A stretch of DNA of 64,000 nucleotides from positions 175,505 through 239,504 of the forward strand of contig CACLSR010000001.1 of NCBI GenBank assembly GCA_902609685.1, in the 5' to 3' direction. The notes beneath the pieces are model-generated. The model had not been told where the DNA came from, searched no databases, and worked only from the letters and a program-made list of their open reading frames with translations. This stretch comes from an uncultured Pelagibacteraceae bacterium (GTDB lineage Bacteria > Pseudomonadota > Alphaproteobacteria > Pelagibacterales > Pelagibacteraceae). The translations under genes and the position numbers were made by a program. This document shows, piece by piece, positions 1-64,000 of the stretch; the stretch's first letter is position 1, and each line of letters opens with the position of its first letter.

Positions 1-181
1 TCAGCAAAGATAAAATGAAAATATTTTTTTTGAGCTCCTTCGTTTCTGTTTCTTCTAGCTTTGACTTTAGAATGTTTATATCAACTCTTTTCTTTAATGT
101 TTTTAAAGGCTTTTCAGCAACATCAACATCATTTGGGGTCTCGATGTTAGTATGTGTCTCTGCAAAGCCTTTATTATTCAT
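1..181 (-). CDS. partial small protein of unknown function (3' end outside window)
   Basis: An open frame starts with ATG at 181 and runs without a stop for 60 codons to the window edge. The peptide begins MNNKGFAETHTN, has a Lys/Glu-rich helix-prone middle (KKRVDINILKSKLEETETKE) and ends in a hydrophobic stretch (NIFILSLL) that may begin a membrane anchor. An in-frame TAA lies just upstream, so this is the only likely start. No family is recognised. The composition looks coding, and a plus-strand ORF over the same bases looks like its shadow. Confidence 0.5.
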   Translation of the reverse strand, partial: MNNKGFAETHTNIETPNDVDVAEKPLKTLKKRVDINILKSKLEETETKELKKNIFILSLL

Positions 182-226
182 GTATGGATTAGTACATTAA
201 AATATCTGTCGAACAATTTTTCTGAA

Positions 227-273
227 GTTCAATTTGGGTCACTATTAGATTGACATGTGTTCAATTTGGGTCA
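227..273. promoter_or_regulatory. 15-bp direct repeat, candidate operator
   Basis: The 15-mer gttcaatttgggtca occurs exactly twice, at 227-241 and 259-273, 32 bp apart (about three helical turns, so on the same DNA face). It sits between the divergent partial gene ending near 181 and the regulator starting at 295. The spacing suggests cooperative binding of a dimeric regulator, perhaps the neighbouring HTH protein acting on itself. The repeat is seen; its function is inferred. Confidence 0.45.
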
Positions 274-294
274 ATATTCTCGAATTCAAATTTT

Positions 295-1275
295 ATGAGT
301 ATAGAACAAATCGATTTCAGTAAAACCTTAACCGACGATCAGGTTTATGAAAGTATAATGAATAACTACTCTGACTTAGCAAATGAGTGGATATCACATC
401 AGTGGAATTGGATGAACAATGTGTACTGGGCTTTTAATGATCACTACAAGTACATGATTATAATTTCATTAATAGAAAAAACACTACAATTTTATGATCA
501 AATGAATATTCAGCAATCGTATGAAGAATATTATTCTAAATCATATGTTCAAATAGATAAGTTTAGTATTACTGAACTATGTGAAAAATTAGATTTACCA
601 AAAGAAACGATAAGAAGAAAAGTTTTAGAACTTGAGAAAGAAGGTGTTATTAAAAGAGATAAAAAAAAGATTATAATTGACGGTAAAGCATTTTCTTTTG
701 TTAAACCTCAAAATCAAATTAAACTTTCATCAAAATATATCTTATTAGTGGCTGAAGCTTTATATAGAGATAAGCACTTTTCAAAAAAAGTTGATGTCAA
801 GTTAATTGAAAGTTTAATCAAAAAAAAATTTACATTATGTTGGCGGTGGTTTTATCGAATGCAAATACCATTAATAATTGGGTATCACAAATTCATGCAA
901 GATCTAAGTACCTTTCATGTTTGGGGAACTATTTGTATGAACCAATCATTGAATGTAACAAAAAATTTAAAAAATTCACATATAAAAAAATTACCATTGG
1001 ATTTTGGTGCTGCAAGTAAATTACTAATTGATAATGTTGGTTCGACCTCAGGTATAAGCGCAATGTCTATTTCAGACATGACATTAATACCAAGAGCAAC
1101 AGTAATAAGAAAATGCAAATACTTAATAAAAAATGATTTGATAAAACTTAATGAGAAAAAACAATATACTTTATCCTCATTCAATTTTAAGAAAATTTTA
1201 CCTTACCAAACTGAAGCTTTTAAGTTTAAAGCTAAATTTATACGTAAAGTTCTAAATCTTCTTGTAATTTCATAA
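295..1275 (+). CDS. two-domain winged-HTH transcriptional regulator (putative)
   Basis: A 326-aa protein from ATG 295. The longer frame from 250 would run the coding region through the direct repeat at 259-273, so I prefer the internal Met. Two winged-helix-like segments are visible. Residues 91-128 (ITELCEKLDLPKETIRRKV then a Lys-rich wing) and residues 257-294 (SISDMTLIPRATVIRKCKYL, then a wing) both follow the pattern of recognition helix plus 'LEKEGVIKR'-type wing. The segments between have no recognised fold. The paired repeats immediately upstream suggest autoregulation. The effector is unknown. It is a cytoplasmic DNA-binding protein; I recognise no named family. Confidence 0.6.
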   Translation: MSIEQIDFSKTLTDDQVYESIMNNYSDLANEWISHQWNWMNNVYWAFNDHYKYMIIISLIEKTLQFYDQMNIQQSYEEYYSKSYVQIDKFSITELCEKLDLPKETIRRKVLELEKEGVIKRDKKKIIIDGKAFSFVKPQNQIKLSSKYILLVAEALYRDKHFSKKVDVKLIESLIKKKFTLCWRWFYRMQIPLIIGYHKFMQDLSTFHVWGTICMNQSLNVTKNLKNSHIKKLPLDFGAASKLLIDNVGSTSGISAMSISDMTLIPRATVIRKCKYLIKNDLIKLNEKKQYTLSSFNFKKILPYQTEAFKFKAKFIRKVLNLLVIS

Positions 1276-1319
1276 ATCTTAAATAAATTATAGACGTTAT
1301 ACTATTACACAGAGGGGTC

Positions 1320-2171
1320 ATGGAGATAGTAACAAAAATAGCACCTATCATACTCGCATTAATAATGTTGGGTTTAGGTTTGGGATTAAAGATTGACGAT
1401 TTTACGAGAATATTAAAAACTCCAAAAGATTTTTTTGTAGGTTTTTTTTCTCAATTAATTATTCTTCCATTAGTTGCTTACTTATTAGTTGTTATTTTAA
1501 AAGTACCGCCTGAAATAGCAATTGGAGTTATGATTATCGCTGCTGCACCAGGTGGAGTTACATCTAATATACTAACAAAATTTGCTAATGGAGATGTTGC
1601 TTTATCTATTTCTTTAACAGCTGTAATCAGTTTAATTTCTATTATTACCGTTCCTCTTATAATTTTTACATCTGCTGATTTATTTGGAATTACTGATATT
1701 TCTCAAAATATTTCAATGACTGGTATAGCACTAAAAATGTTTTTGGTTGTAACTGTTCCGGTAATCTTAGGAATGATTATAAGAAAATTTGCTGAAAATT
1801 TTGTAAATTCGAAAATTCAGATATTTGAAAAACTCAACATAATATTATTTGTTATTTTTTTTATAGCTGCATTTTATGAAGAAAGAGAAAGTTTTATAGA
1901 TTTTCTAATGCAAGCAGGTTTCATTACTTTTATTCTAAATATAACAATGATGATTGTGGCTTATTACCTTGGTAAAACTTTTGCCTCAGGAATAAAACAA
2001 CAAAAATGTATTGCTTTAGAATGTGGATTACAAAATGGTACTTTAGCAATATTTGTTTCGACACAAATATTCGGTACAGATATAGTCTACATAACTCCAA
2101 CAGCTGCATATGCTTTGATTATGTACATCACTGGTTTTATATTTGTTTTTCTTTTAAAAAATAAAGTTTAA
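1320..2171 (+). CDS. bile acid:sodium symporter family (SBF) transporter
   Basis: A 283-aa, very hydrophobic protein with about nine or ten predicted membrane helices, the usual size for bacterial SBF/BASS transporters. The family-typical segments AAAPGGVTSNILTKFANGD (about 75-93, the discontinuous sodium-site helix) and ECGLQNGTLAIFVSTQIF (about 237-254, with the conserved E-x-G-x-QN) are both present. Such proteins import organic anions with Na+; the substrate here cannot be read from sequence. The start is preceded by gaggggtc, a weak ribosome site. The stop overlaps the end of the convergent flavoprotein gene by four bases. Confidence 0.85.
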   Translation: MEIVTKIAPIILALIMLGLGLGLKIDDFTRILKTPKDFFVGFFSQLIILPLVAYLLVVILKVPPEIAIGVMIIAAAPGGVTSNILTKFANGDVALSISLTAVISLISIITVPLIIFTSADLFGITDISQNISMTGIALKMFLVVTVPVILGMIIRKFAENFVNSKIQIFEKLNIILFVIFFIAAFYEERESFIDFLMQAGFITFILNITMMIVAYYLGKTFASGIKQQKCIALECGLQNGTLAIFVSTQIFGTDIVYITPTAAYALIMYITGFIFVFLLKNKV

Positions 2172-4612
2172 TTTGTCTTAAAATTGGTCTGTTTTATTGG
2201 TTTATTAATCAATTCAATTTCGTATTTTCTTTTCTCAACCTCGATAAATAATTTACTACCTTTTAATTTTTCATCAGAAAAATCGTTATTGATATAACCA
2301 AAAGTCAGGTTTTTCTTAAAGTTAAAAGAATAATTTCCTGAAGTTGATCTGCCTATTATTTTATCTTCTAAATAAATAGGCTCATCATGAAGTAATAGAG
2401 GTTCTCCAGGTTTACTATCTTTTAATGTAAACATAGCAAATCTTGTTTTGATCTTCTTATTATTAATTTTTTCAAGAGCTGACTTACCAATAAAATCTAC
2501 ATTTTTTTTATTACTGATTGTAAAAGACAAACCTGCTTGATATTGATTTTCCTCAGGGGAAATATCATGACCCCAATGAAGAAAGCCACTTTCCATTCGC
2601 ATAATATCCATTGCATGCATACCACAATTTGAAAGATTATGATCTTTTCCTTTTTCTATAATTAATTCATAAATTTTTTTGGTATCTTTAACTTCAACGT
2701 AAAGCTCATAACCTAATTCTCCAACATAAGACAATCTTTGAGCCCAAATTTTAGTATCATCTATTGAAATAAATTTTGCTGTTCCGAATTTGAAATTTTC
2801 ATTATCAAAATTACCATTACTCAATGAACTTAAAAGACTTCTACTCTTGGGTCCAAATAGACCAAAAACACAATAATCATCAGTTACATCTATTAATTCA
2901 ATATCTTTATTTAAATGTTTCTTAATGTGATGCTTGTCTCTTTCTCTTGTTGCCGCAGAACTAATTATTCTAAAATGGTTTTCATCTATCGCCACTATAA
3001 TTAAATCAGTCTCAATACCTCCATCTGAGTTTAACATTTGAGTATAGGTACATTTACCAACATCTTTCTTAATATTAGCAGTACAAATTCTTTGCAATTC
3101 TTGATGGGCTTTATCAGATTTAATTTCAAATTTTGAAAAAGGAGTTAGATCAAATAAACCAATATTTCTTATTGTATTATTTGTTTCATACTCAGCTGAG
3201 GGATACCAACTTTGATAGTTGTAGCTATATTCATATTCTGCTTTTTCACCATCAAGCGCAAACCACATCGGTCTTTCATATCCTCCTGAAACACCAAAAC
3301 AGGCTCCAAAACTTTTCAAATTATCATGATGTGGAAGTTTTTTTATATCTCGAGAAGTTTTGTGCTGTTTAAAGGGCCAATGCATTCCATACAAATCTCC
3401 TAATGATTCTGTAATTCTTTTTTTGATAAAACCTAGTTCCGAGTGAAACTTTTGAAATCTTTTTATGTCATAACTAAAAATATCTTCATTAATATGACCA
3501 GTCATCAACCACTCCGCTGTAACCTTACCAACCCCACCACCACTGCCAATTCCAATACTATTTAACCCACAACATACGAAAAAATTTTTAATTTCAGGAA
3601 CTTCTCCTAATAATGTGTTGGTATCAGGAGTAAAAGATTCGGGTCCTGAAAAAAATTTTCTAATTCCAGCAGTTTCTAAAATTGGAAATCTTTTAATTGC
3701 TGAAGCTAAATAAGGTTCAAAATGTTCAAAATTTTCTTGAAATTCTCCAAAGGAAAAATCTTCTGGAACTTTATTAGTTTTATTCCAAGCAGGAATTGAA
3801 TTTCCCTCAAAAATTCCAACGAGTATTTTTCCTGCATCTTCTTTTATATAAGTTCGATTATCAAAATCTCTTACCACTGGTAAAGTTTTAGATAAATTTT
3901 CAATTGGTTCAGTAATGATGTAAAAATGTTCTGCAGGATATAACGGAATACTGACACCGGCTTTTTCTCCTATTTGCCTAGACCACATACCTGAGGCTAA
4001 AACGATATATTCACATTCAATTTTTTGACCTTTAACTTTAACCCCAGAAATTTTTCCATCTTTCGTTAAAATTTCCTCGACCGGTGACTTTTCAAAAATT
4101 TGTGCACCCTCCATTCTTGCTGCTTTAGCCAACATATGAGTTACGCCTGAAGGATCTGCAGCACCATCACCTGGCATTAAAATTCCTCCTATGACTTCAT
4201 CTGTATTGATTATGGGGTAGTCTTTTTTAATTTGATCTTTATTTAAAATTCTTACATCAACATCATAAAGTTGTGCGGTCGTTGCTTGTCTTTGAAGTTC
4301 TTGCCATCTCCCTTTATGTTGAGCAATTGAAAGTGCTCCGTTTAATCTTAAACCTGCAGAATGATCAACTTTTTTTTCAAGCTCTTTATATAAATCTAAA
4401 GTATATTTTCTAATTTTTGTAACTGCTGCTGTTGGACCCAATTGACTTACTAAGCCTGCTGCATGCCAAGTTGTTCCTGATGTTAATTGATCTCTTTCTA
4501 AAAGGATTGTGTCTTTCCAACCAAATTTAGCTAAATGATAAGCAACAGAGCAACCTACTACCCCACCTCCTATCACAACAACTTTTGTGCTACTTGGAAG
4601 TTTTTTTTCCAT
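2168..4612 (-). CDS. dimethylglycine/sarcosine dehydrogenase-like flavoprotein with GcvT domain
   Basis: An 814-aa protein with the DMGDH/SarDH architecture: N-terminal FAD oxidoreductase (VVVIGGGVVGCSVAYHLA at 11-28), a linker FAO domain, then GcvT folate-binding and C-terminal GcvT barrel domains (about 430-814). The TTWHAAGL motif places His50 where characterised DMGDH and SarDH attach FAD covalently. The expected reaction is oxidative N-demethylation of a methylated amine, with the C1 unit passed to tetrahydrofolate. It is the last gene of a leftward run behind an aminotransferase and alanine dehydrogenase. A second family member (39162-41594) lies next to ETF and is the better DMGDH candidate, so the substrate here is uncertain. 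Confidence 0.75.
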   Translation of the reverse strand: MEKKLPSSTKVVVIGGGVVGCSVAYHLAKFGWKDTILLERDQLTSGTTWHAAGLVSQLGPTAAVTKIRKYTLDLYKELEKKVDHSAGLRLNGALSIAQHKGRWQELQRQATTAQLYDVDVRILNKDQIKKDYPIINTDEVIGGILMPGDGAADPSGVTHMLAKAARMEGAQIFEKSPVEEILTKDGKISGVKVKGQKIECEYIVLASGMWSRQIGEKAGVSIPLYPAEHFYIITEPIENLSKTLPVVRDFDNRTYIKEDAGKILVGIFEGNSIPAWNKTNKVPEDFSFGEFQENFEHFEPYLASAIKRFPILETAGIRKFFSGPESFTPDTNTLLGEVPEIKNFFVCCGLNSIGIGSGGGVGKVTAEWLMTGHINEDIFSYDIKRFQKFHSELGFIKKRITESLGDLYGMHWPFKQHKTSRDIKKLPHHDNLKSFGACFGVSGGYERPMWFALDGEKAEYEYSYNYQSWYPSAEYETNNTIRNIGLFDLTPFSKFEIKSDKAHQELQRICTANIKKDVGKCTYTQMLNSDGGIETDLIIVAIDENHFRIISSAATRERDKHHIKKHLNKDIELIDVTDDYCVFGLFGPKSRSLLSSLSNGNFDNENFKFGTAKFISIDDTKIWAQRLSYVGELGYELYVEVKDTKKIYELIIEKGKDHNLSNCGMHAMDIMRMESGFLHWGHDISPEENQYQAGLSFTISNKKNVDFIGKSALEKINNKKIKTRFAMFTLKDSKPGEPLLLHDEPIYLEDKIIGRSTSGNYSFNFKKNLTFGYINNDFSDEKLKGSKLFIEVEKRKYEIELINKPIKQTNFKTN

Positions 4613-4616
4613 TTAA

Positions 4617-5735
4617 TTAGTTATTGATTGCATCTCCTGGATTAACATATTCATGTCCAAAAACATCTGCAACCGCTTTATAAGTCACATGACCTTTGTG
4701 AACATTTAATCCTGCTAGAAAGTTTTTATCTTCACCAAGAGCTTTTTGATAACCTTTGTTAGCTAATTTTACCAAATATGGAAGTGTTGCTTTATTTAAT
4801 GCAATAGTGGAAGTTCTTGGAACTCCACCTGGCATATTAGCTACACAATAATGGACGACATTATCTACTATAAAAGTTGGATCATTAAATGTTGTGGGTT
4901 TGCTTGTTTCCACACATCCACCTTGATCGATTGCAACGTCAACAATGACAGAACCTCTTTTCATTAATTTAATCATATCTTTAGTAACTAACTTTGGTGC
5001 TTCTGCGCCAGGGATTAAAACTCCACCTACAATTAAATCAGCTTCAGCCACTAACTTTTTTAAATCTATTTTGTCACTTTGCTCTGGAATAATTTTATCT
5101 CCAAACATTTCAATTAATTGTTTTAATCTTGCTTCTGATTTATCGACAATGTGTACTTTTGCCTTCATACCAGTTGCTATTGTTGCAGCATTTTCACCTA
5201 CAACCCCTCCACCTAAAATTAAAACATTAGCAGGCTCACCGCCTGGAGCTCCTCCTAATAAAACTCCCCTGCCTTTTTGATTTTTTTCTAGACAATGTGC
5301 TCCTGCTTGAACTGACATACGCCCAGCTACAGCACTCATAGGTGCTAATAAAGGAAGTCGTCCATTATCATCAGTGATGGTTTCGTAGGCAATATTAATA
5401 CTTTTTGATTTTACCAAACCCTCAGTTAATTCTTTTGCAGCAGCCAAATGTAAATAAGTATAAACAATTTGATTTTCCCTAATCATTTCAACCTCAACTT
5501 TTTGAGGCTCTTTAACTTTTACAATTATCTCAGCATCATTAAAAATATCAGCAGCTTTTTCTATAATTTTTGCCCCAGCATTTTTGTACTGATCATTATC
5601 AAAACCTGCTTCAAAACCTCCGTTATTTTCAACTAAAACTTCATGACCCTCTGAAACGAGAGTTTTTACACTATCCGGTGTCAGGCCAATTCTATTTTCT
5701 TGAGGTTTAATTTCTTTAGGTACGCCAATTCTCAT
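4617..5735 (-). CDS. ald: alanine dehydrogenase
   Basis: A 372-aa protein, the normal Ald length. The N-terminus MRIGVPKEIKPQENRIGLTP is the family signature, the Rossmann loop is LGGGVVGENAAT near residue 175, and HLAAAKELTEGL carries the conserved active-site His near 96. It oxidises L-alanine to pyruvate and ammonium with NAD+. It lies 9 bp downstream of the omega-aminotransferase, where it would regenerate the pyruvate acceptor and release the amino nitrogen. That is the standard Tpa-Ald pairing in taurine dissimilation. The next gene begins 4 bp on, so co-transcription is likely. Confidence 0.92.
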   Translation of the reverse strand: MRIGVPKEIKPQENRIGLTPDSVKTLVSEGHEVLVENNGGFEAGFDNDQYKNAGAKIIEKAADIFNDAEIIVKVKEPQKVEVEMIRENQIVYTYLHLAAAKELTEGLVKSKSINIAYETITDDNGRLPLLAPMSAVAGRMSVQAGAHCLEKNQKGRGVLLGGAPGGEPANVLILGGGVVGENAATIATGMKAKVHIVDKSEARLKQLIEMFGDKIIPEQSDKIDLKKLVAEADLIVGGVLIPGAEAPKLVTKDMIKLMKRGSVIVDVAIDQGGCVETSKPTTFNDPTFIVDNVVHYCVANMPGGVPRTSTIALNKATLPYLVKLANKGYQKALGEDKNFLAGLNVHKGHVTYKAVADVFGHEYVNPGDAINN

Positions 5736-5744
5736 TAACGAAAT

Positions 5745-7091
5745 TTAATTCTTTTTACTCTTTGCGTAATTAGTAATTCCAGTTCTTAGTTTTTCTATGA
5801 TTTCATCAATGTGTTTTTTTTCACAAATAAACATTGGTGCAATAATTAAACAATCACCAGTCGCTTTGAAATTTACTCCTGCATCGTAACAATGTTTAAA
5901 AGTAGCTAAACCTGCTTTACCAGGTCTACCATCAGTTTTAATATCTATACCACCCATCATTCCATAACCTCTTATGTTGTCTACAACATCAATATCTTTA
6001 AGAGAAAATAGACCTTCTTGGAAATAAGGAGCAAGTTCTTTTGCTCTATTAAAAATGTCTTCTTTTTCAAAAATATCTTGAACAGCTAATGCTGCAGCGA
6101 CTGAAACTGGAATTCCTGAGTATGTATAACCATGAAATAATTCTATTGCACCTTTTGGAGAATTGTCCATCACTGCATCATAAATTTCTTCTTTACATGC
6201 AACCACGCCAAAAGGAACTATTCCATTCGTTGTTGCTTTTGCCATTGTCATTATGTCAGGTGTTACACCAAATTCTTGAGCTCCAAAAGCTGAACCAGTT
6301 CTTCCCCAACCCGTAATAACTTCATCAAAAATTAGTAGTATTTTATGTTTGTCACAAAGTTCTCTTAGTCTTTGTAAATATCCAACTGGTGGCACTAATG
6401 TTCCTGTTGAACCTGCAATAGGTTCTACAATACAAGCTGCAATATTTTCAGAACCAAAATTAGTACAAATTCTCTCTAAATCGTTTGCAATCTCAGCTCC
6501 TGTTTCAGGTTGACCTGAAATAAATTTATGTTCATCTAAATGTGTATGTCTCATATGAACAACACCTGGCATTAATACACTTGCATACGCTTTAACGTTA
6601 TTGATCATGCCACCTACTGATGTGGCTCCAATATTCATTCCATGATAAGCACGCTCTCTTCCAACAAATCTAAATCTTTGCCCCTCACCTCTTGCTTTAT
6701 GGTAAGCAACACTAATCTTGATTGCAGTTTCTACTGCAGTTGATCCGCATATCGTGTAAAAAATTTTGTTTAAATTTCCGGGTGTGTGTTTTGAAATTCT
6801 TGTTGCTAATTCAAATGAACCACCAAAACCTTGTTGAAACGGCTGACAATAATCAAGAGTATTTAGTTGATTAGTTATTGCCTCAATGATTTCTTTTCTC
6901 CCATGTCCTAAAGGGTTACAAAATAATCCAGAGCTTGCATCGATTTGTGTTTTGCCATGATGATTTTTTAAATAAACACCTTTTGCCTCAACAATTAATT
7001 TTGGATTTTCTTTAAAATCCTTATTAGATGTAAATGGCATCCAATGTTCATTTAGTGAATTAGGTACTGATGTTCTTTTTTCTGAGCTCAT
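5745..7091 (-). CDS. tpa: class III aminotransferase, probable taurine:pyruvate aminotransferase
   Basis: A 448-aa fold-type I, class III PLP enzyme. DEVITGWGRTG carries the PLP-pyridine Asp, and MAKATTNG supplies the Schiff-base Lys near 285. Together with ald and the divergent tauABC-like transporter, this supports taurine:pyruvate aminotransferase (taurine + pyruvate giving sulfoacetaldehyde + alanine). Class III enzymes also use other omega-amines such as beta-alanine or GABA, so the exact donor is inferred from context. It is first in a leftward operon with ald and a DMGDH-like gene, and shares a 175-bp control region with tauA. Confidence 0.8.
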   Translation of the reverse strand: MSSEKRTSVPNSLNEHWMPFTSNKDFKENPKLIVEAKGVYLKNHHGKTQIDASSGLFCNPLGHGRKEIIEAITNQLNTLDYCQPFQQGFGGSFELATRISKHTPGNLNKIFYTICGSTAVETAIKISVAYHKARGEGQRFRFVGRERAYHGMNIGATSVGGMINNVKAYASVLMPGVVHMRHTHLDEHKFISGQPETGAEIANDLERICTNFGSENIAACIVEPIAGSTGTLVPPVGYLQRLRELCDKHKILLIFDEVITGWGRTGSAFGAQEFGVTPDIMTMAKATTNGIVPFGVVACKEEIYDAVMDNSPKGAIELFHGYTYSGIPVSVAAALAVQDIFEKEDIFNRAKELAPYFQEGLFSLKDIDVVDNIRGYGMMGGIDIKTDGRPGKAGLATFKHCYDAGVNFKATGDCLIIAPMFICEKKHIDEIIEKLRTGITNYAKSKKN

Positions 7092-7162
7092 AATTAAATT
7101 TTAAAATACTTAATAAATGAATCCTTAGACTAATTAACTTAAATTAACCACCAAAATAATGT

Positions 7163-7179
7163 CACAACTTAAAGTTGTG
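7163..7179. promoter_or_regulatory. perfect palindrome in divergent tpa/tauA control region, candidate operator
   Basis: Two perfect 8-bp arms (cacaactt / aagttgtg) flank one central base, roughly midway in the 175-bp gap between the divergent aminotransferase and tauA-like genes. Size and symmetry fit a dimeric repressor or activator (GntR- or LacI-like), which could switch both operons with sulfonate supply. The symmetry is seen; the binding factor is unknown. Confidence 0.5.
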
Positions 7180-7266
7180 TAACTATAATGATCATTTTTT
7201 TGTTTTACATATAGGTGAAATTAATCTTAAAATTGAAACATATAAATAAACAAGGAAGAGGCATAA

Positions 7267-8208
7267 ATGAAAAAAATAATAAGTTTTATTCTTGGATGTT
7301 TTGTAGCTCTTAATCTTTCAATTTCTGTTGCTAATTCAGCAGCAAATGAAGTTAGAGTTGCTTACTTCTTAGAGTGGCCAAGTCCAAATCTAGAGGACAT
7401 GATGAAGAAAAACTTCGCAAAAGCTCTAGGGGTTCCAGTAAAGTGGACTAACTTTACTAATGGTGGTGCTATGACTGATGCGATGTTAGCAGGAGATATT
7501 GATATTTCTTATTCTCAAGGTTTAGTTCCATTTATTAACGCTGTAAAATCTAAAGCACCTATCAAATTAGTTGATATTGCTATGGAATACGGAATGGGAG
7601 GAACAACTTGTGTTACATCTAATGCATCTGGAATTACAAAAGCCAACGCAACTGAATTAGAAGGTAAAAAAGTTGCTGTTCCACTTGGAACAATGGCGGA
7701 ATATGTTTTTGATGAAAGTATGAAAGTTGTTGGAGCAGATAGAAAAAAAATGGATATCATTCAAATGGACCCTGAAGAAGGTGCTGCTGCTTTAGTAAGC
7801 GGTGATGTTGTAATGGCATGTTTATTTGGTGGTAATTCTATTAAAGCTGCTACTGCAGTTGGATCTAGATTACTAACAGTTCAAGAAGCTAGAGATGCAG
7901 GTATCCTAGGGATTGATATTACTTCTGTAACTACAAAGTTTATGAAGGAAAATCCAGGAATGTTGAGAACTTTCATCGAGGTAACTCATGAAGCAAATGC
8001 AAGATATAGAGCTGGAAAAAGCGATATGAATGCAATGTCAAAAGCTTCAGAAATGAAAATTCCTGACATGAAAGAAACTTTAAGTGGTTTCAAATTTCTA
8101 ACTCCAGAGGAAACAAAAAGTTCTATGGAAAGTGGAAATCTTGATGCATTCCTAAAAGGAATGGGAACACCAAGAGGAAACGTAGATACAAGTTTCTTAC
8201 CTTTATAA
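7267..8208 (+). CDS. tauA: taurine-type ABC transporter, periplasmic substrate-binding protein
   Basis: A 313-aa protein with a Sec signal peptide (residues 1 to about 25, cleavage near VANSAA). The mature part has TauA/SsuA-like NMT1-family features: VRVAYFLEWPSPN, TDAMLAGDIDISYSQGLVPFI, GKKVAVPLGTMAEYVF. It captures a small organosulfonate, probably taurine, in the periplasm. A strong SD (aaggaagagg) precedes the ATG, fitting high expression. A strong hairpin terminator follows and separates it from the ATPase and permease genes. Taurine is inferred from the neighbouring Tpa/Ald; DHPS or isethionate remain possible given the HpsN-like gene downstream. Confidence 0.85.
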   Translation: MKKIISFILGCFVALNLSISVANSAANEVRVAYFLEWPSPNLEDMMKKNFAKALGVPVKWTNFTNGGAMTDAMLAGDIDISYSQGLVPFINAVKSKAPIKLVDIAMEYGMGGTTCVTSNASGITKANATELEGKKVAVPLGTMAEYVFDESMKVVGADRKKMDIIQMDPEEGAAALVSGDVVMACLFGGNSIKAATAVGSRLLTVQEARDAGILGIDITSVTTKFMKENPGMLRTFIEVTHEANARYRAGKSDMNAMSKASEMKIPDMKETLSGFKFLTPEETKSSMESGNLDAFLKGMGTPRGNVDTSFLPL

Positions 8209-8229
8209 TCTAAAGGTAATTAAAATTTA

Positions 8230-8270
8230 AATAGGCGCCAATTTTTTATTAAATTGGTGCCTATTTTTTT
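8230..8270 (+). terminator. rho-independent terminator / attenuator after tauA
   Basis: A 15-bp stem (8230-8244 with 8251-8265, one G-U pair, core ataggcgccaat) with a 6-nt loop is followed by a T-run ending at 8270. It lies in the 90-bp gap between the binding-protein gene and the ATPase gene. Partial read-through would give far more binding protein than membrane components. Confidence 0.85.
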
Positions 8271-8298
8271 ACTCTAAATTCTAATATAAAGTGGACAA

Positions 8299-9096
8299 AT
8301 GAGTGATCTAGTTTCTCAAAATCTTAATATGATTTTTAAAACTCCAAAAGGAGAAACTGTACACGCTTTAAAAGATTTAAATTTTACTCTTAAAAAAGGA
8401 GAATTGTTAACAGTTCTTGGACCATCAGGTTGTGGAAAAACAACTTTATTGAATATTACCGCAGGATTTATTCGACCAACTTCCGGAAGTATTACTTTAA
8501 ACAGTAAAGAGATTGATGGACCCGGTGTAGAGAGAGGTATGGTTTTCCAGCAAGGTGCTTTGTTTGAATGGTTAACAGTTGCTGAAAATGTCAACTTTGG
8601 ATTAAGAATGAAAAAAAAAGATCCAATTGAAACTCAAAAAAAAGTTGATGAATGGTTAGAAATAGTTGGCTTAAAAGGTTTTGGTAATACCCCAACCTAT
8701 CAACTTTCAGGAGGTATGCAGCAAAGGGTTGCTCTTGCAAGATGTTTGATTAATGATCCCGATCTAATTTTAATGGATGAACCTTTAGGAGCTCTTGATG
8801 CATTAACAAGAGAAAAAATGCAATCTCTTGTTTTAAAAATTTGGAAAGAGACTGGGAAAACAATTATTTTAATTACCCACTCAGTTGAAGAAGCTTTGTT
8901 ACTTGGTGAGAGATTATATGTGATGGCACCTCGACCAGGTAGAATTCATAAAGAATATAATCTTCCATTTGCCTCAATGGGACTGAAAGAAGATCTGAGA
9001 GAGATTAAAAAAAACAAAGATTTTTCTGCGAAACGTGAAGAAATATTAGAGATGATTTGGAATATGGAAGAAGAAATTATGGGGAAAGATAATTAA
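8299..9096 (+). CDS. tauB: taurine-type ABC transporter ATP-binding protein
   Basis: A 265-aa nitrate/sulfonate/taurine-class ABC ATPase. Walker A is GPSGCGKTT (about 42-50), the signature is LSGGMQQRVALARCL, Walker B is LILMDEPLGALD and the switch His is in ITHSVEEAL. It energises import with the downstream permease. The permease ATG begins directly after its stop, showing tight coupling. An internal weak promoter or read-through of the upstream terminator must drive it. Confidence 0.92.
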   Translation: MSDLVSQNLNMIFKTPKGETVHALKDLNFTLKKGELLTVLGPSGCGKTTLLNITAGFIRPTSGSITLNSKEIDGPGVERGMVFQQGALFEWLTVAENVNFGLRMKKKDPIETQKKVDEWLEIVGLKGFGNTPTYQLSGGMQQRVALARCLINDPDLILMDEPLGALDALTREKMQSLVLKIWKETGKTIILITHSVEEALLLGERLYVMAPRPGRIHKEYNLPFASMGLKEDLREIKKNKDFSAKREEILEMIWNMEEEIMGKDN

Positions 9097-11022
9097 ATGT
9101 TAACTCAAATCGTCACCTTTTTAATTTTTTTTGCAGTTATTGGCTGTATTCTCTATGGAAGAAGATTAATCAAAACTGAAAAGGTTGATGCCGTTTTTGG
9201 AAATCCAGAAAGAGCAAGAGGTGGTACTCACTGGATTATAGTCGGAAGTAGTTTTCTATTATTGGTATGGCTTTACTATTCTTGGGATATTGCAAAAGGT
9301 TTTTACCCAAAATCAGCTAATGAACTTTGCCAAGTGGCAAAAGTTAACGACTCTTTATTAGGTTTAAAATATCAATTTCCAATAGAGGAAAGAGAATTCA
9401 AAAGTACTGCTCAAATTAAAAAAGAAAATAAAAATCTAAAAGCAACTTTAAATGAAATTAAGTTTTCTGAAGATCTAAACTTGCAACAAAAAACAGAGCT
9501 CACTGAGTTTATCAATAAAACTATTCAACTAATTCCTTTATTAACTAATGAGGATTTAATTGAAAATGAAACGAAATTTAAAATAGATGAAATAACTGGT
9601 AAAATTAACATATTAACTGAAAATTTTAGAAAACCTGAATATCCTTTTGAAACAGAACAAGAAGCCAATGAAAGACTTAAAGCAGTAAGTGAACAAGGAG
9701 ATTGGGGAATTATAAAAGTTCAATCTGGAACAGGGTCCATAGAAAATACGATCGAAGTACCTTTAGTTCCGGAGACTAAAAGAGGTTTAAAATTTGATGC
9801 TGCCGCAAAAGAATTACAAATTATTAGTGATGAATTCTTTAAGTTAAGAAACCATAATCCACAGTTTAAAAATAAAATAAAAGAGCTCAAAGATGAGATC
9901 AAAGCTTATCGAAAAAATTTAGATGATACTCAAGAAGTAGCTTCAACTTATGCTAAAGATATTGTTAAAATTGCCCGACGAATAGAATTTGCAAGTATTT
10001 ATCCACCTAATGCATTAAATGAAATGCAAAATGCAATTATCAATTTTGATGTTGCCCAAAAAGAAGCTCAAGGGGGATTGAGATTTATAGATATATTTTT
10101 ATTTCCAGCTGGCACTATTGTTGCAAGTGGGCCAAGCTGTTCGGAACAAGGATCTGGTAGATGGCTACCTAAGCCGTCAGATACATTAGATAAGTTCATG
10201 CTTATGCTTAAACCGAGTGTAGGTTACAAAGAAATTCCTCTTCTCTGGATAGAACTGGTTGATGTAAGTAAAATGATTGGTTTTATTTTACCAGATTGGA
10301 TTGCTGATATTCTACCTGGTGAATACCCAGTTCATACTCAAGATGGAATTGTTAAACAAAATTTTAAAGGCCAAGTTTTAAAATTAGTAACAGGAGACTT
10401 TAAGTTATTTAAAGTGCCCGTGCCTTATGGCCATATTTGGGATTCTTTTTTAAGGGTATTTTTAGGATTAGTGTTTGGAATATTAATTGGTGTGCCACTT
10501 GGATTATTTATGGGATTAAATAGATTTGCCAAAGGTTTCTTCGATCCGTTAATTGAGCTTTATAGACCTGTTCCCCCTCTGGCTTGGGCTCCTTTAATTA
10601 TTTCAGTTTTAGGAATTGATAATACCGGGAAAGTTTTCTTATTATTTATGGTCTCATTATCAATCATGATTATTTCTGCAAGAGCTGGTGCCTCTGGTAC
10701 CCAGTTGTCAAAAATCCATGCAGCTCACTCACTTGGGGCATCTAAAAAACAAATATTGAGATATGTAATTTTTCCAAATTCTTTACCTGAAATACTTACT
10801 GGAATAAGAGTTGCCGTGGGAATGTGTTGGGGAACTTTAGTTGCAGCTGAGTTTTTAGCTGGAACAACAGGTATAGGATTTGTTGAAAACGTTGCAAAAA
10901 AATATTTTCAATACGAAGTTATTTGGATCACTATATTTATAATGGGAATGTTGGGTTTATTATTTGATGTCACTTTGAGAAAAATAATAGACAAAACAAT
11001 TCCATGGCGTGGAAAAGGCTAA
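9097..11022 (+). CDS. tauC: TauC-like ABC permease with large N-terminal extracytoplasmic insert
   Basis: A 641-aa protein, more than twice the usual TauC length of about 250-280 aa. Residues 1-20 and 46-66 are two membrane helices. Residues about 67-430 are hydrophilic, Lys/Glu-rich and helix-prone (coiled-coil-like at about 100-175 and 235-290). From about 445 to the end comes a standard BPD_transp_1 permease domain with the EAA-like loop HSLGASKKQILRYVIFPNSLPEIL. The insert probably lies in the periplasm between helix 2 and the permease core. There is no frameshift, so this is a fused architecture and not an error. It works with the TauA- and TauB-like proteins. Confidence 0.85.
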   Translation: MLTQIVTFLIFFAVIGCILYGRRLIKTEKVDAVFGNPERARGGTHWIIVGSSFLLLVWLYYSWDIAKGFYPKSANELCQVAKVNDSLLGLKYQFPIEEREFKSTAQIKKENKNLKATLNEIKFSEDLNLQQKTELTEFINKTIQLIPLLTNEDLIENETKFKIDEITGKINILTENFRKPEYPFETEQEANERLKAVSEQGDWGIIKVQSGTGSIENTIEVPLVPETKRGLKFDAAAKELQIISDEFFKLRNHNPQFKNKIKELKDEIKAYRKNLDDTQEVASTYAKDIVKIARRIEFASIYPPNALNEMQNAIINFDVAQKEAQGGLRFIDIFLFPAGTIVASGPSCSEQGSGRWLPKPSDTLDKFMLMLKPSVGYKEIPLLWIELVDVSKMIGFILPDWIADILPGEYPVHTQDGIVKQNFKGQVLKLVTGDFKLFKVPVPYGHIWDSFLRVFLGLVFGILIGVPLGLFMGLNRFAKGFFDPLIELYRPVPPLAWAPLIISVLGIDNTGKVFLLFMVSLSIMIISARAGASGTQLSKIHAAHSLGASKKQILRYVIFPNSLPEILTGIRVAVGMCWGTLVAAEFLAGTTGIGFVENVAKKYFQYEVIWITIFIMGMLGLLFDVTLRKIIDKTIPWRGKG

Positions 11023-11023
11023 T

Positions 11024-12028
11024 TTGAAAACAGAAAATCTTAAAAAAGAAGTCATTAAAATTTTTAAAAATCACGGATTAAGCAATCCTCATGCTGTTAT
11101 TTCAACAAATGCTTTGATTAATGCCGAATTAGTTGGGGCTTATGGTCATGGTCTTTCTAGATTAAGAATGTATTGTGAAAGAATATCTAAAAAAGTCATT
11201 AATCCAAAACCTAAAATAAAAGTTAAAAAAATATCTCAATCTATTGCTCATATTGATGCTGATAATAGTATTGGCTTCGTTGCAGCAGATCTCGCTATTA
11301 GAAAAGCAATCGAATGTGCAAAAAAAACAGGTATCGGTTTAGTAGCAGTTAAAAATAGTGGTCACTATGGATTATCTGGTTACTACGCTGAACAGGCAGT
11401 TAAAAAAAATTTAATCACTATGATTTATACTAATGCTCCTCCTGCAATCGCTCCTTATGGTGCAAAAAAAAGTTTGTTTGGAACAAATCCTATATGTTTT
11501 GGTTCTCCAACCGGAGCAAGGGTACCTTTTATATTAGATACAGCTATTGCAAAAATTAATAGAGGCAAAATTAGATTTGCAGCTAGAAATAATCAAAAAA
11601 TTCCAAAAGGTGTTGCATTAGATAAATTTGGCAAACCAACGACAGATGCAAAAAAAGCTCTTTATGGAGTTCAATTACCGATAGCAGGTTTTAGAGGTTC
11701 TGGTTTGGCGTGGATGGTAGATATTTTGAGTGGTGTTTTAACCGGTGGAAATCATGCGGGTAAAGTTAAGGATCCTTTTGATGATTTTTCAGGTCCACAA
11801 AATATTGGACATTTGTTTATCACATTTAAAACAAACTTATTTGTCAAAAACTATACTTCAAGAATTAAGAATAATATTAAAACAATTAAAAGATTGCCTA
11901 AAATTAAAGGAGTAAAAGAGATAATGTATCCTGGTCAAAATAAAGATAAAAGGTTTAAAATGAACTTAAAAAAAGAAATCAAATTGTCAAAAATTATTCA
12001 AAAAGATTTAATAGATTTAAGAAATTAA
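11024..12028 (+). CDS. Ldh2 family oxidoreductase (malate / L-sulfolactate dehydrogenase type)
   Basis: A 334-aa NAD(P)-dependent Ldh2/ComC-family protein. It shows AYGHGLSRLRMYCERI (N-terminal family signature), NSGHYGLSGYYAEQA with the conserved catalytic His, LDTAIAKINRGKI, and PIAGFRGSGLAWMVDILSGVL. I place the start at TTG 11024, just past the tauC stop, with aaaagg 5 bp upstream; a GTG at 11009 is the alternative. In a sulfonate cluster with an HpsN homologue it may interconvert (S)-sulfolactate and sulfopyruvate (ComC/SlcC-like), but malate or ureidoglycolate activity is equally compatible with the sequence. Confidence 0.7.
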   Translation: MKTENLKKEVIKIFKNHGLSNPHAVISTNALINAELVGAYGHGLSRLRMYCERISKKVINPKPKIKVKKISQSIAHIDADNSIGFVAADLAIRKAIECAKKTGIGLVAVKNSGHYGLSGYYAEQAVKKNLITMIYTNAPPAIAPYGAKKSLFGTNPICFGSPTGARVPFILDTAIAKINRGKIRFAARNNQKIPKGVALDKFGKPTTDAKKALYGVQLPIAGFRGSGLAWMVDILSGVLTGGNHAGKVKDPFDDFSGPQNIGHLFITFKTNLFVKNYTSRIKNNIKTIKRLPKIKGVKEIMYPGQNKDKRFKMNLKKEIKLSKIIQKDLIDLRN

Positions 12029-12029
12029 T

Positions 12030-12941
12030 ATGCTTTCCGATAAAGAAATTATTTGTCCTGATAACTTACTTAATGTTGCTCATAAAAAGAAAGGTGTTAA
12101 AGCAGGAATTGTTAATGCCGGAAAACCTTTGCCCATGCAGTCAGTACAAGATGCTGTTAAAGAAAATCTAATTGAACCAATTTTTATTGGTGATGAAAAA
12201 GAAATTAATAAGTGCGCACAGGATCTTAAATGGGATATCTCTAATTATGAGATAATACATGAGCCTGTTGAGAATAATACAGCCACCATTGCTGCAAAAC
12301 TCGCAAGCGAACAAAAAATTAGAATTATTGTTAAAGGACATATTCATACTGACGTTTTGATGAAAGAAGTTTTGAAAAGAGAATACAATTTACTTGGAAA
12401 AACGAGATTAAGCCATATTTGGCATATGACTTTAGGAAAAGAAGACAAACCTTTAATAATTACTGATGGAGCATTAAATGTTTTACCTAATGTAAAAACA
12501 AAATTACACATTCTTAAAAATGTTATTAATTTTTCAAATAGAATCGGTATTGAAAAACCTAAGGTCGCAATCTTATCTGCTACTGAGGAAGTTTTAGATA
12601 GTGTGCCAAGCTCTAAAGAAGCTGAAGAATTAACTAACTTAGCTAAAAAAGAAAATTTAAATGCTGATGTTTTTGGTCCGCTGGCATTTGATAATAGTAT
12701 TTCAAAAAAGTCTGCGGCTATCAAAGGAATACAAAATAGTGTGGCTGGTATGGCTGATGTATTACTAGTCCCAAGTGTTGAAACAGGAAATGGGTTAGTA
12801 AAAATGCTTATATATTTTTGCGGAGCGTGTGCAGCAGGAGTGGTTGTTGGAGGTAAAGTTCCAGTAGTAATAACCAGTCGTTCTGACGAAGCTCCAGCAA
12901 GATTAGCCTCCATTGCTGCAGCCGTTGTTGCTTTAGATTAA
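12030..12941 (+). CDS. pta: phosphate acetyl/butyryltransferase family protein
   Basis: A 303-aa protein matching the catalytic PTA_PTB domain alone, without the N-terminal regulatory domains of long Pta. Recognisable parts are VKGHIHTDVLMK, FGPLAFDNSIS, LLVPSVETGNGLVKML and SRSDEAPARLASIAAAVVAL. It interconverts acetyl-CoA and acetyl phosphate. In taurine/sulfoacetaldehyde pathways Pta recovers the acetyl phosphate made by Xsc, but no xsc is in this window. It starts one base after the Ldh2-like gene, so the two are one transcript. Confidence 0.85.
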   Translation: MLSDKEIICPDNLLNVAHKKKGVKAGIVNAGKPLPMQSVQDAVKENLIEPIFIGDEKEINKCAQDLKWDISNYEIIHEPVENNTATIAAKLASEQKIRIIVKGHIHTDVLMKEVLKREYNLLGKTRLSHIWHMTLGKEDKPLIITDGALNVLPNVKTKLHILKNVINFSNRIGIEKPKVAILSATEEVLDSVPSSKEAEELTNLAKKENLNADVFGPLAFDNSISKKSAAIKGIQNSVAGMADVLLVPSVETGNGLVKMLIYFCGACAAGVVVGGKVPVVITSRSDEAPARLASIAAAVVALD

Positions 12942-13002
12942 TTGTTTGATTGCAATAAAATTGAAATTGTCTTAAATAATTTAACAATAATAAACAAATA
13001 AT

Positions 13003-14289
13003 ATGGCAATCACGTATTTAAAAAAATCTCCAAAAACATCATCAACAGATGACAATAAGACAACAGGAATTGTTCAAGATTTATTAAAAGATATTGAAAG
13101 TACAAAAGAACAAGGTTGTATTGATTTAACAAAAAAGTTCGACAAATACGATGGTGAAATCATTGTTTCAAAAGAAAGAATTGAAGAAATAAAAAAAACT
13201 TTAGATCAAAAAACTAAAGATGATATTCAGTTTTCCTTTGATCGAGTCAGAAAATTTGCTGAAGCTCAACTTAAAAATTACGGACAAGACTTTGAGGTTG
13301 AATTATCTGATGGTTTGTATGCAGGTCAAAAATTAATTCCAGTTAATACAGCAGGTTGTTACATACCCGGAGGAAGATATGCTCATATCGCTTCTGCAGT
13401 AATGAGTGTGACGACAGCCAAAGTTGCTGGTGTTAAAAATATCATTGCGTGTAGTCCGCCAAAAGAAGGTGTTGGTGCCCACCCTACTATTGTCTACACT
13501 GCTGATCTTTGTGGGGCAGATGTAATTTTAAACTTAGGTGGTGTTCCTGCAATCGCTGCAATGACTAATGGATTATTTAAAAATCCCCCAGCAGACATAA
13601 TTGTTGGTCCAGGAAACCAGTTTGTTGCTGAAGCAAAAAGAATTTTATATGGCAAGGTAGGTATTGATTTATTTGCAGGTCCAACCGAAATTGGAATAAT
13701 TGCTGATGCAAAAGCTGATCCAGAAATAGTCGCGGTTGATTTAGTAGGCCAAGCGGAACATGGTTATAATTCACCATGTTGGCTGTATACAACTAGTAAA
13801 GAATTAGCTGAAAAAGTTATGAAGAGAGTTCCAGAATTAATTGCAGAGTTACCAGAGGTTCCAAGAACTAGCGCAGAAGCAGCTTGGAGAGATTATGGTG
13901 AGGTAATTCTTTGTGACACTGATGAAGAAATCGTAAAAATTAGTGATGAATACGCTCCAGAACATTTAGAAGTTCAAACAGAAAATTTAAAGTGGTTTCA
14001 TGAACGATTAACAAATTATGGATCATTATTTGTCGGTGAAGAAACTACAGTTGCCTATGGAGATAAATGCTCAGGTACAAATCATATTTTACCAACTAAA
14101 GGAGCTGGTAGATACACTGGTGGTTTATTTGTTGGTAAATTTATTAAAACCTTAAGTTTTCAAAGAATGACAAAAGAGTCTACTGAACTAGTTGGTGCTG
14201 CTGCTGCAAGAATATCTAGATACGAAGGAATGGAAGCTCATGCAAGAACTGGTGATGTAAGATTAAAAAAATACGGTTACTCAGATTAA
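13003..14289 (+). CDS. hpsN: HisD-family dehydrogenase, probable sulfopropanediol 3-dehydrogenase (HpsN-like)
   Basis: A 428-aa protein of the histidinol dehydrogenase fold. It has PGGRYAHIASAVMSV, LGGVPAIAAM, VGPGNQFVAEAKR, GIDLFAGPTEIGIIAD, QAEHG (metal-binding Gln/His) and APEHLEV (HisD general-base Glu-His). The C-terminus YTGGLFVGKFIKTLSFQRM and VRLKKYGYSD match my memory of HpsN, which oxidises (R)-2,3-dihydroxypropane-1-sulfonate to sulfolactate, better than true HisD. It lies in a sulfonate transporter cluster and away from other his genes, which supports this. Final assignment needs alignment against both subfamilies. Confidence 0.75.
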   Translation: MAITYLKKSPKTSSTDDNKTTGIVQDLLKDIESTKEQGCIDLTKKFDKYDGEIIVSKERIEEIKKTLDQKTKDDIQFSFDRVRKFAEAQLKNYGQDFEVELSDGLYAGQKLIPVNTAGCYIPGGRYAHIASAVMSVTTAKVAGVKNIIACSPPKEGVGAHPTIVYTADLCGADVILNLGGVPAIAAMTNGLFKNPPADIIVGPGNQFVAEAKRILYGKVGIDLFAGPTEIGIIADAKADPEIVAVDLVGQAEHGYNSPCWLYTTSKELAEKVMKRVPELIAELPEVPRTSAEAAWRDYGEVILCDTDEEIVKISDEYAPEHLEVQTENLKWFHERLTNYGSLFVGEETTVAYGDKCSGTNHILPTKGAGRYTGGLFVGKFIKTLSFQRMTKESTELVGAAAARISRYEGMEAHARTGDVRLKKYGYSD

Positions 14290-14891
14290 AAAAGGTATCC
14301 AAACCTTAATCTCGCAGATCTTTTGTGAACTTCCTCAAGATAACGAGACTCTGTATAAAATATATCAAAAGTTGTTTCGTCAAAATTTAAGCCTAAGAAG
14401 AAATTATCGTTAAAATAATAATCAATTCCCAAACCTCTAGTATAGTAATTATTGATTTTGCTTGGATCGCTGTGGTAAGCAGTCCATGTAGTATCAATAT
14501 CACCACCCCCTAAATAGGTAAAAAAATCAAAATCACCAAAATTGTATCCTATCTTAAATTTTGCTTCCTTCATTTTCTCATAAGTCACACTTCCATTTAA
14601 TCCTGCAATAGATTGATCTTTACCGATATTTTCCTGAAAATTTGTTTCTGCACCAATAAAAAAGTTATTAAGATAAAAGTTATAACCTAAAAAATAACCA
14701 AGATTCCTTTTTTCCGAATCAGTTTCTGTATGATAAATTAAAGCATAATCAGGTGATGAAGCTATTGCACTAAATTTATCAAAAGATTTATAAATACCTA
14801 AATAAAACTTTGTATTTATTCGAGGTAATTCTTTTGTATGTGCTTGAAAAGAAAAAAAAAGAAAAATTAACAAGAATTTTATTATTTTCAT
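14286..14891 (-). CDS. small outer-membrane beta-barrel protein
   Basis: A 201-aa protein with a Sec signal peptide (residues 1 to about 19, MKIIKFLLIFLFFSFQAHTK). The mature part alternates hydrophobic and polar residues with many aromatics and Gly (KFYLGIYKS, GYFLGYNFYLNNFFIGAE, FKIGYNFGDFDFFTYLGGG, RFGYLF). It ends in Phe, the usual C-terminal BAM signal, and is consistent with an OmpA/OmpW-size 8-strand barrel. Function is unknown. It converges on the HpsN-like gene with a 4-bp overlap. Confidence 0.7.
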   Translation of the reverse strand: MKIIKFLLIFLFFSFQAHTKELPRINTKFYLGIYKSFDKFSAIASSPDYALIYHTETDSEKRNLGYFLGYNFYLNNFFIGAETNFQENIGKDQSIAGLNGSVTYEKMKEAKFKIGYNFGDFDFFTYLGGGDIDTTWTAYHSDPSKINNYYTRGLGIDYYFNDNFFLGLNFDETTFDIFYTESRYLEEVHKRSARLRFGYLF

Positions 14892-14895
14892 AATT

Positions 14896-15510
14896 TTATA
14901 AAAATTTAAATATATCTCTTAAAATGTAAATTGTTATTAAAAACATGAACAAAATAATGAAAATATTTGTATATTTCCATACATTTTTATTATTCAAATA
15001 CCTAGAAAAATATTGAGATAAATATCCAATTGAAAAAAAAAATAAAAAAGATGCTACAGCTGCCCCAATTCCAAAAAAATATTTCTCAAGAATTAAAAAA
15101 CTCTTAGAAAAATTACCTAAGAAAAATACGGTATCTGAATAAACATGTGGGTTTAAAAAGGTAAACCCTAGTGTTTTAAATATTACATTTTTTTTTTCAA
15201 TAAAGTTAGAATTTTGATCTATCGTTACTTGAGTATTAAAAGATTTTATTTTTGAATAAATAAAGTGAATTAAAAAAATGACTAATAAAATATTAAGTAT
15301 TAATTCAATTGTTGGGGTAAAATGTTCCGTAAAATAATGAAAAAGAAATATACCTAAAAATATTAAAATAAAATCAGATATAGCACAAATTAAACAAACT
15401 AAAAAAACATGTTGTTTTTTTAAACCTTGTTCTATGACAAAAACATTTTGTGCACCGATTGCTAATATTAAACTTAATCCTGTTAAAAAACCTAATAAAG
15501 CAAATTCCAT
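14896..15510 (-). CDS. LysE/ArgO family amino-acid exporter
   Basis: A 204-aa protein with about six membrane helices and the LysE N-terminal signature GFLTGLSLILAIGAQNVFVIEQGLKK. The TLGFTFLNPHVYSDTVFFLG segment carries the conserved NPH motif. It exports basic amino acids or related compounds by proton antiport. It starts upstream of the beta-barrel gene on the same strand with 4 bp between them. The substrate is not readable. Confidence 0.88.
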   Translation of the reverse strand: MEFALLGFLTGLSLILAIGAQNVFVIEQGLKKQHVFLVCLICAISDFILIFLGIFLFHYFTEHFTPTIELILNILLVIFLIHFIYSKIKSFNTQVTIDQNSNFIEKKNVIFKTLGFTFLNPHVYSDTVFFLGNFSKSFLILEKYFFGIGAAVASFLFFFSIGYLSQYFSRYLNNKNVWKYTNIFIILFMFLITIYILRDIFKFL

Positions 15511-15569
15511 AAAATATATATTTGAATTTTTTGAACTTACTTTAAATCTTTAGAAAATAAAAATAATTA

Positions 15570-16031
15570 TCAAGTTTCAGGGATAAACAATAAACACAGC
15601 CCATTATTACAAAATCTTTTACCAGTTGAGCTTGGACCATCATCAAAAACGTGTCCATGATGGACACCACACTTAGCACAATGATATTCGATCCTTTTCA
15701 TGCCAAATGAATAATCTACTTTTGTTTTAAAGGCCCCTGGTAAAGCTTCACTAAATGACGGCCAACCAGTGCCACTATCGAATTTAGCCTCTGAGGAAAA
15801 TAATTTGTTTCCACAATTTGCACAATGATAAAAGCCTTTTCTTTTCTCTTGCAGTAATTCACTAGTAAATGGTCTTTCAGTACCTTCGTTAAACATAATT
15901 TCTTTTTGTTTACTAGTAAGGTTCTGATTGATTATTTTTTTGGTTTCTGAAAGAACAAATTTATATGGATATAAAATCCATGATAAACAGGATACGCCAA
16001 TAATCTTTAATAGATTTCTTCTATTCCTCAT
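15570..16031 (-). CDS. msrB: peptide-methionine (R)-S-oxide reductase, exported form
   Basis: A 153-aa MsrB. CANC (Cys70/73) and CAKC (Cys118/121) are the zinc-binding pairs, SGTGWPSF and EYHCAKCGVHHGHVFDDGP are family motifs, and RFCNNG contains the catalytic Cys141. An N-terminal RRNLLKIIG sequence followed by a hydrophobic segment looks like a Tat signal or signal anchor, so the enzyme probably repairs oxidised methionines in the periplasm. It is a stand-alone gene between VOC and LysE genes on the same strand. Confidence 0.92.
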   Translation of the reverse strand: MRNRRNLLKIIGVSCLSWILYPYKFVLSETKKIINQNLTSKQKEIMFNEGTERPFTSELLQEKRKGFYHCANCGNKLFSSEAKFDSGTGWPSFSEALPGAFKTKVDYSFGMKRIEYHCAKCGVHHGHVFDDGPSSTGKRFCNNGLCLLFIPET

Positions 16032-16062
16032 TAAAACACGCCTGAAAATAATTTAATAAAAA

Positions 16063-16473
16063 TTATTCAGGATTTGCCGTTAATGTTTTAATTTCTAAAA
16101 TGTTTTCGTTGGGGTCTTTAACAAAGAAAGTTTCTTGCTCATACTTTGTGCCTTTAAATCTTAAGTAAGGCTCATCATAGTACTTTGCACCTTTATCTTT
16201 TAATCTTTGTTTCAAAGTATCGAAATCTTTTCTAGATAAATGAACACCAAAGTGAGGTACTGAAACATTACCCATATCGACATCGTGTCTTTCATTATCT
16301 AATTTATGTTCACTTGCATGAAGTGTTAATTCATTTCCCCAAAAATCAACATCAGCCCACTCTTGAGCAGAATTATCTAATCTGCAGCCTAATGTTTCGC
16401 TGTAAAATTTTTTTGCTATCTCTAAATCACCGCATGGTATTGCTAAATGAAAGCAGTTCGTGTTTTTGTACAT
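16063..16473 (-). CDS. VOC (glyoxalase/bleomycin-resistance) superfamily protein
   Basis: A 136-aa single-domain VOC protein with two beta-alpha-beta-beta-beta modules. FHLAIPCGDLEIAKKFYSETLGCR opens module one and VPHFGVHLSRKDFDTLKQRLKDKGAKYYDEP opens module two. FVKDPNENILEIK is the C-terminal signature with the metal-ligand Glu. His residues near 8 and 77 are probable metal ligands. The substrate is unknown. It has its own promoter region facing cysE. Confidence 0.85.
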   Translation of the reverse strand: MYKNTNCFHLAIPCGDLEIAKKFYSETLGCRLDNSAQEWADVDFWGNELTLHASEHKLDNERHDVDMGNVSVPHFGVHLSRKDFDTLKQRLKDKGAKYYDEPYLRFKGTKYEQETFFVKDPNENILEIKTLTANPE

Positions 16474-16545
16474 AATTTCTCCTTTAAATACTTAACAAAA
16501 CAACTATATAAGCATTAATTTTTTAAATCAAGTTGGCAAATAATA

Positions 16546-17127
16546 ATGAATGATTTTTTACAATCTATAATAGACAGAGACCCTGCGGCAAAATCAAAGG
16601 TGAGTTTGATCCTTACCTACCCTGGAGTAAAAGCTATTTTTTTTCATAAAATTGCAAACTTTTTTGCAATCGCCAAATTTGATTTAGTTGCAAGAATCAT
16701 TTCTCAATTTTCAAGATTCTTAACTGGCATAGAGATTCATCCAAAAGCAAAAATAGGAAAAAATTTATTTATTGATCATGGAATGGGAGTTGTAATTGGT
16801 GAAACTTCTGAGATAGGAGATAACGTCACGATCTATCACAACGTTACGCTTGGTGGGATTGCTCCAAGTATTAATGCAAATGATCAAAGAAATGTTAAGA
16901 GACACCCAACATTAGAAGACAACGTCGTAGTTGGATCTGGTGCTCAAATTTTAGGACCAGTTGTTATTGGAAAAAATTCTTTAATAGGTGCTAATGCAGT
17001 GGTTACTAAAAATGTTTCTGAAAAATCCATCATGGTTGGAATTCCAGCCACAAGAGTTGGAGATGCCACAAAAGGATTTCAACCTTATGCGGTTACTGAT
17101 AAAGATAAAGAAAATGACACAAATTAA
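16546..17127 (+). CDS. cysE: serine O-acetyltransferase
   Basis: A 193-aa left-handed beta-helix enzyme of the short (EpsC-like) type. [29 protein letters not shown] is the N-terminal helical part; [41 protein letters not shown] contains the catalytic Asp-His region and the hexapeptide repeats. It makes O-acetylserine from serine and acetyl-CoA. Its 3' end overlaps the cysteine synthase start by 14 bases, a two-gene cysteine operon. Confidence 0.95.
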
Positions 17128-18115
17128 AAATAACTTTCTTGAGTCAATTGGAAATACTCCTTTAATTAAATTAAAAGCTGCTTCTGAAATCACGGGATGT
17201 CATATTTTTGGTAAAGCGGAATATCTTAATCCAGGTGGATCAGTTAAAGATAGAGCTGCTCTTGCTTTAATTAAAGATGCACAGGAAAAAAAATTAATTT
17301 CAGAGGGTGGAATTGTAGTTGAAGGAACTGCTGGTAATACTGGAATTGGTTTATGTCTTTTAGGAAATTCTTTAGGTTATAAAACAATTATTGTAATGAA
17401 TGATAATCAAACACAAGAAAAAAAAGATACTTTAAAAAACATTGGTGCAGATCTTAGGTTGGTACCACCCAAACCATATAAAGATGATGGCAATTATGTA
17501 AAAGTTGCAGGTCGTCTTGCTGAAGAATTAAAAAGTACAAATAACAATGGTGTAGTTTGGGCAAATCAATTTGATAACACTGCCAATGCAAAAGGTCACT
17601 ATGAAACCACAGGACCAGAAATCTGGGAACAAACTGATGGTAAGATTGATGGATTTGTTTGTGCTTCTGGAACAGGAGGAACTATAGGTGGTGTTAGTAA
17701 ATTTTTAAAAGAAAAAAATAAAGATGTTAAAATTTATTTATCTGATCCAACAGGTTCTGCTCTTTATAATTATATTACAAATGGCGAATTAAAAGCCGAA
17801 GGAGGATCAATTACTGAAGGAATTGGTTCAAGTCGAGTAACTAAAAATTTTGCTGAGGCAAAAATTGATGGTGCGTATTCAATTAGTGATGAAGAGTCTT
17901 TACCAATACTTTATGATTTAATTCAAAATGAGGGTTTAAGTTTAGGAACCAGTTGTGGTGTAAATATTGCAGGTGCAATTAGACTTGGAAAAGAACTTGG
18001 GCCAGGCAAAACTATTGTGACTATTCTTTGTGATAAGTCTGATAAATACAACTCAAAGATGTTTAATAAATCTTTTTTAAAGGAAAAAAACCTTCCAATA
18101 CCCAGCTGGTTATAA
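17114..18115 (+). CDS. cysK: cysteine synthase (O-acetylserine sulfhydrylase)
   Basis: A 333-aa PLP fold-type II enzyme. I chose ATG 17114 because [20 protein letters not shown] is the normal family N-terminus; the open frame extends upstream inside cys[12 protein letters not shown] holds the PLP Lys, [12 protein letters not shown] the substrate loop and GTGGTIGG the phosphate loop. It converts O-acetylserine and sulfide to cysteine. The sequence has some CysK2/A-type features, but the partner cysE makes the role clear. Confidence 0.93.
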
Positions 18116-18130
18116 TATCGCATATCAGCC

Positions 18131-18150
18131 ATGTAACAAAACAGTTACAT
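18131..18150. promoter_or_regulatory. inverted repeat upstream of small-protein operon
   Basis: Two 7-bp arms (atgtaac / gttacat) separated by 6 bp lie between cysK and the first small secreted protein gene. There is no T-run after it, so an operator is more likely than a terminator. Function is inferred only. Confidence 0.35.
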
Positions 18151-18183
18151 TTCTAGAATAATATTAATTAACATCGAGGGGTC

Positions 18184-18558
18184 ATGAAGAAATATATAGC
18201 AGTAATACTATCCTTATTAATTTTTACATCTGCACATGCAGGTATGAGTAAGGATAATAAATCTAAAGCCTGGGATTGTATTGGAATTTATATGGCAAAT
18301 TACTTTTTACCATCTGGTGAAAAATTTGAATATGGCATGAAAGAAAAATCTATTTCAACAGTAAAAGTTTTAAAAACATATGCTCTTGAAATTGGTATTC
18401 CAGAAAAAGAATGGGATGAAGGAGTAAATAAAGCAGTTGATAAGCATTATGGCTCCAAATACGACAAAGCTAAAACTGAAAAATGTCATACATTTGTTGA
18501 AGCTTTAGTTCCGAATGGAGCTGAACGAGTAAAAAAAGTAGTTCAAACTTTATATTAA
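18184..18558 (+). CDS. small secreted protein of unknown function
   Basis: A 124-aa protein with a clear Sec signal peptide (MKKYIAVILSLLIFTSAHA, then Gly-Met). The mature part is about 105 residues, helical and charged, with two Cys (WDCIGIY and KCHTFVEAL) that could form a disulfide in the periplasm. I do not recognise the family. It is the first gene of a rightward chain of ten small genes, and its start is preceded by gaggggtc, the same context as the transporter at 1320. Confidence 0.7.
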   Translation: MKKYIAVILSLLIFTSAHAGMSKDNKSKAWDCIGIYMANYFLPSGEKFEYGMKEKSISTVKVLKTYALEIGIPEKEWDEGVNKAVDKHYGSKYDKAKTEKCHTFVEALVPNGAERVKKVVQTLY

Positions 18559-18575
18559 TAAAAAAGGAGAAAAAA

Positions 18576-18866
18576 ATGGAAAAAGAAATGTTAGTACTTC
18601 TTAAGCTTAAAGAGGGTAAATTAGAAACTTTCATGGGTTGGATGCAATCAGATGAAGGGATGGGTGTTAGAAAAAGTGTTGCCTATCCAGAAAAAACTGT
18701 TGGAGCTATGATTTCAGATAAAAGTGGGATGTTATTTAAAGTGAATGTTCATAATGAAGCTGGAATGAAAGAATTTGTAACTGGGAATAACCCTACTGCA
18801 AAGGCTATTTACGCAGAATGTGTAGAGAGTGCTAAATTATATGAACTATCTGAAGTAAATTTATAA
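18576..18866 (+). CDS. small conserved-type protein, probable dimeric alpha/beta barrel fold
   Basis: A 96-aa cytoplasmic protein preceded by an excellent SD (aaaaaggag). The pattern MLVLLKLKEGKLETFMGWM...TVGAMIS...MLFKVNVHNEAGMKEFV...YELSEVNL suggests a ferredoxin-like beta-alpha-beta single-domain fold, as in stress-induced DABB or ABM proteins. That is inference from pattern; no active site is evident. Two sibling genes of similar size follow (19098, 19398). Confidence 0.65.
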   Translation: MEKEMLVLLKLKEGKLETFMGWMQSDEGMGVRKSVAYPEKTVGAMISDKSGMLFKVNVHNEAGMKEFVTGNNPTAKAIYAECVESAKLYELSEVNL

Positions 18867-18875
18867 GGAGTATAA

Positions 18876-19082
18876 ATGAAAAAAATAATGATAACGCTTT
18901 GTTTGATCTTATTTATGAGCTCAGCATACGCAGGTTCATGTCCGATGTTAGCTAAAAATATTGATGATAAGATTAAAAAAGCTCAAGAACTTAAAGATCA
19001 AGGTATGGATGCCCATAATAATGGTGATCATGCTAAGTCTGAAAAACTTTTAAATGAAGCTCTTGCTTTATTTAAAAGCTAA
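18876..19082 (+). CDS. small secreted helical protein
   Basis: A 68-aa protein with a Sec signal peptide (MKKIMITLCLILFMSSAYA, cleavage before GSCPML). The mature part is about 49 residues: one Cys next to the N-terminus, then two amphipathic helices (DDKIKKAQELKDQGMDAHN, HAKSEKLLNEALALF) resembling half of a TPR hairpin. No family is recognised. An aggagt SD precedes it. It may act with the secreted protein at 18184. Confidence 0.65.
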   Translation: MKKIMITLCLILFMSSAYAGSCPMLAKNIDDKIKKAQELKDQGMDAHNNGDHAKSEKLLNEALALFKS

Positions 19083-19097
19083 ACACAAAGGAGAAAA

Positions 19098-19388
19098 ATG
19101 AAAAACTATATGGTAACTCACACTTTCAAATCTAAAGAAATGAAAGATAAATTTAGCGAAACAGTAGCCTCAATGAAAATGGAGGATATTATTAAATCAA
19201 TGACCAGTGATAAAGCTGCATGTCAAATGACTTGGAATACACCAGCTGATACAATGCAAATGTTTTGCTGGTGGAAAGGAAATAGTGAGGAAGATATAAT
19301 TAACCAACTAGGTCAAATGAACGACTTCTTTGAACCTCACAAATTTACTGAGTGCACTGACCAGGTAATGGATTATAACGCAAAATAG
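19098..19388 (+). CDS. small protein of unknown function (DABB-like size)
   Basis: A 96-aa cytoplasmic protein with an aaaggag SD. It starts MKNYMVTHTFKSKEMKDKFSETV and continues CQMTWNTPADTMQMFCWWKGNSEEDIINQLGQM...HKFTECTDQVMDY. It is rich in Met, Cys and Trp and shows a possible beta-alpha-beta order. The run FCWWKG is notable as a potential ligand pocket. Name and activity are unknown; the operon context is its only clue. Confidence 0.62.
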   Translation: MKNYMVTHTFKSKEMKDKFSETVASMKMEDIIKSMTSDKAACQMTWNTPADTMQMFCWWKGNSEEDIINQLGQMNDFFEPHKFTECTDQVMDYNAK

Positions 19389-19397
19389 AGATAAATA

Positions 19398-19712
19398 ATG
19401 AAAGCAATTTACACAAGAACTATCGGAGTTTATGATGAAAAACTTGGTGAGGCTATGGAAATTTCTAAAGGTTTAGCTGAAGTAAGAAAAAAACATTATC
19501 CTGATCATGAAGTTTATTTTTCTTTTCAAATTGGTGGAAACCCAAGAACAGTTAGAGAAACTCTAATTGGAGAACAATTTACAGACAAAGCATTTGAAAA
19601 TGATCAAAACATGTCTGCAGATCCTAAATTTATAGAACTTCAAAAAAAAATGAAGGGTGTTTTTAAAGAAGGTACAATACAAGATGAAATGAGAATGGTC
19701 TTTAACGACTAG
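19398..19712 (+). CDS. small protein of unknown function
   Basis: A 104-aa soluble protein, MKAIYTRTIGVYDEKLGEAMEISKGLAEVRKKHYPDHEV, then YFSFQIGGNPRTVRETLIGEQF. The beta-helix-beta opening again suggests a ferredoxin-like dimeric fold with a possible small-molecule or oxidoreductase role. There is no recognisable catalytic motif. It is spaced 9 bp from both neighbours in the operon, which indicates co-translation. Confidence 0.62.
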   Translation: MKAIYTRTIGVYDEKLGEAMEISKGLAEVRKKHYPDHEVYFSFQIGGNPRTVRETLIGEQFTDKAFENDQNMSADPKFIELQKKMKGVFKEGTIQDEMRMVFND

Positions 19713-19720
19713 GAGATAAA

Positions 19721-20137
19721 ATGATAGAAAAATTTAACGGAATATTTTATTTAGCAGTTTTTATAATCCATTTTATAGGGTTTGCTTATTATGGTTTTAG
19801 ATGCGTTTTCCAGACAAAGTCCTTCTTAGATAAATATGGTATCGATGATACTGGTGCAGGAATGGTTAGATTTTTTGGATCAATATTTCTTGGTTCAGTA
19901 GTTATGGCTATTTATGTTGGTTTTATAAGACCTAATGGTTTAGAGACAACATGGGCATTCTTTAACTTGATCTTCTTGCAAAACTTATCTGCATTTATTG
20001 TTGGCTTTTATAATACAAAAATTAATAAACTTGGACACACAGACAAAACATCGGATGAAGGAATTTATGCTCCACTAGTTTTGACTATACTAAGTGCTGT
20101 GATGATCTATGGTTTTAGTGACAAAATCTATATTTAA
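19721..20137 (+). CDS. four-helix membrane protein of unknown function
   Basis: A 138-aa protein with four likely membrane helices (about 8-28, 46-66, 78-96, 115-133). GFAYYGFRCVFQTKSFLDKYGIDDTGAGMVRFFGSIFLGSVVMAIYV gives a short loop with charged residues between helices one and two. It resembles small membrane proteins of the DoxX-like or DUF4345 size class, but I cannot assign it. Its SD is aggag. It sits among the small soluble genes of the same operon. Confidence 0.65.
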   Translation: MIEKFNGIFYLAVFIIHFIGFAYYGFRCVFQTKSFLDKYGIDDTGAGMVRFFGSIFLGSVVMAIYVGFIRPNGLETTWAFFNLIFLQNLSAFIVGFYNTKINKLGHTDKTSDEGIYAPLVLTILSAVMIYGFSDKIYI

Positions 20138-20154
20138 CAACAAAGGAGTATAAA

Positions 20155-20475
20155 ATGTCGATGTTAGAGAAATATACCAATGCAATTGATAAAAAAGATG
20201 AGTCAACCATGAATGAGCTTTTACATGATGACTTTAAATTCACAATGCACAAGTCAGGAAACACCATAGGTAAGGCTGATGTTATAAAATGGGCAATGAG
20301 CGGTGATATAAACCAAGATAAAGCCAGAGTAGTCTATGAAAATGATGAAATCGGAGTTCACCATTCAATAGTTACATTCAATGACGGAAATGTTGAGGCT
20401 GTAATGGCAGTTTATAAATACAAAGATGGAAAAATTATAAGTTTAGAGACTGGCGCCACTCCAATGCCTAAATAA
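20155..20475 (+). CDS. SnoaL-like / NTF2-fold protein
   Basis: A 106-aa protein with the typical NTF2-like opening MLEKYTNAIDKKDESTMNELLHDDFKFTMHKSGNTIGKADVIKWAM, followed by beta strands (VHHSIVTFNDGNVEAVMAVYKYKDGKIISLETGATPMPK). This is the cone-shaped pocket fold used by limonene epoxide hydrolase, ketosteroid isomerase and many small binding proteins. The ligand and reaction are unknown. An aaaggagt SD precedes it, and its stop overlaps the next ATG. Confidence 0.72.
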   Translation: MSMLEKYTNAIDKKDESTMNELLHDDFKFTMHKSGNTIGKADVIKWAMSGDINQDKARVVYENDEIGVHHSIVTFNDGNVEAVMAVYKYKDGKIISLETGATPMPK

Positions 20476-20696
20476 TGTTTCCAAAGAAATATTCAAAATT
20501 AATATTTATATTTTTTATGGGTCTTGGCATGAGCTTGATCATGACACTTATAATTACATATATCAATACAGGTTATGATGAACTATATTATAAGAGATTT
20601 TTTAAAGCTTGGTCAGTAAGCTTACCTGTTGCATTAGTTGCTACAACAATTGTAGCTCCGATAGTAGAAAAATTTGTAGATAAAATTACTAAATAA
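20475..20696 (+). CDS. DUF2798-type small membrane protein
   Basis: A 73-aa protein with two membrane helices separated by a short loop. MFPKKYSKLIFIFFMGLGMSLIMTLIITYINTGYDELYYKRFFKAWSVSLPVALVATTIVAPIVEKFVDKITK matches my memory of the DUF2798 pattern (KFF..W..s...a.P.a....P...k). Its role is unknown. It overlaps the upstream NTF2-like gene by one base. Confidence 0.7.
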   Translation: MFPKKYSKLIFIFFMGLGMSLIMTLIITYINTGYDELYYKRFFKAWSVSLPVALVATTIVAPIVEKFVDKITK

Positions 20697-20712
20697 TAAT
20701 ACTCTTTATATT

Positions 20713-21048
20713 GTGAGTAGTATAATTGCCTACATAGTTCTTATACTTGCAGTAATTTTGGGGACTGCAGCAAATGGTTTTGCTAAAGGAGCTAATGGTT
20801 TTACATTATTATTACCAAGCTTATTAACAGCAATAACAATAGTTGCTTGTATGTTTACATTATCAATTGTTATGAAAACTATTCCTGTGGGTATTACTTA
20901 CGCCTCATTTGCAGGTCTATGTATTATCGCCACAACAATTGTTGGGGTATATAAATTTGATCAAATGCCAGACATTTACACTATTGTTGGTTTAATTTTA
21001 ATTATTTCAGGAGTGTTAATAGTTAATCTTCTTGGTAAAACAAATTAA
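20713..21048 (+). CDS. small multidrug resistance (SMR) family protein, subunit 1
   Basis: A 111-aa four-helix SMR protein starting at GTG 20713. ILAVILGTAANGFAKGANGFTLLLP corresponds to helix one of EmrE-type proteins, but the usual membrane Glu14 position is not clearly kept (Gly-Thr-Ala in its place). IPVGITYASFAGLCIIATTIVGVYKFDQMPD is the helix-three signature. It is paired with a similar gene 4 bp downstream, as in heterodimeric SMR pumps (EbrAB, MdtIJ). Confidence 0.85.
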   Translation: MSSIIAYIVLILAVILGTAANGFAKGANGFTLLLPSLLTAITIVACMFTLSIVMKTIPVGITYASFAGLCIIATTIVGVYKFDQMPDIYTIVGLILIISGVLIVNLLGKTN

Positions 21049-21052
21049 ATTT

Positions 21053-21388
21053 ATGACTAATTTATCTGGATATATATTTCTTCTACTGGCAATTATCCTT
21101 GGCATTACTTCAAATGGTTTTTTAAAATCTACTAATGGATTTACCAATATTGGCCCAACAATTTTTTGTGCAATATCAATAGTTGCTTGTATTTTTTGTT
21201 TATCAAAAGCAATGAATATTATTCCTGTAGGTTTCACCTATGCTACGTACGGAGGACTAACAATTACTGCAGTAACTTTATTTGGCGTGTTTAAATATAA
21301 TCAAATACCAAATCTCTATGGTATTATTGGGATAGCTCTAATTATTATTGGTGTAATTCTTTTGAATACTCTTGGTAAAACTACTTAG
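21053..21388 (+). CDS. small multidrug resistance (SMR) family protein, subunit 2
   Basis: A 111-aa paralogue of the preceding gene. I use ATG 21053 because the open frame only reaches back to a TTG inside its neighbour. YIFLLLAIILGITSNGFLKSTNGFTNIGPTIFCAI and IPVGFTYATYGGLTITAVTLFGVFKYNQIP match its partner nearly block by block, so a local duplication is likely. It is probably the second half of a heterodimeric exporter. Its 3' end overlaps the convergent HisN-type gene by 8 bp. Confidence 0.85.
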   Translation: MTNLSGYIFLLLAIILGITSNGFLKSTNGFTNIGPTIFCAISIVACIFCLSKAMNIIPVGFTYATYGGLTITAVTLFGVFKYNQIPNLYGIIGIALIIIGVILLNTLGKTT

Positions 21389-22187
21389 TTATTGGTCTAA
21401 GCATTTTTAAAATTTTATTGTGAATATTGTTATTAACTGAAGCAATAATATTTCCACCTTTAACCGCATCTGTATTTTTCCATGTACTAACAACTCCACC
21501 AGCTGCTTTTATAATTGGTATTAAAGGATGAATATCCCAAATTTTATTTCCACATTGAATAACTACATCAACTTTACCTTCTGCAAGATGTGAGTAACTA
21601 AGAGCATCTGCACATGGAAATTGCATTAGTTTTAAAATTTTGGGTATTTTTTTTTGTTTATTTAAAGATAACATGCCATGAAAAGCAGCAGACATTTTTA
21701 TATTTTTGAATAAGATTTTTTTATTAACTTTTATTTTTCTTTTTTTTCTTTGATCCACAACATATGCAGCTTTATCTGAGGTATTAAAATAATATTTTTT
21801 AAGAACGGGATAATTTGCCAGTCCAATAACAGGGTTACCCTTATAATTCAAAGAGATTAGGTTACTCCAAGTGGGATTACCAATTACATAAGACCTGGTT
21901 CCATCAATTGGATCAATGACCCAAGTAAAATCACTTTTAGTTTTCTTTTTGCCAAACTCCTCGCCTATGACTTGATGACCAGGAAACCTTTTTCCTATCT
22001 CTTTCCTGATAAATTTTTCAAAAGCTTTATCTGAGGTTGTAACAGGATCGAATCCCTTGCCTCTTAATTTGTTAGAGACTTTAAAAGTTCTATTGAGCTT
22101 AGAATAATAAAACTTAGTAAGTTTTCTAGCTAAGCCATCAACAAACTTAGAATACCTTTTAAAATCTGATGAATTTAATTTTGACAC
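21381..22187 (-). CDS. hisN: inositol-monophosphatase family, probable histidinol-phosphatase
   Basis: A 268-aa Li+-sensitive phosphatase fold. Metal sites are GEEFG (Glu near 75-76), DPIDGTRSYVIGNPTW (the RS after DPIDGT is typical of HisN-type members) and WDIHPLIPIIKAAGG. It is expected to dephosphorylate L-histidinol phosphate, or another sugar or nucleotide phosphate, with Mg2+. It is a single-gene unit convergent with the SMR pair and divergent from the oxygenase at 22254. Confidence 0.82.
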   Translation of the reverse strand: MSKLNSSDFKRYSKFVDGLARKLTKFYYSKLNRTFKVSNKLRGKGFDPVTTSDKAFEKFIRKEIGKRFPGHQVIGEEFGKKKTKSDFTWVIDPIDGTRSYVIGNPTWSNLISLNYKGNPVIGLANYPVLKKYYFNTSDKAAYVVDQRKKRKIKVNKKILFKNIKMSAAFHGMLSLNKQKKIPKILKLMQFPCADALSYSHLAEGKVDVVIQCGNKIWDIHPLIPIIKAAGGVVSTWKNTDAVKGGNIIASVNNNIHNKILKMLRPITK

Positions 22188-22253
22188 ATGGGACTATTAC
22201 TATTTAATTTATATTGATTAAAGTAAAATTTTAAATAATTCTCTTATTATTGT

Positions 22254-23354
22254 ATGAAAATAGAATTAACTGATAACAAAGTGTTTTTTGAAAAACAGGG
22301 TGCAAAAAAAGAAATTCACCCTTTTTGGCTAAGAGAACGGGTGAATAGCGAGAACTTTTTAGATCAAAAAACTCAACAAAGATTATTTGATCCAACAATG
22401 CTTAAAAGTAGCTCAGAAATTTCAAAAGTGAATATTTCAGATAAATTTCTTGAGGTAAGTTTTAAAGATGGTGCATACGCAAAACTAGTTATCGAAAATA
22501 TACTTAAAGAGTTTGAGAAAGATAATGAATTGTACTTTATCAATAAGATTTCATGGAAATCAGACTTTCAAAATAACAATATTTATAAGTTTAATAAAAA
22601 CTTTTTTGAGGAAAAAATAATGTACGAGTCTTTATTAAACTTTTACAAATATGGATTTGTTATATTTGAAAATGTTCCCACCCAAGATAACTTTATTGTC
22701 AATTTTGCTAATTCAATCGGAAGTATTAGACGAACTAACTTTGGCGAGTTTTTTAATGTTAAATCAAAACCAAATCCAAATGATCTTGCCTATACTTCAT
22801 TGCCTTTAGCACCACATACTGACAATCCTTATAGAAAACCAGTACCTTGTATACAATTGCTGCATTGCATCGAAAATGAAGTTGGTGGTGGCTTATCAAC
22901 ATTAGTTGATGGTCTTGCTGTAACGGAAGAATTAAAAAAAGAGCATCCAACTTTTTTCCAAATTTTGACCGAAATCAAAGTTAGATTTAAATTTGTCGAT
23001 GATAATGTTGTTTTAGAAGACTGGGCAGAAATGATCCAACTTGATGAAAACGGAAGACTTAAACAAGTCAGATTTAGTCCTCGATTAGATTTTGTGCCCT
23101 TAATGGATAAGGAAAAATTAGAATTATATTACGCAGCTAGAAACAAAATATCGGAAATGTACAACTCAGAAAAATTCAGAATTGAATTTAAATTAAAACC
23201 TGGTGATCTATTGATGATGGATAACTATAGACTTCTTCACGGCAGAACCGAATATAATGCTAATGAAGGTAATCGATTTTTACAAGGTTGCTATATAGAT
23301 TATGATAGCACTGAGGGAAAACTTAAACACTTGAAAAGAAAATTTGATATATAA
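22254..23354 (+). CDS. gamma-butyrobetaine hydroxylase-like Fe(II)/2OG dioxygenase
   Basis: A 366-aa protein with an N-terminal DUF971-like domain (IHPFWLRERV...FDP, residues about 20-100) and a TauD/TfdA catalytic domain. HTDNPY provides the His188/Asp190 iron ligands and LLHGRT the distal His329; Arg341 probably binds 2-oxoglutarate. This two-domain layout is typical of gamma-butyrobetaine or trimethyllysine hydroxylase. It could act on a trimethylammonium compound, fitting the betaine-rich gene content, but the substrate is not proven. Confidence 0.85.
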   Translation: MKIELTDNKVFFEKQGAKKEIHPFWLRERVNSENFLDQKTQQRLFDPTMLKSSSEISKVNISDKFLEVSFKDGAYAKLVIENILKEFEKDNELYFINKISWKSDFQNNNIYKFNKNFFEEKIMYESLLNFYKYGFVIFENVPTQDNFIVNFANSIGSIRRTNFGEFFNVKSKPNPNDLAYTSLPLAPHTDNPYRKPVPCIQLLHCIENEVGGGLSTLVDGLAVTEELKKEHPTFFQILTEIKVRFKFVDDNVVLEDWAEMIQLDENGRLKQVRFSPRLDFVPLMDKEKLELYYAARNKISEMYNSEKFRIEFKLKPGDLLMMDNYRLLHGRTEYNANEGNRFLQGCYIDYDSTEGKLKHLKRKFDI

Positions 23355-23355
23355 A

Positions 23356-23535
23356 TTATTTGTTAAAGCAATTGTTAACTAATATCGCCATTAATATCCA
23401 AATTACAAATGTTTCCCCATGACTAAATGTGTAGTCAGCTCCAGCAAAACCTGCTGCAATATTGATAGCGTAAATAATTATCGTAGAAACAATTAAGCTT
23501 ACAAGTAAGTTAATTAATCCTTTTACATATTTCAT
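23356..23535 (-). CDS. small two-helix membrane protein
   Basis: A 59-aa frame from ATG 23535 to TAA 23356. MKYVKGLINLLVSLIVSTIIIYAINIAAGF forms one long membrane helix; a short GADYTFSHGETF loop and a second hydrophobic segment (VIWILMAILVNN) follow. The composition is protein-like and the frame fills the gap behind the oxygenase gene exactly. Function is unknown. Confidence 0.55.
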   Translation of the reverse strand: MKYVKGLINLLVSLIVSTIIIYAINIAAGFAGADYTFSHGETFVIWILMAILVNNCFNK

Positions 23536-23630
23536 AATGAAACAATATAGATATTAAAACTCAATGCAATTTTTAATTTTCTATTTTTAAGTGAAGTTTT
23601 TTTAAGATGTGGGAAGACTAATAAATAGTT

Positions 23631-23880
23631 AGGTTGTATTCAAGAAATATATTTAATTAATTTGTAAATAAATATCTTGAATACAACCTTGCTGAAATTT
23701 AACTTCTAATTAAGGAGGTAGTTTTAATGAATCAAATGCCACCTGACACTTAGCTGGGTAGCTTTATATTTCATAAAAACGAAAACAAAAAACTTAAAGT
23801 CCATTCGGACTTAAATGCCATCAAGGCGACTTAAGGGAGCTCTTTTGGCTGGAGAGCAAAGGGGCGATCCCTTAAGTAAA
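23631..23880 (+). ncRNA. candidate structured RNA / leader element of unknown class
   Basis: The stretch is richer in G and C than surrounding spacers and full of stems. A perfect 15-bp inverted repeat lies at 23631-23645 with 23675-23689. A hairpin aagtcc-attc-ggactt lies near 23796-23811. A gcc/ggc hairpin lies near 23818-23828. A perfect 10-bp closing stem (acttaaggga with tcccttaagt) lies near 23829-23880 and encloses a gctct/agagc stem-loop. A perfect Shine-Dalgarno (aaggaggt) and an 8-codon ORF lie inside. Strand is assigned from the mini-ORF. No Rfam family is recognised; a riboswitch, attenuator or trans-acting RNA is possible. Confidence 0.55.
23727..23753 (+). CDS. 8-codon mini-ORF with perfect Shine-Dalgarno (possible leader peptide)
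   Basis: The ORF is ATG at 23727 to TAG at 23751, peptide MNQMPPDT. It is preceded at a 7-bp gap by aaggaggt, a full complement of the 16S rRNA tail, which is rare in this window. The following bases remain readable in other frames, including a 27-codon ATG frame at 23815. This could be a leader peptide that couples translation to RNA folding, or the start of a recoded gene. There is no direct proof of translation. Confidence 0.35.
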   Translation: MNQMPPDT

Positions 23881-23886
23881 TTGAAT

Positions 23887-24594
23887 TTACATTTTTAAAA
23901 TTCGGCAAATTAATTTATCTTTAAAATTTAGTCTTTTGCTATATTTCCTGTTGATTTCGCTTATTCCTTTTAAAATATCTGCATTACTTAAATTCAATAA
24001 TGTTGAAATGTATCGATTTTTAATCATTTCCACATATTTCTCTCTCGATATTTTTACTTTAAAAGAAAATGTTTTTGAAATATTTCCGGGATATAAACTA
24101 TTTATATATCTCAGTATTTTTTGATCTCTTTTAAGGGATTTGCTCAATTTATTTTTCATTTTTGCAAAAGTTGGAATTTCATTGTTAGATGTGGATAAAG
24201 TAAATATTGCTATTCGACCACCAAAATTAAGGCTATTTATACATAGCAAAAGTAGTTTTTTTATATCTTTAAGTGGTAAAAAATGAATTGTTTGTTTTAG
24301 TAAAATTAAATCAAATTTTTTTCTATTCTTTTTTAAGTAACTTATTGCATCTGTTTTATTAAAAATAATTCTTTTATCTCGATCTTTATGTTGCTCAATA
24401 TCAATACCTATTGGCTTATTAGCCAATCTAAGCTTAGATCTTAGATTTCCTAATATCTTACCTCTGCCACATCCAATATCTAAAATTTCAGAATTCTTAC
24501 TGAGTTTAGTTTCTTTAATTAAGAATTTGTTAAATGATTTAATATAATTAATTGATGAAAGCCAAGTTTTATTGTCCCAATTCTTTAATGACAC
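23887..24594 (-). CDS. class I SAM-dependent methyltransferase
   Basis: A 235-aa protein. SEILDIGCGRGKILGNLRSK (about 36-55) is motif I binding SAM, PIGIDIEQH the acidic loop, and FDLILLKQTIHFLPLKDIKKLLLLCINSLNFGGRIAIFTLS motifs post-I to III. The substrate is unknown. The start overlaps the DUF4396 gene by 10 bp, so it is translated from the cupredoxin operon. Confidence 0.85.
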   Translation of the reverse strand: MSLKNWDNKTWLSSINYIKSFNKFLIKETKLSKNSEILDIGCGRGKILGNLRSKLRLANKPIGIDIEQHKDRDKRIIFNKTDAISYLKKNRKKFDLILLKQTIHFLPLKDIKKLLLLCINSLNFGGRIAIFTLSTSNNEIPTFAKMKNKLSKSLKRDQKILRYINSLYPGNISKTFSFKVKISREKYVEMIKNRYISTLLNLSNADILKGISEINRKYSKRLNFKDKLICRILKM

Positions 24595-25031
24595 GCAATA
24601 TTAAATTTTTTTAATCGCCAATAATTATAGGGCCAAGGAGTTAAAAAACCAGCTAAGAGCATAATTGGTACAACCCACCATGTTAATATTGCACCACCAG
24701 TTAAAAAGTAATCAGTTAAGTTCATAGCAGCTTCCATACTTATCATTGATATAAAACTCATTCCAATTGCAGTTTTAAAAGCTTTTGAAAAATCAAAACT
24801 TTGTCTCATTAAAATTATTGTTTCCAAGATAATACTTGTAATCAAACCATTAATGATAGCTAAAATCATAATTCCTAAAACAGGAAACGGAATTTTTGTC
24901 AGTTGAAAAAATAAAATTGTACCTAAATCACCGATTGCACAACCTAATAAACACCAAGCGGTGTTTTTAGCACTTCTTTTCCAAGTATGTTTGCATGACC
25001 AATGAAAATTGGCCTTGGCTGTTGTGTCCAT
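24585..25031 (-). CDS. DUF4396 membrane protein
   Basis: A 148-aa protein with about four helices. HWSCKHTWKRSAKNTAWCLLGCAIGDLGTILFFQ at the N-terminus and WWVVPIMLLAGFLTPWPYNYWRLKKFN at the C-terminus match my memory of DUF4396. The Cys/His-rich start (HWSCKH) and the adjacent cupredoxin suggest a metal or redox role, which is inference. It begins 4 bp after the cupredoxin stop. Confidence 0.75.
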   Translation of the reverse strand: MDTTAKANFHWSCKHTWKRSAKNTAWCLLGCAIGDLGTILFFQLTKIPFPVLGIMILAIINGLITSIILETIILMRQSFDFSKAFKTAIGMSFISMISMEAAMNLTDYFLTGGAILTWWVVPIMLLAGFLTPWPYNYWRLKKFNIACH

Positions 25032-25035
25032 TAAG

Positions 25036-25539
25036 TTAATTTATATCAACTTTAGCAATCATTCCAACTTGATAATGACCAGGAACATTGCAAGCTACTT
25101 CAATGTTTACTGCGTTATCAAATTTCCAGATGATTTCTCCCTTTTGATTTGGTTCAAGCAAAACACTATTGCTGTGTGAATGACCCATGGCTTTATCCAT
25201 TTTTGCCATTTTTTTCATTTTTTCTTTATCAATGGAATCAGCTAATAAAATTTCATTTTCAACCATTTTAATCATTTCTGGTTGATGTTTCATATGCATC
25301 ATTTTATTTGCAATATTAAATTCGTGAACAAGCATGCCAGCATTTTCCACTTCAAATTTAATTGTTTCACCAGCTTTAATTTGAAATGAACTTGGTTCAT
25401 AATAGTTGTCATACATCACAACTTTAACTACACGTGAGATTTCACTTTCTTTACCCTTAGAGCCTATTTTCATATTTTTATCAGCAAAGGCAAATGTATA
25501 AGTAAATAAAAAGATAACTAAAAATTTAAATATTTTCAT
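25036..25539 (-). CDS. periplasmic cupredoxin with Met/His-rich insert
   Basis: A 167-aa protein with a Sec signal peptide (1 to about 19). The mature part is plastocyanin/azurin-like. Type-1 copper ligands are readable as His in VHEFNI and Cys, His and Met in ACNVPGHYQVGM. Between them lies a segment rich in Met and His (MMHMKHQPEM and KMDKAMGHSHS), reminiscent of copper chaperones. It probably carries or buffers copper or electrons in the periplasm. It is first in the operon with DUF4396 and a methyltransferase. Confidence 0.85.
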   Translation of the reverse strand: MKIFKFLVIFLFTYTFAFADKNMKIGSKGKESEISRVVKVVMYDNYYEPSSFQIKAGETIKFEVENAGMLVHEFNIANKMMHMKHQPEMIKMVENEILLADSIDKEKMKKMAKMDKAMGHSHSNSVLLEPNQKGEIIWKFDNAVNIEVACNVPGHYQVGMIAKVDIN

Positions 25540-25612
25540 AATGTGAGTAGAAGTAATCCTTGGTATTATTTTTACAATGGGTCAATTTGTACTTATGTGT
25601 TATTATAATTAA

Positions 25613-26293
25613 ATGATTTTCAAACAATTATTCGATAAAAATTCTTCTACATATACCTATTTAGTCTCATCAGGAAAAGGAAGAGAGGCATTAATTATCG
25701 ATCCTGTGTTAGAAAATGTTGGCGAATACATAAATTTACTAAAGGAGTTAGATTTAAAATTAGTAAAAGTAATTGATACCCACATACATGCAGATCATGT
25801 AACAGGGGCATCTAAGCTTAAAGATATTACTAAATGTTCTACTATTATGGGCGCCCATACTCCTGCAGATGCTGTTGAAATAAAAGTTAAAGATGATGAA
25901 TATATCAGTCTAGATAATCTTAAAATTAGAGCGATGTATACTCCTGGACATACTTCAGATAGTTATAGCTTTTTAATGGATAACTATCTTTTTTCAGGTG
26001 ACACACTTCTAATTAACGGGACTGGTCGAACAGACTTTCAAAATGGTAGTTCAAAAGATGCTTATAATTCAATTTTTAATAAACTTTTAAAATTACCTGA
26101 GGAAACTCTTTTGTACCCTGCTCATGATTATAAAGGTGAAAAAGTAAGCACGATTGGAAAAGAAAAAAAACAAAATCCAAGATTACAAGTAAGCAGTGTT
26201 GATGAATATATTGAGATCATGAACAATCTTAATTTAAAAAAACCTGCTCAGATTGATTTCAATGTATCTAAAAATATTAATTTAGGTGTTTAA
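25613..26293 (+). CDS. MBL-fold hydrolase, ETHE1/persulfide dioxygenase-like
   Basis: A 226-aa metallo-beta-lactamase fold protein. MIFKQLFDKNSSTYTYLV matches the ETHE1/Blh N-terminus. THIHADHVTGA gives the HxHxDH metal motif, TPGHTSDSYSF the third His, and FSGDTLLINGTGRTDFQNGS the bridging Asp with the GRTD signature. YPAHDYKG supplies the last His. These features fit glutathione persulfide dioxygenase, which oxidises sulfane sulfur to sulfite. It is a plus-strand single gene between two leftward operons. Confidence 0.85.
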   Translation: MIFKQLFDKNSSTYTYLVSSGKGREALIIDPVLENVGEYINLLKELDLKLVKVIDTHIHADHVTGASKLKDITKCSTIMGAHTPADAVEIKVKDDEYISLDNLKIRAMYTPGHTSDSYSFLMDNYLFSGDTLLINGTGRTDFQNGSSKDAYNSIFNKLLKLPEETLLYPAHDYKGEKVSTIGKEKKQNPRLQVSSVDEYIEIMNNLNLKKPAQIDFNVSKNINLGV

Positions 26294-26294
26294 A

Positions 26295-26663
26295 TTAAAT
26301 CGAGGACTCTAAAGCCTTATAGATTAGTTCTTTAGTAGTCTCTCCAAGACTTCGATAAACTTCTTTATTATCTTTGAAAATTAAAAGTGTAGTTTGATAT
26401 TGTACATTAAAAAAATTAGCAATTTCTTTGTTGGTGACATCAAATGCAAAATATTCAATATTTTTAAAATCATTTTTTGCTTTTTGCAAAACTTTCATTT
26501 GACTAGCACAGGACATACAATACTTAATCCAAGAACTCACTACTACAACCTTACCCTCAGATTGTGCTTTATCAAATAATTCTTTTTTAAAAGTTGTTTC
26601 CTTTTCCATAGCATTGACATTGAATGCAAATAAAAGAAAACAAATAGTTAAAATTTTTTTCAT
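26295..26663 (-). CDS. exported thioredoxin-like protein
   Basis: A 122-aa protein with a signal peptide (1 to about 18) and a thioredoxin-like domain. The active site reads YCMSCASQM (CxxC) instead of WCGPC, and TTLLIFKDNKEVYRS holds the equivalent of the cis-Pro strand with Thr in its place. It is probably a periplasmic disulfide reductase or DsbD-gamma-like partner. It is last in the leftward AzlCD chain and convergent with the persulfide dioxygenase gene. Confidence 0.75.
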   Translation of the reverse strand: MKKILTICFLLFAFNVNAMEKETTFKKELFDKAQSEGKVVVVSSWIKYCMSCASQMKVLQKAKNDFKNIEYFAFDVTNKEIANFFNVQYQTTLLIFKDNKEVYRSLGETTKELIYKALESSI

Positions 26664-26669
26664 GACTGC

Positions 26670-26984
26670 TTATACAACAAATATTAAAAACCAATAAGAA
26701 GCTAATCCTGAAAATATTGTCGCAATTATACTTCTAGAGAAAATACCAATAACCATTGCAATTATTGCAGCTAATATCTTTGGATTATCATCTATTTCGA
26801 ACAAGCCTTTGTCATTAATAAAAATTGCCGGAAAAATTATTGCAGGAAATATTGCAGATGGCACAAATGATAATATCTGTCTAATTCTATCATTGAACAT
26901 TTCCTTTTTAATTAAAGCTATCATAGAAAATCTTGTTAGATACGTAATCAATCCACAATATAAAATTAATGCCCAGTTGCTCAT
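26670..26984 (-). CDS. azlD: AzlD family branched-chain amino acid exporter subunit
   Basis: A 104-aa, three- to four-helix protein. It starts MSNWALILYCGLITYLTRFSMIAL and has LSFVPSAIFPAIIFPAIF, the AzlD signature. It overlaps the azlC 3' end by 4 bp. It forms the small subunit of the AzlCD exporter for branched-chain amino acids or analogues. Confidence 0.85.
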   Translation of the reverse strand: MSNWALILYCGLITYLTRFSMIALIKKEMFNDRIRQILSFVPSAIFPAIIFPAIFINDKGLFEIDDNPKILAAIIAMVIGIFSRSIIATIFSGLASYWFLIFVV

Positions 26985-27673
26985 ATTCTTTTATTTTTCG
27001 TTGTTAAAATCATTGCAGTAAACAACCCTGCAAAAGCGGCAACTATGACGTATGCTTTAAAAGGGATATAATTATATCCAAATGTAGCAACCAACCCTGA
27101 AATAATTATTACAATCACATTTATAAATTTTCTAAAGTCATTAACTAATAAGGCTAAAAAAGTTAAAGGAACCGCAAAACTTAGACCAAGTTTTTCTGGG
27201 ATTGCTGCTCCAAGTATAATTCCTAAAAATGTTGTTGATTGCCATATCACCCAACAAGTAGCTCCCCCACCTACTAAATGAAAATATCTATTATTATCTT
27301 TATTCTTTTTTAAATATTCATTTGAAATTGCAAATGCTTGATCGATTAAAAAGTATGAAATAATAATTTTCCAAATTAATTTTAAATCTGATAGATGTTC
27401 AGATACGACTGCACCATAAAGTAGATGTCTTGAATTAACAGCCCCAACAGAACTTATTATTACTAAAGATGAAGCTCCTCCTGAAAATAATTGTAATAAT
27501 ACTATTTGCGAAGCACCACCAAAAATTATTAAAGACATTGCCATTGTTTCAATTGGAGTAAATCCAATATCAATAGCCAATACGCCAAATATCAAACCAA
27601 ATGGGACCACTGGTATCATAAGTGGGCTTACATCAATAATTCCCTTTAAAAAAACTTTAAAGTTACTTTTCAT
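26981..27673 (-). CDS. azlC: AzlC family branched-chain amino acid exporter subunit
   Basis: A 230-aa protein with about six helices. The signatures are PFGLIFGVLAIDIGFTPIETMAMSLIIFGGASQIVLLQLF and VNSRHLLYGAVVSEHL (the NxRH motif). It lies in the same orientation as fbpABC and 17 bp after the ATPase gene, so it may share iron-regulated transcription even though its substrate is unrelated. Confidence 0.9.
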   Translation of the reverse strand: MKSNFKVFLKGIIDVSPLMIPVVPFGLIFGVLAIDIGFTPIETMAMSLIIFGGASQIVLLQLFSGGASSLVIISSVGAVNSRHLLYGAVVSEHLSDLKLIWKIIISYFLIDQAFAISNEYLKKNKDNNRYFHLVGGGATCWVIWQSTTFLGIILGAAIPEKLGLSFAVPLTFLALLVNDFRKFINVIVIIISGLVATFGYNYIPFKAYVIVAAFAGLFTAMILTTKNKRI

Positions 27674-27690
27674 TTTCTAAAAGGTTTTTA

Positions 27691-28752
27691 TTAGAAGCAA
27701 ACTATATGATCAATATGAATTGGTCTTTTGATACCAAATTTTTCATCCACTTCATGTTGATGTATATGGTGTGAGTGAACAAATACTGGAATTAAAGTAT
27801 TACTTGGAGCTCTAAGAGTATAAATAAAGTTAGTGCCTCTAAATTTTCGATCAACTACCTCAAGTTTTAAATTACTTGTATCATCATGCTCTAAGTCTTC
27901 TGGCTGAAGTAATAGTTGCACATTGGCACCTTCTGGATATTCTTTTATAAAATTCCCTTCAATAGTGCCTAAATCCCAGTTTTCTAAAGTATTTTTTCCA
28001 GTCACCTTTGCTGGAACTAAAATTCCTCTATTTAAAAAATTGACTACTTCAATAGAATTTGGCAAATGATAAACCTTGTAAGGATCATCAAATTGTTTCA
28101 GTTCTTGATTTAAAATTATTCCGCATTTAGATCCTAAATAAAATGCCTCATAAGAGTCATGAGTAACAATAATTGTTGTGATCTTTAATTTATTTAAAAT
28201 TTTTTTTAATCTTACTTGGATTTCTTCTTTAAAACTTTGGTCTACATTTGATAATGGCTCATCAAGTAACAACAAGTCTGGTTGCATTATCAATGATCTT
28301 GCTAAGGAGGCTCTTTGGGCTTCACCAGCACTTATTTCATGAGGATATTTATTCAGAATTTGAAATATATCTAATAAATCTACTATTTCTTTTAAACTAA
28401 TTTTTTTCTCTTTTTTTTCCTTATTTCTTTCAGAACCAAGCGAAATATTTTTTTCAATAGTGTAATGTGGGAATAGGCTATTATCTTGAAAAGCAAGTGA
28501 AACATTCCTTTCCTCTGGCTCTAAATTAATATTTTCAGAAGATAAAGTTTTTCCATTTAGTATGATTGATCCTTTTTTTAATTTTTCGAGGCCCGCAATC
28601 GTTCTTAAGATTGTGGTTTTGCCAATTCCTGAAGGACCTAAAAGACATATTACGTCACCTTGATTTTCAATTGCAAATGAAACATTTTTTACTTTAGTTT
28701 TGTTACCTACATTAAAATCAACGTTGTTAACTTCAAAAAAATTTTTAGTCAT
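27691..28752 (-). CDS. fbpC: Fe(III) ABC transporter ATP-binding protein
   Basis: A 353-aa protein of the spermidine/iron (CUT1-like) ATPase class. Walker A is GPSGIGKTT (39-47), the Q-loop is LAFQDNSLFPHYT, the signature is ISAGEAQRASLARSL, Walker B is LLLLDEPLSNVD and the switch is THDSYEA. A C-terminal TOBE-like regulatory domain starts near 245. Its start overlaps the permease by 8 bp. The iron role is inferred from the neighbours. Confidence 0.88.
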   Translation of the reverse strand: MTKNFFEVNNVDFNVGNKTKVKNVSFAIENQGDVICLLGPSGIGKTTILRTIAGLEKLKKGSIILNGKTLSSENINLEPEERNVSLAFQDNSLFPHYTIEKNISLGSERNKEKKEKKISLKEIVDLLDIFQILNKYPHEISAGEAQRASLARSLIMQPDLLLLDEPLSNVDQSFKEEIQVRLKKILNKLKITTIIVTHDSYEAFYLGSKCGIILNQELKQFDDPYKVYHLPNSIEVVNFLNRGILVPAKVTGKNTLENWDLGTIEGNFIKEYPEGANVQLLLQPEDLEHDDTSNLKLEVVDRKFRGTNFIYTLRAPSNTLIPVFVHSHHIHQHEVDEKFGIKRPIHIDHIVCF

Positions 28753-30364
28753 TATTATCTCTTAAAATATATTTAGATGTAACAATTATGAAGAAAGTTG
28801 CAATCAAAATCAAAAATAATGAAGGTACCGCTGCAGCCTCAAGTAAATCCTCTGATGCAGAGATATAAGCTGTGGTTGCAAAAGTTTCAAAATTAAAAGG
28901 TCTTAAAATTAGAGTAATTGGTAGTTCTCTTATTATTTCTAAAGAGACTAAAATTCCAACAAACAACAAAGAATTTCTCAAAAAAGGAATATGGATATTC
29001 ATAAACGTTTTTCTTTTTGAGTAACCAAGTAAATATGAGCTTTCATCAACTGAAATATTAATTTTCTCATAGCCTGATTTAATTCCATTATAAGCAAGAG
29101 AATAAAATCTAATAAAGTATACAAGCACTAATCCAAGGATTGATCCTATAAAAACTTTTTTGATAGAAACAAAACCCAAATTTTTAATCACACTATCATC
29201 AAACCATGCAATAAAGGTTATGAATGCGACAGCTAAAATAACTCCAGGAATTGCATAACCTGAAATAGATAATGTGGATAAAATATTTAATGTTTTGTTT
29301 TTATTTACTCTATTTCCATAATTGGAAACTAAACCAAATATTATCAACAGCAGACTTGATAAAATTACTAAATAAAGAGTATTCATTAATAAATCTAAGA
29401 TTCTTAAATCAAACAAATTTTCTGGAAATTTAATTGTCCAATACATCATCTGACTAAGCGGAAATAAAAAACTTAAAAAAAATACTAAAAAACAAAAAGA
29501 AAAAGCTAAAAAAGCTTTTTTACCTGAAAGTTGTATTTTTTGTTTTTGTTTAAATCCTGCCTTGGTATTGAAGTGATATTTGGCATTTTTTCTTGATAAA
29601 TTTTCTAAGATAAAAAGTGCAAAAATAAATAACAATAAAAAGAACGATAATTGATTTGCAAATGCTAAATCATCAAAAGCAATCCATGAATTATAAATAC
29701 CTGTTGTTAACGTATTTATTGAGAAGAAATCTACTGCACCAAATTCAGCAAGTGTTTCCATAGCCACCAGCGATAAGCCAGCAACTATAGCAGGTCGTGC
29801 TGCTGGGAGAATAATTGAATAAAATGCCTTAAACTTTGTAAACCCTAGATTTTTTCCTAAATCAATTATGTTTTGTGATTGATATAAAAATGACGCTCTA
29901 GCTAGAATATAAACGTAGGCATAAAGTGAAAAAGAAATTGATAATACTACACCTAACAAACCATCAAATTTAGGAATGCTTTGGTTGTAATTACCCTCAC
30001 CAAATAAATTTTTTAAAATAGTATAGGCAGTTCCATAATTTTCAAAAAAAGCTGTTAAGGAGTACGCATAGATATAAGGTGGTACAGCAAAAGATAAAAT
30101 TAGTGCCCATTTAAAAAAATTACTAAAAGGAAAATTAAAAAATGAAACTAAGTAAGCTGATCCTGTCCCTATAATGAAAGTTAAAATTAAAACACTCACC
30201 AATAAGATTAGGGAATTGAAAATATACTCCAATAAAAAAGTATCTTTTAATACTTGATAATAATTAGAGGTATTCTCAAAAAAACTAGAAAAAACTGTTA
30301 AAATTGGAATGATTACAAATAATGAAATTACAAAAGAAGATATATACCAAAAATTTATTCTCAT
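28745..30364 (-). CDS. fbpB: Fe(III) ABC transporter fused permease
   Basis: A 539-aa protein with twelve membrane helices, two BPD_transp_1 halves fused as in FbpB/SfuB. The EAA loops read DLGKNLGFTKFKAFYSIILPAARPAI (first half) and ESSYLLGYSKRKTFMNIHIPFLRNSL (second half). It is the membrane channel of the ferric iron importer with the binding protein upstream and the ATPase downstream. It is separated from the binding-protein gene by a small ORF and a hairpin. Confidence 0.9.
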   Translation of the reverse strand: MRINFWYISSFVISLFVIIPILTVFSSFFENTSNYYQVLKDTFLLEYIFNSLILLVSVLILTFIIGTGSAYLVSFFNFPFSNFFKWALILSFAVPPYIYAYSLTAFFENYGTAYTILKNLFGEGNYNQSIPKFDGLLGVVLSISFSLYAYVYILARASFLYQSQNIIDLGKNLGFTKFKAFYSIILPAARPAIVAGLSLVAMETLAEFGAVDFFSINTLTTGIYNSWIAFDDLAFANQLSFFLLLFIFALFILENLSRKNAKYHFNTKAGFKQKQKIQLSGKKAFLAFSFCFLVFFLSFLFPLSQMMYWTIKFPENLFDLRILDLLMNTLYLVILSSLLLIIFGLVSNYGNRVNKNKTLNILSTLSISGYAIPGVILAVAFITFIAWFDDSVIKNLGFVSIKKVFIGSILGLVLVYFIRFYSLAYNGIKSGYEKINISVDESSYLLGYSKRKTFMNIHIPFLRNSLLFVGILVSLEIIRELPITLILRPFNFETFATTAYISASEDLLEAAAVPSLFLILIATFFIIVTSKYILRDNND

Positions 30365-30400
30365 AATTTATAATCCGCCTTATAAACATGAAAGTATTAT

Positions 30401-30445
30401 GTTCAAGGCCTTAGTAAGGAGACAACTTAACTAAGGCGCTTGAAC
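30401..30445 (-). terminator. stem-loop between binding-protein and permease genes
   Basis: A long stem pairs gttcaaggccttagt (30401-30415) with its near complement at 30430-30445, with one bulged base. It lies after the small ORF and before fbpB on the minus strand. There is no clear U-run, so an mRNA-stabilising or attenuating hairpin is more likely than a full terminator. Confidence 0.55.
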
Positions 30446-30455
30446 ACCCAGAAAA

Positions 30456-30626
30456 TCAAAAATCAAATACTTTTAGGATAAGCGGAACCTCCTCAGTTTT
30501 AATTTGTGAAAGCTTTCTGTTATTTACTCTTTTGTTGATTTTTTCACACTCCAAACTGCATGGGGAACATGCTTTGGAAGGTTTATTTAAATCAATTTCA
30601 GAAATAAATTTCTTTTGTTCTTCCAT
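30456..30626 (-). CDS. small Cys-motif protein in iron-transport operon
   Basis: A 56-aa frame from ATG 30626, 3 bp after the fbpA-like stop, to TGA 30456. The central CSPCSLEC (CxxCxxxC) motif, in a charged context, could bind iron, zinc or an Fe-S cluster. The N-terminal half is acidic-basic and the end is hydrophobic (EVPLILKVFDF). It is unrecognised. The position inside a Fur-box-controlled operon suggests a cytoplasmic metal-handling or sensing role. Confidence 0.6.
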   Translation of the reverse strand: MEEQKKFISEIDLNKPSKACSPCSLECEKINKRVNNRKLSQIKTEEVPLILKVFDF

Positions 30627-30629
30627 TTG

Positions 30630-31658
30630 CTATTTCCACCCAGCAGCTGTCATTACTTCAACTGCAGCAGCTTGATTTTTTCCATAAGAAGCTAATTTAG
30701 TTTTCATATCTTGTTTGAAATCTAATCCTAAATTATTGACTACTAATGGACTTGGTGAAACACCATCAATCATTGGGAACTCAAAAGTATTGTTTGTAAA
30801 ATGCTCTTGAGACTCTGGAGTTAATAAAAACTCTACAAGTTTAACAGCGTTAGCTTTGTTAGGTGCACCTTTTACTAAAGCCGCACAACTAACATTCATA
30901 TGCGTTCCTCTATCATTTTGATTAGGAAAGAAAGCTTTAACTTTTTTTGCAGCTTCCTGTTGCTCCGCACCTTTTTTACCGGATAACATAAGAGCTAAGT
31001 AGTAAGTATTAGCTACAGCAATGTCAGCTTCACCCGCTGCGACTGCCATAATTTGCGCTCTATCATTACCTGTTGGTGTTCTTGCCATGTTTGCAACAAC
31101 TCCTTCAGCCCATGCCGCTGTTGCAGCTTTTCCATTATTTTTAATCAAAGATGCTACAAGAGATTTATTATAAATGTTACTAGATTTTCTTATTACTAAT
31201 CTACCTTTCCACTTTGGATCAGCTAAACCTTCATAAGTCATTCCAGATAATTCAGCACCAGTTACTCTCTCTGGTGAGTAATAAATTATTCTTGCTCTTT
31301 TTGCGATTCCAACCCACTTGTTTGTTCTAAAGCTTTTTGGAACAGCATCTTTAATTGCTGCAGATGTTAAACCACCTTGAAGTGCACCTTTTGCATCCAT
31401 TGCACCACATCTACCTGCATCTGCAGTGATGTATAAATCAGCAGAAGAGTCTGCACCTTCGCTAATGATTCTTTTTTCTAGAGCACCTGATTTTCCGTTT
31501 ATCAAATTAACTTTAATCCCAGTCATATTTGTAAACTTAGAATAAAGCTCAGAGTCTGCTTTATAATGTCTTGCATTGAAAACATTAACCTCGTTAGCAA
31601 TTGCTAATGATGATGCAATTACTGAAAAGACTAACGTTATAATTGATATCTTCCTCAT
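30630..31658 (-). CDS. fbpA: Fe(III) ABC transporter periplasmic binding protein
   Basis: A 342-aa protein with a Sec signal peptide (1 to about 21, cleaved near AIANEV). The mature start VNVFNARHYKADSELYSKF is characteristic of FbpA/SfuA/FutA ferric binding proteins. ANTYYLALML carries the adjacent Tyr pair typical of the iron site. It binds Fe3+ in the periplasm. It is first in the operon, with a Fur-type palindrome about 40 bp upstream, so it should be induced by iron limitation. Confidence 0.92.
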   Translation of the reverse strand: MRKISIITLVFSVIASSLAIANEVNVFNARHYKADSELYSKFTNMTGIKVNLINGKSGALEKRIISEGADSSADLYITADAGRCGAMDAKGALQGGLTSAAIKDAVPKSFRTNKWVGIAKRARIIYYSPERVTGAELSGMTYEGLADPKWKGRLVIRKSSNIYNKSLVASLIKNNGKAATAAWAEGVVANMARTPTGNDRAQIMAVAAGEADIAVANTYYLALMLSGKKGAEQQEAAKKVKAFFPNQNDRGTHMNVSCAALVKGAPNKANAVKLVEFLLTPESQEHFTNNTFEFPMIDGVSPSPLVVNNLGLDFKQDMKTKLASYGKNQAAAVEVMTAAGWK

Positions 31659-31694
31659 TTATTCTCCGTTATTCCTAGTTCTTCCGCATGATTT

Positions 31695-31733
31695 AATGAG
31701 AATGAGAACTATTCTCATTGAGAATGATTATCA
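31695..31733 (-). promoter_or_regulatory. Fur-type box upstream of fbpA
   Basis: A 19-bp palindrome aatgagaactattctcatt (31701-31719) has perfect 8-bp arms and closely resembles the Fur consensus of repeated NAT(A/T)AT hexamers. Overlapping half sites extend it on both sides (aatgagaa at 31695-31702; gagaatgattatca at 31720-31733), so two dimers could bind. It sits between the LysR gene and the iron-transporter start. Confidence 0.8.
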
Positions 31734-31752
31734 ATCGCAATAGTGTCGCAGT

Positions 31753-32646
31753 CTATTGGGACTTCCAGTCGCCTATTTTGCTAAATAAGAAATTTCTAAA
31801 AGCTGTCACTCTAGCTGTGTTTTTTAGAGATTGAGGATAAACAAAGTGTGCTTCCGTGATTGGTCCCTCTGATTTTGGAAGGACTTTAATTATATTTCTT
31901 GAATTACTAACAAGATATTCTGGTAATGCAGCTAAACCAACACCAGCTTCTACTGCTAAAAGCAGTCCCATTACGCTATTAACCTTCATAATAGTCTTTC
32001 GCTTTTTACCATCATGCATTCCTAATTTAAGCGCCCAATCTGGATTATAAACTGGTGATGGAGCCCCTTTACCAAAAGATATAAATTTATGCTTATTTAA
32101 ATCAGCTATAGTCTTAGGCATACCATGTTTCTCCAAGTACTTATTTGAACCATATATAAAGTACTTAAGATCAATCAACTTTTTTTGGATATAATTTAGT
32201 TGTTTTGGTCTTCTCATAAAAATACCAATATCAGCTTGTCTGGTACTCAAATCTAACTCTTTGTCCTCAAAAATAAGCTCTATTTCTACTTCAGGGTTTA
32301 GACGCATAAATTCTTCAATTCTTGGTGTTAACCAATGTGTACCAAAACTTCTAACTGTTGTAATTGTTAATTTACCAGTGGGTTTATTTTTTTGATCACC
32401 TAAAGATGTTTCAACTTCTTTTAATTTGCTAATAACTTCATGAGCAGTCTTAAAAACATATTCTCCATTTTCTGTAAGTGTAAGCCCTCTTGCATGTCTT
32501 TCAAATAACTGAACTTTTAGATCCTGTTCTAAAGATTGAATTTGTCTACTAATTGCAGATTGACTAAGGTTTAAATTAACAGTGGCATTAGTAAAACTTC
32601 CTGCCTCCGCTACTGCATGAAAAATCTTAAGTTTGTCCCAATCCAT
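31753..32646 (-). CDS. LysR-family transcriptional regulator
   Basis: A 297-aa LTTR. Residues 1-60 are the wHTH (DKLKIFHAVAEAGSFTNATVNLNLSQSAISRQIQSLEQDL), followed by the linker helix and a periplasmic-binding-protein-like effector domain (from about 90). The ATG overlaps the stop of the AcuI-like gene, so it is third in a folE-acuI-lysR unit. The effector is unknown; acrylate or an aromatic acid would be guesses. Confidence 0.9.
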   Translation of the reverse strand: MDWDKLKIFHAVAEAGSFTNATVNLNLSQSAISRQIQSLEQDLKVQLFERHARGLTLTENGEYVFKTAHEVISKLKEVETSLGDQKNKPTGKLTITTVRSFGTHWLTPRIEEFMRLNPEVEIELIFEDKELDLSTRQADIGIFMRRPKQLNYIQKKLIDLKYFIYGSNKYLEKHGMPKTIADLNKHKFISFGKGAPSPVYNPDWALKLGMHDGKKRKTIMKVNSVMGLLLAVEAGVGLAALPEYLVSNSRNIIKVLPKSEGPITEAHFVYPQSLKNTARVTAFRNFLFSKIGDWKSQ

Positions 32647-33647
32647 TATTTATTTAAATCAACCAAAACTCTCCCAGAAATTTCACCCTTTAATATTTTA
32701 GGATAAGTTTCAATTAACTCCTCTAAGCTAACTGTTTGAATTGATTTTTCTATTAAATTAAAGTCAATTAGTTTTGCTGCTTCACCCCAAATAAATTCTC
32801 TTCTTTTGATACTGCAATTAGCAGAGTCCATTCCCCAAAGTTTTATTCCTCGTAACATAAATGGAATAACATTAGTGTTAAGTTCATTAGTACTTGCATT
32901 ACCACAGACCGCTATTATTCCATTTGAATTAGTTTGGACAATTGCATTTGATAAAATTTTTCCACCGACCGTATCAACTACTCCATCCCATAAACCTTTA
33001 TCTATAAGCTTAGGATCTTTATCAAATTCACTACGATTTATAACATTTTTAGCACCTAACGTTTTAAGATAATCTGCTTTTGAGTCTTTGCCTGAAACAG
33101 CTGTTACATTGTATCCCATTTTATTTAGTATCATTACCGCAATACTTCCTACTCCTCCTGATGCTCCAGTAACTAAAACATCATTTACTTTTGCACCAAG
33201 TAATATTTCTTCTCTTGCTTTAATTGCAAATGCAGCCATCAAAGAAGTAAAGCCCGCAGTTCCTAAAATCATTGCTTGCTTACTTGTTAAGTCATCTGGT
33301 TTCTTAACTAAAAAATCACCATTGACTTTTGCCATTTGCGAGTACCCACCATAAAAGATTTCTCCAACTCTAAACCCGGTTAAAATTACTTGATCACCTG
33401 ACTTAAACTTTGAATTTTCACTGTCAACAACACGCCCTGAAAAATCGATTCCAGGGATATGAGGAAATTCTTTTACTAATCTTCCACCATTTTTTAAAAT
33501 CATTCCATCTTTAAAATTAAGATCTGAATAATCTACTTTGATAGTGACATCACCATGTTTTAAAAAACTTTTATCTACTGATTTTACTTCTCTTGTAAAG
33601 TTGTCACCTTCTTGATTTAAAACTAATGCTTTAAATTGATCTGACAC
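32646..33647 (-). CDS. acuI: acrylyl-CoA reductase-like quinone oxidoreductase (AcuI/YhdH family)
   Basis: A 333-aa zinc-free MDR protein. FKALVLNQEGDNF, DYSDLNFKDGMILKNGGRLVKEFPHIPGIDFSGRVV and VLVTGASGGVGSIAVMIL (NADPH Rossmann loop) match the AcuI/YhdH family. LWGMDSANCSIKRREFIW is also typical. AcuI reduces acryloyl-CoA to propionyl-CoA with NADPH, which detoxifies the acrylate made from DMSP cleavage. It lies 2 bp after folE. A general reductase role remains possible. Confidence 0.85.
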   Translation of the reverse strand: MSDQFKALVLNQEGDNFTREVKSVDKSFLKHGDVTIKVDYSDLNFKDGMILKNGGRLVKEFPHIPGIDFSGRVVDSENSKFKSGDQVILTGFRVGEIFYGGYSQMAKVNGDFLVKKPDDLTSKQAMILGTAGFTSLMAAFAIKAREEILLGAKVNDVLVTGASGGVGSIAVMILNKMGYNVTAVSGKDSKADYLKTLGAKNVINRSEFDKDPKLIDKGLWDGVVDTVGGKILSNAIVQTNSNGIIAVCGNASTNELNTNVIPFMLRGIKLWGMDSANCSIKRREFIWGEAAKLIDFNLIEKSIQTVSLEELIETYPKILKGEISGRVLVDLNK

Positions 33648-33649
33648 TT

Positions 33650-34264
33650 TTAATCTTTTGAATTGCTAATTAACCTTAAATATCTATTTTGATAACTTAG
33701 ATCTTCTTTGAATTGACCTAAATAATAATTTGTAACTGTTGTTGCTTGTTCTTTTTTAATTCCTCTCATAGTCATACACTGATGAGTTGAGTCTATTGTC
33801 ACTGCTACTCCTTTGGCATCCAATGCCCCCATTAGTGTATTCGCAATTTGCATAGTTAATCTTTCTTGAGTTTGCAATCTTTTTGAGAAAACCTCAACAA
33901 CTCTTGCCAATTTACTTAACCCAACAACTCTTTCATTAGGGATATAAGCTACGTGCGCTTTGCCTATAATAGGTGCCATGTGATGTTCGCAATGACTTTG
34001 AACAGAAATATTCTTTTGAATAACCATGTCATCATACCCATCGACATCACCAAATGTTTTATCTAAAACTTGGATAGGATCTTCTTTATAACCTTTAAAA
34101 TATTCTTTAAATGCTTTAACCACTCTTTTTGGTGTTTCCAATAATCCTTCTCTACTTGGATCTTCACCCATCCAAGCTAAAATAGTTTTAAAAGCTTCTT
34201 CAGCTTCCTTATCAGAAATCTTTTTAGAATTTTGATTATTATCTATATCTTTAACTAATTTCAT
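33650..34264 (-). CDS. folE: GTP cyclohydrolase I
   Basis: A 204-aa enzyme of normal FolE length. VQSHCEHHMAPIIGKAHVAYIPN carries the zinc Cys and catalytic His, QERLTMQIANTL is the central helix and STHQCMTMRGIKK the second zinc Cys. It makes dihydroneopterin triphosphate, the first step to folate, which feeds the many tetrahydrofolate-using enzymes of the window. It heads the leftward folE-acuI-lysR unit. Confidence 0.95.
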   Translation of the reverse strand: MKLVKDIDNNQNSKKISDKEAEEAFKTILAWMGEDPSREGLLETPKRVVKAFKEYFKGYKEDPIQVLDKTFGDVDGYDDMVIQKNISVQSHCEHHMAPIIGKAHVAYIPNERVVGLSKLARVVEVFSKRLQTQERLTMQIANTLMGALDAKGVAVTIDSTHQCMTMRGIKKEQATTVTNYYLGQFKEDLSYQNRYLRLISNSKD

Positions 34265-34340
34265 GGTGGGTTTTATACCTATAAATGTGTATTTTTAAAA
34301 TATTTAATATATCTAGATATGTGCTACATAATCACCGAAT

Positions 34341-34808
34341 ATGTTCAAAAAAAGAGAAAATGTGCTGGAAATTGAAGAAGGGAATCTACTTTCTCCTAAA
34401 TTTGATAATGATGGATTAATTCCTGTTATTACAATGTGTTCTCAAACAAAAGAAATTTTAATGCATGGTTATATGAATGTTGAAGCGTTAAAAAAAACTA
34501 TCGAAACAAAAGAAGCTCATTATTACAGCAGATCAAGAAAAGCTATCTGGCATAAAGGTAAAACAAGTGGTTTTGTTCAAAAAGTAATTGAAATCAAAAT
34601 TGATGATGACCAAGATTCTATTTGGTTAACTGTTGATATCGGTGATGGCGCTAGCTGTCATGTGGGTTATCGGTCTTGTTTTTATAGATCTATTCCACTT
34701 GGACCTATTGAAAATGGACGAGAAGTAGAAATGAAATTTACTGAAAAAGAAAAAAAATTTGACCCTGAAAAAGTTTATAAGGGCCAACCTAATCCTACTA
34801 AGATATAG
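34341..34808 (+). CDS. hisI: phosphoribosyl-AMP cyclohydrolase
   Basis: A 155-aa enzyme, HisI only with no HisE fusion. Family motifs present are HYYSRSRKAIWHKGKTSGFVQ, DDDQDSIWLTVDIGDGASCHVGYRSCFYR (the Asp and Cys zinc/magnesium ligands). It opens the adenine ring of PR-AMP in histidine synthesis. It lies 3 bp before an oxygenase gene. It is separated from other his genes, as is usual in SAR11-like genomes. Confidence 0.95.
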   Translation: MFKKRENVLEIEEGNLLSPKFDNDGLIPVITMCSQTKEILMHGYMNVEALKKTIETKEAHYYSRSRKAIWHKGKTSGFVQKVIEIKIDDDQDSIWLTVDIGDGASCHVGYRSCFYRSIPLGPIENGREVEMKFTEKEKKFDPEKVYKGQPNPTKI

Positions 34809-34811
34809 TTC

Positions 34812-35450
34812 ATGGAAATAAAATACAAAAATTTAAGGGTATTAGGACCAGCAATTTTAAGGGTAAAAATTCCTAATAAAATTATAGAAAAATTAAATGA
34901 ATATATCGACAATACTATTAAAAATAAATCTAAAGCAGAAAAATTAAATTATGGAGAGAAACTTGTGGGAGATGTTACACAAGAGTTTTTATTAGAAATA
35001 GAATTTGTTAAGTCATCAGGATGGTTAGATTTTTTAGGAAATTGCTCAAAAATTTACACAGAACTCAATGAAGGAAAAAAAATTACCAAATTTAATTTAT
35101 TAGATACTTGGATAGTGAGACAATTTAAAAATGAGTATAATCCTACACATTGGCATGGAGGTCATATTTCTGGGGCTGGATTTCTAAAAGTTCCTAAAAT
35201 TTTAGGTGATAGTGTTCAAAAAAAAAAGGATATCAATTATAGGGGTGGAAATTTACAATTAATACATGGCTCAAGAATGTTTACTTGTCCTTCTACTTAT
35301 AACATTGTTCCTGAAGTTGGTGATTTTTATTTATTTCCAAATTATTTAATGCATACTGTTTTTCCATTTAAAGGAACTGATGAAGAAAGACGATCTATTT
35401 CTTTCAATGCTACAATTGATGATGAAATATATAATGTCTATGGGAGATAA
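34812..35450 (+). CDS. putative Fe(II)/2OG oxygenase (TIGR02466-like)
   Basis: A 212-aa protein with double-stranded beta-helix features. WIVRQFKNEYNPTHWHGGHISGAGFLKVP holds the first iron ligands (His-x-Gly-x region) and FYLFPNYLMHTVFPFKGTDEERRSISFN the distal His and the 2OG-binding Arg. The substrate is unknown. It overlaps the DUF2237 gene at its 3' end and follows hisI in the same transcript. Confidence 0.72.
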   Translation: MEIKYKNLRVLGPAILRVKIPNKIIEKLNEYIDNTIKNKSKAEKLNYGEKLVGDVTQEFLLEIEFVKSSGWLDFLGNCSKIYTELNEGKKITKFNLLDTWIVRQFKNEYNPTHWHGGHISGAGFLKVPKILGDSVQKKKDINYRGGNLQLIHGSRMFTCPSTYNIVPEVGDFYLFPNYLMHTVFPFKGTDEERRSISFNATIDDEIYNVYGR

Positions 35451-35817
35451 ATTTCAAAAAAATGTTCTTGGTGAAAAATTACAAGAATGTTCTTTAGATC
35501 CATTAACTGGTTGGTATCGAGACGGTTGTTGTAATACTGATGAAAATGATCATGGGTTACACACAGTTTGCGCAAAAGTAACAACAGAATTTTTAGAATG
35601 GTGCAAAGAAGCTGGGAATGATTTAATTACCCCACACCCTGAATTTGGATTTCCCGGTTTAAAAGACGGTGATGGATGGTGTGTTTGTGCTACTTGGTAT
35701 GCTCGTGCAGTAGAAGCTGGTAAAGGTTGTCCAATATTTTTAAAAAGTACTCACGAAAACACACTTAAAATTTTACCAATCGAAACTTTAAAAAAATTTG
35801 CAATAGATCTGTCTTAA
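35434..35817 (+). CDS. DUF2237 family protein
   Basis: A 127-aa protein starting at ATG 35434 (or 35440) inside the oxygenase 3' end. KNVLGEKLQECSLDPLTGWYRDGCCNTDENDHGLHTVCAKVTTEFL and DGWCVCATWYARAVEAGKGCPIFL match DUF2237, with seven Cys and one conserved His. It is probably a small metal-binding or redox protein of unknown role. It is translationally coupled to the upstream gene. Confidence 0.8.
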   Translation: MSMGDKFQKNVLGEKLQECSLDPLTGWYRDGCCNTDENDHGLHTVCAKVTTEFLEWCKEAGNDLITPHPEFGFPGLKDGDGWCVCATWYARAVEAGKGCPIFLKSTHENTLKILPIETLKKFAIDLS

Positions 35818-37443
35818 TTACATATTGCCATACTTAGGTCCACCACCACCTTCAGGGGTAACCCAAGTAATATTTTGTGATGGCTCTTTAATATCACAAG
35901 TCTTACAATGAATACAATTTTGAGAATTAATCACAAACTTTTGTACATTGTTTTCATTTTGAACTTCATAAACTCCAACTGGACAATATCTTTGAGCAGG
36001 TTCATCAAATTTTTCTAACGTATAACTAATTGGCAAATTTGGATCTTTCAATTTCAAATGTACTGGTTGATTATCAGCGTGATTTGTACCAGTTAAATAT
36101 ACCGAGCTTGTTTTATCAAAAGTGATGACATTATCAGGTTTTGGGTACTCAATTTTAGGCATTTCATTTGCTGGCTTAAGTGTCTCGTGATCAGCATGTT
36201 TATGTTTTAAGGTAAAAGGCATTCTACCTCTGAATAAAATTTGATCTATTCCTGTAAAAATAATACCCAAGATAAGACCCCAGCTAAAACTTGGTTTGAC
36301 ATTTCTAGCCTTATAAAGTTCGTCATAAACCCAGCTATTTTTGAACTTTTCCTCAAAGATCGACAAATCTTTTTTTAATTTAAAATGTTCATCAATAGTT
36401 TCAGCAGCTATCATTCCACTTTTCATGGCTGTATGCGAACCTTTTATCTTAGGCATATTAAGCGTACCCGCATCACATCCAACAAGTAATGCTCCAGGCA
36501 TAAACATTTTCGGTAAACTTTGAAAACCACCTTCAATTAAAGCTCGCGCTCCATAAGAAATTCTTTTTCCACCTTCAATAATTTTTCTAATTGCTGGATG
36601 AGTTTTAAATCTTTGAAATTCATCAAAAGGAGATAAGTGAGGATTTTTATAATCTAATCCAATGACATAACCTAAGAAAACTTGTTTGTTCTCAGCGTGA
36701 TATATAAAACTTCCACCATAAGTGTTTTTATCTAATGGCCAACCAGCTGTATGCATGACCATCCCCTCTTCATGATTTTTTTCATCTATTTCCCAAATTT
36801 CTTTAAAACCAATTCCATATTGTTGAGGATCTTTTCCTTTATCTAATTCAAACTTATTAATTAATTGTTTACCCAAATGACCTCTACAACCTTCTGCAAA
36901 AACAGTTACTTTACCAATAAGATCAATACCAGGCTCATAACTATCTTTTTTATTTCCTTCTTTATCTAAACCCATATCTTGAGTTGCAACTCCTTTAACA
37001 GAGCCATCGTCGTTATATAATATTTCACTTGCCGGAAATCCTGGAAAAATTTCAACACCAAGTGCCTCAGCTTGTTCTGCAAGCCATCGACATAAGTTTG
37101 CAAGACTAATAATATAATTTTTATGATTTTTTTGAACTGCTGGAAGTAACCAGGTTGGCCAGCTCAAAGATTTATTCTTTCCTAAAAATAAAAATTTTTC
37201 TTTAGTAACTTTAGTTTTGATGGGTGGGTCTAATTCTTTCCAACCAGGAATTAGTTCATCTAAAGCTCTTGTTTCAAAAACGTTTCCACTTAAAATATGT
37301 GCACCTATTTCAGATGCTTTCTCTAACAAACAAATATTTAATTCAGAATTTAGTTGTTTTAATCTAATAGCTGTAGCGAGTCCTGATGGACCTCCACCTA
37401 CAATAACTACATCATATTCCATTGTCTCTCTGGACATACTCAA
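35818..37443 (-). CDS. etfD: electron-transfer flavoprotein:ubiquinone oxidoreductase
   Basis: A 541-aa ETF-QO. The N-terminal FAD site is YDVVIVGGGPSGLATAIRL, and the C-terminal CPVGVYEV...CIHCKTCDIKEPSQNITWVTPEGGGGP holds the 4Fe-4S Cys ligands. It oxidises reduced ETF and reduces ubiquinone at the inner membrane. It lies on the same strand and just after etfBA and a dimethylglycine dehydrogenase, together giving one electron chain. Confidence 0.95.
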   Translation of the reverse strand: MSMSRETMEYDVVIVGGGPSGLATAIRLKQLNSELNICLLEKASEIGAHILSGNVFETRALDELIPGWKELDPPIKTKVTKEKFLFLGKNKSLSWPTWLLPAVQKNHKNYIISLANLCRWLAEQAEALGVEIFPGFPASEILYNDDGSVKGVATQDMGLDKEGNKKDSYEPGIDLIGKVTVFAEGCRGHLGKQLINKFELDKGKDPQQYGIGFKEIWEIDEKNHEEGMVMHTAGWPLDKNTYGGSFIYHAENKQVFLGYVIGLDYKNPHLSPFDEFQRFKTHPAIRKIIEGGKRISYGARALIEGGFQSLPKMFMPGALLVGCDAGTLNMPKIKGSHTAMKSGMIAAETIDEHFKLKKDLSIFEEKFKNSWVYDELYKARNVKPSFSWGLILGIIFTGIDQILFRGRMPFTLKHKHADHETLKPANEMPKIEYPKPDNVITFDKTSSVYLTGTNHADNQPVHLKLKDPNLPISYTLEKFDEPAQRYCPVGVYEVQNENNVQKFVINSQNCIHCKTCDIKEPSQNITWVTPEGGGGPKYGNM

Positions 37444-37459
37444 TTTTTTACAGATTATA

Positions 37460-38413
37460 TTATTTTTGTATAGTGTTTAATTTGTTCAATTCCTCTAAGA
37501 ACTGAGGAACTGCTTCAAAAAGATCAGCTTCAAGTCCATAATCTGCGACACTAAAAATTGGCGCTTCACCATCTTTATTGATCGCCACGATCACTTTACT
37601 TTCCTTCATACCAGCTAAATGTTGAATAGCACCTGAGATACCAACAGCGATATATAAATCAGGAACAACAACTTTTCCAGTTTGACCAACCTGATGATCA
37701 TTACTTATATATCCTGCATCAACTGCTGCTCTTGAAGCTCCAATAGCTGCATTTAATTTATCAGCTAAAGAAGTAATTAATTTAAAATTATCACCACTCT
37801 GCATTCCTCTTCCACCAGAAACAACAACTCTCGCTGTACCAAGTTCAGGTCTGTCTGATTTTACTTCTTCCCTTTTGATAAATTTTGTTTTTGCAAATTC
37901 TTCAACAGGATCTGCTTTTTCTATAGGAGCCGATCCACCTGAGCTTTCACATGGATCAAAAGATGTGGGTCTAATAGTTACACATTTTTTTGTATCTTTG
38001 CTTTTAACAGTTGCAAAAGCGTTTCCTGCATAAATTGGTCTTAAAAAGGTATCAGGCGCAATAACTTTAATAATATCACTTATTTGAGATGTATCTAAAG
38101 CAGCAGCAATTCTTGGCATTAAATTTTTGCCAAAGGTATTTGCTGAACTGATAATATGTGAATAATTTTCAGCTAATTTTACAATTACTGGCGCGAAATT
38201 TTCAGCAACAAAATTTTCATAGTGAGGAGCTTCAACTTGGATGACCTTTTTGATTAATGGTAATTCTGAAAGCGCTTTTGCAGCTTCATCACAATTATGT
38301 CCAATAATAACTGCATGTACATCACTATCAATTTGAGAAGCTGCTGTACTTGCGTTTAGTGTGAATGGCTTTAACTCTTTGTTATTATGTTCTGCAACTA
38401 ATAAAACCGACAT
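37460..38413 (-). CDS. etfA: electron transfer flavoprotein alpha subunit
   Basis: A 317-aa protein with the C-terminal FAD domain SGGRGMQSGDNF, GASRAAVDAGYISNDHQVGQTGKVVVPDLYIAVGISGAIQHLAGMKES and the Asp-containing DYGLEADLFEAVP. With EtfB it carries electrons from dehydrogenases such as DMGDH to ETF-QO. It starts at the base where etfB stops. Confidence 0.96.
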   Translation of the reverse strand: MSVLLVAEHNNKELKPFTLNASTAASQIDSDVHAVIIGHNCDEAAKALSELPLIKKVIQVEAPHYENFVAENFAPVIVKLAENYSHIISSANTFGKNLMPRIAAALDTSQISDIIKVIAPDTFLRPIYAGNAFATVKSKDTKKCVTIRPTSFDPCESSGGSAPIEKADPVEEFAKTKFIKREEVKSDRPELGTARVVVSGGRGMQSGDNFKLITSLADKLNAAIGASRAAVDAGYISNDHQVGQTGKVVVPDLYIAVGISGAIQHLAGMKESKVIVAINKDGEAPIFSVADYGLEADLFEAVPQFLEELNKLNTIQK

Positions 38414-39162
38414 TATATTACCTTAGCTTCATTTTTTAATTTTTGAACCAACTCAGCAACACTTGAGACTTTTATTCCAGCTTTTCTCTTAGGTGGCTCT
38501 TCAACTTTAACTTGCTCGATTCTAGGAGTTATATCTACCCCTAAATCTGACGCATTTAATTGCTCAATAGGTTTTTTCTTTGCTTTCATTATATTTGGTA
38601 ATGACGCATACCTTGGTTCGTTTAATCTTAAGTCACAAGTTACTATTGCTGGAACATTAATTTCTATCGTTTCTAAACCTTCATCTATTTCTCTAGTAAC
38701 TTCTAATTTACCATCTTTGATTTCAATTTTAGATGCAAAAGTTGCTTGAGGCCAATTTAAAAGTGCGCTTAACATTTGACCTGTTTGATTACAATCATCA
38801 TCAATTGCTTGTTTACCCATAAAAACTAAATCTGGTTTTTCTTTTTCAACAATTTTTTGTAACAATTTTGAAACAGCAAGCGGTTCAATTATACCTTCGG
38901 TCTTAACAAGTATTCCTCTATCCGCCCCAACTGCTAAAGCTTTACGAACTGTTTCTTGAGCTTTCTCTTCACCAATACTTACTGCAACAACCTCTGCTGC
39001 TTTACCGGCTTCTTTAATTTTAACTGCTTCTTCGATCGCATTATCATCAGGTGGATTAGTAGACATTTTGACATTGTCAGTTACAACACCTGTGTTGTCT
39101 TCCTTAACTCTAATTTGAACGTTGTAATCAATTACTCTTTTTACTGCGACTAAAATTTTCAT
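38413..39162 (-). CDS. etfB: electron transfer flavoprotein beta subunit
   Basis: A 249-aa protein of normal EtfB length. [19 protein letters not shown] and [19 protein letters not shown] are the family start, [25 protein letters not shown] the AMP-binding region, and [24 protein letters not shown] the EtfB signature. Its start overlaps the DMGDH stop by one base, so etfB is co-translated with the dehydrogenase. Confidence 0.96.
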
Positions 39163-41594
39163 TAAGCTCTCAATAATTTATTTTCAGCATCATAAGGACT
39201 TTCATCTAATATTGTAGCTTCATACATCTTGCCTAAAATATCAACCTTAAGTTTCTCCCCTACATTAGCCAAGTCTGGTTTTACCATTGCTAATGCAATT
39301 GACTTATCTAATCTAAATCCATATTCACCACCTGTAGCTCTTCCAACAACTTTGTCATCTTTATAGATTGGATTATTTCCTAATACATCTGAGTCAGTTG
39401 TATTATGAACTTCGAGAGTAACTAATTTATTATCAAAACCTTTTTCTCTCCACTTATTTAATGCTTCGAGACCTATGAAATTTCCTTTGTTGGGATGGAC
39501 AAACCTATCTAAGCCTGACTCATATGGAGAATATTCAATCGATAACTCTGTTCCGACTAATTTATAAGATTTTTCAATTCTCAAACTATTCATTGCTCTG
39601 ATCCCAAAAGGTTTCAGTCCTAAATCTTTTCCAGCTTCCATTAATTTATCAAAAATATGATTTTGGTATTCAATTGGATGATGTAATTCCCAACCTAATT
39701 CTCCAACAAAGTTTACCCGCATCGCATTGACTGGGGCATAACCAACATTAACATTTTTAGCTGTTAACCATTTAAAGTTTTCATTAGAAAAATCATCTGT
39801 GGAAACTTTTTGCATTAATTGTCTTGCTTTTGGTCCAGCTACAACAAGTACCCCTGTACTATTAGTTAAATCTTCAAATATCACTGATCCATCAGTTGGC
39901 ATCCATTTTTGAATCCAATCGTGATCTAATCTTAAATTTGCACCTGCTGAAACAAGGTAATAGCTGTTTTCGGCCTCTTTCATGATCGTAAATTCTGAAT
40001 GAACTCCACCTTTGGTATTTAGTGCATGACATAGATTTATTCTGCCAATTTTTTTTGGAAGTTTATTTGCAACTAAATAATCTAAAAATTCCTCAGCTTT
40101 AGGACCTTTAATTCGACATTTTGCAAATGCCGTCATATCTAATAGACCAACATTTTCTTTTACATTCTGACACTCTTTCTTAATTGCATCAAACCATTTT
40201 GATCTTCTAAATGACCAATCATCTTTTTGCTCCATACCATCCGTTGCAAAAAAATTGGGTCTTTCCCAACCAAATTTTTGACCAAACACTGCACCTAAAT
40301 CTTTCATTCTTTCATAACAAGGAGATGTTCTTAATGGTCTTGCAGCTGGTCTTTCCTCATCAGGATAATGAACAATAAAAACGTGGCTATAAGCTTCTTC
40401 ATTTTTTGCTTTTAAATAAGATTTGGTTGCATAATTTCCGTAACGTCTAGGTTCAACACCAAGCATATCAATTGTTGGTTCTCCATCAACAATCCACTCT
40501 GCTAGTTGCCAACCTGCACCACCAGCAGCTGTGATACCAAAACTATGCCCCTCATTAATCCAAAAATTTTTTAATCCCCAAGCTGGACCAACTATTGGAT
40601 TGCCGTCTGGCGTATAACAAATTGCTCCATTGTAAACTTTTTTAACTCCAACCTCACCAAAAGCAGGAACTCTGTGAATAGCACCTTCAATATGAGGTGC
40701 CAGTCGATCTAAATCTTCTTGAAATAATTCGTATTCTGAGTCTTTTGATGGTCCTTCAACATAACAAGCTGGAGCACCATCTTCATAAGGACCTAAAATT
40801 AATCCTCCTGCTTCTTCTCTCATATACCATCTACTATCACTATCTCTTAAGACACCCATTTCAGGTAATCCTGCTTTTTTTCTTTTTTGAATTTCTGGAT
40901 GAGGTTCTGTCACGATATATTGATGTTCAACAGGTATTACTGGAATATCTAATCCAACCATTTCACCTGTTTGACGTGCAAAATTTCCTGAGCAAGAAAT
41001 AACATGTTCACATTCAATTGAACCTTTATCAGTCTCAACTACCCAACCACTTTTTGTTTGTCGGATTGCTGTAACAGCAGTATTTCTATAAATCTCTGCT
41101 CCTCTATTTCTTGCACCTGCGGCTAAAGCTTGAGTTAAATCAGCTGGCTGAATATATCCATCTTCAGGGTGTTGAATTGCGCCAATTAAATCATCAGTAT
41201 GACATAAAGGCCAAATTTCTTTCACTTGTTGTGGTGTTAAAAATTTTACATCAACACCAATTGTTTTAGCAACACCAGCATACTGATGATATTCATCCAT
41301 TCTATCTTTGGTACTTGCTAAACGAATATTTGAAACAACACTAAAGCCAACATTTTTCCCGGTCTCTTCCTCTAATGTTTTATAAAGATTAACTGCATAC
41401 TTATGCAATTGACCAACCGAGTAACTCATATTAAACAGCGGAAGTAATCCTGCTGCATGCCAAGTTGATCCAGATGTAAGTTCTTTTCTCTCAACTAAAA
41501 CAACATCTGACCAGCCTTTTTTTGCTAAATGATAAAGAGCACTTACTCCAACGACGCCACCACCAACTACAACCACTTTAGTTTTTGATTTCAT
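39162..41594 (-). CDS. dmgdh: dimethylglycine dehydrogenase
   Basis: An 810-aa four-domain protein: FAD ([21 protein letters not shown], 7-27), FAO middle domain, GcvT folate domain and GcvT C-barrel. STWHAAGLL gives His46, the covalent FAD site in characterised DMGDH/SarDH. The tight link to etfB, etfA and ETF-QO fits a dehydrogenase that uses ETF. Expected reaction: dimethylglycine to sarcosine with formation of methylene-tetrahydrofolate. It is half-way in the betaine-to-glycine route. Sarcosine dehydrogenase activity is the main alternative. Confidence 0.85.
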
Positions 41595-41648
41595 TAAGCG
41601 ATTCCTACTAAATTTTTATTCATAACGAAACAAAATTGTCATTTTTAA

Positions 41649-42122
41649 TCATATGGAGCTCCCTAATGGGATTGGGCTAGAGACCATAGTTGTTAGCCAG
41701 CAATCTTTGAGTGGACCTTCTGTTTCATACTTTTCAACTTGCCAGTTAAACTTATGATAGATTTTATCTTTATCTAAAAGGATCACTTCAAATTGAGCCC
41801 AATTTTCACCACTTCCAAGCTTTGTTATGGTGTGACTTAAGTGATTGATCATCATTTGATAAGAATCTCCTTTAATCATTCTTTTAAATTTATCTAAAGG
41901 TCCAGTAACTTTTTTATTGTTAGGATGGGCAAAGTTCCAAGTCTGCTCTATACCGCTATCCTTATAAATAAGGTCATTATTTTGAAGTCCTGATAATTGA
42001 ATTTCTATAACTCTATCAGGTTTGATATCACTATTGGGTTTTAGTAATTCTGCCTTTGCTATTGTTATAAAAATAAAAAAAATAAAAAGAGCATTTGATA
42101 TTATTTGAATTTTTTTAATCAT
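41649..42122 (-). CDS. secreted DUF4864-like protein
   Basis: A 157-aa protein with a signal peptide or N-terminal anchor (1 to about 25). VIEIQLSGLQNNDLIYKDSGIEQTWNFAHPNNKKVTGPLDKFKRMI resembles DUF4864 domains found in cyanobacteria and plants, with an NTF2-like fold. The C-terminal WQVEKYETEGPLKDCWLTTMV is also typical. Function is unknown. The family call is from memory. Confidence 0.6.
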   Translation of the reverse strand: MIKKIQIISNALFIFFIFITIAKAELLKPNSDIKPDRVIEIQLSGLQNNDLIYKDSGIEQTWNFAHPNNKKVTGPLDKFKRMIKGDSYQMMINHLSHTITKLGSGENWAQFEVILLDKDKIYHKFNWQVEKYETEGPLKDCWLTTMVSSPIPLGSSI

Positions 42123-42141
42123 TTTCCAAAAATTATTGATT

Positions 42142-42576
42142 TTAGTCTTGTAGAACAGGAAAGGCTTGACGTATTTTTAAGAAATGTTTTTGATATTCCA
42201 TTTTGGTACATCTATCCTCGATATATTCAATTTTGTTTTTAATAACTAATTTTTTTGCTTGTTCATTTTTAATTCCAAGCTGTAACCACAAAACTTTTGC
42301 TTTAATATTAACTGCATCTTTTGCAATATCTAAAGCTTCTTTTGAAGGTCTAAATACATTTACTATATCAACTTTATTTTTAATATCGGTAATTTTACCA
42401 CACACGTCTTCTCCTAAAATTTTTTGACCTTCAGCTTTAGGATTTACAGGGTAAACTTTAAAACCATATTTTTGCATATATTTCATGACAATGGTTGATG
42501 CTTTTGTAGGATCATTGCTCACTCCGACCATTGCGATCTTTTTATATTTTGAGAGGATTTCTTTTATATCATTCAT
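42142..42576 (-). CDS. CoA-binding domain protein (YccU-like)
   Basis: A 144-aa single Rossmann domain. IAMVGVSNDPTKASTIVMKYMQKYGFKVYPVNPKAEGQKILGE and VLWLQLGIKNEQAKKLV match the CoA_binding_2 family, which resembles the alpha subunit of succinyl-CoA synthetase. It probably binds CoA or NAD. Its start overlaps the following 61-aa gene by 4 bp. Confidence 0.88.
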   Translation of the reverse strand: MNDIKEILSKYKKIAMVGVSNDPTKASTIVMKYMQKYGFKVYPVNPKAEGQKILGEDVCGKITDIKNKVDIVNVFRPSKEALDIAKDAVNIKAKVLWLQLGIKNEQAKKLVIKNKIEYIEDRCTKMEYQKHFLKIRQAFPVLQD

Positions 42577-42758
42577 TGTTTATTTTGGATTTTTTGCTTA
42601 CAGAACTCTTTAGCTTCTTCAACTGTCATAGGGGTGTCTAACTTTTTACTCCCAGCAATACATGCTTCAATTGCTTTATTTTGATTATGGCCTCTAAAGT
42701 TATAAATAATAATTATTCCAATTATTAAAAAAAAAATAAGTAAAATATTTTTTTTCAT
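42573..42758 (-). CDS. small single-helix membrane or exported protein
   Basis: A 61-aa protein: Met-Lys-Lys-Asn then an Ile/Leu-rich membrane helix (about 5-21), and a soluble tail with two Cys (IEACIAGSKK...EEAKEFCKQK). The Cys pair could be a disulfide outside the membrane. Function is unknown. It overlaps the CoA-binding gene and touches the enoyl-CoA hydratase stop, which supports a real gene. Confidence 0.6.
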   Translation of the reverse strand: MKKNILLIFFLIIGIIIIYNFRGHNQNKAIEACIAGSKKLDTPMTVEEAKEFCKQKIQNKQ

Positions 42759-43531
42759 TATTTATTTTTCCATTTAGGCTTTCTTTTTTCTAAAAAAGCT
42801 GAAATTCCCTCTTTAGCATCCAAAGCCATCATATTTACTGTCATCATTTTGCTGGTATGAGCATACGCTTTTCTAAGAGGCATCTCTAATTGTTTATAAA
42901 ATGTTCGTTTACCAATTTTAATTGTTAGATTTGATTTAGATGCAATCTTTTTTGCAATTTTTAAGACCTCATTATTTAATTTAGATTTTGAAAAACAATC
43001 ATTAATTAAACCGATTTCTTTTGCAAAATTTGCTTTAATTGGCTCGCCTGTGAGCAACATTTTCATCATTGGTTTTTTATTAATTTTTCTACTAACAGCA
43101 ACCATTGGTGTACTACAAAATAATCCAATATTTACTCCAGGTGTTGCAAATAATGCATCTTTAGTACTATAGGCTAAATCACAACTAGCAACTAACTGAC
43201 AACCAGCAGCATAGGCTGCTCCATGCACTTTGGCAATAACAGGTTTATTACCCTCTACTATTTGAAGCATTAAGTTAGAACACAGATTAAATAATTTTTG
43301 ATATTTGTTTCTTACCTTTAAATTTTTTACTTCTTTTAAGTTATGGCCTGCACTAAAACCTTTTCAAGCACCTTCTATAATAATTACTTTTGTTTTTTTA
43401 TCTTGATCAAGTTTTTTTAGAACTTTAATTAGATCATTTAAAGTTTTAAAAGATAATGAATTATATGTTTTAGGATCATTAATTTGAACTATAGATATAC
43501 CGCTAGATAATTTCTTCACTAATATATTCAT
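42758..43531 (-). pseudogene. enoyl-CoA hydratase/isomerase gene with in-frame stop
   Basis: The full frame has 258 codons from ATG 43531. Codon 56 is TGA (43364-43366) in the otherwise intact core EGA*KGFSAGHNLKE, where the family normally has Gly. After it the frame runs on with crotonase features (KPVIAKVHGAAYAAGCQLVASCDLAY, FATPGVNIGLFCSTPMVAVSR). One base change (GGA to TGA) would explain it. The downstream part could restart at ATG 43270, but it lacks the first oxyanion-hole strand. A sequencing error is the alternative. Confidence 0.75.
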
Positions 43532-43539
43532 CAAAAGTT

Positions 43540-43914
43540 CTATTTGAGTTTGCCTTCTTCTCGCATTTTGGCTCTTATCTTGGTGGCCGATATTTTTTGT
43601 ATTTCTTCTGACAATACTATCTCCTCTATCTTATAACCAACCCCTCTGCCATAACAAATATTTGTGATATTCGGGACCAACATAATTTTAAAACGACCCT
43701 CAAATTCTGGATTAAGTTTATCTTCTATATTTTTTTTCACTGTCTCAAAATCAAATGGGTTATCATCTACTCCTTGTACATCTCTTATTTGAATACAAAC
43801 TTGGCCTGTTTTTTTAATAATTTCCTTAAATAAAGTGTAATGGCCATCATGAAATGGCTGCCATCTTCCTAGCATTTGTGCTGTTGGTTTTTTGTTGTCC
43901 CATTTATATGTCAT
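43540..43914 (-). CDS. nucleotidyltransferase-fold protein (adenylyl/cytidylyltransferase-like)
   Basis: A 124-aa protein with the HIGH-class signature GRWQPFHDGHYTLFKEII and the second motif ISATKIRAKMREE. Central strands are QVCIQIRDVQGVDDNPFDFE. It transfers a nucleotide from ATP or CTP; the acceptor is unknown. It is short even for this superfamily, but both motifs are intact. It lies 8 bp upstream of the broken hydratase. Confidence 0.75.
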   Translation of the reverse strand: MTYKWDNKKPTAQMLGRWQPFHDGHYTLFKEIIKKTGQVCIQIRDVQGVDDNPFDFETVKKNIEDKLNPEFEGRFKIMLVPNITNICYGRGVGYKIEEIVLSEEIQKISATKIRAKMREEGKLK

Positions 43915-44014
43915 TTAAATATCCTTTTTTGATTTTGAGCCATTAAACAGATTGGGATTATATTACACGATTAATTTCTTTGACAGCTTTTTCAAAAAAT
44001 ATAATCATTAAAAC

Positions 44015-44743
44015 ATGAATTTTTCTCTAGAAATTGGACCTCAAACAGATCTGGATACTGTTCCGGCTGTAAAAGATATTTACATCACTATGCTACCTGG
44101 AGGAGATTATAAAGAGACAGCTCAACAAGCAGTTGAGTTAGTAAAGAAAGGTTTCAATCCAGTTCCACATTTTCCTGCAAGATCTATGCAGGATGAAAAA
44201 CAGCTTAAAGATTATGTTTCGAGATGTAAAGATGGTGGCGTCAAACAAGTTTTAGTTATAGGAGGAGGAAGAGAGCCAATGGGAAAATTCGATAGCTCTT
44301 TTCAACTTTTGGAGACTGGTTATTTTGAGAAGATGACGATAGGAATTGCTGGACACCCAGAGGGGAGTCCTGATATATCCGATTCAGATTTAGAAAAAGC
44401 TATGAAAGATAAAAAGCCTTATGCTGATTATATTGTAACTCAATGGTTACTGGATCCTCAGCCTATTATAGACTTTATTTCTAAACAAAGCGTACCAGTG
44501 CATGTGGGAATTACTGGGCCTCTAAAAATATCTAGCTTAATAAAGTTTGCTAATATAGTTGGTGCAAAAAATTCCTTAAATTTTCTTAAATCTAATTTTA
44601 GTAAGGCGTTAGATTTATTAAAACCTAAAGACCCTAATGATTTAATTGGGAAAATTAAATCACACACTGATTTTTTCCACATTTATACATTCGGCGGCTT
44701 GAAGGAAACTAACAAGTGGTTGAAGGAGAATAGTTATGTCTAA
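44015..44743 (+). CDS. metF: methylenetetrahydrofolate reductase-like protein
   Basis: A 242-aa TIM-barrel of the MetF family, shorter than the usual 280-300 aa. The segments are FSLEIGPQTDL (opening strand), YITMLPGG, VPHFPARSM (PH(I/F)xxR motif), VLVIGGGREP, GIAGHPEGSPDI and DYIVTQWLLDP (family TQ motif). It would interconvert methylene- and methyl-tetrahydrofolate. It overlaps the GcvT/DmdA-like gene by 8 bp, implying shared folate flux. Confidence 0.82.
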   Translation: MNFSLEIGPQTDLDTVPAVKDIYITMLPGGDYKETAQQAVELVKKGFNPVPHFPARSMQDEKQLKDYVSRCKDGGVKQVLVIGGGREPMGKFDSSFQLLETGYFEKMTIGIAGHPEGSPDISDSDLEKAMKDKKPYADYIVTQWLLDPQPIIDFISKQSVPVHVGITGPLKISSLIKFANIVGAKNSLNFLKSNFSKALDLLKPKDPNDLIGKIKSHTDFFHIYTFGGLKETNKWLKENSYV

Positions 44744-46094
44744 AGAATTTGACTATACTAATTTAAAGCATGTTACTTCTGTAGATCAATCAGATCGAAA
44801 AGTACCATATAACTTAAGACAAAGTGGACCAACAAAAGTTGAAATGTTAATCTCAACAAGAGTAAGAAAATCACCTTATTGGCATTTATCTATGCAAGCA
44901 GGTTGTTGGAGAGCAACTGTTTACAATCGAATTTATCATCCAAGAGGCTACGTAAAACCTGAAGATGGTGGAGCAATGGTTGAATATGATGCAATTGTTA
45001 ATCATGTAACTATGTGGAATGTTGCAGTTGAAAGACAAATTCAAGTTAAGGGTCCAGATGCAGAAAAATTTGTTGATTATGTAATTACAAGAGATGCAAC
45101 AAAAATTTCACCGATGAGAGCAAGATATGTTATTTTGTGTAACGCTTATGGTGGGGTTTTAAATGATCCAATTCTTTTAAGAATTTCAAAAGATGAGTTT
45201 TGGTTTTCATTATCAGACTCTGATATTGGTTTGTACTTACAAGGTGTAAACGCAGATGGAAGATTTAATTGCACTATTGAAGAAATCGATGCTTGTCCTG
45301 TTCAAATACAGGGTCCAAAATCAAAAGCTTTGATGAAAGATTTGTTAGGTGATCAAGTTGATTTAGAAAATATGCCGTTTTATGGTTTAGCTGAAGTTAA
45401 AGTTGCTGGACGAAGTTGTGTGATTTCTCAATCAGGATTTTCTGGAGAAGCTGGTTATGAGATATATTTAAGAGATGCAACTTTATATGCTGATGACATG
45501 TGGAATGCTGTACTTGAGGTTGGAAAAAAACATCAGCTCATGGTTATTGCACCTGCTCATCACAGAAGAATCCAGGCTGGCATTTTGTCTTGGGGTCAAG
45601 ATATGGATCAACAACATAATCCTTATCAATGTAACTTAGGTTACCAGGTTTCTTTATCAGGAAAAGGTGAATGGAACAAAACTTCTGATTACGTTGGTAA
45701 AGCGGCTCTAGAAAAAATGGGTAAAGAACTTAAGGATGGTAAAAAACCATACGCACTTCAATTAGTTGGATTGGAGTTGGGTGGAAAACCTATTGATGAT
45801 TATGCACCAGATTTTTGGTTAATATCAAATGAGAGTGGTGGGGATCCAGTTGGCTTTATTACTTCACCATGGTGGCATCCTGAAAAGAAAACAAACATTG
45901 CAATGGGATATGTTCCTTTTGATGGGACATTAAATGCAAATGGATTTCCAAAAGGTAAGGTTGGAACTAAATATAAAGTACATTTACCTGAAAAATACTC
46001 TGATACTCCAGGTAAGCCTGTAGATGCAGTAATAGTAGATATTCCATTTAAAGAATCTTTCAACGCTAATACAAGAGAAGTTTCAAAAGGTTAA
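44736..46094 (+). CDS. DmdA/GcvT-family tetrahydrofolate-dependent demethylase-like protein
   Basis: A 452-aa GcvT-superfamily protein, closer in my reading to DmdA than to glycine-cleavage GcvT (VERQIQVKGPDAEKFVDYVITRD, GGVLNDPILLRISKDEFWFSLSDSDI, PVQIQGPKSKALMKDLLG). It has an N-terminal extension and a C-terminal part longer than DmdA (about 370 aa). DmdA and LigM transfer a methyl from substrate to tetrahydrofolate and often have metF nearby, as here. Substrate unknown: DMSP-like, betaine-like or O-methyl compounds are candidates. Confidence 0.78.
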   Translation: MSKEFDYTNLKHVTSVDQSDRKVPYNLRQSGPTKVEMLISTRVRKSPYWHLSMQAGCWRATVYNRIYHPRGYVKPEDGGAMVEYDAIVNHVTMWNVAVERQIQVKGPDAEKFVDYVITRDATKISPMRARYVILCNAYGGVLNDPILLRISKDEFWFSLSDSDIGLYLQGVNADGRFNCTIEEIDACPVQIQGPKSKALMKDLLGDQVDLENMPFYGLAEVKVAGRSCVISQSGFSGEAGYEIYLRDATLYADDMWNAVLEVGKKHQLMVIAPAHHRRIQAGILSWGQDMDQQHNPYQCNLGYQVSLSGKGEWNKTSDYVGKAALEKMGKELKDGKKPYALQLVGLELGGKPIDDYAPDFWLISNESGGDPVGFITSPWWHPEKKTNIAMGYVPFDGTLNANGFPKGKVGTKYKVHLPEKYSDTPGKPVDAVIVDIPFKESFNANTREVSKG

Positions 46095-46102
46095 TCTGAT
46101 TT

Positions 46103-46122
46103 TGGGGGAGTTTACTCCCCCA
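46103..46122 (+). terminator. GC-rich hairpin after the demethylase gene
   Basis: A perfect 8-bp stem (tgggggag / ctccccca) with a ttta loop lies 9 bp after the stop codon. The following bases (tcatctta) do not form a T-run, so it may be a weak terminator or an mRNA 3'-end protector. Confidence 0.5.
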
Positions 46123-46131
46123 TCATCTTAA

Positions 46132-46236
46132 ATGACAAAAGGTTTCTTAATAGTAATTTGCATTATTATAGCTATTGCTTTAATAATATTCCCATTAATC
46201 GTATCTTACAAAGAGCAAAAAAATAAAAAAAAATAA
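46132..46236 (+). CDS. 34-aa membrane mini-protein
   Basis: A frame ATG 46132 to TAA 46236 encodes one Ile-rich membrane helix (about 4-25) followed by a Lys-rich tail. Its stop codon directly abuts the ATG of the YIP1-like gene (taaatg), the pattern of a real upstream partner. Function is unknown. It is an example of a short gene easily missed by automated calling. Confidence 0.45.
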   Translation: MTKGFLIVICIIIAIALIIFPLIVSYKEQKNKKK

Positions 46237-46779
46237 ATGTTCGGTGAATTTCTAAGTATTATTTTAAAATCTATTAAACTAGATAAAACACTTTATTCCG
46301 ATAGTAAAAATTTTGGTGAAGCCTCAGTTTATTTTGCGGGTATCATTATGATTTTAGATGGCATAGCTGGTGCAGTTGCTGCAAACACAGTTTTTAAAAC
46401 AGCCGTTGCAATGTCGGGAGTGACTGCAATATTAACTTGGTTTGTCTGGGCAATATTAATCTTTGTTATTGGGGTCAAACTATTTCCTGATAAAAATAGT
46501 AAAGTTCCATTTAAAAAAATACTAACAGCTGTTGGTTTCGCTCACGCGCCTGGTCTCTTAAGATTTTTTGCTGTGACACCAGAATTAATGATACCTATAA
46601 TTTTCCTTACACAATTTTGGATTTTTGCTGGATTAATTATCTCGACGCGACAAGTTCTTAATCTTAAATCTAACTTAAAATCATTTGGAATTGTCTTTAT
46701 GTCATTTTTAATAATTGTCTTTTTATCTATTTCATTTGTGATAAGTCGAATGAATGCATTACCAATTAATCATATTTAG
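46237..46779 (+). CDS. YIP1-family-like membrane protein
   Basis: A 180-aa protein with about five membrane helices. The KILTAVGFAHAPGLLRFFAVTPELMIPIIFLTQFWIFAGLIISTRQVL segment is typical of YIP1 domains in bacteria. No enzymatic role is known. The 3' end overlaps the convergent zinc-ribbon gene by 4 bp. Confidence 0.65.
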   Translation: MFGEFLSIILKSIKLDKTLYSDSKNFGEASVYFAGIIMILDGIAGAVAANTVFKTAVAMSGVTAILTWFVWAILIFVIGVKLFPDKNSKVPFKKILTAVGFAHAPGLLRFFAVTPELMIPIIFLTQFWIFAGLIISTRQVLNLKSNLKSFGIVFMSFLIIVFLSISFVISRMNALPINHI

Positions 46780-46931
46780 ATTGGAAAAATTGTCTTAGAA
46801 ACTCTGCAAGACTTACAAATTTTAAAACCAGTTAGGATCAAGTTTTGAGTAACACTTTCATGCTGTTCTTTACACTCATCACAAATTTCATCTAAATCCT
46901 TCAGATTTTCTATTTCTTTATCCTCAGTCAT
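46776..46931 (-). CDS. 51-aa zinc-ribbon-like mini-protein
   Basis: A frame ATG 46931 to TAA 46776. Two CxxC pairs (EICDECKEQ and KICKSCRVS), 19 residues apart, are those of a minimal zinc ribbon. The N-terminus is acidic. The start overlaps the stop of the DUF3726 gene (ATGACTGA), so it is translationally coupled and likely the last gene of the four-gene leftward cluster. Zinc binding is inferred. Confidence 0.65.
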   Translation of the reverse strand: MTEDKEIENLKDLDEICDECKEQHESVTQNLILTGFKICKSCRVSKTIFPI

Positions 46932-47535
46932 TATCAGTCAAACCGGCTCCCGCTGCACCCTCTTTTAAACTATCAGTTTCCTCTACAAATGTATCCTCTG
47001 CAAGTTTGTAGAGACTTTTCCAATCTTGATCGGAAAAGTTATCTTCATTGTTTAAAAAACTTATTTCTACTTTTTTTGCTAACTTTGGCATCTCTTTATT
47101 CCATATATTAGAAGAAATACTCACATTAAAATTCAATAAAAATTTACAATCATCAAATGAAATTAATAATTTTTTTCCAATTATTTCTGAAGCCCTGCTT
47201 AAAAAAGATAAAAGTAGCAATGGATAGGCAAGATTTTCAACTGAGCATTTTTTTAAATTCTCAATGTTTTTTACTTGGTCAATAAAATTAACACCTAACA
47301 TTATTGGACAAAAAGATGATCCATCTGATTTGTTAATTTTATCGATAATTTTTATCTCCTCAAAATTTTCTTTTTTTTTATTTTGATAATATTGATTAAG
47401 ATGCTTGATCGCTGGAAAACCAAATAATTCAAATAATCTTATAGATTTACCAACTTCCTCTGCGATACCCCATGAATAACCAGCACCTCGACTTGCCCTC
47501 TTAGCTGTAGTTTCTATCTCACTTAAGGATTTCAT
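46924..47535 (-). CDS. DUF3726 family protein
   Basis: A 203-aa soluble protein. MKSLSEIETTAKRASRGAGYSWGIAEEVGKSIRLFELFGFPAIKHL is the DUF3726 opening, and VEETDSLKEGAAGAGLTDND the Gly-rich end. Function is unknown. It lies 3 bp after the 553-aa gene and overlaps the zinc-ribbon gene. The tight order M19-like, 553 aa, DUF3726, zinc ribbon suggests one complex or pathway. Confidence 0.75.
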   Translation of the reverse strand: MKSLSEIETTAKRASRGAGYSWGIAEEVGKSIRLFELFGFPAIKHLNQYYQNKKKENFEEIKIIDKINKSDGSSFCPIMLGVNFIDQVKNIENLKKCSVENLAYPLLLLSFLSRASEIIGKKLLISFDDCKFLLNFNVSISSNIWNKEMPKLAKKVEISFLNNEDNFSDQDWKSLYKLAEDTFVEETDSLKEGAAGAGLTDND

Positions 47536-47538
47536 AAT

Positions 47539-49200
47539 TTAAGAATGGGTTTTATAAACCCATTGCTCATCATAATATTTTAGCTCATTTGGGAGTGGCG
47601 CACCTTGAAACATACATATTCTCAACCACTTGTCAGATCTTGGATCAAATTTTAAAGCTCCAAAAAAAGATAACTTTAATCGCAACATATCAATTGGAAC
47701 TAAATTTTCTCCAATAGTATTATCTTGTATTTCTGAATATGGAAATTTTTCAATAATAAAGGCTCTTCTAACAACATGTCTTAAATCAGAATTATCAATT
47801 AAAAATTGATTAATCTTTAAATTATTTTTTAAAGGCAACAATCTCTCATACAATCTTTTTATATCTCTAGCTATTGCCAAGGGTTGCTCTAAATCTGCAC
47901 CATTTTCCTCAAAACGATTAGCTAATCTTGGTTCTTCTTTATTTTTTGAAATAAACCAAAATTTCTGGTTGCTCTCTTCTATATTAAAATTAATTTTTAA
48001 AATATCCGAATATTTATTTTCTAAAATCTTTTTCAAATCTCCGACATTACGTTCAGTTGGAATATTAAAGTATTTTTCTTCCTCCGAGCTCATTTGTGCA
48101 ACCAATGGCTGAACTATATCACCAAATGGTTCCATCATGATTGAGACAACGTATTCAATACACTCCTCACAAGTTTCTTTCTCTAGCCAAAGATAAATTT
48201 CATTAAAAGGATAATCTTTTTGAAAATCAAATTTGTTTTCTAAGAAACTTATAAATTTTTTTATATCTTTTAGCAAAAGTTTAATTTTTTTAAGCTGATA
48301 TTCACTCTCTGTATTCCAGCTAGTTATATTTTTAAGAGAATTTTTCACACAATCTTTAAATAAATCTTTATCTTGTGTTTTAACAATTTTAATTTCTCTT
48401 ATTTTTTTAAGTGCAATTTCTCTACTAAGTATCCAATTATTTAATAAAGTTGGATGATTGACAATAAATGGGGCCATTCCTAATCCAGTAGAATTTCCTA
48501 TACCCAAATTTCTACAAATTTTAGGATCTAGTTTAACAGCTGAATTAGGATTTTTATTTTTTGCAACATGATTGACTTGATCAAACGTAAATTGTCTTAC
48601 TAAATAAACTAACATCATCTCTAATCTGAATGGTCCGTTAATTTCTTTTCTATTTTTAATTCTGAATCGATCTGCTAAACCAAACTTACCTGATCCATAA
48701 ACTGCAGTCGTTCTGTATAAATATCCAACTTTTTCAAGTAGCTCTAAATCAGGTTGATTTCCATTGCTTAAACTTTCAACAACATGATCAAATACCCTAA
48801 CAGATTTATTTGCTCTAGATAAGGTTAGCTCTTTATAAGACAACCTCCCAACTTCCTGTTTTGGAACTTCATTTCTTAATCTGTCAATATCTTCTTTTAA
48901 AGGTACTCCATCATGTAATGTAAAAGCTGCATCCCACTTTGTAGCTATTACTCTATCTGATCTTTCATCATCATTAATTTTGTTCGCATAACAGATTAAA
49001 GAATAAACCCTGTCTTTTTTTTTAAATGAGTATACTGCTGTGCCATAACCCTCTTGGTCTAAATCAAACAAGTCTCTATTATATTGCCAATCCTTAAATT
49101 CACTTAAAAAACTTCGTAAAAAAGATAATCTTGATTGATGAAAGGAACCAAGTCTTGATAACTTCATTATGATGTTTGGATCTCTTAATTCTATATTCAT
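47539..49200 (-). CDS. large conserved-type protein of unknown function
   Basis: A 553-aa soluble protein of unrecognised family. Visible landmarks are LSRLGSFHQSRLSFLRSFLSEFKDW (N-terminus), LEMMLVYLVRQFTFDQVNHVAK, RNLGIGNSTGLGMAPFIVNHPTLLNNWILSRE, a helical charged middle (about 290-360) with CEEC near 356, and MLRLKLSFFGALKFDPRSDKWLRICMFQGAPLPNEL at the end. There are no signal or membrane helices and no recognised catalytic motif. It lies 2 bp from the M19-like gene and 3 bp from DUF3726. Confidence 0.72.
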   Translation of the reverse strand: MNIELRDPNIIMKLSRLGSFHQSRLSFLRSFLSEFKDWQYNRDLFDLDQEGYGTAVYSFKKKDRVYSLICYANKINDDERSDRVIATKWDAAFTLHDGVPLKEDIDRLRNEVPKQEVGRLSYKELTLSRANKSVRVFDHVVESLSNGNQPDLELLEKVGYLYRTTAVYGSGKFGLADRFRIKNRKEINGPFRLEMMLVYLVRQFTFDQVNHVAKNKNPNSAVKLDPKICRNLGIGNSTGLGMAPFIVNHPTLLNNWILSREIALKKIREIKIVKTQDKDLFKDCVKNSLKNITSWNTESEYQLKKIKLLLKDIKKFISFLENKFDFQKDYPFNEIYLWLEKETCEECIEYVVSIMMEPFGDIVQPLVAQMSSEEEKYFNIPTERNVGDLKKILENKYSDILKINFNIEESNQKFWFISKNKEEPRLANRFEENGADLEQPLAIARDIKRLYERLLPLKNNLKINQFLIDNSDLRHVVRRAFIIEKFPYSEIQDNTIGENLVPIDMLRLKLSFFGALKFDPRSDKWLRICMFQGAPLPNELKYYDEQWVYKTHS

Positions 49201-49202
49201 AT

Positions 49203-50168
49203 TTAGATAGTTTTATAAAAGTTATACCAATTGTTACCTAGTATTCCATTAGTCTCAGTCTCTGAAAAACCAACCTTTTTTAAACCTGCTTCTAAGTTTT
49301 TAAAACCTCTTGCATCCTCAAACCAATTAGGCTGTTTAGGAAACCCTGGTTTATTTTTAGAGCCTTCTCCATAATTTTTATTTTTTGACCATGTTCCATT
49401 TCTCATCCATTCAACAACCTCATCTGGCTGATTCAAACAAAGATCTGATCCTATACCAATATTATTAATATCCATTATTTCTGCTGTTTTGGCCACCATT
49501 TCGCAAAAGCTTTCTAGAGAACAATTTGTATTATTTTTAAGATGATGCGGGTATAAAGATAAACCTAATATTCCACCGCTTTCACTTAAAGTTTTTAATA
49601 ACTCAGAAGATTTGTTTCTTTTTGCTGCATGCCAAAAAGATGGGTTTGCATGAGTGATCGCTATAGGTTTTTCACTAAATTCAATTGCATCAAAAGTACT
49701 TTTTTCGGCTGAATGGGACATGTCCACTACGATACCCACTCTATTCATTTCTCGGATAACTTCTCTTCCGAAATTAGTTACCCCACTATCATTTTTTTCA
49801 TAACAACCTGTCGCTAATAATGATTGATTATTGTAAGTGAGTTGCATAAATCTACATCCAAGACTATGAACTTTTTCAACTAAATTGATATCATCTTCTA
49901 TTGGAGAACAATTTTGAAAACCAAAAAAAATTGCAGTTTTATTCTCATTATTTGCTTTTTCAATATCCTTAAAACTGTGACCTAAAAAAATTAAATCTGA
50001 ATTTTCTTTTAATAAAATTTGCCACTTACTTATTTCTTTTTGAAGTTCATCAAAATCCTCATGATAGACTATGGTAACATGAACTGCATCTAGACCAGCC
50101 TCACGATTAATCTCAAAAACTTTTCTCGACCATTTACAATATTGAAGATTATCGATTTTAAATTTCAT
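49203..50168 (-). CDS. M19 membrane-dipeptidase-like protein with altered metal site
   Basis: A 321-aa amidohydrolase-fold protein of the M19 renal dipeptidase family. VVDMSHS (His152), IAITHANP (His173) and NIGIGSDL (Asp) match conserved M19 positions. The N-terminal HxD of canonical members is replaced by DNLQ (6-9) and the bridging Glu by Gln85 (FFGFQNC), so the usual two-zinc centre is not complete. It is first in the leftward cluster with the 553-aa and DUF3726 genes. I recall similar M19 homologues in Pseudomonas dimethylglycine operons, so a role near betaine catabolism is a hypothesis. Confidence 0.78.
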   Translation of the reverse strand: MKFKIDNLQYCKWSRKVFEINREAGLDAVHVTIVYHEDFDELQKEISKWQILLKENSDLIFLGHSFKDIEKANNENKTAIFFGFQNCSPIEDDINLVEKVHSLGCRFMQLTYNNQSLLATGCYEKNDSGVTNFGREVIREMNRVGIVVDMSHSAEKSTFDAIEFSEKPIAITHANPSFWHAAKRNKSSELLKTLSESGGILGLSLYPHHLKNNTNCSLESFCEMVAKTAEIMDINNIGIGSDLCLNQPDEVVEWMRNGTWSKNKNYGEGSKNKPGFPKQPNWFEDARGFKNLEAGLKKVGFSETETNGILGNNWYNFYKTI

Positions 50169-50269
50169 TTTGGTTAATTTTGGGTAAGCATACCAAGTTG
50201 TTTTTTAAATACTATTTATTTTATTGAAATTTTAATCTAATTTTGAAATAAATATTCATCAAATTGATC

Positions 50270-50761
50270 ATGAAAAAGAATAAAAATCTCAAAGTTGCAA
50301 TCGTTATGGGAAGCCAATCAGACTTCAAAACGATGAAATTATCCGCAAATATACTAAAAAAAATGGGTGTTCGATTTGAAACTAAAATTATATCTGCCCA
50401 CCGTACTCCAAAAAGAATGTATGAATTTGCAGAGAACGCATCAAGAAATAATATTGGAGTAATCATCGCTGGTGCTGGTGGATCAGCACATTTACCTGGT
50501 ATGATTTCAGCTATAACCTCAATTCCAGTTTTAGGTGTCCCGGTTGAAAGTAAAAAGCTTAAAGGACTTGATAGTTTATTATCAATAGCACAAATGCCGA
50601 AAGGGATACCTGTTGGAACTCTTGCAATCGGAGAGGATGGTGCCATCAATGCTGCTTTATTGGCAGCAGCTATAATTGCACACAGCAATCCTGCTGTAAA
50701 AAAGAAATTAAATAATTGGCGTGCATCACAAACTAGATCAGTAAAGAAAAATCCAAAGTAA
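50270..50761 (+). CDS. purE: N5-carboxyaminoimidazole ribonucleotide mutase
   Basis: A 163-aa class I PurE. I use ATG 50270; the open frame starts two codons earlier at a TTG. VAIVMGSQSDFKTM, ISAHRTPKRMYEFA and GAGGSAHLPGMISAITSIPVLGVPV hold the CO2- and substrate-binding residues. It makes CAIR from N5-CAIR in purine synthesis. It is followed 3 bp on by purK. Confidence 0.95.
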   Translation: MKKNKNLKVAIVMGSQSDFKTMKLSANILKKMGVRFETKIISAHRTPKRMYEFAENASRNNIGVIIAGAGGSAHLPGMISAITSIPVLGVPVESKKLKGLDSLLSIAQMPKGIPVGTLAIGEDGAINAALLAAAIIAHSNPAVKKKLNNWRASQTRSVKKNPK

Positions 50762-50764
50762 AAG

Positions 50765-51811
50765 ATGTCAATAAAAAATTTGGGTATAATTGGTGGCGGT
50801 CAACTAGGAAGCCTATTAGCTGTCGCGGCTAAGAAATTGAATATCAATACAATAATCTATTGTGATGATGTTGATGCTCCAGCACAAAATTTTTGTAACA
50901 AATTTATTTATGGTAAATACGATGACAAAGTCAAAATGCAAGACTTCATAAAAGAAATTGATGTAATTACCTATGAATTTGAAAATATACCTTATGAAAC
51001 TCTAAATGAAATGAACAAGGTAAAACCGGTTTTACCAAAGCCATCTGTGAATAGATTAATTCAACATCGAATTGCAGAAAAAGATTTTGTAAACAAGCTC
51101 AATATTAGAACTACTAGATACGCATCAATAGAAAGTAAATCTGATATGGAGCCATTAGGAGATTTCTTACCTGGAATTTTAAAAACAACTACAATGGGTT
51201 ATGATGGTAAAGGCCAATACCCTATTAAAAAAATTGAAGACATCAATAACCTGAATATTGATTTTTCAAAAGGTTATATACTGGAAAAATTAGTAAAACT
51301 TAAAAAAGAGATATCAGTCATTATTACCAGATTTGGGAACAATAGTTATGAAATATATGAGCCGATAGAAAATACTCATGAAGATCAGATATTAAAACAT
51401 TCAATAATACCAGCTGAAATCAGTAAAAAGATATTTGATGAATCTAAAGATTGGTCAATCCGGATTGCAGAGGAATTAAAATATATAGGAACTCTTTGCG
51501 TTGAATTTTTTATTGATAGAAATGAAAATCTTTATGTTAATGAAATAGCTCCCCGAGTTCACAATTCTGGCCATCTAACAATAAATGCTTTTAATATTAG
51601 TCAATTTGAAAATCATGTGAGAGCAGTCTGTTCGTTAGAAAAAATTCCACTCAAAAAAATATCGAATGCAAAAATGGTGAACCTAATAGGAAATCAAATA
51701 AGACCCTACAGAGAAAACTTTAAATTAAATGAAAATGAATTTTTCTTTGATTATCAAAAAAAAGAGATAAAAGATAAAAGAAAAATGGGCCACATAACAA
51801 CTTTAATATAA
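50765..51811 (+). CDS. purK: N5-carboxyaminoimidazole ribonucleotide synthase
   Basis: A 348-aa ATP-grasp enzyme. LGIIGGGQLGSLLAVAAKKL is the N-terminal signature, DVITYEFENIPYE the AIR region, TTTMGYDGKGQYPI and YILEKLVKLKKEISVIITR the ATP-grasp elements, and YVNEIAPRVHNSGHLTINA the metal site. It carboxylates AIR using ATP and bicarbonate. It is co-transcribed with purE and a GNAT gene with no gap. Confidence 0.95.
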   Translation: MSIKNLGIIGGGQLGSLLAVAAKKLNINTIIYCDDVDAPAQNFCNKFIYGKYDDKVKMQDFIKEIDVITYEFENIPYETLNEMNKVKPVLPKPSVNRLIQHRIAEKDFVNKLNIRTTRYASIESKSDMEPLGDFLPGILKTTTMGYDGKGQYPIKKIEDINNLNIDFSKGYILEKLVKLKKEISVIITRFGNNSYEIYEPIENTHEDQILKHSIIPAEISKKIFDESKDWSIRIAEELKYIGTLCVEFFIDRNENLYVNEIAPRVHNSGHLTINAFNISQFENHVRAVCSLEKIPLKKISNAKMVNLIGNQIRPYRENFKLNENEFFFDYQKKEIKDKRKMGHITTLI

Positions 51812-52279
51812 ATGCTTAAATCTATTGAGGGAAATTTTGATAACCCAGAGGTTAATAAACTTCTGACAAAACATTTTATAGAATTAAGAGCAGCATCACC
51901 CGAGGGTAGCGCACATGTTCTAGATATTCCAGGTTTAAAAATTTCATCAATCAAATTCTGGAGCCTTTGGGAAAATGATAAAATATTTGGTTGTGGGGCA
52001 TTAAAGTTCTTAGACGAAGATCATGGTGAATTTAAATCAATTAGAATACATGATGATTTTAGAAATCAAGGTAATGGTATTAAAGTTATCAAACATCTCA
52101 TTGATGAAGCTAAGAAATTAAAGATTAAAAGAATAAGTTTAGAGACTGGTGCTGGAAAATTTTTTGATCCGGCAAGAAAATTATTTAAAAAATGTGATTT
52201 TACACCTTGTAAACCCTTTGCCCATTATAAAGAAGATGTTAATTCTATCTATTTAACTAAGCGAATTGACCACGAATGA
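51812..52279 (+). CDS. GNAT-family N-acetyltransferase
   Basis: A 155-aa GNAT domain. The central strand DHGEFKSIRIHDDFRNQGNGIKVIKHLIDEAKKL contains the acetyl-CoA motif A (RxxGxG-like RNQGNG) and RISLETGAGKFFDPARKLFKKCDF motif B. The substrate is unknown. It resembles YhbS/PhnO-type enzymes. It begins with the base after the purK stop. Confidence 0.85.
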   Translation: MLKSIEGNFDNPEVNKLLTKHFIELRAASPEGSAHVLDIPGLKISSIKFWSLWENDKIFGCGALKFLDEDHGEFKSIRIHDDFRNQGNGIKVIKHLIDEAKKLKIKRISLETGAGKFFDPARKLFKKCDFTPCKPFAHYKEDVNSIYLTKRIDHE

Positions 52280-52344
52280 TAAAAAAAAGTCTATTTTGCA
52301 CTAAATTTGTTGACAAAACCCTAATATTTATAAACAAAGCCAAC

Positions 52345-52364
52345 ATTACTTAATTATAAGTAAT
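52345..52364 (+). promoter_or_regulatory. palindrome in cold-shock gene leader
   Basis: Seven-base arms attactt and aagtaat with a 6-nt centre lie in the 117-bp gap before cspA. It could be an operator or an RNA hairpin near the 5' end of the message, where cold-shock leaders carry structure. Role unproven. Confidence 0.35.
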
Positions 52365-52396
52365 AAATTAATATAACAATAAGTAAGAAGAAAAAT

Positions 52397-52603
52397 ATGA
52401 GTCTACAAGGAAAAGTAAAATGGTTCAATCCAACTAAAGGTTTTGGTTTTATTGAACGTGACGACAAAGAAAAAGATGTGTTTGTACATGTTTCAGCTGT
52501 AAGAGATGCTGGTATGAACGGTTTAGATGAGGGTCAAGCTTTGACTTTCGATGTTGAAGATGGTCCTAAAGGTCCTTCAGCAGTTAACTTAAAAACTGCA
52601 TAA
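52397..52603 (+). CDS. cspA: cold-shock domain protein
   Basis: A 68-aa CSD protein. [19 protein letters not shown] (RNP-1) and DVFVHVSAV (RNP-2) give the nucleic-acid-binding surface. It acts as an RNA chaperone or transcription antiterminator. Its ATG is preceded by aagaagaaaa. It is a monocistronic gene with a 117-bp leader and a terminator hairpin downstream. Confidence 0.97.
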
Positions 52604-52618
52604 TTTTCACATAAATTA

Positions 52619-52676
52619 ATTGGCTATAAATTTAATTAATTTTTTAATTAAGAATTAATTTATTTTTATAGCCAAT
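52619..52676. terminator. long hairpin after cspA
   Basis: A perfect 12-bp inverted repeat (attggctataaa, 52619-52630, with tttatagccaat, 52665-52676) encloses an AT-rich core that can extend the stem. It lies in the 107-bp spacer between cspA and the racemase gene and probably ends the cspA transcript. Confidence 0.65.
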
Positions 52677-52710
52677 GAACTATTCTAGAACAAAATTTAG
52701 AAAATAACTT

Positions 52711-53460
52711 ATGATTGGCATTTTAGGTGGAATGGGTACCCAGGCAGGTTTAGATTTTTGTAATAAGCTGGCAATTTTATATAGAGGTAAGATCGATCAA
52801 GATTACCCTTTGTTCATGCTTTATAACAAATCAAATATTCCTGGTAGACCTGAGTCGATTGGTATCCATACCGGGAAACTATCAAATAAAATAAGTAATA
52901 AAAAAACTAAACAAAAATATTTATCTGTTTTAAAAAGTTTAATTTATGGTTGTAATCTTTTAAAAAAAAGTAATTGTAAATTTATAGTCATACCCTGTAA
53001 CACAGCTCATTATTGGTATGATGACTTAAAAAAAAGAATTAACTTGCCAATAGTAAATATGCCTAAAGAAGTTTTTGTGCATGCTAAAAAAAAATGTAGA
53101 AAACATTCCTCCATTGGTTTACTTGCTACAGAAGGAACTTTAAAAACAGGTGTTTATAATAAGTTTTTTGATAAAGATTATAATTTAGTGTTTCCAAATA
53201 ATTCTATTCAAAGTAAGTCCGTTAACAAAGCTATCAGGCTTGTAAAAATGGGAAAAGTGAAACTGGCGAGCAAAGCTATAAAGCCAGCGATAAACTATTT
53301 AATCAAAAAAAAATGTAAAAAAATCATTCTTGGTTGTACAGAGCTACCTATTGCTATTTTTGCTTATAAACCATTTAAGACAATTAAATCATCAAAAATT
53401 TTTTTAGACCCAAATTTGATTTTAGCTAACGCTGCTATGAGGAAATACCAAAATAGATAA
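52711..53460 (+). CDS. aspartate/glutamate racemase family protein
   Basis: A 249-aa protein with the two-domain, two-cysteine racemase layout. IGILGGMGTQAGLDF is the family N-terminus, VIPCNTAHYWYDDL holds the first catalytic Cys and IILGCTELPIAIF the second. Pyridoxal-free racemisation of aspartate, glutamate or a related acid is expected. It is coupled by one base to the following unknown gene. Confidence 0.88.
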   Translation: MIGILGGMGTQAGLDFCNKLAILYRGKIDQDYPLFMLYNKSNIPGRPESIGIHTGKLSNKISNKKTKQKYLSVLKSLIYGCNLLKKSNCKFIVIPCNTAHYWYDDLKKRINLPIVNMPKEVFVHAKKKCRKHSSIGLLATEGTLKTGVYNKFFDKDYNLVFPNNSIQSKSVNKAIRLVKMGKVKLASKAIKPAINYLIKKKCKKIILGCTELPIAIFAYKPFKTIKSSKIFLDPNLILANAAMRKYQNR

Positions 53461-53870
53461 TGCCATCTAAAGAAAAGCCTTATGTGTTAATGGTTGCAGA
53501 AGCAATTTACTTAAAAGTTTGTGAGATTAAGAAAAAAAATCCTGAGCTAACAACAATCAACGCAATTGAAAACTTTATGGGAACAACAACCTACAATGAT
53601 ATAAGTAGTGGAAAATTCCATGATGAACTAATTGAAAAGGTATCAAAAAAGAAGGTGCCTGAAGAAACTCTAAGATTACTTCATATTCAAAAAGATTTAT
53701 CAGTTAAGCAATTAATTCAATATCCTGAACTATATTATGCAAAGAGCCATTATCCTCTTGAAATTTCTCAAAGAGCTTTCGATCATTTGTGGAGAATGTG
53801 TGAAAGTTATGAATTATGGTGTAAAGAGACAAAACAAAATAAATTAATAATACTTAATATTGTAGATTAA
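53460..53870 (+). CDS. protein of unknown function coupled to racemase
   Basis: A 136-aa soluble helical protein. MPSKEKPYVLMVAEAIYLKVCEIKKKNPELTTINAIENFMGTTTYNDISSG begins it, and HLWRMCESYELWCKETKQNK ends it. The ATG overlaps the racemase stop by one base, so it is probably co-translated. I recognise no family. Possibly a DNA- or partner-binding factor, which is a guess. Confidence 0.6.
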   Translation: MPSKEKPYVLMVAEAIYLKVCEIKKKNPELTTINAIENFMGTTTYNDISSGKFHDELIEKVSKKKVPEETLRLLHIQKDLSVKQLIQYPELYYAKSHYPLEISQRAFDHLWRMCESYELWCKETKQNKLIILNIVD

Positions 53871-53889
53871 ATAACTTATAAGAGCTGGA

Positions 53890-54738
53890 ATGGTCAGAAT
53901 ATTTCCACTCATATTTGTTTTACTTTGGTCTTCTGCCTTTATCACAACAAAACCAATTATTGATAATAGTGATCCTTTCGCAGCTCTAGCCTTCAGATTT
54001 TTTTTTGTTGCTGTGGGTTTTTTTTTGTTTTCAATTTACCTTAAACAATCAATATTGATTAAAAAAAGATATCTGATTGAGTCAATGTTCAGCGGTATCT
54101 TGTTTCATGGGTTATATTTAGGAGGAGTTTTTTATTCGATTTCAATTGGGATGCCAACAAGTTTAGCTGCTCTAATCGTAACACTTCAACCAATTCTAAC
54201 AAATATTTTGAGCGGACCGCTTTTAAATGAGAAAGTTACATTACAGCAATGGGTAGGAGTTTTATTGGGTTTTGTTGGTGCTTCTTTAGTACTAGGAATA
54301 GATGTTGGTTCAGGTATTCCTCTACTAGGTTTGATTGCAACTTTAATTGCATTGTTATCTATAACATTTTCTACCATTTGGCAGAAAAAATTGAGTAATA
54401 ACTTACCATTATCTGTTAGTAATTTTTATCAAGCGCTTGGTGGGTGTTTATTTCATTTGTTAATAATTATTTTTTTTATAGAACCCTACATCTATTTTAC
54501 AAAAACATTTATAATAGCAATGAGTCATCAAATTTTTCTTGTTTCCTTTGGTGCATTTACAATACTGATGTTTTTAATAAAAAAAAATTCAGCTAGTAAA
54601 ACAGTTTCTGTTTTTTTCCTTATACCAGCAACCTCTGCAATTATGGCTTGGCTTTTTTTAAATGAAATTTTAACAAATATAGATGTTATTGGTTTTTTAA
54701 TAGCTTCTGTTGGTGTTTATATTGCAACAAGAAATTAA
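53890..54738 (+). CDS. EamA/DMT-superfamily transporter
   Basis: A 282-aa protein with ten membrane helices in two EamA halves. LWSSAFITTKPIIDNSDPFAALAFRFFFVAVGF is the typical first-half start, LQQWVGVLLGFVGASLVL the end of the half, and FLIPATSAIMAWLFLNEIL the second-half signature. It exports metabolites such as amino acids. The ATG is 19 bp after the unknown gene. Confidence 0.85.
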   Translation: MVRIFPLIFVLLWSSAFITTKPIIDNSDPFAALAFRFFFVAVGFFLFSIYLKQSILIKKRYLIESMFSGILFHGLYLGGVFYSISIGMPTSLAALIVTLQPILTNILSGPLLNEKVTLQQWVGVLLGFVGASLVLGIDVGSGIPLLGLIATLIALLSITFSTIWQKKLSNNLPLSVSNFYQALGGCLFHLLIIIFFIEPYIYFTKTFIIAMSHQIFLVSFGAFTILMFLIKKNSASKTVSVFFLIPATSAIMAWLFLNEILTNIDVIGFLIASVGVYIATRN

Positions 54739-54741
54739 TAA

Positions 54742-55326
54742 CTAATTACTTTGATAACCAAATTCTAACGAGCCATCTGTTATTGAGTGATGCAAAGACT
54801 CTCCAAAGCTTCTTAATCCGAAAATTCTTACTTTTTTTGGATTGTTAGAAATAAAATCAATCGTAATTGATATTCCGTTATAAATTGAATTTGTGCAATC
54901 ACCTTCATTAAATTTATCAATATTTATAGGACATCCTTTTTTTAAAACTTCATTAACAAGATCACCTTGAATTTCAATTATTGTTCTTGAATGCGATAAA
55001 TCTGTAATTGCAAAATTACTTTCATCGAATTGTTTTCCATCATTTAAAAGTAAATCTGTTTTAGAAGATATAACTATCCAATTCTTTGGTCCCATCCATA
55101 AAATTCTAGTATCTGAATTTGAAGAAGATTTTAAAGTAGAAGGTAATTCTAGGTTATCAATTTTTATATTTGAGATATCTAGAGTTGAATTTTTATATTG
55201 AACTATTTGGAATATAAGAACATTCTTCAATTCTGAAATCTTTAATAAGTCTTTCTCATTTTTATTTTCAAAATCACCAAATTTTCCATTTTGATGCACA
55301 TTATTTAAAGAAGAAATTTGCTTCAC
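54742..55326 (-). CDS. soxG: sarcosine oxidase gamma subunit
   Basis: A 194-aa protein with weak GcvT-like fold. ILWMGPKNWIVISSKTDL and NFAITDLSHSRTIIEIQGDLVNEVLKKGCPINID are SoxG signatures. It is the structural gamma subunit of the four-subunit sarcosine oxidase. It overlaps soxA by 4 bp. It is somewhat diverged, so identification rests on position as much as on sequence. Confidence 0.85.
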   Translation of the reverse strand: MKQISSLNNVHQNGKFGDFENKNEKDLLKISELKNVLIFQIVQYKNSTLDISNIKIDNLELPSTLKSSSNSDTRILWMGPKNWIVISSKTDLLLNDGKQFDESNFAITDLSHSRTIIEIQGDLVNEVLKKGCPINIDKFNEGDCTNSIYNGISITIDFISNNPKKVRIFGLRSFGESLHHSITDGSLEFGYQSN

Positions 55327-58322
55327 GATCTTACTCTCTTTCCTTCATGGTCTACATAATGTGAGGACATTACTTCCACTTCAATAGAAGTATTTTTAAG
55401 TGGAGAGACTGCAAAAAGCTTTTTTCCTATCATATTTTTTCCATCTTTTAATATTGCAAGAGAAAAAGGATTATTGTTCTCGACACTCCAACAAGATGAA
55501 GAAACGTGACCAAGTTTAGGATTTGGAAGTTTTGCATTTTTATTTTCTACCAAATGAGATCCTTCTGGAATACTTGATTTCCTGTCCAATGGGACTAAAC
55601 CAACAATTTTTTGTCTATCCGCTTTATTAAATGCTTCTTTAGCTAAAGATCTCTTTCCAATAAAATCTTTTTTCTTTGATACTAAACCTTCTAACGAAAC
55701 GTCATAAGGAATGGTTCTACCATCAAGTTCTGGTCCAGCTACATGGCCCATTTCTATTCTTAGTGTTGATAATGCTTCTGTACCATAAGGTTGAATATTA
55801 AATTCTTCTCCAATTTCAATAATTTTTTCCCACATAAATAATCCAAAATCAGACTCAACGTTTATTTCGTAAGCAAGTTCACCTGAAAAGGAAATTCTAA
55901 AAATTCTTGCTTTAACGCCAAATAAATCTCCCTCTACATATCCCATAAAAGGAAGTGCCTCATTGCTAACATCTATTTTAGGAAAAAGCTTTGCTAACAA
56001 ATCTCTTGATTTAGGTCCTGCAATCGCCGCACCAGCCCATTGTTCAGTTGTTGAAACGACATTAACATTTAATTCTGGCCAAACAATTTGGAGGTAATAT
56101 TCCAAATGCGATAATACGTTTGCGGCCTGTGCAGTAGTGGTTGTCATATGATAGTGATTTTCTGAAATTCTGGTTGTTGTCCCATCATCCATTACAATTC
56201 CATCTTCCCTAAGCATTACTCCATATCGTGCTTTACCTACTGGAAGTTTTAACCATGCGTTTGTGTAAACTCTATTTAAAAACTCTGCAGCATCTGGACC
56301 TTTAATATCAATTTTCCCTAAAGTTGTTACATCACAGACGCCCACGTGATCTCTAACATTTTTTGCTTCTCTTTTTGATGCCTCAAATAAATTTTCATTT
56401 CCTCTTTTGTAGTATCTTGGTCTTTTCCAAGCACCAGCATCTACCCAGACAGCATTATTTTTTTCATGCCAATGGTGCATTGGTGTTTTTCTTGTAGGCA
56501 TATATTCTTTGCCTATCTCCCTTCCAACTATTGTACCGATGGTAACTGGTGTAAAAGGCGGTCTAAAAGTAGTGTGACCTACTTGAGGAACAATTTTTTT
56601 TTCAACATTTGCAACTAATTGTAATCCATTTAAATTACTTGTCCTTCCTTGGTCTGTTGCCATTCCCAATGTTGTATATCTCTTAACATGTTCAATAGAT
56701 CTATAGCCCTCTCTTAAAGCAACCTCTATATCAGAAACTGCTACGTCATTTTGGAAATCTACAAATCGTTTATAATTTTTACCTTTAGGAAGTGGAGAAC
56801 ACCAAAATTTATCATGGGCACTATATTTTCGTTCATTTGTATTAGGAATTTGTATTTTTTCATCTTTTTTAGTAATGCTTTTAGAAACTTCTGACCCAGT
56901 ATTAAAACTGTTTTTTAAGGTATCTTGTAATGTAAATGTTCCATTAGCAGCACCTAAAGAATGTTCATTTTGTTTTGATTTGTCAGGTACAAAAGCATCT
57001 ATCGAGTCGTTAAATTTCAGTTTATTACCTGATTGAGATGCTAAATGAACAGTCGGTGTCCAAAATCCAGATACACAAATAGAGTCGCAATCTATTTGTT
57101 CTGTATTTACAAAATCTATCTTCTCTTTATTTAATTTACCAATTGTTGCTGATTTTACTTTTTTATATCCATGAGCAACTATCACTGCATAAGAAAATTT
57201 AATTTTTATATCTAAATCTTTAGCTTCGTTAATTAACTCAGAGTTTTGATCCTCTCTAGTATCTAAAACTATTGGATTGACACCGTTCTTTTTAAACTCA
57301 ATAGCTGTTTCATAGCCGCTATCGTTGTTAGTGAAAATAATTGGTTTTTTACCAATTAAAACACCATAAACTTTCATATATTCTTTTGCAGCAGCTGAGA
57401 GAAAAACTCCTGGTGTATCATTATTTCCAAAAACAATGGGTCTTTCAATAGATCCTGTTGATAGCAACACTTCTTTTGCTCTTATATACCAAAGTCTTTG
57501 TCTCGGTGTGTACTTAGGTTTTTTTTCTAAATGATCTCCTGTTCTTTCAAACATTACCATCATATTATGATCATAGTATCCAAAAACTTGAGATCTATTT
57601 TTAACAATAACATTAGGCATCTCTTTTAATTCAGATATAATTTTTTCTGACCAATCTTTTCCGGACAAGTTATCTATCGTAACGTCATCTGTTAAAAGCG
57701 TACCTCCATATCTAGGTTTATCCTCTGCTAATATTACTTTTGCTCCGTTTTTGGCAGCCGCATAAGCACTTGCTAAACCAGCAGGTCCAGAGCCAGTAAC
57801 TAATAAGTCACAATATTCATATTTATGCTCATATCTCTCTTTATCTTTTTTTAGAGAAGCAATTCCTAATCCTGCTGCTTTTCGAATAAAAGGCTCATAC
57901 ACTCTATACCAAAAACTTTTGGGCCACATAAAAGTTTTGTAATAAAAACCAGCAGGAAAAAAGCGATTTAAGAAATTATTTATTGCACCAATATCAAAAT
58001 TTACTGATGGCCAACAATTTTGACTAGTTGCTGATAAATTGTTTACTAATTCTATTTCAGTTGCGTTAATATTTGGTTCTGAGCAACCATTAATCTCGAC
58101 TTGCATTTTTGCATTTGGTTCATCAACTCCTGCACCAAAAAACCCTCTTGGACGATGATATTTAAAGCTTCTTCCAATTAAATGTATGCCATTGGCAAGT
58201 AGTGCTGAAGCCAGCGTATCACCCTCATACCCAATATATTTTTTTCCATTAAATCTAAATTCAATAGGTTTATCTCTATTGATTAAACCACCAGTATTTA
58301 GTCTAAAATTTTGTGACATCAA
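55323..58322 (-). CDS. soxA: sarcosine oxidase alpha subunit
   Basis: A 999-aa protein, normal for SoxA. The N-terminus has Fer2-like IEFRFNGKKYIGYEGDTLASALLANG, followed by a NAD-binding pyridine-nucleotide domain (LLVTGSGPAGLASAYAAAKNG near 170) and a GcvT tetrahydrofolate domain from about 620 to the end (GVCDVTTLGKIDIKGPDAAEFLNRVYTN). It channels the C1 unit of sarcosine to folate. The message starts ATGATG, overlapping the soxD stop. Confidence 0.95.
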   Translation of the reverse strand: MMSQNFRLNTGGLINRDKPIEFRFNGKKYIGYEGDTLASALLANGIHLIGRSFKYHRPRGFFGAGVDEPNAKMQVEINGCSEPNINATEIELVNNLSATSQNCWPSVNFDIGAINNFLNRFFPAGFYYKTFMWPKSFWYRVYEPFIRKAAGLGIASLKKDKERYEHKYEYCDLLVTGSGPAGLASAYAAAKNGAKVILAEDKPRYGGTLLTDDVTIDNLSGKDWSEKIISELKEMPNVIVKNRSQVFGYYDHNMMVMFERTGDHLEKKPKYTPRQRLWYIRAKEVLLSTGSIERPIVFGNNDTPGVFLSAAAKEYMKVYGVLIGKKPIIFTNNDSGYETAIEFKKNGVNPIVLDTREDQNSELINEAKDLDIKIKFSYAVIVAHGYKKVKSATIGKLNKEKIDFVNTEQIDCDSICVSGFWTPTVHLASQSGNKLKFNDSIDAFVPDKSKQNEHSLGAANGTFTLQDTLKNSFNTGSEVSKSITKKDEKIQIPNTNERKYSAHDKFWCSPLPKGKNYKRFVDFQNDVAVSDIEVALREGYRSIEHVKRYTTLGMATDQGRTSNLNGLQLVANVEKKIVPQVGHTTFRPPFTPVTIGTIVGREIGKEYMPTRKTPMHHWHEKNNAVWVDAGAWKRPRYYKRGNENLFEASKREAKNVRDHVGVCDVTTLGKIDIKGPDAAEFLNRVYTNAWLKLPVGKARYGVMLREDGIVMDDGTTTRISENHYHMTTTTAQAANVLSHLEYYLQIVWPELNVNVVSTTEQWAGAAIAGPKSRDLLAKLFPKIDVSNEALPFMGYVEGDLFGVKARIFRISFSGELAYEINVESDFGLFMWEKIIEIGEEFNIQPYGTEALSTLRIEMGHVAGPELDGRTIPYDVSLEGLVSKKKDFIGKRSLAKEAFNKADRQKIVGLVPLDRKSSIPEGSHLVENKNAKLPNPKLGHVSSSCWSVENNNPFSLAILKDGKNMIGKKLFAVSPLKNTSIEVEVMSSHYVDHEGKRVRS

Positions 58323-58585
58323 AATTCTTCCTCTGGTTTAAAAGTTCTAAAAATTTCGTGAGTAGTTGTATCTCTCTCAACTTTAAACCATTGTCTGCAT
58401 CCAGCAATATGATGCCACAATTCAATATGTTTTCCTCTCGGACTTTTTCTTAGATAAACAAAATTATCCCATTCTTCATCACTTATTTCTTGATTAAGTT
58501 TTGGTCTAGTAATTGTTCCATCACCTCCGTAGGCAAATTCTTTTTGAGACCTGTCCCCACAGTAAGGACACTTTATATTTAACAT
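58319..58585 (-). CDS. soxD: sarcosine oxidase delta subunit
   Basis: An 88-aa zinc-binding subunit. IKCPYCGDRSQKEFAYGGD supplies the two Cys of the CxxC knuckle; the later HIAGCRQWFKVERDTTTHEI provides the conserved His and Cys. Its length and charged Arg-rich end match SoxD. It is overlapped by the soxA start and separated by one base from soxB. Confidence 0.95.
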   Translation of the reverse strand: MLNIKCPYCGDRSQKEFAYGGDGTITRPKLNQEISDEEWDNFVYLRKSPRGKHIELWHHIAGCRQWFKVERDTTTHEIFRTFKPEEEF

Positions 58586-59842
58586 TTATGAAATCCAAGT
58601 TTTTGTTCCAAGGCCCTTCTCATCTAACAAGTAACCTTTAGAAAATCTATTTAGACTAAATCCCTCATTTAATTCATGAACCCTATCTTGTGCGATTGTA
58701 TGTGCAAATGTCCACCCAGAAGATGGAACCGATTTGAAGCCTCCATAACACCAACCACAATTTAAATATAATCCATCGATATGAGTTTTATCAATAATAG
58801 GTGAGCCATCCATTGACATATCCATAATCCCTCCCCAAGTCCTTAACATTTTCAATCGACTTAAGAATGGAAATAAAGCAACACCTCCTGTTAAGACATG
58901 TTGTATCGTTGGAAGATTACCTTTTTGTGCATAACTATTATATCCATCAAGGTCTCCACCCATGACCATCTCACCTTTATCTGATTGACTAATATAAAAA
59001 TGTCCAGCACCAAAGGTTACCACTCCATCTAAAACTGGTTTCACTGGCTCAGAAACACAAGCTTGTAATAAATGAGTTTCTATAGGAAGTGTCATATTAA
59101 GTTTTTCTGCTAAAACATTTGTGCTGCCGGCTACACACAATCCAATTTTTTTTGATTTAATATCTCCTCTAGATGTTCTCAAACCTGTTATTTTTCCAGC
59201 CTCAATATCAAATCCTGTTACTTCACAATTTTGAATTATATCGACACCCATTGAGTCAGCTTGTCTAGCATAACCCCATGCAACTGCATCATGTCTTGCT
59301 GTACCTGCACTCGGCTGCGCTAAGCCTCCAAAAATTGGATACCTTACATCATCAGAAAAATCTGCCATAGGTATAATCTTTTTTACTTCTTCCCTGTTTA
59401 GTAAAACAGCATCAATTCCATTTAATCTCATAGAGTTTCCTCTACGAGCATAAGCATTCAGTTGTGCATCTGAATGAGCTAAATTTATTATGCCTCTTGG
59501 TGAAAACATGACATTAAAATTTAATTCCTGACTCATGTTTCTCCACAAGTTCATTCCAAATTCATTGAACCTAGCATTATCATCATACATAAAATTTGAT
59601 CTGATAATTGTGGTGTTTCTTCCTATATTTCCTCCACCAATCCATCCTTTTTCAATAACAGCCACATTAGTAATTTGATGTTCTTTAGCTAAATAGTAGG
59701 CAGTAGCTAGCCCATGGCCACCCCCACCAATAATTACAACATCGTATTCTTTTTTAGGTGTAGGATCTTTCCATGCCAAATCCCATTTTTCATGATTAGA
59801 AAAAGCATTTTTGATTAGGCTAAATACTGAATATTTTTGCAT
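58586..59842 (-). CDS. soxB: sarcosine oxidase beta subunit
   Basis: A 418-aa FAD amino-acid oxidase fold. YDVVIIGGGGHGLATAYYLA (33-52) binds FAD. GTARHDAVAWGYAR (His184) is the motif that carries covalent FMN in characterised enzymes. WGGIMDMSMDGSPIIDKT and NCGWCYGGFKSVPSSG are C-terminal family motifs. It oxidises sarcosine to glycine, giving formaldehyde or methylene-tetrahydrofolate and H2O2. It heads soxBDAG, divergent from fhs, which uses the same folate pool. Confidence 0.95.
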   Translation of the reverse strand: MQKYSVFSLIKNAFSNHEKWDLAWKDPTPKKEYDVVIIGGGGHGLATAYYLAKEHQITNVAVIEKGWIGGGNIGRNTTIIRSNFMYDDNARFNEFGMNLWRNMSQELNFNVMFSPRGIINLAHSDAQLNAYARRGNSMRLNGIDAVLLNREEVKKIIPMADFSDDVRYPIFGGLAQPSAGTARHDAVAWGYARQADSMGVDIIQNCEVTGFDIEAGKITGLRTSRGDIKSKKIGLCVAGSTNVLAEKLNMTLPIETHLLQACVSEPVKPVLDGVVTFGAGHFYISQSDKGEMVMGGDLDGYNSYAQKGNLPTIQHVLTGGVALFPFLSRLKMLRTWGGIMDMSMDGSPIIDKTHIDGLYLNCGWCYGGFKSVPSSGWTFAHTIAQDRVHELNEGFSLNRFSKGYLLDEKGLGTKTWIS

Positions 59843-59965
59843 GACTAAATTTTATAATAATGAATATAAATAGTTCCTATTTTTTTTATATATAATTTTT
59901 AGATATTTCCAAAGCTCTTAAAAAGAGATACTAATCGAGCAGTTTTTGTATATTTAAAGAATTTT

Positions 59966-61651
59966 ATGAGTGAAATAAAATCAGACATTCAAATTGCAAG
60001 AGAAGCTAAAATGCAACCAATCAAAGACATTTTAGCAAAAATAAATGTTCCTGATGAAAGTTCTGCCTTTAGCCCCATGGGGCGTCACATCGCAAAAATA
60101 AATTTAGAATACCTTGATGGTCTCAAAGGTAAAAAAGAGGGAAAATTAATTTTAGTGACTGCCATAACTCCTACTCCAGCAGGGGAAGGAAAGACTACAA
60201 CTTCTGTAGGTCTCAATGATGGTCTTAATAAAATTGGAAAAAAATCTATCGTCTGTTTAAGAGAACCAAGTTTAGGTCCATCTTTTGGAATGAAAGGTGG
60301 AGCTGCTGGTGGTGGCTATGCTCAAGTTGTTCCTATGGAACAAATTAATCTTCATTTCACAGGTGACTTTCATGCAATTACATCTGCACATAATCTTTTA
60401 TCTGCATTGATAGACAATCATATCTATTGGGGAAATAAACTTAATATAGATATAAGAAGAATTGTTTGGAAAAGAGTTTTAGATATGAATGATAGAGCAT
60501 TAAGATCAATTAATATTAATCTTGGTGGTGTCGCTAATGGATACCCAAGAGAGGATGGTTTTGATATTACAGTTGCTTCAGAAATAATGGCTATCTTTTG
60601 CTTGGCTAATAATTTGGAAGATTTAGAAAATAGAATTGGAAATATTACTGTAGCTTACACAAGAGAGAAAAAACCGATATATGCTAAAGACTTAAAAGCA
60701 CAAGGACCTATGACTGTTTTATTGAAAGAAGCTATAAGACCAAACATAACTCAAACATTAGAAAATAATCCTGCTATAATTCATGGTGGGCCTTTCGCTA
60801 ATATTGCACATGGTTGTAATTCTGTAATCGCAACTAAAGCAGGACTAAAATTAGCTGACTATGTGGTAACTGAAGCTGGGTTTGGTGCAGATCTTGGTGC
60901 TGAAAAATTTCTAGATATTAAATGTAGAAAATCTGATTTAAAACCAAGTTGTGTGGTTATCGTTGCTACAATTAGAGCATTAAAAATGCATGGTGGTGTA
61001 GCCAAAGATGATCTTAAAAATGAAAACGTTGAGGCACTAAAAAAAGGTTTAGTCAACCTTGAAAGGCATATTGAAAATGTAAAAAAATTTGGTCTTCCTG
61101 TGGCGATAGCTGTAAATCATTTTATAAAAGATACTGACAATGAGGTAAAAGCTTTAGTTGATTTTTGTAATAAATTAGGAATAAAGGCAAGTCTTTGTAC
61201 CCACTGGGCTAATGGAGGAGAAGGTACAAAAGAATTAGCTTCACATGTTGCTGATTTATGTGAAAAAAATGAAAATAAATTTAAATTTTTATACGAAAGT
61301 AAGACACCATTGTTTAAAAAAATTGAAACAATAGCAAAAGAAATTTACAGAGCCGATGAAGTTATTGCAGATACTAAAATTAGAGATCAACTTAAAAGTT
61401 TTGAAGAAGCAGGTTATGGAGAATTACCAATTTGTGTAGCTAAAACTCAGTACAGTTTTTCAACTGATCCTAATCTCAAAGGTGCACCTACAGGTCACTC
61501 ATTACCAATTAGAGAAATAAGGCTTTCCTCAGGAGCTGAATTTATAGTTGTTGTCTGTGGAGCAATAATGACAATGCCTGGATTACCAAGGGTACCAGCA
61601 GCAGACTCTATTCAACTTAATAAAAAAGGTGAAATCGAGGGATTATTTTAA
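59966..61651 (+). CDS. fhs: formate-tetrahydrofolate ligase
   Basis: A 561-aa ligase, normal length. [16 protein letters not shown] (69-84) is the ATP loop, [26 protein letters not shown] the family signature, and [10 protein letters not shown] with [14 protein letters not shown] follow. It forms 10-formyl-tetrahydrofolate from formate and ATP, or runs in reverse. The 123-bp spacer to soxB is divergent and may hold shared control. Confidence 0.97.
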
Positions 61652-62430
61652 TTTAATTCGTTAAGCCAATTTTTAAGCTCTAACATTCTCTTTTCTTTAT
61701 CTGAAACTGAAATTTCTTTTTTGATAAAAGCAATGTGTTTTTGAACTTCAGTGTCATCTTTAAATACTTTTCTACTTTCAATTAATCTTTCTTTTCTAAA
61801 CTCAATTAGATTAATCATTTTTTCATAAGTTATTTCTGGATGGTATTGTAACCCCCAAATTTTTGTCTTATTAACCTCAAAATATAAACCTTGAACTTTA
61901 TTAATCTTGTTCGAGGCTAAACAAATTCCTTTATCAGGTATTTTTACCACCTCATCAAAATTGAATGCTGGAGAATTAAATTTTTTATCTTTATTTTTAT
62001 AAAGAGGATGGTTTATTCCATTTTTGTTTATCTCTATTTCATTTGCTATACCAATATGTGAATTATCCGCCTTTTTGACTTGGCCACCTGCTGCTGTGAC
62101 TGCTACTTGCATGCCCCAACAAATTGCCAAAATTTTCCCTACTTTATTTTGACAATTTTTCATGAATTCAATTTGCCTTCTAATTTCTGGAGTATCATTA
62201 TAAATATTTAAACTACTTCCGCCCCAAATAAGACCATCATACTGCTCGAGTTGATCGGATATTAATTGAATATTTTGATCTGAAGAGGGGTTAACAACAT
62301 CAAATGAAAGTTCATCAGTAAAATGGCTTAAGCTGTCCTTTAAACTTTCTGTGTGTGTTTGAATACCATTTTCTGAAAAGCTCTCATTTTCTTCTCTTAA
62401 GTTTCCCTCTACAATTAATATTTTTTTCAT
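61648..62430 (-). CDS. class I glutamine amidotransferase-like protein
   Basis: A 260-aa GATase1 domain. [19 protein letters not shown] has the nucleophilic Cys in its elbow and [12 protein letters not shown] the catalytic His-Glu. The N-terminal half is less typical. It resembles PuuD/GuaA-like hydrolases that remove glutamate or gamma-glutamyl groups. No synthase partner is adjacent. It is convergent with fhs by 4 bp and overlaps the alcohol dehydrogenase start. Confidence 0.82.
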
Positions 62431-63587
62431 TCAAACAATTCTCCTGAAATACTATGCTGATACATCAGTTTAAGATCCTCTTGATTGATTTTTTTTGGAT
62501 TACCACTGGTAGATGGATCTTCTAAAGCCATTAGAGATAATTTATTTAAATCTAGTTTGGAACAATCCATAATGTCAGATAGTTTATGGGGGATTGCTAA
62601 ATCTTTTCTTAAATTCAAAATCCACAATAAAAAACTTTCAAAATTTTTATCTAAATCTAAATAATCACAAATTGAGATAATTTTTTTTTCTATAATAGAT
62701 TTATTAAAAGTTAATACATACGGCATAAAAATTGCATTACTCAATCCATGATGAATATTATATTGAGCATTAACAGGATGGCTCAATGAATGAATTGCAC
62801 CTAATCCCTTTTGAAAAGCAGTCGAACCCATTGATGAAGCTGCTAAAAGATTTTGTCTAGCTTCAATATTTTTTCCATCTTGGTATGCAACAACAAGTGA
62901 ATTTTTAATAAGTTTCATTCCCTCCAAAGCAATACCATCTGCCATAGGATGAAAGCTTGGTGCACAATATGCCTCAAGATTGTGAGCTAAGGCATCCATC
63001 CCTGTTGCTGCAGTTAACCTTGGAGAAAGCTCAATAGTCAATTTTGGGTCAAGAATAACAATTGAAGGTAAAATTTTTGGATGAAATATAATTTTTTTAA
63101 CACCCGTTTTTTTATTAATTATTGCAGATGCTCGACCAGTTTCAGATCCTGTTCCTGCAGTAGTCGGAATTGCAATTATTGGAAAAATATTTTTATCATT
63201 AGCTCTTTTCCAATAATCTCCAACATCCTCAAAATCCCAGATAGGTCTACTTTGACCTGACATAAAAGCTATAGCTTTCCCAACATCAATTGCACTTCCT
63301 CCGCCAATCGTAATTACACCATCACAATCATTCTGTTTAAATTCTTTCACACCCTCATCGACATTCTCACCAAATGGATTTCCTGTAAAATTTGAAAATA
63401 ATATTAATTTTTTTAACTTTTTTTTAATTTCACTAATTACCTCCTTAATAAATGGAAGATTTACTAAATCTTTGTCAGTAACAAATAATGGGTTATTAAC
63501 CTTTAAATTATGACAAGCTTCTCCTAAATCTTTAACCCTATCTTTGCCTACCCAAACTGTTGTTGGATAATTCCAATTAGATTTCAT
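62427..63587 (-). CDS. iron-containing alcohol dehydrogenase
   Basis: A 386-aa group III ADH. VITIGGGSAIDVGKAIAFM binds NAD, and ATGMDALAHNLEAYCAP with GLGAIHSLSHPVNAQYNIHHGLSNAIFMPY supplies the Asp/His metal ligands. It oxidises a primary or gamma-hydroxy alcohol, or reduces an aldehyde; the exact substrate is not readable. It overlaps the GATase gene and follows the partial glycerol-3-phosphate-like gene. Confidence 0.9.
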   Translation of the reverse strand: MKSNWNYPTTVWVGKDRVKDLGEACHNLKVNNPLFVTDKDLVNLPFIKEVISEIKKKLKKLILFSNFTGNPFGENVDEGVKEFKQNDCDGVITIGGGSAIDVGKAIAFMSGQSRPIWDFEDVGDYWKRANDKNIFPIIAIPTTAGTGSETGRASAIINKKTGVKKIIFHPKILPSIVILDPKLTIELSPRLTAATGMDALAHNLEAYCAPSFHPMADGIALEGMKLIKNSLVVAYQDGKNIEARQNLLAASSMGSTAFQKGLGAIHSLSHPVNAQYNIHHGLSNAIFMPYVLTFNKSIIEKKIISICDYLDLDKNFESFLLWILNLRKDLAIPHKLSDIMDCSKLDLNKLSLMALEDPSTSGNPKKINQEDLKLMYQHSISGELFE

Positions 63588-63593
63588 ATTTTT

Positions 63594-64000
63594 TTAAGTG
63601 ACTGTAAGTTTTCTATTATTCAATATTGCTTTAAATAAACTAATCATTAAAGGAATTTTTTTCTTATTAATTTTTCTCATAACATATGGGGCAATTTCTC
63701 TAACTAACTGTTCTCCTTCAACAGTGTCATTAGGCATAAATCTTTTTTTTGCATTTTTAAATGTATATCCTTTTCCTAAGTAACTGCCCATTTTACTATT
63801 TCGACCACCCGCAGCGCTAACATATAAATCACCCACACCAGCAAGCCCGAGTGTACTTGTTTCTTTTCCTTTAAAATATTTTGTCAAATATTTCATTTCA
63901 TTAATTGATCTTTGAAATAAACTTGATGACGTATTTAGACTTTGACCAGCACCTATAATCATTGCATATATATTTTTAATCGCTGAGCAGACTTCAACAC
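63594..64000 (-). CDS. glycerol-3-phosphate dehydrogenase (GpsA)-like C-terminal part, truncated by window edge
   Basis: The frame is open to base 64000 and reads (G)VEVCSAIKNIYAMIIGAG, the GpsA helix with the catalytic Lys in A-I-K-N. It then has LGLAGVGDLYVSAAGGRNSKMG and DTVEGEQLVREIAPYV, the substrate-binding and hinge motifs. The 5' end and NAD domain lie outside the window. It could be GpsA itself or a paralogue; the SAAGGRNSK variant differs from the usual TC-SRN pattern. Confidence 0.8.
   Translation of the reverse strand, partial: VEVCSAIKNIYAMIIGAGQSLNTSSSLFQRSINEMKYLTKYFKGKETSTLGLAGVGDLYVSAAGGRNSKMGSYLGKGYTFKNAKKRFMPNDTVEGEQLVREIAPYVMRKINKKKIPLMISLFKAILNNRKLTVT

Follow-up and report, generated by a model that had tools for sequence, protein, structure and literature searches.

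The 23631-23880 region of the window, that is, of the whole 64-kb stretch of DNA analysed here (from a host genome of 1.19 Mb), holds what sequence comparison identifies as a conserved free-standing small gene of Pelagibacteraceae, on the plus strand. Its RNA is predicted to be short (about 165-180 nt) and to carry a micro-ORF followed by a folded 3' domain. The structured RNA is real and lies outside Rfam, the unexpected part of the locus is a conserved gene of 6-11 codons, and it is very probable that a functional plus-strand micro-ORF with a linked folded RNA exists. The explanation towards which we lean, with somewhat more belief than doubt, is a small RNA whose micro-ORF would make the ribosome pause on PP(D/E)T-stop and whose folded 3' domain would act in trans. 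This preference is no firmer because one statement joins the existence of the element, of which we are nearly sure, to a pausing mechanism that is rather less likely than not when taken by itself. The element extends from a divergent promoter pair to a last hairpin, and the features of the locus, its two neighbouring genes included, are as follows.

23356-23535, minus strand: small membrane-protein gene (59 aa), which shares the divergent promoter region
23615-23643, minus strand: predicted leftward promoter, -35 TTGAAT (23643-23638), 17-nt spacer, -10 TAGTCT (23620-23615)
23631-23689, no strand: inverted repeat with two -35 regions facing away, AGGTTGTATTCAAGA ... TCTTGAATACAACCT
23677-23705, plus strand: predicted rightward promoter, -35 TTGAAT (23677-23682), 17-nt spacer, -10 TAACTT (23700-23705)
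23712-23719, plus strand: Shine-Dalgarno sequence AAGGAGGT (GGAGG in 67/68 aligned members, AAGGAGGT in 49/68)
23727-23753, plus strand: micro-ORF of 8 codons, MNQMPPDT*
23754-23796, plus strand: A-rich linker, 29-51 nt long in relatives and 49.5% A
23797-23812, plus strand: hairpin H1, AAGTCC-ATTC-GGACTT, 6/6 pairs with double-sided changes in alignment A4 (see below)
23817-23827, plus strand: hairpin H2, GCC-ATCAA-GGC, 3/3 pairs with double-sided changes in A4 and none in alignment A2
23833-23873, plus strand: hairpin H3, outer stem AAGGG/CCCTT, inner stem GCTCTTTTGG/GCAAAGGGGC, small internal loop
23887-24594, minus strand: methyltransferase-domain protein, a convergent neighbour outside the element, with 13 nt between its stop codon and the point where the model ends H3

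The stretch had been singled out in a sequence-only reading as a candidate novel RNA on account of its G/C content and its stems. The former holds for the 166-nt core at 23711-23876 (40.4% GC, in the top 2.9% of the window) but not for the 250 bp as a whole (33.2% versus a window mean of 31.3%, 35% of 250-bp windows being equally high). The stems are indeed there, namely a 15-bp repeat (23631-23645 / 23675-23689) and an acttaaggga/tcccttaagt stem, the outer stem of H3, which in the window reaches 23829-23877. A 301-nt region folds well below its shuffles (z -8.2, 0/100), as does the likely RNA alone, 23706-23885 (z -3.6, 0/200). The supposition that nothing long is encoded overlooked the conserved 8-codon ORF, and the flanking genes, described as convergent, are both on the minus strand in tandem; the plus-strand RNA is divergent from the small membrane gene and convergent with the methyltransferase gene. 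A tRNA or tmRNA identity was dropped since ARAGORN found neither in the window.

Compensatory change was looked for in relatives found by a Shine-Dalgarno plus micro-ORF pattern, 142/145 instances of which came with sufficient flanking sequence and were reduced by thinning to 57 sequences (A1). A MAFFT alignment of 46 of these (A2) leaves out 11/57 that are divergent, and two more were removed to give A5; the 11 were put back in A4, from which a stricter limit kept out three weak opposite-strand matches present in A3. The proposed stems do show compensatory changes. In A2, 95.0% of cells pair and 9/24 pairs have changed on both sides, with 84 double-change cells versus a shuffled mean of 24.7 (0/500 shuffles), further pair types being no better than shuffles (270/500). 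In A4, whose 68 sequences are fitted to a covariance model and hence lean towards it, the figures are 19/24 pairs and 155 double-change cells versus a shuffled mean of 38.1 (0/500), and all five covariation measures lie above every shuffle. Double-sided changes affect 10/15 pairs of H3 in A4 and 7/15 in A2, and in the acttaaggga/tcccttaagt stem, for which such a check had been proposed, pairs swap between A-U and G-C. Controls in which the stems were slid along A2 and A4 gave much lower covariation than the proposed stems. Given no structure at all, RNAalifold on the untrimmed A1 returned 16 pairs, 9 of them with double changes, which fall in H1 and H3 and not in H2. Inverted repeats arise easily in AT-rich DNA and one member of the family has decayed (see below), yet the notion that all this is a chance structure, a repeat or a gene remnant, to which we give practically no credence, is refuted by the covariation together with frame and codon conservation and single-copy occurrence in two genera.

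The impression that the RNA fits no known class is borne out by Rfam 15: at the gathering threshold there is no match in the window, nor at the element's position in any of 20 homologue loci. When 23540-23950 was scanned permissively, 20 matches appeared, all below gathering scores, the best being microRNA-type hairpins on the inverted repeat, and locus L273 has no Rfam match at E up to 1. Among the 20 loci Rfam recognises only a glycine riboswitch, which in a locus of the sister genus (L217, 9333-9420) lies close to the element. A model of the hairpins only (R3) has matches in 110/258 genomes, each of them, when listings were compared by eye, at the place found by the full model R1, only one being in the sister genus; three further weak matches are on the opposite strand at the same loci. 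In none of the 258 genomes searched with R3 did the hairpin domain turn up apart from the micro-ORF side, and since every match sits at an R1 place, hairpins and micro-ORF appear to be inherited together.

Which strand carries the folded RNA can be judged from pairs that only one strand tolerates. On the plus strand, G-U cells outnumber A-C cells by 83 vs 18 in A4 and 48 vs 16 in A2, nearly all of the signal coming from the inner stem of H3 (at the level of clusters, G-U 25 vs A-C 3 at 18 clusters in A4 and 7 vs 2 at 9 clusters in A2) and none from the other stems; these counts suggest that the H3 inner stem belongs to a plus-strand RNA. H1 has a second aspect, which goes beyond the sequence-only reading: a T-rich tail comes after it on the minus strand in 63/68 members and on the plus strand in 0/68. 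Read on the minus strand, the linker supplies this tail and makes the site terminator-like, and in a search for intrinsic terminators on this strand H1 was the only hairpin to qualify (63/68). Given this tail, H1 may also end the convergent transcript, and its covariation may serve the convergent gene. It could accordingly be proposed that the folded part works mainly on the minus strand, as 3' UTR and terminator (H1) of the convergent gene or perhaps as a 3'UTR-derived small RNA, the micro-ORF being a separate overlapping gene. The minus-strand tail of H1 and a convergent stop codon at a median of 9 nt from H3 would agree with this, but the structure persists where unrelated genes have taken the place of the convergent one, the G-U pairs of H3 fit the plus strand, the loops are A-rich on that strand (by eye) and in the R3 search the hairpin domain did not occur apart from the micro-ORF, all of which make such an arrangement quite unlikely. 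As an observation in its own right, the terminator-like H1 (23797-23812, minus strand) is kept while the gene it faces is swapped for unrelated ones. On the plus strand, H3 has a T-rich tail in 25/68 members, which points to no clear terminator after it.

The micro-ORF is conserved to a degree that can be quantified in a set of 71 non-redundant members (the 68 model-aligned ones plus three more of the sister genus), which is less biased than the pattern set. The ATG, the frame and a PPDT, PPET or LPDT ending followed by a stop are kept in 70/71, the ORFs having 6-11 codons. Among the 70, the ending is PPDT in 60, PPET in 6 and LPDT in 4, and the stop is TAG in 56, TAA in 9 and TGA in 5. Variation in the second Pro, the Asp/Glu and the Thr codons is confined to third positions, the first Pro codon is CCA in 60, CCG in 6 and TTG in 4, and the change from CCA to TTG in four members is the sole one outside third positions in the last four codons. 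The N-terminal part varies in residues, and its length differs by whole codons. In all 145 pattern instances an in-frame ATG lies 3-11 nt downstream of GGAGG. Start, frame and stop are therefore kept in 70/71 with mostly synonymous changes near the C-terminus, and because frame and ending are kept and changes are almost exclusively at third positions, selection probably acts on the amino acids. Since the models learned from members picked out with a pattern that includes the PPDT codons, they favour the same letters; the best check on this bias comes from the sister genus, with MSPPET* and TGA or TAA stops in 6/6 genomes, and from the LPDT clade, neither of which fits the pattern. The exception among the 71 is locus L220 (genome G152), where both Shine-Dalgarno sequence and ATG are gone and the inner stem is weakened; this decayed copy (5291-5439) looks as if both parts go together. 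Readthrough or frameshifting past the micro-ORF stop was rejected, as in-frame stops follow soon after in several clades (alignment, by eye). A hairpin masking the start codon (AUGAA with UUCAU in the linker) was also considered; TTCAT is present in only 20/68 linkers. A gene of this size escapes both an ordinary ORF listing (30 aa and up) and Rfam.

Conservation of this kind raises the question of whether the peptide is itself the product, made from a gene the size of mccA and acting, or being modified, after release, with hairpins that would only stabilise or end the messenger. The peptides do share a conserved C-terminal PDT/PET behind an N-terminus of variable length and composition, and a messenger with a stable 3' structure would present the same picture. 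However, by eye the conservation of the stems and the H2 loop exceeds what simple stabilisation would seem to require, and no modifying enzyme is consistently adjacent, the neighbours being different, so that we regard a released micropeptide as an improbable product of the locus.

Upstream of the micro-ORF lies the most prominent stem of the stretch, the 15-bp repeat, which is the sole perfect one of at least 14 bp with arms no more than 60 bases apart in the 64-kb window. It is here that the proposal of a novel structured RNA, otherwise supported as regards a conserved RNA, has to be amended, for this stem is probably not RNA structure. The left arm (GGTTGTATTCAA) is exact in 47/57 aligned relatives and the right arm (TTGAATACAACC) in 22/57, no joint change of the arms is seen across the 57 aligned upstream regions, and the distance between them is kept in these regions, with a single-base gap seen once, in L108. 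As the arms change independently, fall on -35 boxes and fit promoter geometry, an RNA hairpin at 23631-23689 was rejected. The stem is best read as promoter DNA, with two putative divergent sigma70-type promoters whose -35 boxes form the inverted repeat. On the leftward side, TAnnnT occurs exactly 17 nt from the TTGAAT position in 57/57 relatives, and in 0-6/57 when the remaining spacings from 10 to 25 were tried. On the rightward side the spacer is 17 in 41/57 and 16 in 12/57, the highest other count being at 10 nt, where 18/57 also carry TAnnnT. A simple consensus scan of 23350-24000 (at least 9/12 consensus bases) reported neither promoter, its two matches, one of them inside the micro-ORF region, being fewer than the 3.8 in shuffles and thus at chance level, so that the promoter claim is one of conserved spacing. 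The view that the RNA needs a promoter of its own was right, and one of conserved geometry is present. Its transcript would be expected to start near 23711-23713; the GGA of the Shine-Dalgarno sequence lies 28-39 nt, mostly 30-33 nt, downstream of the rightward -35 box, and the RNA should therefore begin almost at the Shine-Dalgarno sequence itself. A wider role of the repeat as a regulon motif was rejected, TTGAATACAACC with one mismatch being no commoner than a reversed-pattern control in six genomes.

The leftward promoter (23615-23643, minus strand) is the best conserved upstream feature. In the window's clade it faces the small membrane-protein gene; it is also kept in clades without a close gene start on that side, where its transcript would be antisense to the 3' end of the neighbour. 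A second, leftward transcript from this locus is possible. Relatives of the 59-aa membrane gene, which has no Pfam match, lie to the left of the element in 48/145 instances. This gene itself falls below the limit of the neighbour count, which took ORFs of at least 60 aa and left out those overlapping the element by more than 60 nt; so counted, the left-hand neighbour is divergent in 33/64 and directed towards the element in 31/64.

Wherever the flank of an A4 member is long enough to tell, the right-hand neighbour is convergent (67/67). The median distance from its stop codon to H3 is 9 nt; distances of 191 and 709 nt occur in one member each (in L217 a 70-aa minus-strand ORF reaches about 70 nt into the element, and the 191-nt figure is that of the next gene). 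These neighbours belong to several families, including methyltransferase, DUF952 and, by eye, aminotransferase-like and transporter-like proteins; others had no Pfam match in the first 90 residues, the part that was tested. Although attenuators are likewise built of a leader peptide with hairpins behind it, the convergence in 67/67 means that the element is no ordinary leader, and a cis-acting riboswitch or attenuator of a downstream gene is very unlikely. No co-oriented gene lies directly downstream in these members; L277, which we take to be from IMCC9063, differs. There, outside A4, a co-oriented 68-aa ORF with a signal-peptide-like start begins 77 nt downstream of the element, the sole plus-strand ORF seen directly downstream of a copy. 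A leader could be read into this locus, but the ORF has no counterpart beside the element in the five other loci compared.

The element is found within the SAR11 group. BLAST against 100 relatives and the genome itself gave matches in 37/101, several of them partial. In a scan of genome contigs with the micro-ORF pattern, the named relatives among the matches listed (80 of at least 118 stretches) are all Pelagibacteraceae or Pelagibacterales (SAR11). The Shine-Dalgarno plus micro-ORF pattern occurs in 156/399 sampled genomes of the genus and in 36/57 of those at least 90% complete, with no reversed-pattern control among the matches listed for the 399. Covariance model R1, run on 298 genomes of the order from 11 genera, matches 122 of them at one place each (119 in the window's genus and 3 in a sister genus). 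The wider model R2 matches 6/6 sister-genus genomes and, in the class (218 genera), 3/289 genomes, all of the window's genus. Stricter filters were used in the R1 order, R2 class and R3 searches, with loss of weak matches. In 20 near-complete genomes of the window's genus missed by R1, R2 gave no convincing match; weak ones in 9/20 (E 0.035-0.096) were rejected because by eye they seemed unrelated, mostly coding and devoid of the PPDT codons. Its absence from these 20 genomes means that the element is dispensable. Our reading of this distribution is of an element that would be old in the family, mostly vertically inherited and lost in some lineages. A mobile or phage nature is not suggested, with one R1 match in each of the 122 positive genomes; the pattern has no match in viral contigs, and the DNA has no phage match. 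Contig C11 of G350 has two identical pattern matches in opposite orientation, 1393-1433 (minus) and 25138-25178 (plus), either a duplication or an assembly artefact.

How might such a gene work? Conservation, the frame and codon pattern, covariation, co-inheritance, the divergent promoter geometry and the lack of a consistent downstream gene all come from comparison, from which transcription and translation of the locus are inferred. The scenario that we favour would begin with a micro-ORF starting directly downstream of a strong Shine-Dalgarno sequence near the very 5' end of the RNA. The ribosome would pause at PPD/PPE close to the stop codon, its occupied or vacant position would govern how stable the 3' domain is or how it folds, and the latter would then act in trans as a small RNA without Hfq. 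The element would in effect resemble a leader-peptide attenuator minus its downstream gene, now a free small RNA reporting the translation state. In the pause data of an E. coli ribosome-profiling study, PPD is found only among pausing PPX sites and PPE sites appear in the pause table, strong pausing being confined, in cells lacking EF-P, to a small subset of PPX motifs on which upstream residues decide (PMC4140641). In the present family 66/70 peptides end in PP(D/E) and 4/70 in LPD, and the residues upstream of PP(D/E)T vary among members. A Pro-Pro pause is not universal, as the four LPDT* members make plain, and this weakens the Pro-Pro argument. EF-P is encoded in the host genome, and in E. 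coli EF-P-dependent pausing can alter transcription termination and coupling (PMC5021804). A classical Hfq-dependent small RNA is unlikely because Hfq (PF17209) gave no match in this one 97%-complete genome, the control matching in 5/14 genomes. Going one step further, pausing might let the free structured RNA report EF-P activity or translation capacity, making the element a new translation sensor, an idea that we advance as speculation. If true, this would be a sensor in very abundant ocean bacteria, in cells without detectable Hfq, and one of the shortest conserved genes, with six codons in the sister genus (MSPPET*). The general question that can be put to the test is whether a peptide of 6-11 residues can owe its conservation to what it does within the ribosome and not to a role once released. 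Streamlining is extreme in SAR11 genomes, HTCC1062 having a median spacer of 3 nt (PMC2704228), which is why a free-standing RNA that is conserved and served by divergent promoters of its own stands out in them.

The element also occurs in genomes that presumably correspond to cultured strains, G443 to HTCC1062 and G502 to IMCC9063. The G443 copy lies on the minus strand at 762690-762861 (R1), and its convergent neighbour matches DUF952. According to the survey of Meyer et al. (2009), the 335-bp spacer 762678-763012 (27.76% GC) between SAR11_0785 (plus) and qacH (minus) has 76 BLAST hits and is listed in Table 1 with no assigned RNA, only regions with more than 200 hits having been screened further (PMC2704228); SAR11_0785 is described as a DUF952 protein (PMC2864753). 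The HTCC1062 copy probably sits in this spacer, listed yet left unassigned. That survey did report structured RNA candidates in P. ubique, the SAR11_0636 element and other motifs, one of them thought to be separately transcribed; the SAR11_0636 element is at 622388-622552, a place other than that of the probable HTCC1062 copy (PMC2704228). No description of the present element was found in the openly available main text of papers on RNA in Pelagibacter, on small RNAs from metatranscriptomes and on leader peptides, and as far as seen it has no published name.

Known systems resemble parts of this architecture. Microcin C is made from mccA, a gene of some 7 codons with a hairpin behind it. The element shares the conserved tiny gene and the hairpin but not the consistently adjacent modification and export genes; its peptide ends in PDT and not Asn, and it occurs once per chromosome across a family. 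Arrest peptides of the TnaC and MAGDIS type are encoded by short ORFs with conserved residues next to the stop codon, and the same placement in the element would suggest stalling at or near termination; unlike them, it has no consistent regulated gene downstream. The third system, rnTrpL of Sinorhizobium meliloti, with its peptide peTrpL, is reportedly an RNA with a role in trans of its own. It is an attenuator-derived small RNA with a leader peptide that is itself needed in trans (PMC7298713). Of a tiny ORF in a free small RNA acting in trans, the element shows the tiny ORF and the free-standing position. The two are set apart here by description, the sequence comparison being that with Rfam: the element has no trp-like gene downstream, its micro-ORF has no stretch in which one codon recurs, nor repeated regulatory codons of the Trp kind (there is no Trp in any peptide listed), and its peptide is shorter and different. 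What they have in common is an alphaproteobacterial origin and a short RNA, predicted in the present case, with a tiny ORF and a structured 3' part (PMC7298713).
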